The notes beneath the pieces were generated by a model that ran no database searches, had not been told where the DNA came from, and saw nothing but the letters and a program-made list of their open reading frames with translations. From Dermatophagoides farinae (taxonomy: Eukaryota > Arthropoda > Arachnida > Sarcoptiformes > Pyroglyphidae): a DNA stretch of 64,000 nucleotides. The number at the start of each line of letters is the position of its first letter. Positions within the stretch are counted from its first letter, which is position 1. Position numbers and translations under genes: made by a program. Location of the stretch: positions 2,111,001 through 2,175,000 of the forward strand of contig NC_134677.1 in the NCBI RefSeq assembly GCF_024713945.1, read 5' to 3'. Positions 1-64,000 of this stretch are shown here, piece after piece.

Positions 1-2209
1 ATCATCATCATTAGATCAATGGCCAAAGTCACAGAGTAAAAAAATATGAGAGAAATTTCTATTTACGTGAATTCCAATGGAATGTATCAAGACATTCTAA
101 ATTGATGATTGTGCATTGCAATTTCTTCAAACATCGGTATATATTTGGTATAGTAGCTTTAAACTTTAAAAAGTTAGAAAAAAAACTATAATCAGTGATG
201 ATGGTGAAAAATGATATTCATCATTCATTATTCACACATCAATCTTTAGCATCAACGTTGGTGTGGTGTGGTTTGGTTTGGTTTTGGTTAGGTTTAGTTG
301 ATTTGATTTTTGGTTGAAGTGGACTTCATTTACCACTATAGTAGATCCACCACCATCATCATCATCACCAACATCATCAGATATACTTATTTCTTTCGAT
401 ATCAAGATATTTATCAAAATAGAAAAGAAAAAAACTTCATCTGCCATGTCTGTATGTTTGTGTCTGGCGTCAGTTGGCGCCTTAAAATGTTATATAAATG
501 TGATAAATATACAGCATAAATGTGAAATATGAGTTTTCTCATTTGTCATATATTTTATCTGTATCTCATACAGTGAAAAAAATCTTTTTTTTTTTGCTAT
601 CTCATTTGCAATTTGCAATGAAATTTTGAACCAAAATATATAGATCATCATTTATGTGGTTAATTATTATTGTTAGAGTGAAATGTTTTTCCAATGAAAT
701 TTATTACAGATCATATCGATCAAAATGGTTAGAATATGAAAAAAAACCGGAATTGTACAGTGAAAAATGATGATTATGATGATGATGATAATGATGATCA
801 ATGAAAATTTTCTTCAATGTACACATATAATTCATAAATGAATATCTGCAATATGATAAACAAAAAAAAAAGAGAAAGAGAGAGTTGACATTTCATTGGC
901 CTTTTTCTCAGTTCGTTCATCCATTCATTCATTCATTCATTCAATTTAAATTTGATCTAGCGAGAAAGTGTTTTTGTAAGCCATCAAGTTCATCAAACAC
1001 CACTACCACCGTAATAATTGCCGCAATAATTTTTCGGGTGAATTTTTTTTTCTTCTTCACCATTCTTGTTCGGTTGATTGACTGATTACAGATTCAAACT
1101 ATATATATAAATTGTTTTTTGGCATGAAATGGCGAGAAATAGAAAGAAAACAAAAAAAAGCAAAGCCGGCATAATTCAAACAAAAACAACGACATAAACG
1201 ACAACAATGACAAAAAAAAAACGCCAACAATCATTCATCATATTCATTTCATGCTCAATATATTCTAAAAGTGACAAAAAAGAGAGGGGGTCATATATAT
1301 GGTGTTTTTTTTTCCTGCTGAATCGTCACATCCAACCATTCATTCATTCATTCATTAAAAATTCTCCAAGAAAGAAATGATAAACCATTTGTTTGAGGCA
1401 TGAATTACAATGCTATACAAAGTATCGCACACACACACACACAACAACCGACAAAAATAAAAAAAAAGCTTCCTGGCATCATAAAGATACAAAACGACAA
1501 TCTGTGTTTGTTTAAAAAATTGTTGAAAATTTTTTTTTTCATACAACAAACATTTGAAAACAGCAAAACAGATTTTATTGGATCAAGGTTTTAGGATGAT
1601 GTGTATATTTTGTTTTCATGAATGATTATTATATAGATGAACGGAATTGTGAAATCATGACAAATACACACACACACACGAACGCACACAAACTTGACAA
1701 ATAAATTTTTACTATAAATTCATTCATTCATTTAATTTATTCAAAAAACAATTCAAGGATTTAAATACCGAAATACACAACTTGTGATGAAGCAAAGAAA
1801 AAAAAATATTCTTATTACCGAACAAGGTTTAAGTGTCAATTTGAATAAATATCAAATGTATTGATTTCATTTCAATGAAAAATGACAATTTTTTTTGGGG
1901 GGCTTTTCTCATTCATCATCATTATCATCATCATCATCATTATCAATATTATTTTGACAACAGCAATGTTGATGATATATCATGGTAGCAATGACTCCAA
2001 ATTCAGCATATTATTAAATGAAAATCAAATCAATGATGATCATGTTGATCAATTATCAATGATGTTGGTGATGATTTTGTCCACGTTTAAAATGATAATG
2101 ATGACCTCTCTCTCTATCTCTCATCATCATTATCAGTTTCAGTAGGACAGCATCTCTTAAATAAATCAGGCTTACCAAATGCTTGAATTTAGCAATAGAA
2201 AAAAAAAGT

Positions 2210-2320
2210 TCAAAGGTCTTGACCTTTTGATCTCTTTTCCAGTTAGTTAAAAATCCAGTTTTTTTGGATTAAAGATAAATAAACGTTATAAAAAGATTCG
2301 GATTGTAGTCAGTCATCAGT
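2210..2320 (+). promoter_or_regulatory. candidate core promoter with nuclear-receptor-like palindrome
   Basis: A TATA-type box (TATAAAAAG, 2287-2295) is followed by two TCAGT initiator matches (2309-2313 and 2316-2320). The second places its A at 2318, 31 bases after the first T of the box, which is the spacing known for TATA/Inr promoters. About 60-75 bases upstream lies an inverted repeat AAAGGTC-TT-GACCTTTT, whose halves resemble the AGGTCA half-site of nuclear receptors. A short ATG frame at 2341 (MIVGRK, then stop) follows, but no downstream exon could be tied to it. In AT-rich DNA this could be chance. Confidence 0.3.
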
Positions 2321-5300
2321 CAATCATAAGCATCATTAAGATGATCGTAGGAAGAAAATAATGGATACCATTTCATGATCAAACCAAAAATAATTAAATG
2401 AATCGTTTTTTTCGATTTCGAACATTTAAAATCATCGAAATAATTGTTATTCAATCAGTTTCCAGAAGAAATAAAAATCAAGTATGGCACATGCATGTAT
2501 TAAAATTAGAAACTGTAGAAAATTATTTTTTTATTTCATTGAAACTAGAGACAGAAAAAGATTTATGAGTTGTTTTTTTTGTTGACAAAATCAATCTCCT
2601 CTCTATGTCTCTTGGGTGGAAAATCAAATGAACAAAACAAGAATGACATATTTTACACACACACACACACAAAATATGTATGTCATGGCGCGAAAAAAAA
2701 CTAAAATGTTCTTGTGTGTCTACGTGATTCTTGAATTTTTAATTTTTCATTATTTCAACTTAAAATATATAAAGAATGTCGGTAAAAAAAATAACAACAA
2801 CAACAACATTGTGTGTATGCGGATAAATAACTAATAATTAAATGGTTAAGTGTTTTGTTTTGTTTTTTTATAGCTATTATCATCATTATTAAATAATCAA
2901 TTGATCAATTTATTGATTCATTGACTTACTTTTTTGTTCTTTTTCCGATTTATAAAGATAAAGAGTTAAAAAAAATTGATGATAAGTATAAAAAGTTTAT
3001 GATTTGATTATGATTACGATACATCATCATTGATCATGATGTTGTGATGAAATAAAAATAGCTGTTGTCATTGTTGTTGTTGTTGTTGTTGTTTACAAAC
3101 ATAATTTGTACAAACAAACACACACACATACACATACACAAAACAAAGCAAAAAAAAAATTTATTGATTGCATCAATTTGATTCTTGTATGAAACATTTT
3201 CAATGATGATGGGTAGTGATGGTGGCAATGAAGAGGAAAACAACTGTTGTCGCCTGGTTCAGTGTAAAGAATTTAGATTTTTAGGGTTATGAGAAAAAAA
3301 TTGTTGATCATTTTTTTTTCTTTGATGATAAGGGATGATCTTTGTGTGTGTGTGTGTGTGTAAAATTAAATTATGTCTTACATCTATTTTTTACGCCTAT
3401 ATATCATTCAATTAAAATTACAGTCACAAATTAAGAGAGAAAGAGATATCATTATCAATTATAAAACATAATCAGATTTTCATTCATTTTTTTCTCTCTC
3501 TCTCTCTCTATCTCTTTTGTTTTTCTGAATTACTACAAATTCAATGAGGAGAAGATAAATTAGTCATCATAGATCGTTTTGGGGATATACCAGGCTTTCG
3601 AAATGTGTCTTTGTGTGTGTGTGTGCTCGATGATTTTCATAATTATTTAATTAGATAATTTATTGTTTTGATTTTACAAAATGATGTTTATACATTGAAT
3701 CTTTTCATATTTCTCTTTCTCTTTCTCTCTCTATGTTTGTGTTTTTTCCATTTTTTTCTCATTCTCTTTATATTTCTCAATATATGAACACAACATTTGA
3801 AAAAAATGCAACCCAGGATCAACGAAAAAAAAGTTACGATTTATATTTACTATAAGAAGATTATTATTATTCAAACGTAGTAAATGATGTGGATGATGAT
3901 GAACGTGTCACGTTGACTTGTTGTTGATGATTCTTTAACAAGAAATATATAAATTTATAATCCGCGTATGTTTGGCAAAAAAAAGGACATTTTAAAGTTG
4001 TTTTAGTTGCTGCTGCTGTTGTTGTTGTTGTTGTTGTTTGTAGCCTGTATCGTTTTTTTCAAATAGAAATATGTGACTTTTGTCAGGAATACCATCACCA
4101 CATCACATATGTAAAGCTCTAAACATAATGATGATGAGGATATGAAAAATCGAAATTTTTTTTTTGAAGGATTCCTAAATTTTTTTTTTTTGTTTTTTCT
4201 AGAGTTCATTCCATATTTATATATGTTTTTGGAAATAGATAGTAAGAGGGAAAAGAGAAATGTTAAAAATTGAAAAAAAAAATTAAACAAAATGATAATA
4301 ATAATTTTAATTTTATCACACAGGAAACACCAAACAATCCAATAAAAAGCAAAAATTTAACATCCATTTATTCATTTGCAATCATGTAATACAAGTGACA
4401 ACAACAACACATGGATGATAATTAACCTAGAAAACAAAAATACCAAAAAATTAACTGATCTCTTATTTCATTTCATATTAATAATTATAATAATAATTTC
4501 TAATATAATCAAATTCAACATCTACATGTCAATCAATTCGGTCATCGACGTTTTATTAATGGTGGTAGTGGTGGTGGTGGTGGTGGTGGCCATAAAAAAC
4601 CATAGATACAAATAAGAAAAAAAACGACAATTGGTGACAATTTAGTTTTTTTTCCCGAAGAAAGAAGTAAAGAAATTTAAATGATAAATCATTTTCTTAT
4701 CACCACAAAAATAAAAATCATAATGAATAACCCATTTTTTTGTCTCTATTTATTTCACTATACCGTAGTATATGGCAATCAAGAAAAAAAAATCAAAAAA
4801 ACCAGAAATTAGGATAAATCCACTATCCATTATCGTCCTCATTATTATTATTATTATCTTGGTTTAGACAGGAACCAAAAAAAAAATGTACATAGATAAA
4901 GTAGACATTATGCGTTTGCTTGTGTGTGTGTTCTCTCTTAGTTGTTCCATAATTTATTGATTTATGTAACCTTTCCGACCGACCAATGGTGATGTCAATA
5001 TAGATTTTTACGCATTAAAAATGTCTGTTTGATGTCGTTTTCCTTTTTCCTTTTTGTTTTGCATTTTTAATCTAAGAGAAAAACAATAAAACAAATCATC
5101 ATCATCATCATCATCATTATCATCATTGAAAAAGAACATTTTGATATATGAAAATCAAACAATTTCCTTGATGAAAAGAATGAATCGATGAGGATTAATG
5201 ACAATCCAATATATATATAAAAATCAACCCTGCGTAAAAAATTGAGTGTGTGAGAAGAAAAAAAAATGTCGCCTGTCCAAAGTTTATGTTATGAAAATTT

Positions 5301-5812
5301 TCAAAGATATCCAAAAATCAATTTTATACAGGATTGGAGGACAAAACAATGGTAGTGGTGGTGGTGGTGGTGGTGATTAGAAGGATGTTCTAGAAAGTTT
5401 TTTTTTTTGTTTTTATTTTTATCAAATTAAATTTCTATATAAATGATATATATTTGTGTCATATAATCGTTGTCGTGGTCGTTATGTTGATGATGATAAT
5501 GATAAAGATAGGTACAAGCAGCAAATATCATCACCATCAGTTTGATCATATTCACAGTATTTTTAAACAAAACAAAACAAAAGATTGATTGATTGATTGA
5601 CGCAATGGAAGTGAATATATGTTTTTTGTTGTTGTTATTATCGTTGTATATATCAAATTTAAATCAAATTCACCAATAATAATTATCGTAATTTATTATT
5701 CTTTTTAGATTCGTTTATATAGTAATTTCAGAATTACAATTTGTTTTGTTTTATCATTCGAATGTTCAAAGTTTTCGGATGTTCTTCGCATCCTTTGATG
5801 TCGGTTATGATA

Positions 5813-5840
5813 GTTTTGTCTATTTCGTAATAGACAAAAC
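5813..5840. repeat. perfect 12-bp hairpin
   Basis: GTTTTGTCTATT (5813-5824) and its exact reverse complement AATAGACAAAAC (5829-5840) flank a TCGT loop. It lies in otherwise unannotated DNA, so no function can be assigned. Confidence 0.6.
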
Positions 5841-7193
5841 AATTCCCTGACATATATTGAAATTTTTCATATTAGCAAAAAGAAAAAAATAGATGTTATC
5901 AGCTATTATGTTTGGTTTTATATCAAAACATCATGGTCATTATTATTGAATGATAACCAGAAACCAGAAGAAAAAAAAATTCGTTTCCAGATCATCATCA
6001 TCATCATCATCATCATTATTTTTTATTATTATTATCGATTATTACAATAATAATTGTGTTTGATTGATTTTTAATAATTTTTTTTTCTCCACTATTCAAA
6101 TGATAAAATAATGAATTATGATGGCCATTTTATTCGGTCAATTCATTGATGTGTTTATTCACATGCATATTGATAATTGATAAATGAATATAAATGATTA
6201 AAAAACCGATGATTAATTATCGGATGATGATGATGGACATTATTATCCGATGTCCATTTGTGTTGGAGTCAAATTAAAAAAATAAATCAATCATTAAACC
6301 GTATCTGGATCATGTATCATTATATTTGCCGTACTTTCCGCCCATTTAATGAATAAATAATATTTACTTAATTAATCAAAAGTCATTAGATGAATGAATG
6401 GAAATGGAGAGAAAAAAAAATTATTTTTATTTATGCACATATAAATATGATTAATTGTTTGTTATTTTTATTTTTATTTGTTTTTTGCTCATTTATCCAC
6501 TAAAAATTTGGATTTGTATCATTTCCGTCTATATATATACTGTGCGGGTGTATGTCTATGTTTTCCTGGTACAAATTGTGACATTTCTTTCATCATCGAC
6601 ATTGGAAATAGATTATGTCCTGGTAAATGACATTTATGGGCCTTATTTCCAAAATGATAATGATGATTAAGCATAAAATGAGAATCCAGAAAATTGTCAT
6701 CATCATCATCATCATCATTCAAATAACAATGGTCATCATAAAATGAAAAAATTTTTTCAATTAAGCTTTCTATTAAACCATTTTAATTCACCACTAACAA
6801 AAAAAAAATTGATTGGTATTGAAGGCCATAAACATGATCAAAAAAAATCTGATCGATTGATTGATCAATCGATGATAATGTTATGTTTTTTTTCAATCAT
6901 TATCAATCAATCATCGTAAATAGTAGTCTTCATCAACAATCGATAATATAAACACACACTTGAAATGTGTACAACAAAAAAAAAACTTTTTTTCCCTTTG
7001 AGTTCAATGAAAAAAAAAATCATCAAATACAAAAATTGATATGATGATCTAATTTGGAATAATTTTCTCTTTATTTTGTTACCGATGAATGAATAGTACT
7101 TTTATTTTTCAATGATGTCATGAATTAATCCTTTCTCCTTTTTTTTGTTATCGATTATTATCATCTGTACCTGTGTTGGTGTTTACATGGATT

Positions 7194-7196
<3 letters not shown>

Positions 7197-7225
<29 letters not shown>
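7197..7225. repeat. (GA)n microsatellite
   Basis: An uninterrupted GA tract of 29 bases, one of many dinucleotide tracts in the window. Confidence 0.9.
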
Positions 7226-7228
<3 letters not shown>

Positions 7229-7848
7229 GAAAGAGTATGAAAAATCAATACATCAACATACCTGTTGATCAGTGGGTTTATTTTTACCACATAAATTGAT
7301 TATAATACAGTGATGATGAATGAAGAATTTTTTGCACTTGAACTTGTTGAACAGCCACTTAAACCCATGAATTATTATTATCATTGACTTATTGTGTTTC
7401 ATGTATAAATTCCAAATTCGAATACGTGAACAACATACATCTATGTGTGTGGTGTTTGAAAATTGGCCATCAAATAGTTTGTTGATCTTTTTAATTTTGA
7501 TTGAATATATAAAAAAAATGACAAATTTCAGCATAATCATGATCATTTTTGAAATCCTTGGATAAAAACTATACTGCTGCTGCCAATGCTAATCTTGTGA
7601 TCACAAATTGTATTCACCTTCAATTTTTTTTAACTAAATCACATTTTATTGATCAAATCAATCATAAATTGAAGGAAGAAAAAACAATGATGAAAGGTAC
7701 CATTAATTGATAATGAATAAAAATAAACAAAATTTTATGGATCAAAAATTTCAAAATTTACGTCTATGCTACTGCCATCTATGAATAGGAAACAATATGA
7801 ATTTTTTTATTTTCAAAATTTTTCCATTCTAAAAAAGAACATTCTATT

Positions 7849-9291
7849 CTATTTTTTATCATTATTATCATCATCTTTAGATGACGTTGATGAAGCTTTA
7901 GATAAAGCGGAAATAAATCCTGAATTATATTGATCATCCGAAGTTAATGTATGTATTTTTGATGATTCTGTTTTCGATATATGATTCGATATTTTTGATT
8001 GTTGTTCGATTGTTATTGTTGGTTTATCATCATTATGTTGTGATTTTTCTTTAATTTTTCTTTTAAAACTTTCCATATTTTTCGATTTATTCATCGAACT
8101 AAACATTTGTTTGTCATCTTTATCAGATTTCTTTTTCATTTCAGGTTCTGCAGTATTTTTTCTACCACCACCACCACCACTTGACATCATCGATGTATTA
8201 GAAAGATCAGCATTATGAAATGTAACATTACCTGATGTACATTTATTGATTTTAAATTTTCTTGTATCAACACCAGATAGATTTGATCGACCAGTTACGA
8301 ATGGATCACCAACAATAGCGCTACTATTATTATTTGCGATTAATTTTTTTCTATCCGATTTTTTCTTTACCGATGATGAAATTGGACTTTTCTTACGGAA
8401 TAATTCCGGTTTTCTTGTGCTCTGCAGTCCAAGATCTTTTCGTAATGATTCAATACCTTGAACACATGAAGAATTTGATTTATCTAATGATGATGATTGT
8501 GGATTATTATCTGTCGATTTTGTGGAAAATTGTTTTCTATCTTTGGACTCTTTTTCTTTCTTTCCTGATTTCGCAGCTGCAGAAGGTGTTAATCTTTCAT
8601 TATCATCATCATATTTCTTTGAATGAGAATGACTATGATGACTATGGTGATGAGGATGATGTTTTTTTGATGAATCTTTACTTTTCATATCTAAATCTTT
8701 TTTATCTTTATCCATTGGTAGACAACAAGCCAATAGATTATCATCATCACATGATGAACTACTTGTTGATATTGGTGGTATTGTTGTTGTTTTTTCTGAT
8801 TTTCTTTTTTCACATTTTTTTGCTTTACTTTTTGATTTTGGATCTAAAACATGGACTTCCGGCAAACTACAGAAAACATCTACATTATTTGGTGATTCAG
8901 GTTGTTTTTTTGATTTACTTTTCATGGATGCTGTTGTTGTTGTTGTATCATTTTTCATCATCATTTGATTTTTATCATTATCTAAATCCGGTTTTTGACA
9001 TGCAGCTTTTAATTTTAAAAATCTTGATGCATTACGTTTATTTGAATGTGTATATGTATCAATATCAATATCTTTTATATTTGGCCGTACAAAAATAGTT
9101 GAACCAATTTTTGAATCCAATGACATGACAAAATCTTCTTGAAAATCTAATGCTACTGCTGCTGTCGATGATGATGTTGGTGTTGAAATCATTTTTGAAT
9201 TTTTCATTACATTAATATTATTATCATTATTATGAGCGGATGATTGTTTTTTAGATTTGGATCGCTTTTCACTTGTTTTACTGGAAGACAT
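7849..9291 (-). CDS. unrecognised Lys/Ser-rich disordered protein
   Basis: A single open frame of 480 residues from the Met at 9291 (an in-frame Met 8 codons upstream, at 9315, gives 488). I do not recognise a family. The protein is hydrophilic, with many K/S clusters (for example EKRSKSKK near the start), a His-rich stretch at about residues 211-224, a Gly5 run near 372, and several basic patches that could be nuclear localisation signals. The N-terminal part (about residues 49-105) is least repetitive and includes DFQEDFVMSLDSKIGSTIF and FLKLKAACQK. There is no signal peptide and no membrane segment. The stop TAG is at 7849-7851, and an AATAAA signal lies on the same strand at 7806-7811. 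The long open frame in AT-rich DNA, ending close to a polyadenylation signal, argues it is real. It may be the last exon of a longer gene or an intronless one. The 254-residue plus-strand frame over it is a shadow. Confidence 0.7.
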   Translation of the reverse strand: MSSSKTSEKRSKSKKQSSAHNNDNNINVMKNSKMISTPTSSSTAAVALDFQEDFVMSLDSKIGSTIFVRPNIKDIDIDTYTHSNKRNASRFLKLKAACQKPDLDNDKNQMMMKNDTTTTTASMKSKSKKQPESPNNVDVFCSLPEVHVLDPKSKSKAKKCEKRKSEKTTTIPPISTSSSSCDDDNLLACCLPMDKDKKDLDMKSKDSSKKHHPHHHSHHSHSHSKKYDDDNERLTPSAAAKSGKKEKESKDRKQFSTKSTDNNPQSSSLDKSNSSCVQGIESLRKDLGLQSTRKPELFRKKSPISSSVKKKSDRKKLIANNNSSAIVGDPFVTGRSNLSGVDTRKFKINKCTSGNVTFHNADLSNTSMMSSGGGGGRKNTAEPEMKKKSDKDDKQMFSSMNKSKNMESFKRKIKEKSQHNDDKPTITIEQQSKISNHISKTESSKIHTLTSDDQYNSGFISALSKASSTSSKDDDNNDKK

Positions 9292-9315
9292 TTTCAATAT
9301 TATATGCAATTGCAA

Positions 9316-11105
9316 ATGTTAAATTACCATCACATGATTTTATACTTTTTAAATTTTACATTACATTATTATTATTATTATTTCTATAATTTTATTAAAT
9401 TCATAATAAAATTATTTTATTCATGATTCAATATAATTCAAAATTGTTAATATTATTCTGTTTGCTGTTGTCGTTGTCGTCATCGTCGTCGTCGTCAAAC
9501 ATCCATAATGATGATGATCATTGTTCGATCAATTTACAAAAAAAAAAAAAAATTTTGTTTTCAATAGAAATTTTCAAAATCAATTATTATTATAACGACG
9601 AAGAACGATGAACGATGGTGATGAAGAAAATAATACATCAAAGATATTGAAATTTTTTTTCCAAAATGACTTGTCCAGAAAATAAAAGAAGAAACAAAGA
9701 AAAAACAACAAAACAAAATGTGACATTCATATCAATCATCATCATCATCATCAGATGATGATGATGATAAAAATTGATATTAGAATGATTGAATTGAAAG
9801 CAGGTAAAATGTTTTTTTTTTTGGTGTATTGTTGTTTTTTTTGTCAAATAAATAATGTGTGTGTGTGTATACAATAATAATTGATAATAATAACCGATTA
9901 GAATCGATAAATGTATCAGCAATGTGTGTGTGTATCATTTGTAAATAAAAATCGAACAATTGAAATTTTTTTTTGTTAAACAAAAATCAAGGAATAAAAA
10001 GCATGAATTTTATATTCGAAAAAAGAATTGAAAGAGAAAGAAAAAAGTAATAATAACACAACACATATATAAAGTGGTAATGAGGAGGAGATTTTGTTCA
10101 GATTTTTTTTTTTTTTGCTTTTCTTCTTCTTCTTCTTCTTCTTCACCGTAATGAAACAACAGACAAATAATTCACGTGAAATTCTTTTTTTGCAAGAATT
10201 TCACCGTATCTTGCTCATTTTTGTTTGGCCAAAACACAAAAAAAATGAGAATGAAAATGAATGAATTAAAATAGAGGTATTTACAAAAATTAAACAAAAA
10301 AGCGAAATAAGAATTTCAAATATGGAAACAACAAAGAGCAAAAAAAAAGAAGAAAGAGAAGACCAGAGAATTGAAGAATTTCAATGATGTGTGTTGTGTG
10401 TGTGTGTGAATATTTTCTTGACAATTGGTTGTAGTCATAAGTTGGACCAAAAAAAATTGTAGAAAGAAAAAAAACAAGTGTAATATTGGGTATTATTATC
10501 ATATGAATCAATTAATCAATCAATCATTATTGAATTGGAATATATCACAACAATTTTTTCAGTATTTTCACATTTTTTTGGGCGTTAGGGTGTGAGGTGT
10601 ATGCTTGTGTATGGGTGTGTGTGTGTGTGGAAGATGAAAATTTGCCAAGAACAAAAAAACGAATAAAATATTTTGTATATGAGGTTTTCATTAGCATGTT
10701 TTTTCTCTTTTCATTCGAGTGTCTTAAATTTATTCATTCATTATGAAACAAATAAGTGTGATTTGTTGAAAAAATGTGAGAAAAACTATTTTCGGCTAAA
10801 TTGATCCGAACAATGTTTTGAAGATTTGATCGAATTGATTCGATATATTTCAATGATAAATGGGCAACAGAAAAGGTTCAGCACAGGTGATAGGCGAGAA
10901 GCTCTGTGAATGTTGTTTGTGTGTGTGTGTGTGTGTGGGTGGATGTTTGCCATTAAATTTAATAAAATGAATTTTTTTTTATTTTACAAGACCAGTGTTG
11001 TGTGGATCCTTGGATTTTATTTTCTATAGAAATTTTTTTGAAAAAAAAATTTATTTCTTTTTTTTCTGTTTGTTAATTGAAATTTTTCATTTTTTTCTGC
11101 AATTT
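9316..11105. other. intergenic spacer
   Basis: Between the 3' end of Max and the start of the Lys/Ser-rich gene. It holds A/T runs and TG, TTC and CAT microsatellites. An AATAAA on the minus strand at 11050-11055 lies just after the long Max exon. I see no gene. Confidence 0.7.
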
Positions 11106-12036
11106 TTATGATGAAACAGATGTAATATTAAATGTTTTGTTATTTGAAACATTTGTTGAACCACTACCGGTTGATGTATTAATAATAGTTGATGTGTTTG
11201 ATGGTGATGAGGTAATGTTATTTTTCTTATTATTATTATTAACTTCAACAATTGAATCAGCTGATGGCGTTGTTGTTGTAGTCGAGATCTTGAAACGTTT
11301 GGTTGTTCCGGTACTAGTACCAACTCTACCGGAATATGTGTTTGGAATAGTTGATACAATATGGATGTTTGGCGTTGTTGTGCCGCCACTTAATGAAGAT
11401 TGTTGGGCCAATGTGGCAGCAGTAGCCGGTTGTACTACGACAGTTCGATATGCACCATTTGTAGCCGCCGTTGTCATTGTATTTGGAGCCAATGATAATG
11501 CAGCACCACCACCAGTAGTTTTGGCATTTAGCACCGTATAAGTGGCATTTCCATTGGCAGCAATCGCACCACTGGTTCCATTAGTGTTGGCCAACGATGT
11601 TGTTGAAATGATGATTGGGGTCGCTGTAGCTGTATTGCTGTTATTATTGTTCGTTGATAAATGAATTACATGAGGACCATTTGGAGTTGATTTAATCTGA
11701 GGATTCTGTACAATGATCGTGCTTGAACCATTTTTTACTACTGAACGTACAGTTGGCCCCGAAGTGTTTCCATTAATCAATAATTGAGCCTGCTGTGTGG
11801 TCAATGGTTGTACCGATGGATTTATCTGTCTGCCGGTTGGCTGTCGTTGAACAATAGTTGAAGGATTCATGGATACCACAGTTGGTGTAACTGATGCCGA
11901 TGATTGGGATAATAAGGGCGAATCGGTCAGTCTTCCATTGCCGCCATTATCGGTAATCACGCCATTCATAGTCAAATTCAAATCACTATTATTAGTGACA
12001 TTGCTTTCATTACTATTTTCCGATAGGTCACCATAG
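11106..12036 (-). CDS. Thr/Asn/Ser-rich 3' exon, probably Max long C-terminus
   Basis: A 931-nt open stretch starts after an acceptor (CATTTAG|C, AG at 12037-12038) in phase 2 and ends in TAA at 11106. It encodes about 310 residues, beginning YGDLSENSNES and ending FNITSVSS. Composition is dominated by Thr, Asn, Ser, Val and Ala, with few charges apart from a short KRFK patch, as in intrinsically disordered transactivation-type regions. It must be joined to an upstream minus-strand exon, and the Max zipper exon is the nearest one. A phase-2 donor at the end of that exon (TCATT|GTTAAC, exon end 12363) gives a continuous 475-residue Max. Other phase-2 donors exist in exons 4 and 5, so the exact junction is uncertain. 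Long Max C-termini like this are not usual, so it could alternatively be an isoform-specific exon or part of a separate gene. Confidence 0.6.
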
Positions 12037-12101
12037 CTAAATGTGGGAAATGATAAAAAAAAATTTATATTAAAATCAGGTACCATACAAGTAATCAATG
12101 C

Positions 12102-12361
12102 TTAACCCTGCGTTAACGAGTTGAGGGTTTGGAAATGACCAAAACAGAATCGAAACAAATCTAAATCCAACTAAACATAAGAGATCTAAGAGAGATTTGA
12201 TCTCTTGACTGCTTACAAGCTTAAAAAATACTCCAACTAAATTCTGATGAATTGATTTTTATTTTATTTTCAATTTAATGAAAATTGAGTTTTGAAAACA
12301 ACTGACACTTTACTAATGGGGTAATAAGAAAAAAAACTACACTTTATTAACGCAGGGTTAA
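12102..12361. mobile_element. piggyBac-type MITE, 252 bp, TTAA duplication
   Basis: TTAA at 12102-12105 and 12358-12361 flank a 252-bp segment whose ends are exact inverted repeats, CCCTGCGTTAA (12106-12116) and TTAACGCAGGG (12347-12357). A TTAA target duplication with ends starting CCC is the signature of piggyBac-superfamily elements. No transposase frame is present, so it is a non-autonomous MITE. The inside is AT-rich and contains a small inverted repeat (AAGAGATC ... GATCTCTT, near 12178-12205). It lies at the 3' edge of Max exon 5, with consequences described under Max. Confidence 0.8.
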
Positions 12362-15300
12362 CAATGATTGAACATCAATTAAATACAATGAATTTGAATT
12401 ATTATTTGGTGACAATAACGTTTGTTTAGGAGTTGACGATGCTGACGATGGTGTTGGTGAAAGTGTTAGTCCTCTTTTTTCGAATTTAAGAACTGAAAAC
12501 AGAAAAAATATATATAAATTAACAGAAAAACAAAAACACATGATTACAAACTTTGTTCTTCTAGCATTTTATTCTGCTTTTTAATCTCATCAATATCCGT
12601 TGCAACGTTTGTAGTCTTTTTTCGCATAAATTGTATATATTCAGCTGCTTTTTTCAGAATCTGTGCACGTGAAGCCTAATAATGGTTAAAATGGAGAAAA
12701 AAATATTCATTGATGAAAAAATTTATTACATCAAATGTATTTTTTTTTGAAACCTTTTCACCATGTAAAGATGGTACCGAATCCCGTAGGCTACTGAATG
12801 AATCTTTAATATGATCACGACGTTTTCTTTCTAAAGCATTATGGTGTGCACGTCTATCAGCCTAATGAATGAATGAATGAATAAAAAAGGTGAAAAATTC
12901 CGAAAAAACTAAAAAAAAAAATCCAACAAAAACCGTACACTTACAGCGCTTGGAATGTTACGATCATTACGACCAGAATCACTGCCACTACCGCTGGCCA
13001 TATTGGCACCACCACCTTGCATATATTGAGATTCATCTTCCTAAAAAATCACAAACAAACATACGATTATTCAATTATATTATTATCATAAAAGTAATAA
13101 TTTAATTGTATAAATTCTTGGAAAAAATTGTAACAAGTTGAATTAAGAAAATTTCAAAATTTCCCATCATTATCATCATCAACATGTGAATAATCAATCA
13201 ATTTAATAATAGGGTAGTAGTCACCCATGTTATCACACGTGTGTAGGCGACATAATTATTGGCTAAATTATTATAAAAAAAAAAAAAAACTAAAATCAAC
13301 AATATTTCACATACATTGAGAGATTGAAACAAAAAAGAAAAAGAAAAATGTGATTAACTCTTCATTTCCAAATTGAATACTATAACAAGGGGTCAAAACC
13401 AGTTCGGATCGGATTTTAAAACAATTATTATTATTATTTTAACCTGATCATTATTATAATGATTTTCAATTTGATTTTTTTTCACGCCTAAAAAATTTAA
13501 TATTTCACACGAATATATGTATACAATATATAACAAACAACCATAACAAAGATCAACAGCAACAGTATTTTGACCTTTCTCTCTCTCTCTCTCTCTCACT
13601 ATCTATCACATTTCATATATATCCTGTTTTTCGTTATTATCGTCACCACCAACCATTCTTTACAATATATTTTTCTTTTCCTTCACGTTTTTTCCAATGG
13701 TTATAATATATATTTGCAATGATTTTTTCCCTTTATAACAAAAAAAAATTGATGAGATGATGATAGCTCTCTTTCTCTCTCTCTCTCTTGTTTCCCTCTT
13801 TCTCTCTCTCGCTTGCTTTATGGATCAAATAATAGTTGATGATAGCGATGACATGAAAGTCATAAATGGGGATAAGATCAACAATAATTCTTCATTTTTT
13901 GCCTTTTTACATTATCATATGGAAAAAATATATACAATCCATCTTGTTATACAAAAACATTATGTGGACATTACCACCGGGTTTTGGTGATGGTCATCAT
14001 CATCATCATCATCATATAACCATTAGTCGTTCTCATGATAGTTAATTCTTTCACACACACATATATACTACAGGAATTTAAACTGAATTTTATGGTCTTC
14101 TCATTAATATAATCAGGCTTAAAGGTAGAAAAAAATGATTTTAAATAAAAAAAAATAGTTTACATAGGAACAAAGACACACAGATAAACAACAACAACAA
14201 CATAAACCAACCGGAACAATCACAATGTGTGAATAAAACAAACAAACAAAAAACAACAACAACAACTACTACTGAATCATATTTCTCTTTTCAATGATAA
14301 ATGTTTTTTCTTCAGTTGATTTCATTTCACATTTCTTTTATTATGGCATTATTTCTGTTGTTGTTGTTGTTGTTGTTGTTTTTTGAGAGTTGATTGTTTG
14401 AAATTTTGTTGTTGTTGTTTTTTTTTTTGAATAACAAATCTCATTTCCTATGCTCTTTTTTTCATATGGTTATTATTTTCTCTCTATGCAAACTCACAAA
14501 CACATAATAATGACGCCAGGCGTGATCATCATGTGTCCATTTTTTTTTTGAAAAATGTCCATCCTTTCCAAGTGTGTTTGTGTGTATGTATGTATGTCTT
14601 TTTCCCACTTTATTAGCCTCTTTTTTGGTCTATGTTTCAATGTTCGAAAAAATACGTTCAATGACCTCCACATAAACACACACACACACACATTTATACA
14701 ACATTCAGGCCATCATCAATTGGCAAAAAATTGGTTATATGGTTTTGTTAATGGTTCGGTTGTGTGTGTGTATGCTTCATTCATTCAATGATGATGATCA
14801 TCATCATCATCGACGACCATAGCTGATGATATTATCATCATCATCAACAAGATATTTATACATAAATAAAAATGGCGCCTTAGAGTTTGTAGCTGCAGCT
14901 ATTGTATTGTATTGTGTGTGTGTGTGTGTGTGTGTGACCATATCATCATACAGATCATCATCATCATCATCGATGTTTTTTATCGACTAAATAATAATGA
15001 AAAAAAAACGAAATGATAATGGTGGTCAAAGAAAAAAAAAGAGATAAATAACAATCAATGAAGATGATGATGAAGATCAAATGGTTATTTTATTACAATT
15101 GTAAAAAACGTAATGGACATATATATATATATTGAAGGATATTTTTTCTATTCGTCGAATGATATGACAAGGACAACCGATTATATGTATCCATGTGTGT
15201 TTAGTATCATTTTCGTATACGACATGCATCTGTGTGTGTGTGTGTGTTATTTTTTCATTAACTCGTTCACATGTCTTAATGAATAAATTTCAACATTTGA

Positions 15301-17943
15301 TATATAGTACATTTGAAATTGTTAAGGTTAATAAATTTTTTTTTCATTTATTCAATGTTAAATATTGTTTAGTGATATTTGGTACACCACCTCCACACTA
15401 AATGTACAACAGGTAGATAATAAATAAACGAAACAAATAAAAAAAAAGAAATTCAAACCAAATATTCGACAAATTGAGAATCGAGAAAAAATTTAATTTA
15501 AAAATATTCTACGTTCCAACCACCAAAAACCGACAAACACTGTTCATGATTTTGTTACAATGTATAAAATCTCTGAAACGAGGATATATAACATAAATAA
15601 CCCCCTCTCTTGAATTCTAATCACAATGTCATGCGTATAATAAATACAGGAGTATATTGAAAGAAAAAAAAAATACATCCTTAATTGTCCTGTGTTATAC
15701 CTCGTGTCTTTCTTTTTTTTTCTCCTTCTATATATTTGAATTTTTTTTTTTTGGTTCAAATTGATGTTAATATATTATATATTGGAAGCGAAAAAAATAC
15801 ATGTGCAACCAACATTTTCTCTATATTGGCATCAATCAAACAGCTCTCCATATACATTTGACACACAATAAATTTAGGGGAAAAAAAGAACACAAAATGT
15901 TTTTTTTTTACGAAGAACAACACATACACACAGAATCCAAAAAAAACGGACGATAATCACTGTATATAAGGAGAGTATATCTGAAGCGAATCTCGAGGAC
16001 AACAACAACAACAACAACATTATCCTCGTGGTCGTCACGACACACACTAAACTGCTACATGTTTCTGCAATGGCGTATACAACTTATACACACATACACA
16101 CGGTTCTTGTTATTTATTTGGGCGCCTGCACTAACTATTCTTTTTCATGAATTAAAAAAAAATCAAAACTATCGCCCTCTACCGACAATGGTCATGCATG
16201 GATATTCCTACAAAATGCATGTCCACAACAACAACAACAAAAAACAACAAAAAAAATCATGGTTTTGTCGTTGAATAGTGTCTAATATCGCTGTTGTATA
16301 AAACTATCACCACCACCACCACCACCACACCACTACATAGCACCAATTTAATTTCGGTTGAATAGTATATATTTCTTTATTTCGGGATATTATATTTGAT
16401 TCATCATCATAGGCTGGCCCGCGGGGCACTGACAGTCAATATAGCTGGAACAGGTGTGGCGGCTGCGCCGCCCCCCCTGCTTGGTATCCAGTCAAAGGTA
16501 TAAACTAAACATTAACAAAAAAAAATGCATTTTGATGATCGTTGAAAAAGTTGCGTAACCGAACACACACACATGATGATGGATTTATTTGATTTAGTAG
16601 ACTAATATGTGAAACAAAAATTTTTTTTTTTACAAGAGAAAAAACACCCCTACTAAAAAAACATCTCTCTCTGAATCCCACCATGACCACCATATGCCAA
16701 TTTTAATATTGAAGATTTATTTATTCACATTCAATCGAGTAGATCATAGATCACGGGAACAAAAACAGAAAAAATCATTATGAATAGTCTTCAGGCATAT
16801 CATCATCAAATACACACTTACAAAATGAAAATCATAACGATAACAATGTTTATTGTATACATTATATATAGATAGATAGAAAATTTATCAGCGGCATTAA
16901 TTTTTTTTCACTGTTTATTTAGCTCGGCTTCCCCGCAACAAACAAGTTAATACAGTTTTTTATACAGAGTGTAAAAATTGCAGTTTACAGTATTTAAGCG
17001 ACATAGAATAGTAGATATAGATAGATAGAAAATTTATTTAATTTTTTTTCACTGTTTATTTAAACACATCTACCACCCCCACATGCCAATCTATAAAATA
17101 TTCTGAATTAGAAAGACAGAGTGAACGAAAAATCAAATGTTTGATTTTTTACAATATGACATGTGTCTACTATGTGTAAGTTGATTTCTTAAAAAAAAAA
17201 AATTTCATTCTAACCGCTTGGATACACATATACACACACATCATTCATATGTTTTATATACATTCTTACCAATTATTATTATTATTGAATTGAATTAAAC
17301 TGATGATGATGATGAGATGAGATTATGATTAGTAATCAGATATATATAGACGCACACACAAGGCAAAAAAACAACAGCAACAATAATATTTTTTCCTGAA
17401 AAAAAAGAATAATTGAATGGTTGATTGGTCGCTCATTTATTGTTGTATATTTTGTTCTGGTTGCTTTCTTTATAAATGACACATTACATACACATCATCA
17501 TCATTGATTTGATCAGATCAGATCATGTGGTTTTTTCTTTCTCTCTTTGGCAATAATCACACATTGCTATATACATTATATTCTCGGTTGATTTGATCCC
17601 ACCGTAGATCATCATCATCGTCTTCATGGGCTATATATATTTTATATAATCATCTGAATAGAAAAAAAATTACAAATCTCATCATCTCAAATTGAATCTG
17701 CCTAAAGGGACAGCATACGTAACCGTTCAGTTTTTATTTGTTACAAATATTCATTCAAGTCTTTTGTTTTGTAAAATGCAATTAAAATTGACAAATGATC
17801 AAATCAGATCCATTTTCATCGACATCAAAATCAGTAACAATGTTTTCTTTTGAAATTAAAAAAAAAAACAAGGATAAATAATTTAGAAACATTTTGTCAC
17901 TTACATCACTGTAAAGATCGCCTTCATCACTTAACATATCCAT
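12347..17943 (-). CDS. Max: Max bHLH-leucine-zipper transcription factor
   Basis: Max is the obligate partner of Myc, Mad/Mxd and Mnt proteins and binds E-boxes (CACGTG) in the nucleus. Coding exons on the minus strand are 17943-17905, 13040-12945, 12861-12754, 12675-12552 and 12492-12347; phases agree at every junction. Exon 1 gives an acidic start ([13 protein letters not shown]), as in other Max proteins. Exon 2 is a Gly/Ser/Asn-rich linker. Exon 3 carries the basic region and helix 1 ([17 protein letters not shown]), with the His, Glu and Arg residues that contact DNA. Exon 4 carries helix 2 and the start of the zipper ([20 protein letters not shown]), and exon 5 continues it (ILKFEKR). 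Reading to the first stop gives 170 residues, close to the usual size of about 160, but the last three codons and the stop lie in the MITE. Splicing to the exon at 12036 would give 475 residues instead. Identity is very secure; the C-terminus is not. Confidence 0.92.
16413..16497 (+). other. GC-rich island, possible orphan exon
   Basis: This 85-bp block is about 65% GC by my count in DNA that is otherwise strongly AT-rich. It is bounded by AG (16411-16412) and by GGTATAA, so it could be read as a plus-strand exon with the donor AAAG|GTATAA. Two plus frames are open throughout; one contains [20 protein letters not shown], the other [20 protein letters not shown]. It also contains the palindromes CCCGCGGG and GGCGGC-TGC-GCCGCC. 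I recognise neither translation. It could be an exon, a structured element or inserted foreign DNA. Confidence 0.35.
16866..17062. repeat. imperfect direct repeat, 48/56 bp
   Basis: The copies at 16866-16921 and 17015-17062 share ATATAGATAGATAGAAAATT and a tail ending CACTGTTTATTTA. The first copy carries 8 extra bases (CAGCGGCA). They are separated by 93 bases that are less repetitive than their surroundings. Confidence 0.6.
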
Positions 17944-20876
17944 ATTGATCGTCGTTGTGGTTGTAATCGTTTGTTGTTTGAAATGATTTTTTGATGTCTT
18001 ACAAATAGCAATAGAGAGAGTAAAGTAAAACAAGGAAAAAAAACATACACCCAAATCGAATACAATAACAAAAAGTATCTTCTTAAACAATAACACAAAT
18101 GATGATGATGATTAAATGAGAATTTATAGAATGTTGTCGTTGTTGTTGCCAGTTTTCATTGATGAAAATCAATCAATCCATTGTTTCAATTCCATTGTAT
18201 TGCAAGGTAAGAAAAAAATTTTCAGTTATTGGTCAACAGACACACAAAAAACACATTTAGACATTATTCTTGTTCCCTGGGGTCCATATTATGGTAAATA
18301 AATTCCAGTTAATTTGGCAAAATAGTTATTGTTGTTGTTGCTGTGGATAATGGTGGCGGTGTTGGTAGTAGCTGAAGGCCAGGTGAGCATATTTTGTTTT
18401 TTTTTTGATGTCGTTGTTCTTGATTATTTAGGATTTTTTCTTTAGGTGAATTTTGGAAAAAAAAGAGTCGAAAAAAATGAATTGGTAGTAATAATGGTGT
18501 TTAAGCATACACACAAAAATAACCAAACAAAAGACAAGTCGGCCCCAAAAAAAAAACAAAAGACAATGTTTGATTGGCTTGCAAAAAAAAAACACATACA
18601 TAAACAATCAAAAACAAACAGAAATGATTGATATTTATCGTTGTCGACGTAGTCTATTTTTTAGGGGTTTAATTCAACAAAAAACAAAACGAGAAACATT
18701 AAGAAAACACAACACATGACGGATATCAATAAAGACAAAAAAAAATTATGACGAAATATGTGACGAAAAGAGCAATATGTTTCAAATCAACAACAAAAAT
18801 GGATTCGTTCGAATGTTCGCTGTTTTCTTCTTATTGATTGATTTTGACACTTTTTTCTATCCAAAAAATTTTCAATGAAGAAAGACCTTGAGTTTGAAGT
18901 TCATCAAATAATGTGATGATGATCGCAATCGGATAAGCTGAATCAAAATTATTTTTAGACAAACAAATAATCAAATGAATTTAATGAATCGATTTTGTTC
19001 TAAGATTTTCACAAAATTTATATTGACCCCCTTTTCTTGACAAAATTGTCGTCGTTATGGTTTATTGTGTGGTTCAAAGTTAGCTATTGTTGTTGTTGTT
19101 GTCGTTGATGATGATGGTTTTTTTTTTAGTTTGGTTTTGGTTTCTTTGTGGTTATATCATTTCATTAAAAAAACAGCCAAAATATAATTTTTTTTTTGTT
19201 GTTGTTGAGCACAATTATTAATGTTGATGTTGACGATGCTGCATGTTGTTTCTCGCAAATCGACCACGGTACTGCCAGCTTTTTCATGAAGGAGAAGCAC
19301 ATGCAAAAAAATTGCCACATTTTCACAAATTCTGGGCGGAGCTGTTATTTGATTCTCATTTTTTATTTGTTTCGTGCATACTACTACTTTTTTTTCTGAT
19401 TTGTTGTATCTAAAGCGGTGGAGTCGGAAAAAAAACGTGTGCACTAAAAAAAAATCCCTCCTGAAAAAAGAGGGCAAAATTTGTACAGTAACAGTTAAAT
19501 TGTTTTGAAATATTGTGAAAAAAAATGCGTGGTTTACATAGACTTTTTTTCCAGTGTACACCGCTACTTTATATATAGATTTAAATTAAACAAACCTAGA
19601 AGCATGTGATTACCATAATCATCATCAATACAATATCATATCATCATCATTCTTGATGTGTTTTCCAGTTGTGTTTGTTGTTGACGTTCTTTTTTTGGTC
19701 ATGTTAAAATTCAAAAAAAAAATAGTTGTGGAATTTTAAGTGGTGGCCATGGTCACAATTTATAACAAAAAAAACCAGATAGAAATGAAAAAAAAAATCA
19801 AAAAAAAAACTATTCTATTGTCTTCGTTAAACGACCACGACGACGATCGATGTTAATCATCATCATCATTATTATTTCCATTAGGGATTTTTTCATTTGT
19901 TTGATGTCTATGTGAATGTGTGTGTGTGTGCCCCGCTATCATCGTAAAATTTACTTTTGAATTGAATCCAAGAAAAAGAAAATTATATTTTGATTAACAA
20001 AGAGAAAAAAAAACATAAAGATTAATGTCATTTCGGTGTGATTGGGGCGGGGGAAAAAGGAAAGAAAATAAATTTTCCACATACACAAACACACAATGTC
20101 ATATCCACCTTTCTCATTCAGAATTCTTTCATCGCCATATTTCATGTTGGTTATTGCCAATAATGATGATGATGATTGCTAATCAAATGTGAAAAACATT
20201 CCCAATTAGTGATAATGAGCTATTATTAAAAATAAAAAACAATACTGTCAATTTATGTGGCCCATGCATGTGTGTGTGTTTTTTTTTCGATTTTTACATC
20301 AGAATTTGTTTTTTTTTTATATTTCGCTATCCAGTTTGGTTAGTTTTTTTTATCATTGATTATATGTCATTGTCTTGCATTTTTATTTCTGGAGAAATAT
20401 GATGTTGTTGATGATGATTTTGATGAAAGCATGTGATGATCATAGAGTAATAAAAAATGTGTATTTATAATTTGGGTTCATTCTGTATAAAAAAAAATGA
20501 AATGAAATCTAGAATCTCTTTTGTTGTTGTGTTATTATATATAGACATATAAATCATCATCATCATGTCATGAATTAATAATAAAAAAATAATGATGCCC
20601 ACTTTTACACGCACGAATTTAATAAATTGCATTTGATTTTATTTTTTGCAATTTTAACACTGTGTTTACACGTGAGAATATTAACGCAATGATGACTACG
20701 AAACATTTGAGAGTCACTGGTCTTATGGATAGCGTCTTTTTTTTCCTATGATGGTAGACAAATGAGTTAAATCATGATTAAGAATTTGAATTTTATAAAT
20801 TTTTGAAAAAAAAAATTCAATTCAATGGTAAATTTATTGTTCAACATATCAAATTAGTTATATCATCAATGACCTC

Positions 20877-20910
<34 letters not shown>

Positions 20911-22108
20911 TGGTCGTCATTACTATTTTGGTTATCATAGTGGGGGGGCTCCTTACATTTTGGATAGATTGGGGTAAAGAACAAGATTTTATTTTTTTTG
21001 TTGTTGTTGTTGTATTTTTTTCGGGTTGAAATTACGATTGTGAAAAAAAATACCTCTACAACAACTCCATCGTTTTGTTTGTGTCAATTTAATACAATCA
21101 AAGGGGCAAATAATAATTATCAACAACAATAACAACAACAACTAAAAGGCATGACTTTGGCAACCATATTTATTTCATCATCAAACATACACACACACAC
21201 ACACAGAAGCCAAACAAATTGAAAAAATTCAAATTCGACTTGATCAAAAAAAAAAAAAAAATAAATGCACCACCAACATCACAAATAAACAACAACAAAA
21301 ACAGGATATATTGAATTCACATATCATTTGCGCATGATTTATATATATAAATTATTTTGACAGGCGTGTTTTATCCAACATGTTTTTTTTTTCATTTGCT
21401 ACAAGCTAACCACGTGCGCATACACACATCGTGATTCATTGAAAAAACAAGAGTGAGAGAGAGAGAGAGAGAGGGAGAAAACAAGATCCAATTATTTTTA
21501 TTTATTATCAAAATGGAGTCGTAGTAGTGGCAATTTTTTTTTGTATTATACGTGACACACCTCAATTTACACATGCGTATTAGATAAAATAAAATGAAAT
21601 GAAATCATCATCATCATCAATACTCAGACGTTTATACATTGAAATATATTTTGATATATATGTTGAACAACTTGAACCAAAAAAAAAAAGTCACGTATAT
21701 ATTCAAAAATATATTTTTTTTTTTTTTTGATTTAATTTTATGCGTCTGCAATCCATTTGATTTTAGGATTTGATTGATTTGAACCCTGTGATCATATGAG
21801 GAAAATTTAAATCCAAAAAAAAAAAAGATATACTTGTGTTGTGTGTGAGTGAGCGCATATATATGATAATATATCAGACAAGGTCGAAAAAAAAGATGTT
21901 GATGATGATAATAATGTCTATCTATTATCAATTATAATTGATTTTTTCTCTCTGCTGGCATTTAACCAAAAAAAAACAAAAAAATGACAATGGAAACATT
22001 TATTTTCTCTCTTCAAACTTCATATCAATAAATCGATCAATACATATCATTCGATAATATTTATTATGTAATGTTCTATTTTTATTAATATAGAACAAAT
22101 CATCATTA
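17944..22108. other. Max 5' flank and intergenic DNA
   Basis: Upstream of the Max start codon. It contains the likely 5' UTR and promoter of Max, with no clear TATA/Inr found. The rest is A/T runs, (TTG)n, (CA)n and (GA)n tracts. Two AATAAA signals at its right end (22060-22065 and 22081-22086, minus strand) serve the SLC41 gene. The 134-residue minus frame at 19157-19561 looks like translated poly-T and is not called. Confidence 0.65.
20880..20908. repeat. (CA)n microsatellite
   Basis: An uninterrupted AC tract of 29 bases. Confidence 0.9.
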
Positions 22109-23525
22109 TCATGATGATGATGATGATGATGACAATGTATTTATATCATTCAATGTGTTCAACAGGTGAAAACCTAAAGTAACAAAAAAAATTCCCAATG
22201 AATCCGATAATGTTGTTGCTAATGGCATAACAGAATTATCTGGATTAATATTATGATTCCATGTCCAAAATACGGCTAAATATGATAGATATAATAATAT
22301 GATTATTTGAAAAAATACAGCAATCAAATGAATTATGATGAATGATGCTGTAAAATGAAATGATGATTCATTCAATAAATGTTGAATGCCATAAATAATG
22401 GCCAAGAAAATCAAATGTGCTGGCGGTGTAATCATGACCAACATACGTGCTAATTTTGAATGAATTTCTTGTGAAAAAAATACATGTATTGGACTGAAAA
22501 ACCATTTTGTTTGTTTTACATCATCAGAATTTTGTTTTGCTGTTGTTTTATGTTCAGCTGTAGTATGTAAAAAAGTTGATATACGGCTAGTTTGTATACC
22601 GGCCACTTGAGCACCAACACCATCAATTAATGGAAAAAATGTTGATATAACTGGCCACTGTTCCATTGATATTTCCATAACAAGACCGGCTGGTTTACAT
22701 AAAATTATGGCAACTAAAAGTGGAATCCAACCGGAATAGATTACGGATCTTGTATATTGGTTACGACGAGCCAAAAATATAAATGCTGGTGCCATAATAA
22801 CTAATGTAAATGTTAAAATAATTCCCGAAATATATAGCTGATATGTTGGATTCAGACTGTATAGTAAACGATGAACATTGGCCAGAATGGCCACCGTTGA
22901 AGCATCACCCATACATGCTGCAACCGGTGCAGATATATTATCTGCTCATGAAAAAAAAATTATTACATTGTTATTCATACATAATTAAAATATTACGCAG
23001 ACCTGGATTGATGTTTAAACGACGACCAATGATAACCAGAATGGTGACTATCGATGCTATTAATGTGTTTGCCAAAATTGAAGATGCAACCGAACCGGCG
23101 CACAAAATTAATGCCGTTTCGAGTGTTATTTTGTCCCTGGTAGCTTCACGAAATGTTGATATTGCCAATGCCATTAATGCAGCAAACATTGCCATCAATG
23201 ATGCTTGACATTCGATGACCATAAAATTTCCGGTTATAACATTACCGATATTCTTCCAATTGTCCATTCGACCAAGATTGGCGATTGTGGACAAACGTGA
23301 TGCCGAAGTTGTTTCAATATTACCGATCATACCGATAAATGCAGGCACCAAAATCGATATTTGTGGTATATCAATAAATACTTGCCATTCAGCCACATGA
23401 TTCAATACGATTCCGGCAGCACCACAACCTAGACCAGATAGGAAAAACGGAATGATCATTTGACGGAAAACAGTCCATGAACTTTGTGCTTGATAGGCTG
23501 GCTGATCATCAATATTTTCAATCAT
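22109..23525 (-). CDS. SLC41/MgtE-type magnesium transporter
   Basis: Members of the SLC41 family move Mg2+ across membranes and carry two copies of the MgtE integral-membrane domain. Two exons, 23525-23003 and 22941-22109, join across a 61-bp intron (CCAG|GTCTGC ... GAGCAG|AT) and encode 451 residues. The join restores the conserved INPDN motif followed by a small-residue helix. The first MgtE half contains LVPAFIGMIGNIETTSASRL (about residues 53-72). The second repeats it as GVGAQVAGIQTSRISTFLH (about 282-300), then a soluble loop (301-325) and a second INPDNS near 405. About ten hydrophobic segments are visible. The start Met lies 15 residues before the first SLC41-like helix, so the usual long cytosolic N-terminus is short here. 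The C-terminus is a Ser run. AATAAA lies 23 bases past the stop. The gene is divergent to the LAMP gene. Which SLC41 paralogue it corresponds to cannot be decided by eye. Confidence 0.9.
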
Positions 23526-24031
23526 TTTGTTTCTCTTTCCAAACTCTAGGATCTACACTAATACATAACCTAATTCAAAATGAGACTATATTTTCATGAA
23601 AATGACAATCATAAAACAATAAAATCATTTTTTTTTATCTAATACATCACCACAACTATTTTACCAAGGAAAATTCTTTCATTTCCAGACCATTGATAAT
23701 AGTGACATCTATTGTTCAGAATTTAACAATTTAATATGACCTGATTCAAAGTATTCAATAATTGGCGCATTCTCATCGTTAACAAAAATTCTATAAAAGA
23801 GAATTTCTATACATGAAAAAAAAATTGGATGCGGAGTAAAATATTTTTGTATAAGCATCGAATGAGTCAAATAAAATATGATAGGCTAGACCTGTATGTG
23901 TGTTTGTGTGTGTGTGTGTGTGTGTTATTGGCAACCAGGCATCCATCAATGATAGTCAGATGTAATTTCAACGAAAAAAAAATCAATTAAACAAGTGCTT
24001 CCATCATCATATATAAATAAATCATTCAACA
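23526..24031. promoter_or_regulatory. shared upstream region of divergent SLC41 and LAMP genes
   Basis: The two start codons point away from each other and are 506 bases apart, so both promoters and both 5' UTRs must fit here unless there are further upstream exons. It contains a TG microsatellite (about 23898-23926) but no clear TATA box or initiator. Confidence 0.5.
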
Positions 24032-25219
24032 ATGAATATTATCCATTATAATTCTGTAACATCATACAACTGTATCATTGCACGGGCTAGCCTGGTTGCA
24101 ATCATTTGTAAGTGTATTTTTAATTGATTTATTGAATGAATTTAATTTTTTTTTTTATACAAATTTTCATCCAAAAGTTATATTGCTGCAATTGATTATG
24201 ATAATCACTGCACAATCATCCATGTTGACAAATCGTAAAAAGGTATACCGATTCTGTGTGTGTGTGTGTGGTTTAATTTTTATTAACACTCTAATTCTTC
24301 TTCACAAACAGCCAATTAGTAATTCGACAATCAAATCACCTGGTGGCAATCTAGTATTGGCCAATAAACAAGCAGCACCAAAATTTAGTTATGTTGTTTG
24401 GGATGAACAAGGAATGGTCTGTATTCTGGCCAAATTCGAAGCAACATTGACAATTACATTCTATACACCAAGTGGTGCACATGTAAGTTTTTTTTATTTT
24501 GATTTTGTTACATTAATTAATTTATTCTGTGATTTTTAGCAATTAATCGAAAAAATTCCAATCGATGCTAAAGCAAAAGGACGTTGCGATTATCTATTGG
24601 ATGAAAAACCCGTATTGGATGTATCATGGATCGGTGGTTTTACATTTCGTATTATATTTGAAAAAGTTAATGATGGTGAAAAATGGGGTGTCAATTCGAT
24701 TGATTTACTGTATAATACTGCTGATTCATTATTTCGTGGATCAGTACAAGGTGGAAAAAAAGTTGCACGTACTAAAGAAGGATCATTAGGAATGTTTACA
24801 ACCATGATGGGTAAATCATATTTCTGTCCATCACCACCAATTATAAATCTATATGAATCAAAAACGGGTAAACCAAGTGTTGTTGTACGTTTGACCAATG
24901 TACATTTACAAGCATTCCAGATTGAGATGGGAAAATTTGCTCCAAGTAAGTATCTTGGATTTTTGTTTGTTCTTTTTAATATAATTCATAAAATTCTTTA
25001 TCCTTTTTTCAACAAAAAAAAAATCAAGTATCTCGTTGTAGCCAGGTAAGTTTTGGATCCGGTGTTGCTGCACCATTATACGTGAGTTTGGAACAAGATG
25101 ATAGTGTACCAGTTGTTGTTGGTACATTGACAGTAATTGTATCGATTTTGGTTATCGTCGGTTATGCTGTTTATAAATCATGGGTATTCAAACCGGTAGA
25201 TTATGATACAATGATTTGA
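24032..25219 (+). CDS. LAMP-family lysosome-associated membrane glycoprotein
   Basis: LAMP proteins are heavily glycosylated type I membrane proteins of lysosomes and late endosomes. Five exons, 24032-24107, 24178-24242, 24312-24482, 24540-24945 and 25029-25219, keep phase and encode 302 residues. The first two exons build a signal peptide (hydrophobic core SLVAIIFILLQLIMIITA, about residues 19-36). One luminal LAMP domain follows, with its four cysteines at 84, 120, 200 and 243, which in the family pair 1-2 and 3-4. An N-glycosylation sequon (NST) is at 51-53. A transmembrane helix spans about 267-288. The 14-residue cytosolic tail ends VDYDTMI, which gives the YxxPhi-type sorting signal YDTM expected for lysosomal targeting. 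Having one luminal domain makes it shorter than vertebrate LAMP1 and LAMP2, which have two. AATAAA at 25659-25664 gives a 3' UTR of about 440 bases. Exon 5 could also start a few bases later, but only this junction keeps the fourth Cys in place. Confidence 0.9.
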
Positions 25220-28200
25220 AAATGGAAAATGCTGCCGATGCCATTTTGATTTCATTTTTGAACAAAAACCAATCATAAATCTTACATATCATGATGCATA
25301 CAATCATCATCATTACATTTAAAATTAAAAAAAAACAATCAATTTAAACATTTTAAACAAAGTCTTCCAAAAACAAACCAAACCAATCAATCAACCAAGT
25401 CTTCCATTTGACAATTACAAAACTTATATATCTTATCTTCTATATCCAATCTGTTTGTCTTCCATCAAAAAAACAACAACAACAAAATTCAAACTTATTT
25501 GTTATTTTAATGAATGAATCAATGATTTTTTTTTCTTGATTGATTCATTCAAATTTTAGAATTTACAATTTCAATTCATTCAAAATTGTTTATTATTGAT
25601 TTGAGATAGTTGATGAATCTTATATATGCTAATTAACAATCATAATCATCATAATATAAATAAAATAAAAACAGAATTTAAGTGAAAAAAAAATTTTTGA
25701 AAACGTTTTCGATTCGAAACATTGGATGGCGCTATTTGTATTTCCGTTTTTTTTCGATTTGTTTGAAAATTTAAATGTCAAAAGTTGTAGTTGTTGTGGT
25801 AAGGTTTTTTTTCCCTGAATGTTCAACATGAATTGCGCTGGCGTCACATGAATATAATGAGTTGTTGTAATAAATTTTCAAAGACAGAAACAAAACAAAA
25901 AAAAAATTTAAATTCAACCTTGAGAATGGAAACAAATTATTACCACATAAATATTAGATATGAATATATTTTGTAATGATAATCATCATCATAATTGTGG
26001 ATGATCATTTGATAATTTGATAGCAAAAAAAAAAAAAATCTTCATCAACCACCATGTTCATTTTGATGATTTTAAAAAAATTTTCATAATTTCATGAGCA
26101 AAAAAAATCCACAACAAAATTTCATCAATTATTTTTCTGTCCATTCATAGCTAATTGTAAAAGTTTCTGGCCTTCAGAATAAAATTAGATATAAATTCCA
26201 CGAAATGAATACAGACAAAAAAAATGAAGATGATGAGAATAAAATACCATTGTTTTACCCAAAAGGGAATTTTTTCATTCGAAACTTACGTTTTGGACAC
26301 ACTACATTTCATGTTACGTTTTGGTCTTTATTTTCACATTTCATTTCTTTCTTTTACATTTCAAGATAATTAGATAAGTAATGAATGAAAATGTATAAAG
26401 ATGCTTAATTTCTTTTATTCATTCCATTGAGATGATGTTTTTTTTTTTTTTTTTTTGGTTGTTCATAATCATCACAAACATTTGTTTGCTTACGCAAACA
26501 TGATTACATCGTTAAAATTCTAGTTCCGGTCATAGGAATTTTTTTTAATGCTTTTCTATTTTCAATAAAGAATTTTTTTCTTCGTTTTTTTTTGACTGTA
26601 AATACACACCTTTGAATTACCTGATGGCCTAATAATGAAAATTCACTTTCAGATAGATCACTAAGTTCAGATTCCCGTTTTTTTTTTTTTGTATAGTGTT
26701 TGGTAACATATATAAAATTGATTTTTTTTTGACAATTTTTTCAACTGAAAAAAGAGAGCCATCATCAATTATGTGGCTGGCCATATCAAATTGATCCAAA
26801 ATGATTCCCTGTGTGTGTCTGTGTCCGTGTTTGGGTATTATTCACATAAATTTTTTATATATCAAGGGACATAATAATCATTTTTTGTTCCTTTAGTTGG
26901 AAATGGAAAAGTTTTCTATTTTTTTTTCGTTACAAGCAAATCTGTTTTTTTTTTTTTGAAAAAGAAAAAAAAAATTAAATTCATGTAACTATGAGTGCAG
27001 GTTTCCAGGCCGCTTGTGACACTTCATATCATATTATCATTGAAAGAATTTACACTGACAACAACAACAACTTCATTTTTCAACAAAAAAAAAATTTACA
27101 TCAAAAAAAATATATACTGTGGTTGTTATGGTTTTATATAACATACAGACTAGTAGTTACTATACTCAGTATGCTGTCATTTTTCATTGTTCATGTCCAC
27201 TTTAGTGCGAAAAAAAATGACGATGATGATGATGATAATGATGATGTGAAGAAACAACAATAAAATATATTCTATTCTATATGTTCATAGAATGTTTTTG
27301 AGAAAAAAAAAGAGAGAGGTCATCTTTCTTCAACAATGATTCATCATCAAGAATCAATGAATAGAATTTACTATTTCATCATTTGGTTTTCATACATCTA
27401 TTCATATATTTTGATGATCGATTCAAACAACAACAACAACACTACCACTATAGAATAAGACAACAATACATTAACTCTTGATGTTTGTTTGAATGGATTA
27501 TTCACCATTTGATTTTTATTCCAGTTTGTTTTTTTTTTATTCATTCGTATACTGTTTTTTCAGGGTGATCTTTTTATTTTCTGAATTGTGTGTGTGTGTA
27601 TGTGTTAGGTGGCGACACCACCAAATATATCATATCATTTTTTTTTACTATTCTTTTTTGTAATTTCATTCATACAATTAGTATATATAAAAAAAATTTT
27701 CTGGCCATAATAATAGTAGTGGTGATGATAGTAGTAGTGTATTTCAACTTTTTTTTTTACTTGCTAACAGCATTAATTTCTGAATGAATGTATGGATGGA
27801 TGGATCCAGAATGATAATGATTCAAACTGAGTTGGCGCCATCCATAACAGAATGCTTTTTGTATGTCGTATGTTTATATATATTATATACGTCAATAAAC
27901 AATTTGGATGGATTATTGGATGGTGGCTTCATTTCAGTTGCTTCTTCTTTTTTTTTCTTCATATTATATTTTGCTATTGTTGTCGATGATAAAGATGATT
28001 GTGGTTGTGGACAATTTTTATTTTTATTATTTATAATTTTTTTTTCTCATATTATTCTTCCTTCCTGGATTCATAACATTGAAAATTTTCATCTTTTTTT
28101 TCTATTCTCTTCATTCAAATTTGCAGCCTTGAATCTACTTTTTTTTTGCTTTGTTACTAAAATGTGCTTGAAGGTGATGATGATGATGATCATGTTTGTG

Positions 28201-29643
28201 TCGGTGGTGATAATTGAAAGCTAAATCTTTGGATATTAATGTTGTTGGATGGTTATCATTATTATCATCATTACCATCATTCAACGGAACCATAGCAGCA
28301 GCAGCAGCAGCAACAGCAGTACTAGTAGTAATAGTAGCGCCTGTGTGTTTATTTCTGTCGGGTAATTTTTTTTTCTTCAAACGACAATTCGGCATTTTCA
28401 TTGTCGGGTAAATGTATTTATCAATGTGTTTGTGTGTGTGTGTGTAATGGATGTATGAATGCAGACGTAACTGTATTGTCAATGATGTAGGAATTTTTTT
28501 TTCATTTTATTTTCTTTCTCTCGAACTTTGTCTATAAGAATAAAATATCTTATCAAAAAAATATATAAAAAATAATGTCGACAACAACAACAAAAAGAAC
28601 GAGAATCTAATCAACATTCATAACAATGAATTCATTTCTGATTTGTTCATTTAATCGTATCTGATGATTATTCACTCTAGATCACATTGCCCATTTGAAT
28701 TGTGTGTGTGTACATGTGTTTTTTGTGTGATTAAATTCATTTATATATATACCGATTAATTCAAATCATTAAATATATTTAATTTCAACAAACAAACAAA
28801 CAAACAAACACACCTACTACACATCGTTAATTCATTCAACCAAAATTTTTTTTTTTTGAAAAATATTCGTTGATTCTTCCATTTCATCCATCTATCCATC
28901 CATTTAGCCATCCATCAACAATAATAACAACAAATTGTTTAACAACACAGAAAAAAAAATAAATTGTATGTACATTTTGTTGTTGTTCGCCTCCCCTCCC
29001 CACCACAAAAAACAAAATTCGTTCCAATTTTTACTTAATATATTCCGGATAAATTTGAAAAATTGTTATTTTCGTCGTCGTTTTTTTCCGGTTGAATCCA
29101 AGGCAACGACACAACAAGGTGCCACACACACGCACACACACACATTGAAGAATATTCTCTCGATCACATTTTTCATGATCCATCTTTCTTTCACTCAATG
29201 TGTATATATGTATGTCAATTATTAATGAAATGCAAATGTGTATAATACGATAAAAAATGTTGATTTAATGAATTTTTATTTCACGGCTTAGCTGTTGCCT
29301 GATAAAAAAAGGTTAAATGTCATTTTTTTTGTTTATTAGCTAAATTCAATTTTCTCATCCAGAAATACTCTCAGTGTTCATTAGTTTAGCAGTGCAGAAT
29401 TTTTTTTTACAAAAATCAAAAATTTAACACAATCAAACTTGATCAAGAATCAAGGAATTTCGATTCAGAAACGGATTTTTTTTTTCTATTATTATTATGT
29501 TTATTAATTCTGTCAACCAATCCTGTTTGTTTGTTTATTCATTATATTAATGTGAAAATGAAACAGGAAAAAAAAATCTCTATACACAACACTGTCATTG
29601 AGATATTGAGAATTTTTGTTTTTTTTCATTCATACTATATATA
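25220..29643. other. intergenic, one weak candidate exon
   Basis: LAMP 3' UTR to 25.7 kb, then simple-sequence DNA up to the foldback element. The only frame with some non-repetitive character is on the minus strand at 28135-28401. Confidence 0.6.
28135..28401 (-). CDS. weak candidate small coding exon
   Basis: An 88-residue frame begins MKMPNCRLKKKKLPDRNKHT, passes through a run of seven Ala and an Asn/Asp stretch, and then a His-rich part (about residues 65-81). It ends KAKKK just before a stop. No family is recognised, and much of it is trinucleotide repeat in coding phase, so it may be chance. A donor (TTTTA|GTAACA) near its end could make it a first exon. Low confidence. Confidence 0.22.
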   Translation of the reverse strand: MKMPNCRLKKKKLPDRNKHTGATITTSTAVAAAAAAMVPLNDGNDDNNDNHPTTLISKDLAFNYHHRHKHDHHHHHLQAHFSNKAKKK

Positions 29644-30403
29644 CAGGGCGTCCGTAAAGTAACTGACTGATTTTAATTGAATCCTATTTTTTATGTATGA
29701 GATTTAGATGCATGAAGTGCTATGCAAAATAAAGGAAATTTATTAGGATTTTGTATTCCATCATTGAAATTTTTTAAAAATCACCATATCGCCCGAAAAA
29801 CCGATAATTACCGATCGATGTCCAAACGCGATTTCACCACTGCCAGCCAGTGGCTGTATGTGACTGTGTGTGGCCGTACATGCCAGTACTGGCACATTAA
29901 CAAATGACGGTAAAATTTTATGGAATTTTCATTCAAAATTATGCATTCTCCTCAATCAGTTCAACATTTAGGATCAAATGTTAAACTGATTGAAGATGAT
30001 TCAGATCAATTCAAATTATTGATATTGATGGTACATGAATTGTCCACTGGTTTGAGTCAACGCATAAGGACCAACAATATTTTATTGATAAAGTTTTTTA
30101 TGAAGACAATGAAAATGAATAATCATATTGATGGCATTCTCTTCAATCAGTTTAACATTTTGGATGAAAGCCGATGAAATTTCGATTATTTACAAATCAA
30201 TAAATTTACGAACTGCGGTGGCATAAGTATCTTTCGCCATTTTTACCATATGAGATCAAACTTAAAAAACACTTTCACAGTGTTCATTAATTTTAAATTT
30301 CTCAAATTAACCAATTAACCAAATGGTGCACGAACAATTTCAGTAGATTCGATGATTCGGGTGATTGACATCCATTCCTTACTCCAAGAAATGACTGTAA
30401 CTG

Positions 30404-31096
30404 CAACTGCGAAATGCCGATTTGACTGACGTTAACCAGTGTTTTAGATTTTTATCATCATATCTGACAATGTGAGACAACAAAATACCGCACAACTTGA
30501 GAGATCTTTTTTGTATTGATTAATACGAGTATTTCCATGAGTTTGGCCCAAATTGACAAGAAATTCGATCCATTTTTCTGAATATTCAACGTTTCTTGAA
30601 AAATTTGATTCCCTACAATTCAATTACGATTAAAGTCTGAACTTCAACCAAATTTTATTTTAACGCAATTTGTTTCGAATCATGGAAAGTTTGGCGAATA
30701 TCTATCCCGTTTTGGCCTGAATAATTCTGATTGTTCATTTTGCTCCTTATCGATGCAGTCCTCGTTGCATTTGTTGCTCGAGTGCCCTGCTTTCCATTTG
30801 GAGAGATTTCGTTTTATGATTGATGCCAATATTGATTCTACTAATGTGAGACAACAAGTAATCGATTTTTTTGACTCACGATTAATTGTGATCTACCGTA
30901 AGTCAGGGGTAGCCTGGACATCTTTCTTTGGGCAGAAACCAATCGATTTACAAACATTATGGTCATCATGTCCCAGAAATATCGTAAGTCGAGGGTTACT
31001 TGCATTCGAAAAAAGTTGAAAAATCGCAAAGCTCCAACTGCGAAATGACTGACGTTATTCAATGTTTTAGATTTTTATCTGACAATGTAAGAAAAC
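30404..31096. repeat. degenerate direct repeat around LINE fragment
   Basis: About 80 bases from 30404 and 62 bases from 31035 share CAACTGCGAAATG, GACTGACGTTA, GTTTTAGATTTTTATC and TCTGACAATGT in the same order, with small indels. They bracket the LINE-derived frame, so the segment may have been duplicated or inserted as a unit. Confidence 0.55.
30609..31019 (+). pseudogene. non-LTR retrotransposon ORF2 3' fragment
   Basis: 136 codons, open from after a stop at 30606 to the stop that follows FEKS. The segment FVSNHGKFGEYLSRFGL followed by CSFC, eight residues, H, four residues and C (HLLLECPAF) is the Cys/His motif found downstream of the reverse transcriptase in R1/jockey/I-type LINE proteins. 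The reverse transcriptase itself, the endonuclease and the 5' part are missing, so it is a truncated, dead copy carried in the spacer of the foldback element. Confidence 0.75.
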
Positions 31097-32480
31097 ACGT
31101 AATTTTCGTGGTTTGACTTCACACTAGTCGTATGATGAACATGATTATCACCATCAACGTTGACATTGGAAGAACGATTCTCAAGATTAACAAAAGACAA
31201 AAAAATCCATAAAAACATACCGAACTTTTTGCTCCCTTGCACAAGTCGTGGACAATTCATGTACCATCAATATCAATAATTTGAATTGATCTGAATCATT
31301 TTCAATCAGTTTAACATTTGATCCTAAATGTTGAACTGATTGAGGAGAATGCATAATTTTGAATGAAAATTCCATAAAATTTTACCGTCATTTGTTAATG
31401 TGCCAGTACTGGCATGTACGGCCACACACAGTCACATACAGCCACTGGCTGGCAGTGGTGAAACCGCGTTTGGACATCGATCGGTAATTATCGGTTTTTC
31501 GGGCGATATGGTGATTTTTAAAAAATTTCAATGATGGAATACAAAATCCTAATAAATTTCCTTTATTTTGCATAGCACTTCATGCATCTAAATTTCATAC
31601 ATAAAAAATAGGATTCAATTAAAATCAGTCAGTTACTTTACGGACGCCCTGTATATATTTACGATTGACATATATTGATTGACTTTGGTTTCTGGTTTCT
31701 GTTCACGATTGCTTTTAATGTTTATTATTGTTTGTCAATAACCAACAATGTATTAACAACAACAACAACAACAACAACATTCTTTGCTCGCATATTGAAT
31801 TTATAATCAGTTTTTTTTTTGGATACATCACACCACAATGACAGTGTAGTAAACAATTTAGTTTTCATCTAAATACGCACCATATAATGATGATGATTAA
31901 GATGATTACTTTTTTTCGTTCAAAATTTTCTTTGTTTTCTACAATAGATGTTCATTTGTGATTAAAATATAATTTTTTTTTCTTCTATTTTGGCTTAATA
32001 TACATCATCATGTTGAACGAATGATAATGATGATGATGATGACAACGTAAACAACATTCAACAACAACAATAACTACAGAATTAATGACATTCAACTATG
32101 CTACTACATGATGATGATGAAGCCAAAAAGCTTATCTGAACAACGACGACAACAACAACAACGAAAAGGAATTTTTTTTGTTGTTGTTGCCACAGAATTT
32201 GTTTTTGTTTAATATTTATTCTTTCGTTTTATACATTCATTCATTCATGTTTGATTTTCGTAGTTTTTTCATTCTACTTATTGTATGTTTGTATTGTTTT
32301 TTTTTTTTTTGGTTAGGATTTATACCACACCCCACAGTCAATGAGATGATGAAAATTTTACTAATACAAACGGAATTCGATGTGAAAAAAATTGGGGAAA
32401 AAATAGGAATCAACATTTATTCTATAATTCATCTAGTCTAGAAAAAAATTCTGTTGATTTTGTTTCCGTTTTTTTTCCAG

Positions 32481-32524
32481 CAAACAATATACGTGATTCT
32501 TCACCAAATCACGTATATTGTTTG
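32481..32524. repeat. perfect 18-bp hairpin, 8-nt loop
   Basis: CAAACAATATACGTGATT (32481-32498) and its exact reverse complement (32507-32524) flank the loop CTTCACCA. The stem does not extend further, so it is shorter than a typical microRNA precursor. Confidence 0.7.
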
Positions 32525-35500
32525 TTTTTATTAGAAGGAGTATTTTGGATTTGAATTATGGTGTGTGTGTGTGTGGGTGGATTGAATGAAGGCGAGAATT
32601 TTTGTTTTTGTTATGCTTTGTTGAAGAAAGATACTCATATCTCATATCAACCAAAGAGAGAGAGAGATTCTTTTTCATTCACCAAATTTCATTCGTTTTG
32701 GACCAATATCTTTAGTATTTTCGAAATGTTGAATGGTCAGCAAAAAAAATTTTTTTTTTTTCAATTTCATCTTGTTTTCTATCATATTATATTAGTTCAA
32801 AAATTTTTCATGTTTCACAATTCTATAGAATGAGTGTTTTGGAAAAAAAACTTTCGATACATTGGAGAATTTTATTGTTTTCAATGTTGATGATGATGAT
32901 GATGATGAAAAAGATCGAATCTTTGTTTTTGCCATTAATTTTTTTCAATAAAGACAATTCTGACAAATATTCTGATACTTATTTTGTTTCATTTGTACGT
33001 TCGATGTGTGTGTGTGTGTGTTTGTAGCTCCATTGATCCAGAATTTTTCATCATCATCATGATGATTGTGTGTGTGTGTTTGTTCATTGCCAAAATTACT
33101 TGAATTTTTTCTATTAAAAGCTTTATTCTTTTAATTTTATTACGATATTATTGAATTTTATGTGAAATTAGAACGACGACGATGTTGTCGATTTCATGGT
33201 TCCATTGATTCAATTCAAAGTGGAAATTAGCGAACATTGGAATTATCAAACGAACAAAAAAAACCAAATCGACTAAATCTTCAATAGTAGTGTCTTTTAT
33301 TCGGTTTATTGGACCATTTACAGGAGAAAAAAAATGTAGCCTAATTTTACAACAACGATTTCAATTTGATGGCTTAAATTCTAGTTCCTTTATATATATA
33401 TACCACAATAATAATCAGCTTGATTGAAAGGCAGAATTTTTTTTTTAACAATAATTCACTATTAGGAATTTTTTCATGATTCTTTTATGAATTCCATTCC
33501 ATTCGACATGTTGGTTAGAATTTTTTTTGTTTTGTTTTCCATTACACAATTAATCAAAGTAATTTTTTTTTTGCATTCTGATTTTCAATTTACAATTTTC
33601 ATGTTCTGCATGAAAATTATAAATCAAAATGCATACCACATACATATACGCAAAAACACTTTTAATTTGATTTGTCGATATTTCATATTTCATATATATC
33701 ATGATGATGAAAAAAAAAAAATAATAATTTCATATACCAGTCACACACACACCTACACGTACACATATCAAAAAACATTACACCAAAAAAAAAAATCTTT
33801 CAATCATCGATCCGGATGTACAGTTTTTTTCCGTTATTCATTATTTGTTGCTATTTTTATCATGATTCCTTCATTCAATTTTTTTTTGTCTACCTTCAAA
33901 TCAATGTCGTCAGATGATGATGATGATGATGATGATGATAAGGAATATTTGTTACCATTGTTATGGCAAAGAAAAAAAAGAATGAAAGATTTTTCATTAC
34001 CTTTTAATAGCATTTTTGACAGATGTTTTCAGAAGTTATTTTTGTACATGATTACAAATTAATTAATTAAATATATATATACTGTTTAGTCATCATTCAT
34101 TCATGACATTGGATATTAAATTATTGTTCGCCATCATCATCATCATCATTGGCAAACAATCAATGGATCCATGATGAAAATTCCTATTATGAATACGATT
34201 CCATCCCATATAATACATTACGATTGAATTCATTTTCATTTGTTTATTTATTTATTTTTCTTTCTCTTTCTTTTTATTGTTCCAAATATCTCATATCGTG
34301 TTATTATATATATATTGAATCACATAAGGGCAATGATGATGATGTATGGGAGAAAATCATGGACAAAAATCATTAACAAATGAGATTAATATAAATGCTA
34401 TTCTCATCATCCATAAACCCAATAATGTATATATTAATACATTAACTAAAAAAACGACAGTGAATTGAATCGATAAATATATTTTCGGATCTGAAAATCC
34501 GATGAATGATGATTGGAGATTTTCTTTTTCTCTTTTTCTTTCTATTACCATCATCATCATTATTATATTGATTGTGGACTATTTTTATAAGAATAAACAA
34601 ATCCTTCTTCATTTGGTATATATAGCTGATGTTTTTTTTTTTTTTTTTTGATATTTGAATGTTGTTTGAAATAAGAAATGAATTCATTCATTGTTTATTC
34701 CGATTCTTTGTCAAAAAAAATTGAATGCCATTATTGGAGAAAAAACAAACAAACACGAAGATTCATTCATTCATTCAAACTCACGCAAATGTCATTGTAT
34801 AAGCAGAAAAAAAAGTGGAAGAGAAAAAAAATTCTCAATTATGATTGTCGTTTCATATATTCGAGTGTTTCATCATCGATGAGATTAATCATTACCCCCC
34901 CCCCAAAAAAAAAACAATGGAAAAGAAATAGGTGGAACCCTGAATGTCGGAAAACACACGCACAATAAAGTTTTATTTCTTTAGATGAAAGGGAACAAAA
35001 CAATAAATGTCATGTCGTCATGATAGTCCATTCATTCATATCTAATTTTTTTTTGTTTTTGTTTTGTTTATTTATTGCCAATCCAAATTGATGGGTGATT
35101 CAACCATCCACTAATCAATCAATCATAATCACAAAAAAACTTCATATCATCATCATCATCATGATTATTCTTGTCTTTTTCATTTTATCCGGAATTTTTT
35201 TTTTCGATTGTTTGTTTGTTTGTATTTCATTCATTCACATTAATATAATTTTTTTTCTCTTTTCATTTCATTTACCTTTACAATTCCATAGATTCATCAT
35301 CAAAGATTATAAATTAATTATCATTCTTCAATGTTCCAAACACACACACACACACACACGCAATCAATTCAAGGACTAGATCATGATCATCATTAATTTG
35401 TCATCATGAACAAATGATAAATAAAGAATATAGAAAAAAAGAATGGAAAAAAAACAAAAAAAAAATAATAATAATTTTCAGTTCAAATGAACTTGATAAT

Positions 35501-35656
35501 GATGAATCGAAGCAATGGATATGAAAAAAAAAATTAATGAGATTCCTTTCTGGATCAAGTTGTGTGCGTGAGTATGCATAAGTTTAATTGAGATACGAAC
35601 AAAACAAAACAAAAAAATTCTAAAGCTCTTATTCCATTTTCATCATTGTTTTCTGA

Positions 35657-35680
35657 GTGTGTGTGTGTGTGTGTGTGTGT
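35657..35680. repeat. (TG)n microsatellite
   Basis: An uninterrupted GT tract of 24 bases. Confidence 0.9.
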
Positions 35681-36285
35681 ATGTGACAATGAACAAAGTA
35701 CAATCAATCAACATAATACATAGTCATCACATAACATTGAATTTATAATAATAATAACTGTACATCGTAAACAAGTTGAAAAATTGAATTGTCGATTGTT
35801 GTCAAAATTGATTTCAACCAAAATTTTCTATTGCTCACATCTCTTATCGCATAGTATCGCTTGTCATCCAATGCAACCACAACACAAAATTGGATTTGGA
35901 AAATAGATAGAAATCCAAGAAATTTCACTTATCTATCGACAACAATACAATACAACATCACAAGTTTTGATTTTGTTTAATTTAATTTAAATCGTTATCA
36001 TTCATCATTTGAATACAATAAATTTCTTCTGTGATTTTATTTTTTGTTTTCCTACTATCAATCTAATTGAATCAATATAAATCTTAAGTGGAAAGATAAA
36101 ATCTTTAAATCTGTGCTTGTTTTTTTGTGTGTGTGTGTGTTGTCACAACAACTAATCAAATACAAAGATTTTTCTTTTTTATCTTTTTGAAATCATCTTC
36201 TTTTCATAACCAAAAACAAAAACGGACATAATATATTTGTTTTCTGTGTTGAAACAAAAAAAAATAAATAAAAATTTCATCAAAG

Positions 36286-39200
36286 ATGGAGATTTATTCA
36301 TCTCGTCATCGTAATCATAGTGATTCATCATCATCATCAGCATCAACTTCATTAGCAATACCGGATACAACAAAAGAACAGAATCAATCAACATCGGCAC
36401 CATCATCACCGACAAAAACACCAATTTCATTCAATGATTTTGTCAATAATAAAGATGGTAGTAGTGGTAAAACGGTTCGTTCAGTTAAATTTCCAGAAGA
36501 TCATTCCATTGTCACTGGATATCATGAAGCACCAGATCCATTTGGTAAGAAAAACAAAACAAAAAAAAAATTTTTTTTTCTTTCCATTTTATAAACATTG
36601 AATTGAAATGACTATATCGATTTTAGTTGATTTTTAGACATTTTGTATATATATAAATTGAAACTTTTTTTTTGAATCACAAATGAATAGAAAAAAAAAC
36701 GATGTAAACAATATCTGTGTATTAGTGTGTGTATTTTATTATCATCATAACATACGGAATTCCGGCCAACCAACAGAACAAACAAACATTTCGTTGTATA
36801 TAATGTAATGAACGAATGAACGAGTTACTGATGGAAAGTGGAAATGATTCATTTCTTTTTTTTATTTCTTCTTGTTATACCAATCTAATAATAATGGTGG
36901 AGAGAATTTTATTTTTCACTGTTATTACCATCATCATCATCATCATCATTATTTTCATCACTAAAAAACTTGTCTATTTAATGATGATCATCATCTTTAC
37001 TATAATCACTCCCTTGAAAGGAGGGAAAAAAATAATGTCAAAACTTTATGTTGAACTAGACTATGTTTACCGGGAAAAAATTAAGTTTATCGTCGTCTTT
37101 ATTTTTACTTTCTGGTACAAATTTCTTGAGATTCTTGAAAGTTTTTTTTCCTGATTTATCAAACATTTTAAATGTCAAAATAAAATAACCCGGTAATTTC
37201 AAATAATCATAATAGGCTGCTGTCACAATTATGATATCATTGTTGTTTTTTTTTTCATTTAATTTGACGATAAAATAGCTAATGTTGTTCAACATCGTTG
37301 ATTATAACCAGAATTGAACAGAATTTTCTCCATATGGTGAATATCGTTGTGATTATCATTATTATGGAGGAATTTGGAACATTCTTATGGAATATAACAA
37401 TATAACGATGACGACAATGAAAAAGAAGCAAAAAAGAAATAGAAAACATCAAAGCTCATAAATTACTAAAAAAAATATCCCTATATACTCTTTTGTTTTT
37501 ATTTTTCATTATACATTGATAGAATGTGTAAAAAAAGGCAAAAAAAAGAAGAAAAAAAAAGCGAAAACAAAAAAATAATTCTTGCATTTCTAGGCCAAAC
37601 AAACAATCGTAAACAAAAATGCAACGGCAGTAGCAACGGCAACAAGAAAATAAACATCATTTTGGGAGAGAAAAAAAAAGTTGAGACACACACACACACA
37701 CACACTTTATAGACGCTAGAATTCATTGAAAATATGAACCCTATGAACAACAACAACAAAATTGTAATGGCAACATTCTTTTTTTTCACCACATTTACGT
37801 CATTCAATTTTATTTTTTATTCATTTTGGTTCTTTATTTTCATTATTATTTTTGTTGAGCAAAAATATTCACAACAACAACAACAACCACAACAACAACA
37901 ACAACAACAGCAACGACGACGACGACGACGACAGAAAAAAAATGAAACATTCCGAGAAAAAACATTGAATAAATTGGAGAAAAAATTCATCCTAAATAAT
38001 AAAAAAAAAAAATGAGAGATTCCAAACATAATTTGAAACTGTGTTAGCGTGCAAACAAATTTATTGTGGACATAATATAAAAGTATTAAATAAAACTTGG
38101 TGCAAAAAAAAAGAATTGTTTACTTTTGACCATCCATTATAAATGGAAAAAAAAGATTCAATGGATTCAAATGAATAAACTGAATATTTTGATTGCTATT
38201 TAATGGATATGTATTATTATGGTGATTAAGTTTGTTTTTCATTCATAAAATTCACCACCACCAGTCATCATAATTATTATCATGATGCTAATGGATTCAT
38301 TTAATTCATTCATTCGATTATTTTTCCAGAATTTCTGAATATTTTAATTACACATTAATACCCAAATTAAATAATTCTGAGAATTTATTTTTTTTTTCAT
38401 CACACGATCATTATAATTCAAGTGAAAAAACGATACAATAATGATGAACGAATATAGAAAAAAAACATCAACATTATCATCACCATCATCATTATAATGG
38501 GTTATCTCCATCATCTTCTTTTATCTTTTATTTCTGAAGCGCAAATTCTCCGAGGGAAAATTTTTAAATTTAATTTTAATTCAATACGTAGGCTCCATAC
38601 AATACATCTATCCATTCATTCATTCTACGCTTTTGGAAACATTTTGTTTTTTTGTTCTTTCTGTTTCTTTTGTTGTTGTTGTTGTTGTCGTCGTTGATTG
38701 AATTTTTTTTCTTTCTATTGATTACTTGTCATGTTTACATTTTCAATCGATTACTTTTGGTTCGGTTCGGTTGTTTGTTATTCGGTATAATCAATAAATC
38801 AGTATATTCCATTATAGCAATAATATGAAGGAAAAACCAAATTCATTAGTTTATTTTCAGGCAGGCAAGCAGGCAGGCAAGAATCAATCAAAAACATTGG
38901 ATTTTTTTTTTTGGTTTTGACATTTTACTATTGTTTTTTCTCTCTGTGTGTGTGTGCGATTGAAAAAACTAATTTCATTTTTTCTTTCTTTTTTTTACTG
39001 AGTAACGTGTATCAAATATGAAATGAAATGATTTTGTTGCCAATAAAGAAAAAAAAATCGAAATTGAAATTCAAACATTTTCACTGGAATCATATTTTGT
39101 CACTATTCTTCCTTCTATTTTTTTTTTTTTTGATTTCCATACAATGATTTGAAAATAGGAAGGAAATGATTATGTTGCTATTAACATTGAATGTAACATC

Positions 39201-42200
39201 ACATATTCATTTTATCATCAATGCTTATTCCTCTTTTTTTTTCTTATTCATTTTTTTTCCACACAAAATAGCTACAGCTGATCAAGAAGAAGATGATCAA
39301 GATCTGGATTCCATTATGAATGCATTCAAAAACGCATGTGCCAAACAAAATATTGAGCCAATACCAAGTGTTTTGGAACAAATCAAGGTAAATTTTTTAT
39401 TTTTGTTTACATTGCCTATGGCTTGATATAAATTTCATTGTGATGAACGAAAACAAAACATGGAAAAAAACATTTTTTGTTCTAATTCAAAGACACACAA
39501 ACCAAAAAAAAAGCAGTAACACACGCAATTCAAAATTTTTAAAAAAAACCGATGAAATATAGAATAAAATTCCAAAATAACACAATATACAATCTTATTA
39601 TTTTTTTCATTCATTCATTCATTCATCCATTTCTTTTTATTCTTTTCATCATTTTTAATATTGTTATTGTAGAATTTCAAATCGATTCGTGTACGGGCAC
39701 AGGATCTAATACTTCGTGGTAAGTGAATTTTTATGTTACTTTTTTTAAAAAAAAAAATTTTCATTTCAAATTGTTTTTCAACTCTCATCAATCGATCATT
39801 ATTTTTATTATTATTATTATTGTGCGAAACATGCAGTAAATTTTTTTCCAATAAAAAAATTCAATTTTTACAACAAAAAAAACAGAGGTATTACACACAC
39901 ATGCGTCAACACAAATAAAATGTTCTGTGAATGATTTTAAAATGGAAAAAAAACAACTGAATGGCCTCAAAACTTTACCTATTTTTTTTTTGTTTAGTAA
40001 AATAGGACTATTCTGACCACATATACGTTTATAATAATTAATGAGAACGTGACGTTTAACGAAAAAAAATGATGATGATGATGATGAAAAGTTTTTTTTT
40101 AATTAACGGATCAACGAAAATAGAAAGAGAAAGCAAAACAAAAAAAATCCTGTTCGCGCCCTGTTCATGAACATGTGAGTATATGTGTTTCATGGTAATT
40201 AGTTTCCGTTATCTAATTTTATCGTCATTTGATTTTCACTATGTTCTATGTACAGTGATAATTGGTAAACAGGACAAACTTTTTTTTGTGTGTGTGTTTT
40301 TTGAAACGAGAAAACTGTTTTTTTTCAAGAATAAACAAACACAAGCAAACAAAATAATGATGATTTGACAAATGACGACAATGTTGACAAAAATATTGTC
40401 ATTGTTATTGACGGTTTATACATACATTATGTGTGTATATATATGATTATTAGGGTGTTGATAATTTATTTACAAAAAAAAAAAAATCTGGCCTTGATAT
40501 GTTGCCATTATAACTCATCAAATATAAAGACAGACAGTTAAAATTCTGGTTATTTATTCTGGTTTAATTATTATTCGTTTGATTTACATGATGACTAACA
40601 GGAATTTCAAAGTTACAGAATAATTTATCGTTATCAAATAGCTAAAACAACATGTCCAAAATTTTCCATCTTTTGTTATTTTTTTTTTTGCATACATTTC
40701 ATTATAATAACTAACACATTTTATCTTTGGCGTTCGTGTGTGTGTGTGTGTGTGTGGGTATGTGTGAATTATAATCACTTGAATATGGATCGACATGTCG
40801 TACTTTATAGCTAGTCCAGAAAAAGAGTAAGAGAGAGTGGGTGATCCACAACTTTTACATTTATAGTATCTCCATTTATAACACTGAACCAAGTTAAATG
40901 GAGATAAATGATGAAGAAAAAACTCACCATGTGTGTGTGTAACAAACTTTTTGTCTCTCTTGGTTCTTGAAAAAAAATGGGAAATGAAAGTTGAAATAAG
41001 TTTTAGAATTAAATTTTCACGTTTACAATTCTATGGTTGTGTTCCAACAGCATGATTATCATTTTTTCTGGTATAAATTTAGCACATTTTTTTCGGATAT
41101 CCATTTATGCTTTTAACTCGATCACCGGCCATCATCACCACCATCAACACAAAATTTACCATTCACTATAAGAATGTGCATTATTTTCACATGTCACAAA
41201 TATCTCCAAAAAAAATTAATGATATGTCGATTTCAATGAAGAAAAAAAAATGAAACTCTTATTAATTATTGAATCAAATTCCATTATCCCTTATGAAAGC
41301 GATTATTATTGAGAGCTATTGAGAGAGAAAGAAAGGGAGAAAAGGAAAAAAATTGTCAAAAAAACCCTGGCTAACTCTGTCATCATCGTTTTGGGTATCA
41401 GGGGCATAAATGATAAATTTTTCTATCCATTCTTAATTTGATTATTATTGTTCAATTGAGATTTGTACAGCATTCTCAAGCCATATTATTCTGTATGAAG
41501 AATTTTTTTTTTCTTCAACAATAAAAAAAATGAATGAATTTGAAACTTGAATAAAAATGCACACATTGGATATGATAAGTAAACACATTTTTTTTCTTTG
41601 TTAGAATTTGGAAAAAAATATCAATACTGATGCTATTGTTTGCATCAAATTTCAGGACGCTTTTTTTCGTCGTTCAAGTTGTTGGTTGTGCTGTTGTGTT
41701 CAGTTTTGTTATCTACTTTCATCTTCGATTCTTTGAAAGCAGAAAAAAAATTTGTTTTTCAAAGAAATTCACCAAAAAAAAAGAAAAACAAAACCAAAGG
41801 CATTCCATTTGTTTGGAATCAGTAAAAAAACCCAAGAATAAAATGGATGAATACACACACACACACACACACACTTACTGCTATAATGTTGTTGTTGTTT
41901 TTTTTGACAGAATGTCTTTTCGTCAACATTACTTGCAAAAAACGCTATTGGATTATCGATGAAAAGAAATTTTCAAAGTTCAATTCTTTAATCTTATTAT
42001 TAATATTTCGTTGCCTAGAATAGAAGAGAAGATTTCAAGATTTTTTCCTTTTAATGGTCAAATATTACATTTTTTGATCAATTTGACCAGAAAATGCGCG
42101 CAAACACAGTCTGAATTCTAAAAATCTTTATTAATCCAAATCAGAAATTTCAATCAAATGATGAAAAAAATTTTAAATTTTAATTTTAAATGATCATAAT

Positions 42201-45200
42201 CATCATCATCATAAATTTCATTTCGTAAGAATCGTAAATCGTTAAAATAATCGATGCCATTTCGTTTTTTTTTTTTGTTTGTAATAAATTTATTTTATAG
42301 TTTATTTATATTGTCATAGAATTCGTTTTTTTTTCTAAAACTAGTAACAAACAAACAAACAAAATCGATACGGAATTTTTTTTTTACTTTTTCGTGTGTT
42401 GTGTGTAATAATAATGGCTATCGATCTTATTTTTTCTTTGGCCACCTTTGCTATCATCATCATTATTGTTATTATGACTAGCTCTCAAAATTCATTGTGA
42501 ACCGAAATTCTTGTTGAAATTGGGACACATTTTTTTTTTTGGCCGAAATAATAATTCTGGCCATTTTATTTTTCATCATTTAATATCATATATCCAGTAA
42601 GAATGTTAACGATAAAAAAAAATCAATTTAATCCGCTTCATTTATTCTGATGATGATTGTGCTGCTTGTGACGACGCTGACAACAGACACATGTCCATGA
42701 AATTTTATCCAATCGAACGCATAATATAAAAGTATATTTGCATTTCATTCGTTCTCTCTAGTTTCCTTTTCTCTCTATGTCAGCAAAAGACATTCCATTC
42801 ATTCAATACAATTTCATTTCATTCAAAGTTGATTTAGATTGAATTCCAAACCTAACGAAGAGAAAAAAAATCGCCTTTACAAACTTTTTTTTGTCAATTG
42901 AAAAAGAAAAGTAAGAAAAAAAAATTTCAAATATGACAGTATTACGATAATTGACAAGAAGCATAAGAAGAAGAAGAAAAAAAAAGAGGAAAAGTTTAGT
43001 GCACAAAACAGTCAGTCATCAGTCGTCAATAGTTAATAATAATGAAAAAGAAGAAAAATTTCAATACAAACGTCAAAAGAAAAAAAAAGAGGAGAAAACT
43101 AAGAAAAAAATGAAAATTATCACATGTTCCATGTTCCAAAAGAGGGGAAAAAAAGAAGAAGAAAAAGAAAAATGTTCAGAATAAATGTTTCATTTTAATA
43201 TTTGATAAGATCTGAATTTGGTTAATGATGTTGATGAAGATGATGATTCTTTTACTAATGTGAGATAGTCGTTGATGTGATAATCAACTATCAACGATGT
43301 GAAAGACAAACATACACACACACACACACACACATTTCATTTCATTTTTGTGTTCAAGCATTAATGAACTTTAATTTTTTTTTTTCTTTTCTTTCTTCCG
43401 TTTTTGCGCTTGTGAGTTTGTGTGTTGAGTCTGAATAATAAATGATGACTAAAAAACATGAACAGCCAAAAAAAAAGTAAGAACAAAAAATGTGAATCAG
43501 AAAAAAAAGGTTTTCTTTTCTTAAAATGTGAAAATCATTATACAAAAAAGAAAAAAATTGACAACAGCAGTCGCTGTTGTTGTCGTTGTTGTTGTGGAAT
43601 TTTATATAATACAACATGAATATAAACATGAAAAAAAGAGACAAAATTTTATAAATGAACAAAAAATGCCTGACATATGTTTGTGTATATGCAAAGAAGA
43701 AGAATAAATAAATTCTGTTTTTGTTTCCTGATTTTTCAGCTGAATTTTTTTTCCGTTTTTGTCTGCAATTCTGTGTTTCATTTAAATTTGTGAAAATTTT
43801 GTTTTGATTAAAAAAAATGCCAACAGATCAACAAAGGGAACGAAAATTCGACTAAAAATCGAACAAACCAAATTATAAATTTGTTTTTTTCGACAAATGG
43901 TTTTCAATCAATTTGAATAAATATCCAAAAATGTTTTATTTCGATTTTCGATACAAATTTGGCTGAACCGAAAATTTTAAATGTCATCGATTCCAATCCT
44001 TTTATTCGATAGTTTCAACTACTTATTCGACTACAGAATTTATGGATAACTTTACTTAGCTTCGATAAGATAAAACTTGAAAAGCTCCATTAAATAATGA
44101 TGTTATGAAAAGAACTAATAGTCAAAAATAAAGTTGATGATGATTTATGATTCTTTATATATTCATGTTTATTGGCATTTTTCTTCATCGATGATGATTA
44201 TGTCAAATAATGGACAAACTTTTATAACGAAAATCGATTTATTCACATTGATCGTAATTCTAGTTTTTGGTTGTTGATTTTTTTTTGACTTTTTTGTATG
44301 AACATGACAAAAAAATTTATATATCTTTCCAATATCTAATTCCATTCTGTTTCCATTTCATCAAACAATAGGAAAAAAATTGGATCCACATCATTGTGAA
44401 GCATTGGAAGAGATTCTAAAACGTGTTCTTTTCCGTCTTATTGATCTTGATTCATGTGATCTTGATTGTGACGTAAGTTTATATTTTCATTCTTTTTTTT
44501 GTATTGATTGGTTGCATCACAGAGACAAAGCAAAAAAATCAAGATATAACTAATTCCTAGTGGAAGGCTAGAAGCAATTTTGCCAAATTCTTAGCATTTA
44601 TTTGCTTTAGAATTCATTGTCATCATCATCATAATCATAATAATGATAGCAATATTGGAAAAAAAACTAATCTTCCTTTGTTGAATGTCTATTATTGTTA
44701 TTATCATCATCATCATCATCATTTTTTTTCTTTTTTTTTATATAACTATAACTAGGGTGCTTCGGCTTTGTTCGATATGATTGAATTTTATGAATCGGCA
44801 TCACATTTGTCCATTGCCAATAATAAATCAATCGGTATCATTGGATGGCAAGCATTGTGTCGTGCATTGAAAAAAGTAAGCATATAATGATGATGTTGAT
44901 TCAGTACAGTCACTACAATTAATTCATTTTTTACCATTTCCTTTTCATATTTGAAAATATTTTTGCATCAATAGACATCATGTTTACAATATTTGGATCT
45001 TAGTAATACAGGCCTAAATGAACAAATATTACTTTTTATGGGTCGTACTATTCGTGTTGGTTCACATCTGGTCACCTTACATTTAGAAAATGCAGGTCTT
45101 TTCGGAAGACGTTTGGCAATATTAGGTAATAAAAATAATAATAATTCATAGTATCATTTCCGTTCAGTAAAATAATAATGATTTATTACTCCTACTACTA

Positions 45201-47096
45201 CTACTACTACTACCATAACGATACCAAAATACAGTATCATCAATAAAATTCAACACTAGTTTACGTGAATTATATTTGGGTGAAAATAAGATCGGTTCAG
45301 CTGATTGTGTTCAAATTGGAAATCTATTACGTGGGAATAGCATTCTTAATGTATTGGATCTAAGAAATAATTTCATTCAAGACACTGGTCTAGATCATAT
45401 TTGTGAAGGTCTTGCACATCAACCATTAACCGCTGCTTCCAGTTCAATGTTTAGCCTATTTGATCCATCCAAATCACAAACAAATAATTTAATGTCACAA
45501 AATATTGGTATTTTGATACTAAATCTTAGTAATAATCAACTTTCAAGTAGAGCTATGAATAGATTGGCTCAAACATTGGTAAATAAATTTTTTTTTATTA
45601 TTATTTTTGCATTTTTATTTATGATGTCTGATGTATATTTGCATCAAAACAAATAGGAAAAAGTCAAGTGCTAATGTATTTATTTATTTTACCATTTTTT
45701 TTAATTAAAAAACAAAGTCTCAATGTCGATCATTGATCGGTCTGGATTTATCATACAATTCTCTTGGCGATGAAGGTGTTTTAATCCTCAAAGAAGGTTT
45801 ATTACAATCAAAAACGCTCAAATATTTGAATTTATCATCTACTTACATCACAAATGAAGGTAAATATATAACGAAACTGGATTTTCCCATCTGATTTTAA
45901 AGATTAATCAATTTTTTCTTGGAAAAATAGGCGCCATAGCTATCGCTGATATTATTCGTAATAATAGCATATTGACAACGATCGATCTAAGTTTGAATGA
46001 CATTGGTTTGGATGGTGTCATAGCATTACGTGATGCGATAAGAATGAACAAACATATTATACGATTGGCATTCGTACCACAAAATGATGGCCAACATTTA
46101 CAGAGAGAATTGCAACAATTATTTGAAGAAATCGATAGCTATTGTAGCGAACATTGTATCGAATACAGATTGGATGACTTTGATTTCATTATAAACGGAT
46201 TTTTACGTAGTGATATTTCCGTCTATCAAGAAATTGAAAATGATATTGATGATGAAAATAAAGAAAATGAAAATAACTTTTATACCTGTGATAGTACGAT
46301 TCAAATTGAAACTGCGGATGAAGATAATAATAATAATTCCAATATTAACATTGGTAAAAAACCATTTTTAGCACGTACATCCAGTTTAGGATCATGGGAA
46401 CGACCAGTAAAATCAGGACGTTTTAGTGTTTCACCAGTTGATGCGGCAAATAATAATAATGATAATAAAAATGAAAATGACCAATCAAACATTGATATTA
46501 ATTCCACTTCATTACAAATCAAAGTTGAACATGATAATGATGATAATCAAAATTTAATGATCATCCAGTCGACAATAGGATCAACATTGGAGAATCGAAC
46601 TTATAGCTCAGAAGAAGAAGAAGGTTCAGACCTATCTGAACAGGAAACAGATACGTTATCAGAATTACCGACATGTTTTAAAAATAAAAATCGTTTACAG
46701 CCACCATCACGATCATTTAGGAGAATGAGTTCACCTGCTATTTCCGTTACTGGCTTGTTGAAACCACAAAAACCTAAGCCGAATCTAACATTGAAATTAT
46801 CTGGTAATTTAGAAAGTCTTGATCTCAAAAGTTCGTTGCCTTTATCACCAACATTCTTTGCCAAATTCGGTACGTTTTTTACAATAAATGTGTTGTTGTT
46901 GCCCTAATCATCATCATTATTATTTTTATTTTCAGATTTTTCCGATATATCGTTATTACGTTTACCAGCTGATGTGGAAGAAATCATTTCAAATATTGAT
47001 TATTCCATTTCTGATGATCTTATATTTCAATTTGAAAAATTTTATTGCGATAAACCGTCCAAACATGAAAAACAACAACAACAATGTGTATGCTAA
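36286..47096 (+). CDS. PPP1R37: PPP1R37-like leucine-rich-repeat PP1 regulator
   Basis: PPP1R37 (LRRC68) binds and inhibits protein phosphatase 1. Ten exons keep phase and encode 792 residues: 36286-36544, 39272-39387, 39673-39718, 44372-44472, 44756-44875, 44975-45125, 45235-45578, 45718-45859, 45931-46869 and 46936-47096. Residues 65-69 (RSVKF, then PED) form an RVxF-type PP1-docking site, placed as in the family. Next comes the conserved helix DSIMNAFKNACAKQNIEPIP, then a tandem leucine-rich-repeat domain from about 140 to 480. Good anchors are GASALFDMIEFYESASHL, TSCLQYLDLSNT, ELYLGENKIGS, VLDLRNNFIQDTGL and GLDLSYNSLGDEGV. The C-terminal 300 residues are disordered, Asn/Asp/Glu/Ser-rich, with SSEEEEGSDLSEQETDT. 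The repeat domain is interrupted by a Ser/Asn-rich insertion within exon 7. The total is somewhat longer than the vertebrate protein because of this tail. AATAAA at 47210-47215 lies 114 bases after the stop. Confidence 0.9.
36545..39271 (+). other. intron 1 of the PPP1R37-like gene
   Basis: 2.7 kb between TTTG|GTAAGA and AAAATAG|CTACAG. It contains CAA/CGA tracts near 37870-37935 that translate as poly-Q/R but have no splice signals. I see no exon. Confidence 0.7.
39719..44371 (+). other. intron 3 of the PPP1R37-like gene
   Basis: 4.65 kb between CGTG|GTAAGT and CAATAG|GAAAAA, filled with A/T runs and (TG)n and (CA)n tracts. I see no nested gene. Confidence 0.7.
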
Positions 47097-48101
47097 TGAG
47101 AAGAATATAGAGAAAATGAACACATTTAATTTTGACATTTTAATTCAAGTTAATTTAACAATGGAGCGTGAATTGTCCATGTGGACATTTTGCGCGAGAT
47201 AAAGTAAGAAATAAATAAAAAAAATGTGTCATTTAAAAGCACACATCACCATTATTCTTGCTCAAATATTCTTCTTTGTTCTTTGTGGATGAAGCAACAA
47301 CAACAACAACAACAAAAAGAACAATATACACATGGGCTAAATGAAGAATATTGTTAAGACGAAACATTGATATTTATGACAGACAAGCATACACAAAAAC
47401 ACATTAAATTGAAAACTAATTGAAAATATGATGATTTACCTTCCTGTTCTTGTCTGTCACTGGTTTATATTACAGATTTTTTTTATCAAAATAACAAAGC
47501 TCAAAATCAAAATTAATGAGATTCCACACACAAAACAAAAAAAAAAACGAGAGGAGTAAGAAGAAAAATAAGAATGAAAAAAAAAGATTAGTCTCATTTC
47601 ATTGTAAACACTGATATATATAGTCTTTCAACAGCATACACACACACACACACATAGACTGATTGATTATTATTATTATTCTTAATACTTCCAAAATGAA
47701 AATAAACAAACGAAAAAAAAATATGTAATTTGCATGATAATAATAATAATAATGATGATGTTGTTGTTATTCTTGTTGTTGTTGTTATAATTATTATTTT
47801 TTTTTCTTGGTCCGGAATATTATATTATATTATATCATAAGAATCTTTATATAGTCAGATTTTCTTTATTCACTGGATAATTTTAATCACTGTTTACACA
47901 ATTCTTATTATTATTATTATGATTATGTTATCGTTAATACACTGTCCAGGTCACACAATGGATTAAAAGATAATTTTTTCCTGTTGATTGATGAATAAAT
48001 ATTTTGATTTTTTTTTTGTATTTTTTTGGTACTTGTATGAATGAATGAATCAATGAAAAGAATGAATGGATTCAATTTAAAATCAGCAATTTTTGCACAA
48101 A

Positions 48102-48157
48102 TGCCATCTATTGACTGAAAATGACAATGCAGCTTCAATTCATTCAAATAGATGGCA
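48102..48157. repeat. 11-bp inverted repeat with GCCATCT core
   Basis: TGCCATCTATT (48102-48112) and its exact reverse complement AATAGATGGCA (48147-48157) are separated by 34 bases. The GCCAT core resembles the Pho/YY1 site, so it could be a paired binding site; that is an inference. Confidence 0.45.
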
Positions 48158-51100
48158 GGTTTTTGCATAAACAAGTAAACAAACATTTTAAACAAGAATT
48201 TTTAAATTTTCATTATATTATTATTGGAACTGAAAATGCAAACATCTGGTCATTTTTTGATGAAAATTTCTTTAATTTTATTTTCTGAATTGAAACGAAA
48301 AACCTTGACGCAACATAAATACAAAAATGAAAAGAATTCGAATAGGAAAAAGAAAATTTGCCAAAAAAAAAAATGAATGAATGAATGTCATCATACACAT
48401 ATAAACAGAAAAATTTTCTTCAAAAAAAAAACAATAATAATTATCTTTGAAGAAGTTATTCTAATACACACACACACACACTCACTTGACAGCTATTTCA
48501 ATGCAATTCTCCATTCAATTCATTCATTTTCATTTACAGAAAAAGCTTCTGTTAGTCAAAACACAATATTTCATTTCCACCATCATTATCATCATCATCA
48601 TCATCATTATCAACATCATAAACGTTTTTTTTGTTTACACCTGTTGTTGTATTGTTTCATGTGTGTATAAAAATGGGGTTTTTGTTTTGTATCAATAAAA
48701 AAAGAGGATGCGTCAAAAATTGTTCAAATCGAATCTAATTTGGTGTTTTTTTTCTGTTCATGGAATAGAAAAAAAAAATTCGAATCAATCAAGTGAACAA
48801 CAACAATAACAACAACAACAACGAAAACGACAAATTAACAAACAAATGTGTATCATTTTTTTCGATTTTTGATTTTCAAAATCCTTGGATTTCAATCAAA
48901 CAATTGTTTTTTGTTTACCTGTTGTTTGTTGCCATTAATTATAATGACGGATTCGAAAAAAAAACAAGACAAACAAGGTTCAAGATCTGCTCTCTTATTT
49001 CATTTGTCTACATTTTATTCATTCATTCATTCAATCAATTAATTTAATTATAAATCAAGTTTAGTATATAGAGTCCACTATAAATGATAAAACGTTAACA
49101 TATCGATCATTATTGATCGATCGGAATTATATAGATCAACAAACAAAACGAAAATTGAAGGTTTCACGTTCCTGTCTGGTACTCACATCTCAATCATCAT
49201 CATCATCATAATCATTATTATCGTGGATTTTTTTTTTGATTGAAATTTAAATTGAATTCCAAGTAAAAAAAAAATTTCAATTTATTTTTCTGTTTAAATA
49301 CAGGAAGAAAAAAAATGGCCATAAAATTAACTGGTAAAAAATTCAATTCTAAATTAATAGATATTTTTAGATGAATGACCCAATGGATTGTGTGTGATCA
49401 ACAAAAACAACAACAGCAGCAACAAGTGTGCTTTATGGATTTTCGGTTATTATGATTTGAAATATACATTGGCTAAATACCAAATCCCGAATCTCGATTT
49501 ACATTTTTCATATCACTATATACAGTTAACATCTTTGAATTGGTTGGTTTTTTAGGCCAAAAATCATCATCATCATCATCATCGTCGTCATAATCATCAT
49601 TAAGACGGTTCGAGAAAAAAAAACCTAGCTAACAGCTATGTTTAAGTATGGCACCAATAATAACAAGTAAGCGATTTTTGAAATTTTTTTTTATTGCACT
49701 TTTTTTCCATATATATTCAATATGGCTATTCGGTTCGGTTAAAACCAAAAAAAAAAACAATCACTGAAAAGAGATGAAAAGACCGGTCAAATCATCACTA
49801 TGAAAATTTTCTTGTTCTTGTTGGTTGGTTGATCTTTTTTTTTTCTCTCTCTCTCTCTCTCTCTCTCTTTCAGCGATTCGTGACAACGTAATTTAATTAA
49901 ATATTATTAGCTAAAATAAATAATGGCTATAAGCAAATCGAAATCATCATCATCAGAGATTTTTTTTCTGTTTTGTTTTTAGCCAGTGAATAAGGATGTG
50001 ATGAGATGAGATGAGATGAGATGGATGGATACGATGTGATCATTTCCCATACGCCATTTTTATTTCTTTTTTTTTGGCCAATTCAAATGTAATCGGTGAT
50101 GTTTCGATGATTAGAACTCATCGGCTATCAAGTCATTTAAAAACAAAAAATTTTACAAACAAACAAAAATTAATCGGAAAAAATTTTTCGATTAATTTTT
50201 TTTTATTTTATTTTTCAATTTTGATCGAATATACCCTTTCTTGGAATTTTCACATATTATCATTATCATTTATTCATGTTAAACGATTTTTGAATATGTT
50301 GATTGATCATGATCGAAAGATGATGAACATCATAACAACAACAACAACAAAATTCATCGAATCAAAATTTCATTGAAACATTAAATAAGTAATTAAATTC
50401 GCATTTGGATTGGAATGTGTTGTATTTGTTTTTTGTCTTTTTTTCGCCAATCGATGTACAATATATGAAACAACAGCAAAATCAATAGATTGGTGAACAT
50501 AGGATTTCAGCAACAACAGCAGCAGCAAAATATTATTTCCAACAATTACAGTAGACATTTCGTTCCAATCGTTTAGATCGATGATAATCTTATTATCATC
50601 ATCATGATGCATAAAATGAATGTTAATTAAATGAATATAACCTATATTCATGTTGACTGCATTTTTATGCATCATCTTTACCCGTTAAAACGTTGTTACA
50701 CAATTAGACTTTTTTTTGATTATAAATTGAAAAAAATAAACGGGAAAATACATTAAATTTAATTAGAAGAAAAAAAATCAAGAGAAAACATTTTCAATCA
50801 CATTAAAGTTCAATGTTTTCATTGAATCCATCATGGCTGGAATCGAAGCAACATATATATCAGCAAAAAAAAACAGTATTGATGATCTGTCTGATTTTTG
50901 TTGTTGATGTTGATTTTTTTTTTCAATTTCAAATATTCAATTTTTTTCTGCAAAACAAGAGTTCAACAGACTAATGAGGAATCGATTTTCTAAGAAGCGA
51001 TAAAAAAAAATTGGCTCAAAATGATAGCTAGATAGATGTAACGGATTATAGGATTTTTTTTTATTCTTTAATCGTTATCAAATTAGACAGTGTGATATAG

Positions 51101-51179
51101 AGATTTTTAGTTATTAACAGATAAATCCCCTACAAACGGATTGAGTATCACCTGTATACAATAATAATGATTATGATGA

Positions 51180-51180
<1 letters not shown>

Positions 51181-51257
<77 letters not shown>
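51181..51257. repeat. (TG)38 microsatellite
   Basis: A perfect TG tract of 77 bases, the longest in the window. Such tracts can adopt Z-DNA and are length-variable. Confidence 0.95.
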
Positions 51258-51260
<3 letters not shown>

Positions 51261-53596
51261 AGCAAAGAAGATCCGGATTCATTAATTTCAAAGCATCATT
51301 AACATTAAAAAAAAATTGAATTTAAATCAACCAAAAAAAACTACCACCTTGAACAATTTTAGATGATGATACTGATGATAACATTTTTTTTTTTTTGCTT
51401 GTAATTGTTTAATATCAACAAATAATAATGACGTTCAGGCACAATTACAATTACAATAATTTTTTTTGCTGCTACTTATATTATCATCATGATAATAATA
51501 TTTATAAACAGTAAAAAAAAGGATCAAGTTATAACTGATGATAATGATGATGATGATGATCATTTTCATAGAACGAAAAAAAATATATATAATGGGCGAT
51601 CAAATAAATCCGGATACATTCATCTATCCATAGATCAGCGATCTATAGGCGATTGATTGGCACGTTCTTCATATTATCATTTATTACATCGTTGCATGAA
51701 TTGGCTTCAAAGCAACAACAACAACGAAAAAAAAAACATTTCAATTCATCCCAATTAATTGAAGCTAAATTGTTGTAAAATCAAAAAAAAACGATTAATG
51801 ATTATTATTAAACAACAACAACAACAACAACAAAAACAAGCCATTTGATTAATTATGGTTTGGATTTCAATTAATCCTTCGAAATATTTTATACAATACG
51901 GACATATAATAATGAAAAAAAAACAAGATCGGTTATTATAGATTTTTTTTCGGGTCATCATCATCATTTTTTTCATTTTCTTTGACGCTACCAATTTTTT
52001 TTTTCTTTATCTCTCGCAATATATAGGATATATACACACATTACATTTCATGTAGGTTGGTTTTTTTTTATCATTATGAATGATTATGATTAAAAAAAAA
52101 TATGTAGAGAGATTTAAGGAAAATTCAAGATTAGATAAATAATTAGAGATAAAAGTATCCAATGAAGATTAAAGATTCGAATTTTTTTTATGGCTTGTTT
52201 CTTTGCGAAAAAAAAACATATTTTGATATAGGTTATAGATTTTTTTGTTGTTGTTGTTGTTGTTGTTGTGTTTATCATCATTTTAATTATTTGAATCAAT
52301 GAAACACACGATGTGTGTGTGTGTGTGTTTGTTACACATGCATAAATAATATTTTTTGGAGAAAAAAAATGGACAAGATTTTTTAAACCTCATCATCATC
52401 ATACATAATCGACTTTATTTCTCGTTTTTCGACGAAAAAAAAAAATGAATACGATGATAATGGCCAACCATAAACTCGATCATCAGAGTTTTTTCTGTAA
52501 AGAATCATTCATTTATATATATGTCGTCCATATTATTATATTATAGGTCATTCGGTTTTAATCACTTTATATACACACAATTTATAATCACCATCATTAT
52601 GTTAATCACCACAAAAAAAAAGAAAAGAAAATATGAAAACAAAAACCTTTGAAAGAAGATTCAGAAAAAAAAGATAATTATAAATAATGATTTTCAATGA
52701 TAAAACATGGAATAGGATCATATAGCATCAAATTTTGGATTTCATTGTTGTTGTTTTTTTCGCAAAAAAAATTATTCCGATTATTAATTATAATTGCCGT
52801 TCATTTATTTGGCCGAGAAAACAAAATAGTAATTCTTCATTCATTCATTCATTAAGAATAATTTATATTTTGTGGTGATTATTATCATTGATCTTCGATA
52901 TCTATGTAATAATTGTTCTTGTTTTTTTTATGTGGTTATAATTCATCATCCCCATCATCATCATGTATATTAAGATTCAAAACTCACAATACAAATACAG
53001 TTAACAAGGATAAACATAACAATCACAATCGTCAAAAAAAAAAAAAAATTATTGCCGCAACAAACAGCAACAACAAGTTAATGTGTGCGTGTGGATTAAT
53101 CAATAGAAGATCAATTATTAAGTCCATTTTCATAGACTATTGTCTTTTTCATTTTTCTTTTGTGTTGTTTTATGAACAACAATAATTGGTTCATTGAAAT
53201 TTTTTTTTTCTTAGGCATTGCCCCCAAAAAAAAAAAAAAAATCACTATGAAGCATATTGTGTGGTAGTATCCATTCATTCATCAATTTATTTTCGATTTC
53301 AAGCATTCATTGGATCAATGTATGTGCATGTAATCATCATCATCATATATATACATATATAAGATTATAATCATTTTGTTCGGCAACAAAAACAAAAACC
53401 GCAAAAAAAAAATTTGGATGAAAACAAAAAAAAACAAAATCACATCGTTAATAACTCATTGTTATTATTCTCCCTATTTTTATTTGTCTCGTTTGATGAT
53501 GAATCGTTAAAGATAACAAGAAGATTTTTTTTATTATCATCAACAATATAAACCTATATATATATATGATTCATGATCCAGGATGAATATATAAAA

Positions 53597-53601
<5 letters not shown>

Positions 53602-53628
<27 letters not shown>
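53602..53628. repeat. (TG)n microsatellite
   Basis: An uninterrupted TG tract of 27 bases. Confidence 0.9.
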
Positions 53629-53632
<4 letters not shown>

Positions 53633-56334
53633 GTTTATTACACGATGCATATAATTGAGGTTTGAATTTTTTTTTTTTTGTTGTTGTTGTTTCTTTTCAC
53701 ATTTTTTTATGATCATCATATCAGACCATATAAATCATAAACTGATGTTATAATATTTGGCCCGGTTATTTTTCTTCACTCCCACTTTAACACTGTTTAT
53801 ATCTAATCCTATACCTTTGTTTTCTTCATTTTTATTGTAATAATAATAATAATAATATGATTAAGATTCAACGAGCATTTATAACAACAACAACAAAAAA
53901 CTAATGATACAAAATACAACAATTAGAATTGGTAATTATAAAACGCTGCCATGATTATACAATAATAGGATAACAACAACAACAACATTAAGAAGATAAA
54001 ACGAGAAAAAAATACAAAAACGGAAAACCGAAAAATAAGATACCAATTAACCACTATCACTAACACACATACATAGTTATTATTATAACGAAAAACAAAG
54101 GAATGAAATGTCAAATCAGTGATGAGGAGAATGACCGAAACAAAGCCGAAGAAAAATAAAGGATATATATCTGTTTTCAACCGGTTCATATGTGATAAAA
54201 TAAGTAATTTTTTTTGAAATTGGAAAAAAAAATTTTTTCCACAAACAAACCAATAATAGAGAAAAGAATAATGTTTAATAATAATGAAATGCCTGAGATT
54301 AGGACGTGATTCCAAAATATTTTTTTTTTTTTTTTATTTCAATGGTGATAATGATGATGATAATCATTGGTTATGATTCAACTATGCTATATGATTAAAT
54401 GTGTGTTTGGTTTGTGTGTGTGTGTGCTTGGCTATTTTGATCTTTTTTCACGATGAAAAAAGTGATAATTTCCTGTATCAAATGAATGGATGTGAAAATA
54501 AATAGGCCAATCAAGGTATACCATAATCATCATCATCATATTGTACCATAGTGTTATTTATTCAAAAAAAAATTTTTTTTTATCACTACCATCATTGCGT
54601 TTCAATTCATTTCATTTCCTATATTTGATTTCATCCATTCAATTATCAATCAAGATAAATGAATGAAATGAAACAAAAAAAAATTGAAATGAAAATCATA
54701 TTCAAATGACGATGATTATTGTTGTTGTAATCACTGCGATCATCATCATCTTCATCATAATCAATCAAGATGAACATTTTGATTACATTTTTTTTTCTTT
54801 ATCTTGATGAATAATAATAAAAATTCATAACACTCATTATTATTGCTTCTACAATCGTAAAGAAGAACATGGTGATGATATTACGAGATAGATATGATTT
54901 TGTTTTTTGTTTTCATTTCATGAATTTTAAACAAATTTTTTTTTCCATCAAATGATAATTATTAGTAATAGGAGGGAGAATCTACGTCATCAACAATATT
55001 TAGCTTGATCTATGAACTGGTCGAATTGAAGATTTTTGTTTTATAATCAATGATTAGTGATTATCATCATTGAATGTCGGATATCGGCTTGATCGTGACT
55101 TATTGATCTCTCTCTCTCTCTCTCGTTTGTTTTTCTTAGATTTTTTTTTCGCTTGAATCCACCAAATACAAAATGTTTCCACGTCTATTCATATAAAATG
55201 ATAATAATTTCAAACGTTTTATTGGTTACTTTAATGTGAAAAAATAATAATTCTTGTCAATAAACAGCTAATTTGTAAAACATTTAATCGATTGATAATC
55301 GAAACAAAAATCGAAAAAAATGATTTAGTTTTGAAAATGATAAAATCTTATTTTTTTCTCTGGTTAATGTTGATGATAATCATCAACTTTGATTGATTGA
55401 TTGATTGATTCGATGAAATTGATCATTTCATCATCATCATTAGATTATCAGCACAAACATCATTATCAAATAAATTAGGCTAATTTCAATATAAATTCAA
55501 TTAAAATTGATCAAATAAAAAGAATGGTTTGAATTCAATTTTGATGAATGAATCATTCAACAGGTGTTACCGAATGTTGATGACAAATCAAAATCAATTC
55601 TTGTTGTTTTTAATGAAAAAAATTTTTTTTTTTTTATCAAGTTCAATCTATGAATAAAAAAAACTACAAAACTATCATTAATGAATGAATGAATAAATCG
55701 GTAAACAGTGTTAACAACAACAACAACAACAACAACGAAAAAAAGAGGAGTTGATCAAAAGTTCTATTGGCTAAAAAATGATAATAATAATCACGATTTC
55801 TCCTCCCATGATCTTGTTTTATTTTCTGGACAAAAAAAAAAAAATAAAAAAACAAAACAAAAACAAATCAGACTTACATGTATTTCCCTACATTGGTCAA
55901 ACAAAAAAAAGAGATAGAGAGAGAGATGAAAACAAGATGCACACCTTTTTTTTGTAGTGTTATTAACGAAAAAAAAAATAAGAAACCATTTCTAGACCAT
56001 GATCATCATCATAGTAGCATTATCAACAGTTAAGACACACACACACACAAATAACAGGTAAGATTGAGGTTGATTCTTTCATTTCATTTCATTCTCACAA
56101 TGTGTCTCTCTTTCTTTTCTGATTTTTTCTCTCATTTGAGATTTTTTTTTCTCATAAGATTTTATTCATTCATTCATTCATTCAACAGGTCCACCGTTTT
56201 CGATGTCTTCAAATTGTTGCAGCAGCAGCAGCAGCAACAGCAGTAGAAGCAGAAGCAGCAAAGATTTTTTGTTTTGTTCACTTCGTGATCTCATCATTCT
56301 CAGGTAGTATTCGTATCGGCTGCACTAGATATAA

Positions 56335-56370
56335 TTCAGTTTACATTCGGTTGCTGTTCGATACGGAACG
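56335..56370 (+). promoter_or_regulatory. candidate Inr/DPE core promoter for the dysfusion-like gene
   Basis: TTCAGT at 56335-56340 matches the arthropod initiator. Taking its A (56338) as +1, GGAAC falls at +28 to +32 (56365-56369), where a downstream promoter element (RGWYV) is expected, with one mismatch. There is no TATA box. The surrounding 200 bases are unusually free of homopolymer runs. It lies 814 bases upstream of the start codon and on the same strand, which fits a long 5' UTR. Confidence 0.4.
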
Positions 56371-57151
56371 AGTATCTAATAATAATATTTTTTCAGCAGT
56401 TTATCGTTGTTGTTGTTGTTGTTATTATAACATTTCAGGCCACGATTCATCATCGATCGTGTAATCACGATTTTAAATAAATCGTTTTTCGGTTTTTCCA
56501 TCTGGTACCGAAAGAATATATATATCCACAGTGGTGGTAATGGTGATTATCAAATAATTTTACCATCATCGTGTTGTGAATAGGGTTGAATATGTGGTAC
56601 ATACAAATTTTTACATCTCCTTCGTGTTTACATCGGACAAACGTGTCACGTACTTGATTGTACAAAACATTATTATTATTTAATCGCGCCTGATTCGTGT
56701 ATAACGATTATATTTGCTACTGTTGGCCTTGACAATGATTCAATATTCATCATCATGATTATGATATGACCAAACGGTGTCGATTAGATCATGAATCGAT
56801 TGTGATCGACTTGTGTGTATGTGTGTGTGTACCGATATTCATCACGATTTTCATCTTTATTTCAACCCATTGTGTTAATCTTCATGTTTTGTGTGTGTGT
56901 GTGCGTGAATGTTTGTGTTGATCATCCATATTTAATATCTTGAAACTGAAAGCACAATTTTTTTTACTTTCTTTGAAAAAAAATTCTTGCTTATCTGGAT
57001 CATCATTTATACAAAGTGTCACTTTCACATCATATATATGTTAGTGTTTTAAACATCCGTTTACTATCACTGATCATCATCATCATCGATTGATTCTACA
57101 GTGAAAAACAATTTTATAAAGTAAAATTAAAGACTACTTTTTCAAAAAAAA

Positions 57152-60100
57152 ATGATGCTTGCTTCGACACCAAATCTGCTGCAAATGTGCAGGTAAATAT
57201 TACTATTTCATGTAAAACTAAACAAAACAAAAAAATAGTAAAATGATAATCTCTTTTGAATCAAAAATAGTTTTTGTGTGTGTGTGTGTGTATAGAAAAA
57301 ACCTGAATAAAATCATTTTTTTAGTTAAATGTAATCAAGGTTATGAAATACTATAGTCAGTTTCCGACAGGCGTAAATGTCACTGTCGTGTCAACAACAA
57401 TACAATATATGAAACATATGGATTTTCATATATTACAAACACACCATATACACAAATACAAATATGCAAATTGAATTGAAAAAATATTTTCCATTTTCTT
57501 CTGACCAATTCCAATGATGATGATGATGATGATGATTGACATCCGAATTTTGACAACCGTCAATATATCTGTCCATATCGATGATTCTATGATACACATG
57601 CTGTGTGTCTGAAATCTTGAAGGGCCAAAAAAAACTTGATAAAGAATTGACTGGATTTATTTATATTATTATATAATAGGTAATTGATCTTTTTTTTCTG
57701 GCTTGTTTGATTGCTTTCAGTTTTTGGGAAGGTTTCATCAACCGAATGATTTGTGTGTTTGTGGATTGTGAATAATTTCTTATTTTCGGTTTTTCAGTTG
57801 TTGTTGTCCAATACCGAATAGATCGTAAATATCTTTCTTGTAAACATTATTATTGTTGTTGTTGTTAGGAAATTAAATTTTTTTTTTTCGTTAATTGTTC
57901 AACATTTTTTTTTTTTTTTTGGTTATTCACTATTCAAAAGTGTTTGAATTGAGATGGGAAAATGAGAAAAAATTTGCAATTTTCCATCAAAACATTTCAT
58001 TTAAAGATTTATTACGTTATTTGCACATTTTGAAAATGATGATGATGATGATAATAATCAAATGTGAGAGAAAAAGAAAGAAATTCGAGGTATTCAAATT
58101 CTTAACCCCCCTAAAAAAAAAAACACACACACACACAAACAAGATTTATTGGACATTTTTTTCGAAATGTGATTTCAACATTTGATTGCTCGTTGATCAT
58201 TTTCATATAGGGTTTTTCTCGCATTAATACTCGTAATAAATCAATAGATCGATGGCAAAATATTGATATGAAAAATAAATTTTTTCTAGAAATCATCCCA
58301 ATGATGATAATAATGACAATTTAAATTTCATTCACAATAGTGGATTATTTAAATCAATTTGGCCAAATGTTTTTTGTCGTTGTTGAAGACAATTACGTTT
58401 GGATTCAGTTGTTGAATCATCAATTTTATTGTATTTGTTGTTGTGTAAGGTGATGGATGATGATAATGATTAGAAGGGCAAATACCCAATAGTCCTCCTA
58501 GTTGATTATCGTATCATTACGGAAATTTCAATGTCGGTTTCGTCTTTTGTCGTATTATTACTTCGGTCGATAACCGATTCTTCGATGATGAATTCACGGT
58601 ATTATTATGAAAAGATAACTAAAAATACCAGAAAAAACCACCACACACAATAAACACAGTGTAGAAACAACAAAAAAAAAAACAAAATCAATCGAATCAT
58701 CAAAAGAAACAAGATAATTGAGCCATTTGTTGTTGACTAACATAATGATGATGATGATAATAATGAATCTGTTGTTCATTGGTGTATGAACATCAACTTT
58801 GTTTTTGTTGTGGTTTTCAAAACCGCGTATTTTTTTATTTTTTATTTTATTTTCTGATGATTGATTCGGCGATACACAAAACAACAACAACAACAATAAT
58901 AATAATAAAAATAATTGGATCTTATCGAACCTGATCTGATTGTTATCTTTTTGAATAGAACAAAAGAATTTTGTTGTTGTTGTTGTTTGTTTCAAGATTG
59001 CGTGTTGATGATTGTCGATGATGATTTTGACAATGTTGATGATGATTATGATGATGTTGATGATGATAGTTAATTCGTTAGATTGATGCGTTCGATGTAT
59101 AACATTCGAATTTCGGGTTTTTTGTTGTTGCTGTTGTTCGAAAATCAATTTTCCTAAAATCAATCAATTGTTGGTGGTAGTTTTTGGCGGCATTGTCATA
59201 GAGGAAAAGAATTCGAACAAAAAAAAATAATTTGTAATTGATACTTTATCATCATTATTGATGATCATGATGATGATGATCATCATCATTAAGAAAGTTA
59301 ATCATGACCATTTGATTTATTTATATTTATTATATGTAAATTAATTTTGAAAAATTGAAAAATCCAAAAAAAAAATTCCAAATGAAAACAAGATTCTTCA
59401 TGCCATTCAAATATTACGTACATAGAAATGACATGTGCAAACAAATAAACAAATGGTGTACATTCAACCTTGAACACATTAATTTCCATTTTTTTTTTTA
59501 TTGCATTTCTTTTTCTTTCTTTTTTTTGTATTGATTATCAATTTGATTTTTTTATGATGAAAATAATTATTTTCACATTATGAAGATTTTGTCAATAATT
59601 ACAGGTATATATTGTGAAATTGGATTGAATGTCATTATAGACGAACAACACAACTATGAAAAAAAAATCAATCATAAAAAAAACGATTGATTGATTGATA
59701 TATTGAACATCATCCATTTGTTTTGATGGTAATTAACATTTTAATTGCTCAAAAATTAATTCATTTGATTTTCTTTTTTTTTTTGGAAAATCAAAAATTT
59801 CTTTTCAGAATGAAGAATGAAACACATATCGAATCGAACACATATTCAGAAACAGACAGGCAAACAAACGCTTGTTGCTTTTGGCCATTCTGTTAATGAT
59901 AATTTTGAGCATCATCATCATTATCGATGGCGACAATACAAATCGATAAACAGGTGTTGTTCATCATCATCATCATCATGTTGATGAAGAGAAATTATTT
60001 ATCACGAAATTTATGTTTGTGTGTGTGTGTGTGCATTGCAATTCAATTTCCATTCAATTTATTGATGAGTTTCAAATTCAATTTTATGTTGTTGTTGGTT

Positions 60101-61100
60101 TTTCTTTGCATCATCAAAATATTTATATTTGAAACCACTCGTTTTACACGGTATTTATCATTATCATCATCATCCTATCAATCATGTTCTCATGGAACGA
60201 TCCAACATTAATTTTTTGTTTGTTGCCATCAACAAACAACGTTTATTGAAATGTTATTGATTGACACATAAAACTTACTGAATGACTGAATTATTCATCA
60301 TCTTTGCAGGATTTCAATAAAAAAAAATGTAGAAAAAAAAATATTTACATTTGAATACATATAGAGAAGCAACAAGTGATTATTCAACTTTTGTTTAACA
60401 ATTTGTATTAGTATTTCCACTATATGGTCGTAGGGGAATAGTAATGACAAAAATCAATTTTTTTTTTTTTTTTTTTTTTGCTAAATCGAAAATGATCTAA
60501 ATTGATTTAAAAAAAAATGTTCATAAAACGTACAAAAATTTTTCAAGTTCATTCAATTTTATTTTTTTTTGTGGATTTTTCCAATGAATCCAGTTTTTTC
60601 AATCAATCGTACGGATTTATTCATTCAGATTTTTTTGATTGATTATTTTTGATTGGTTTTTTTTTCTCTATATTTCTCTTTCACAAATAAAATAAATATA
60701 TCGAAAATTTAATCTTGGTGTGCGTGTATGTTGCTCGGTGTGTGGGCAAAAAAAACCTGTGCCACCTTTCACCTGTTAGTGTGTGTGTGTGTGTGTGTTT
60801 ATCACCTTTGATCTTTACTTTTTATTTTTATTTTTAATTCAATATTTAGACAGAAAAAAAATTGAAATTTATTTAGATTTATACTAATCGATTGATTCTT
60901 TTTTCTTTGTTTCTTTAGCTTCGATGCAACTAAATCAACAAAAGGAGCATCAAAATTACGACGAGATCTGATCAATTCAGAGATTGCCAATCTAAGAGAT
61001 CTATTGCCATTACCATCATCAACAAGACAACGTTTATCACAGCTTCAATTGATGGCATTAGTTTGTGTATATGTACGGAAAGCAAATTATTTTCAATATG
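57152..61100 (+). CDS. dysf: dysfusion/NPAS4-type bHLH-PAS transcription factor, 5' part
   Basis: Two coding exons, 57152-57192 and 60919-61100, join in phase (TGCAG|GTAAAT ... CTTTAG|C) and give the first 74 residues; the second ends at a clean donor (TATG|GTAAGT), so the gene continues past the window. The bHLH reads STKGASKLRRDLINSEIANL, then RDLLPLPSSTRQRLSQLQLM and ALVCVYVRKANYFQ. The STKGASK start is characteristic of the dysfusion/NPAS4 group, and the LPLPSSTRQRLSQLQLMALV helix is the insect dysfusion form. In Drosophila, dysfusion controls tracheal fusion and leg-joint genes with the partner Tango; in vertebrates NPAS4 is activity-induced in neurons. The short first exon and large first intron are usual for such genes. 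No PAS-domain exon was found up to the right edge. The family call is strong; the orthology is likely. Confidence 0.88.
57193..60918 (+). other. intron 1 of the dysfusion-like gene
   Basis: 3.7 kb of simple-sequence DNA. The 189-residue minus frame at 58594-59163 is translated (TTG)n and (ATC)n repeat. I see no exon. Confidence 0.7.
60458..60479. repeat. poly-T run of 22
   Basis: The longest homopolymer I noticed, inside the dysfusion-like intron. Confidence 0.85.
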
Positions 61101-64000
61101 GTAAGTGTGTGTGTGTGTGTGTTTTCCAAAATATTCAAATTTTGTCTAATTTTGTTCAATTAATGAAAATCGAAAGAATATTTTCATTATTTGACGAAAA
61201 TCGAAGTATTTTTCAAAAAATCAATCAACTATTGATTATTCATTGGTATTTTTGGGTTTTATTTATACAATTCATTTTCATTCCCAAAATCAATCCTGAT
61301 GATGATCCTCTTCACGATTTTATTTCGTTGTTGTTGTTGTTGTTGTTGTTTTTTGTTTTTGTTGATCAAAAAAAAAAAAAAATACGATTTTCAAGCTATT
61401 TATTTATATTCGATGTTTCCAGCTGTATCCTCACAGTGGTTGGCATTTTTTTTTCTCCACTTTACCTTGGATAGAAAATTCAAATCACCATAATCATCAT
61501 TATGATTCAATGAAAGAATAAGCTTATGACGATGATGTGACCAAAAGAAAAAAAAAACATAGGAAGAGGGCAACAAACAAAAACAGAAATTATGAAAATG
61601 ACCAGAATGAAAGATGTGTCCATGTAATGTTGTGATGATATGCAACTGTCAAACAATGTTGTTTTGTGTACAGAGAAAAAAAATTGAAAATTTACAAATG
61701 TCAAAAAAAATAGAATGAAATAGTTTCCTTTGCGTGGTTTTTCTAAATGTCGAATAATAATTTTCATATAAAACCGTATTAACATGTATGGATGGATGGA
61801 TCAAATGTTTGCACAAAAAAATAAAACAAAACAAAAATTTGATGTTTGTGAAAAGTGAAATTTTTTCTTTTCTTTTTTGGGTTATCCATTCTTTCGTTTG
61901 ATTTTGACATTGAAAAGAAATTTATATCTATGATTGCTATCTTGTGCTTGTGTGTTTGTATGTTTGGATATAAATCTACCAATGTATCATACATCTGTCT
62001 ATGAGATATATATCTCTATGTTTTGTTTTGTTTTGTTTTGTTGTTTTGAATGTCAAACCCGACATACAGGTCCCGTGTACACAAATGTAAGAATTTTTTC
62101 TTCTTTTTTTTGTCTTGAATAAGAAAATGACCACCATTTTCAATGATGATGATGATGATGAATTTTTAGAATTGAATGATGTGTTGAATAGAAAAAAAAT
62201 GGTAAGGTCAATAGCATCTTTGTTGTTGTTTTTTGCTGCTGCTGCCGTTGATCAAGTCGATGATGATGGAAGCATTTAGCCATTTTTATCCATCGCGTTA
62301 AGTTCGAGGATTTTTCTTTCTTTTTTCGATATAAGAAATTTTACATGGAATGGAAACGATTCGTTTTTTTCCACTTGTTTCATGGCTTTCATCTCTCTCT
62401 CTCTCTCTCTCTCTCTCGCTCTTTTCCTTAGTGAAGAAAAGAAAAAAATGATTGTTCATTGCCACCGAGAGCAATATCGTTTTTTTTATTATGATGATGA
62501 TGATGTCGATGTAGATGACAATACAAAAGGTTTTAGTTTCATTCTTATTTCCCTTAATGGTCTTTCGCTTAATATAATGATTATCCCGTCAATCAGTTTC
62601 GATAGTTCATAGTCAAAATGTTGATGACCAAAAGAATCAATTTATAATGTGATGGAAAATTGAATCAGAAAAAAAAATTTTCATTTTATTTTGTTTTGCT
62701 GACCATCATCATCATCATCATAATCATACCGAAATGAAATGATGATCAAATTTAAATGTCATTTTGTTGTTGTCGTTGCTGTTATTGATCATTTATGCAA
62801 TTTTTCAATTTACTTTTTGCTCTTTGTTATTGAAAATTCTTTATTTTTTTCCCCCAATTTCAATTTAGTTTCGATTTTGGTGTTGGTGATAAGGAACAAT
62901 TATTGGTGAATGGAAAAGAAAAATCTATCAGGAGATTATGGTAGCCATTAAATCTATCATAATGTCAATTTACATTAATGTTGACCATCCATTATTAATA
63001 CACACACACTGTAGAATGTCAGAATCAATTAGTTTATTTGTTCGTTATTTTTCAATCTATTTCACACGTATATTATGTATTAATAGGATTCAGGGGTGTC
63101 CATATCGTACAATGATTGTCCAAATTATTTTTCATCAAACAAAATGTTTGTTCCTAATGTTCCTATTCTCTTTCCATAATTTTATTTTTCGAAATTAACT
63201 TGTCTACAAAAAAAAATGCTGAAATAATAATATCTTGTGTAGACAATGATGATAATGATAATGTATAAGATTCAAAAAGGTCAAATGTGTACGATGAATT
63301 TCTATGAATGGAAATGGCTACGACGATTGTATGTATGGTGTGTGTGTGTGTGTGTGTGTGATAAATAATTTTGGGCTAAATTAAATGAGATTTTTTTTTT
63401 AATTTTATTTTATTTACCACAAAGATCATCATTACCATATAATACATATTATGTTGTGTGGCAATGGCGACTGCCCTAATGATGATGATAATAAACTTTG
63501 ACACTTCTCGTTCATAATCGTCATTGATGATGCTTATTCTTCATCATCATCATCATCATCACGAAATACTCAATGAATTTTTGAATGAGTAAATGAATAA
63601 AGCTAATGCTAATGCTAAGCTTTGGCCATTCAATGAATTAAATCTGGAAAAAGAAATGTAGATCGTTTTCAATGTTTTGCATTTTTTTCTTCTCGCCATT
63701 CATTTATTTTATATTTTTATTTTATTTGAATAAAATAAAAAGAAGTTCAACAGGCTTCTGTAGTGTTAGTATTTGTTTGTCTGTGGATTTTTTGTTTGTT
63801 TGTTTGTTTGTTCCACCAGAAGTTAACCTCGACAATCTTTGCTGTTGTTTCTCATTGTCGCCATTATTATTATTATTTTTTTTTATTCATTCGATTTAGT
63901 GATGATGATCATTGCTGCTGTTATTTGTGTTTTTTTTTCGGTTAAATATCATAAAATGCATGGAAAATCACTTTTCTCTTTTTCTTACCATCATAATTTT
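61101..64000 (+). other. intron 2 of the dysfusion-like gene, incomplete
   Basis: It starts at the donor TATG|GTAAGT and runs to the window edge. It is simple-sequence DNA; no frame resembles a PAS domain, so exon 3 must lie to the right. Confidence 0.65.

Follow-up and report, generated by a model that had tools for sequence, protein, structure and literature searches.

Results

The Max gene and a TTAA-bounded element

The window, which is the whole 64-kb stretch of Dermatophagoides farinae DNA analyzed here, carries a gene for Max on its minus strand. The joined exons (query residues 33 to 117) aligned to PDB 1r05 with an E value of 2.6e-34, identifying the product as having the basic helix-loop-helix (bHLH)-leucine zipper of Max, and they matched the HLH domain PF00010 with an E value of 7.4e-18. 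An exon encoding EDESQYMQ...NIPSA (12945-13042, minus strand) ends at a recovered junction, GCT|GTAAGT, and is included in a match to PDB 1hlo that extends over residues 25 to 103 of the query. It is followed on the same strand by the exon for the basic region and helix 1 (...HGEK; 12754-12861), supported by the 1r05 alignment and PF00010, and by the exon for helix 2 and the leucine zipper (ASRAQIL...KMLEEQ; 12552-12675), supported by the 1r05 alignment. The end of the zipper (ILKFEKRG...; 12364-12492, minus strand) is joined to it by the 1r05 alignment across the 12493-12551 junction, and this exon, whose 3′ end is putative, is open up to the element described below. The three Max introns placed by homology have the donors GCT|GTAAGT, AAG|GTTTCA, and AAA|GTTTGT. 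Downstream, an open frame of 310 codons (11106-12036, minus strand) is the probable C-terminal exon; it had no Pfam match up to an E value of 1, and its codon use is coding-like (score +71, with the frame itself excluded from training). Counted from EDESQ on, with the first exon outside the model, the short form would have 157 residues and the long form 462.

Between the zipper exon and this frame lies a piggyBac-like element of 252 bp (12106-12357) that carries no transposase frame and is single copy as far as searched. By direct reading it is bounded by TTAA on the left (12102-12105) and on the right (12358-12361), a putative target-site duplication. Its terminal inverted repeats (TIRs) are CCCTGCGTTAA on the plus strand at 12106-12116 and the same CCCTGCGTTAA on the minus strand at 12347-12357, the latter containing an in-frame stop, TAA, at 12349-12347. 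Written out, 12102-12361 consists of TTAA, CCCTGCGTTAA, 230 bp, TTAACGCAGGG, and TTAA. The arms are perfect over 11 bp beyond TTAA, and with TTAA counted all 15 bases of the left end are complementary to 12347-12361. The earlier note had described a TTAA-bounded, piggyBac-type element in the Max gene, and its coordinates agree with ours.

The insertion-like structure at 12102-12361 is real. When the window was simulated 150 times with a second-order Markov model, a TTAA-bounded perfect 11-bp inverted repeat arose in 3 of the copies, and one with at least 5 G/C arose in none of them. The real window holds one further TTAA-bounded 11-bp pair, at 29981-30155, with 4 G/C and with its left end inside the arm of a larger inverted repeat. 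When the element and both TTAA copies were folded as minus-strand RNA, taken alone and without the rest of the intron, the fold was better than those of all 200 shuffles (z, −4.43) and the TIR arms were paired. A genome search with the joined flanks of the element, i.e., the empty site, matched the present locus only; because no empty allele was seen, we infer both the insertion and the status of TTAA as a duplication. The target reconstructed in this way, CAATCATTG-TTAA-GCATTGATT on the minus strand (window positions 12093-12105 plus 12358-12370), is a near-palindrome centred on TTAA. The window also contains, at 29637-31658, an inverted repeat with 411-bp arms that are 99% complementary and 1200 bp apart, and a diverged second copy lies on contig C7 near 3546765-3547942 (89% for one arm); this repeat is possibly a low-copy DNA transposon with long TIRs.

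Superfamily and relatives in the genome

The combination of TTAA with CCCT...AGGG ends fits piggyBac and not Kolobok. In the accounts consulted, piggyBac ends are described as carrying the terminal motif CC[C/T]T (PMC2872659) or as beginning with CCC (PMC10813416), and CCCT stands at both ends of the present element, as it does in most of the coral CMITE families described in PMC2872659. The fifth base is G, and the resulting start, CCCTG, is absent from the well-kept five-base starts named in the PMC10813416 account (CACTA, CCCTC, CCCTT, and CCCAT). The 11-bp TIR is one base below the 12 to 19 bp given in PMC2872659 and within the 4 to 24 bp given for most elements in PMC10813416. Kolobok elements also duplicate TTAA but, as described in PMC9587614, have 5′-RR...YY-3′ ends, and the ends found here are CCC...GGG.

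The genome searched comprised 62.4 Mb in 22 contigs. A DNA search with the element returned one match, its own locus (such counts being lower bounds), and the 15-base element end was found at two places, both in the present element. TTAACCCTGCG occurred at three genomic places, against three for the reversed control; allowing up to two mismatches yielded 48 sites, compared with 122 in the control. No second inward pair starting with TTAA and lying within 10 kb was found among these 48 sites. Twenty of the 48, all of which were fetched, belong to a repeat reading GTAACCC(C/T)GCGTTAA, which we considered as a family of the present TIR at one or two mismatches and rejected: it is another repeat, since it has GTAA and a shared flank where the element has TTAA and a unique flank. 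Some sites of this repeat, GTAACCC(C/T)GCGTTAAGCG (L039 to L058), form inverted pairs about 4.6 to 9.5 kb apart, and its end presumably resembles that of a mariner/Tigger-type element. As these searches of the genome turned up no second copy, the element looks like an orphan and not like a member of a MITE family. The label MITE used in the earlier note, which implies a multicopy family, was thus not borne out, and the search for other copies with these ends that it had called for yielded none beyond the locus.

We also examined the surroundings of the piggyBac transposase genes. PF13843 had 14 matches in the genome, and two of them (L004, C2:4362659; L005, C5:3035617) are long stop-free transposase frames of 527 and 562 amino acids, and the stretches that contain them share 99.9% identity across 2,466 bp. 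In L005, TTAA on each side adjoins a perfect 14-bp end, CCCATTCACGACCA, whereas the 3′ part of L004 shows many gaps relative to L005 and has no CCCATTCACGACCA end there. These intact-looking frames suggest that the piggyBac superfamily has been active in this genome. Among the TTAACCC[T/A] sites near transposases are CCCATTCACGACCA, which forms a pair in one element, and CCCTTTGCACTCG, seen at one site; the CCCTGCG end was sought in ten 10-kb stretches covering all 14 matches, and none was seen. A transposase-bearing relative with matching ends was accordingly not found around these 14 matches; a missing parent does not exclude that the element is a relic. A 149-bp TTAA-bounded stretch elsewhere (L028 1616-1764; C1:1073615-1073763) has the ends CCAATTCACTACCA and CCCATTCACTACCG, which resemble the ends found on the intact piggyBac, and is a possible derived miniature element. 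As a separate observation, the genome contains seven matches resembling group 2 allergens; one of these, compared with solved structures, gave an E value of about 1e-30 for Der p 2/Der f 2, against 6.6e-9 for NPC2-type proteins, a result that points to an astigmatid mite as the most likely source.

Splice sites around the element

On the minus strand, the right TTAA lies within TCATT|GTTAAC, as direct reading confirmed, and the earlier note had placed the element exactly on the Max splice donor, GTTAAC (12357-12362). Its arithmetic holds: measured from 12362 through the last base of the acceptor AG at 12037, the intron spans 326 bp, and removing the element and one TTAA leaves 70 bp. Candidate donors were scored against 31 introns of the same genome placed by homology (22 from kinase genes, 6 from chaperonin genes, and the 3 from Max), with leave-one-out scores for the set ranging from 0.85 to 6.97. 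In 29 of these introns the length is 51 to 92 bp, the other two measuring 182 and 200 bp, and a 70-bp ancestral intron is of the usual size, as had been claimed.

GTTAAC scored −0.50, and GTTAAG, the donor inferred for the empty site, 0.10; both are below all 31 donors, the lowest of which scores 0.85. None of the 31 begins with GTTAA, and the sole GTTA donor (TCG|GTTAGT) has G at +5. Three other minus-strand sites in the same phase scored from 3.14 to 3.60. Upstream, GTATTT (12381-12386) reached 3.26, with 5 of 31 donors no higher, and would give an intron of 350 bp now and 94 bp without the element; GTTATT (12414-12419) reached 3.60 (6 of 31 no higher), with corresponding introns of 383 and 127 bp. 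Past the element, GTATGG (12083-12088) reached 3.14 (3 of 31 no higher) and, in the empty site, is in phase 2 with a 52-bp intron. All three are able to join the strong acceptor of the downstream coding exon, TTTCCCACATTTAG (12037-12050, minus strand; score 4.93, with 26 of 31 acceptors no higher). Both 12386 and 12362 follow a poor exon context, ATT. Poorer candidates were GTCACC (12413; −2.79), in the same phase, and GTTCAA (12373; −3.21), and donor-like sites within the element (e.g., 12216, with 2.98) were set aside because they lie beyond the in-frame stop. Length therefore favours 12362 or 12088 as the donor, and sequence favours 12419, 12386, or 12088. Since its score falls below every homology-placed donor and the others lie in the normal range, the GTTAAC at the element edge is probably not the working donor, and the claim that the element sits exactly on the splice donor is not upheld. 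If the element stays in the exon, its TAA (12349-12347) prevents 12088 from being used in frame in the present gene.

The reference introns were obtained as follows. For the kinases, 32 stretches were fetched from 134 PF00069 matches, picked for looking split or for holding stops. Five of ten gap stretches proved to be open frames without an intron (L067, L068, L069, L071, and L072); these kinase-domain genes have long in-frame inserts between conserved blocks, several of them rich in N, S, or T. Nine of the 22 other kinase stretches (L078, L079, L080, L085, and L090 to L094) gave no junction that was used, L092 having one weak candidate. The 22 kinase donors are the best-scoring ones consistent with kinase conservation; the first intron of L081, that of L083, and the second introns of L087 and L089 are less certain, and for L076 the third-ranked row was taken and the top-scoring row set aside. 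For the chaperonins, 4 stretches fetched from 26 PF00118 matches yielded the 6 introns, a further gap in L060 having none. A self-trained model that took a generic donor consensus as its starting point found all three Max introns and had scored GTATTT at −0.65 against −2.82 for GTTAAC; because it also contributed to the selection of part of the 31, the rankings do not stand entirely apart from it. Self-training without a prior gave an intron model that was too noisy and was dropped.

Reading through the site at 12362 adds L-T-L-R before TAA (12349-12347), the Thr-Leu-Arg and stop expected from the earlier note, and an AATAAA, a putative polyadenylation signal, overlaps the stop at 12343-12348 on the minus strand and is followed by a T-rich stretch. 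That strand of the window holds 196 AATAAA hexamers in 64 kb (3.06 per kb), and about 8% of 35-nt stretches contain one. Because it is so frequent, the hexamer carries little weight, and describing it as the element's own polyadenylation signal goes too far. A truncated, polyadenylated Max is no more than a possibility.

Discussion

We favour, with a probability of roughly 0.6, the reading in which a piggyBac-type passenger is spliced out from a better upstream donor of the same phase and the long Max is made. A nonautonomous element of 252 bp would have entered a TTAA lying either close to where a Max exon ends or immediately within the next intron, and the spliceosome would most likely join GTATTT at 12386 or GTTATT at 12419 to the acceptor at 12037. 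The element would then be removed with the intron, giving a long Max 8 or 19 residues shorter than the version in the earlier note. Judging from the fold of the element alone, the perfect TIR arms may pair in the pre-mRNA, looping the element out, reducing the effective intron to about 94 nt, and burying GTTAAC in the stem. The coding-like 310-codon frame fits continued use of the long form. Counting against the upstream donors, the ancestral intron they imply, 94 bp from 12386 or 127 bp from 12419, exceeds the usual 51 to 92 bp.

The length argument is what speaks for the account in the earlier note, in which the element landed exactly on the donor, changed GTTAAG to GTTAAC and weakened it, expanded a 70-bp intron to 326 bp, and caused part of the transcripts to read through to a short Max. 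The phase of 12362 agrees with that of the acceptor, and 70 bp is typical. Weak donors are sometimes used, and a low score does not exclude a site. However, both hexamers fall below the whole reference set, which contains no GTTAA start; in the kinase gene L073, a GTTAAC is found 9 nt upstream of the GTGAGA assigned as donor by score and kinase conservation; and the TIR stem, if it forms as in the fold of the element, would hide the site. We consider this account improbable. Somewhat less doubtful, though still unlikely, is a landing in coding sequence, with GTATGG at 12088 as the ancestral donor and the gene now relying on an upstream donor, so that the codons after that donor were lost. The score, phase, and 52-bp intron of 12088 in the empty site all suit it, but the frame concerned, LSIDY, scores +0.85 and is too short for a coding test, and comparison with the human Max tail is uninformative: for the four possible tails, 276 to 449 of 500 shuffles matched the human MAX C-terminus as highly. 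This reading overlaps with the favoured one in the present-day gene, and the weights given to the readings need not sum to 1.

That the chief product is a truncated Max, with LTLR preceding the stop in the element and polyadenylation directed by the overlapping AATAAA, is very unlikely. The frame is indeed open to the stop and the hexamer precedes a T-rich stretch, but AATAAA is common in the window, and the 310 downstream codons, where decay would be expected in the absence of use, are open and coding-like. Little room, slightly less again, is left for an ordinary intron with a chance inverted repeat and no insertion. It would account for the lack of an empty allele and of a family, but a G+C-rich repeat with both arms starting exactly at TTAA was never seen in the Markov windows, and the element folds better than all of its shuffles. 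The faintest chance goes to intron gain, in which the element hit a coding exon at GTTAAG and became a new intron at once, which would be an introner-like event in an animal, brought about by an element of the piggyBac type. The duplicated TTAA would provide the two borders, as GTTAA and TTAAG, and excision of GTTAAC...TTAAG leaves the reading frame intact (TCA TT|C ATT GAT TAC TT) as far as the former donor, GTATGG; the low odds reflect the TTAAG acceptor, which scores −2.48 and lies below all 31 acceptors.

Introners, transposons that give rise to introns and draw the splice sites from their duplication, are already known (PMC9860276), and as described there, duplication could in principle provide GT and AG as at the present element, which differs in having no family of copies and so poor an acceptor; it was not assigned to the introners. 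Coral CMITEs (PMC2872659) and human MER85 (PMC2268245), as these sources present them, resemble the present element in having TTAA on both sides, short TIRs, and no transposase. Their estimated copies are 18 to 737 for CMITE families in Acropora millepora (PMC2872659) and 613 for MER85 (PMC2268245), whereas no second copy was found here and the TIR sequence lies beside none of the transposase matches of its own genome. A host transcript ended by a piggyBac element is likewise already known from the primate exon trap CSB-PGBD3 (PMC2268245), where, as here, a piggyBac-type element lies in a host intron and an AATAAA could end the host transcript. According to that account, PGBD3 contributes its own 3′ splice site together with an entire transposase exon, and the fusion transcripts are conserved; the present element has no transposase frame. 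In the parts of the literature consulted on piggyBac MITEs at splice sites and on piggyBac in mites, nothing was found on this locus or on a comparable donor insertion.

Scoring against 31 introns of the same genome may serve as a method in such cases, the GT at the element edge having fallen well below three donors of the same phase. Max is the partner of Myc and a conserved regulator, and the locus would gain in importance if transcripts showed that the insertion had recast its donor or taken the place of its last exon; were that true, empty and filled states would offer a direct test of the effect of one insertion on isoforms. As matters stand, the element is most likely an ordinary insertion relic carried as a passenger, one more transposon relic in an intron.
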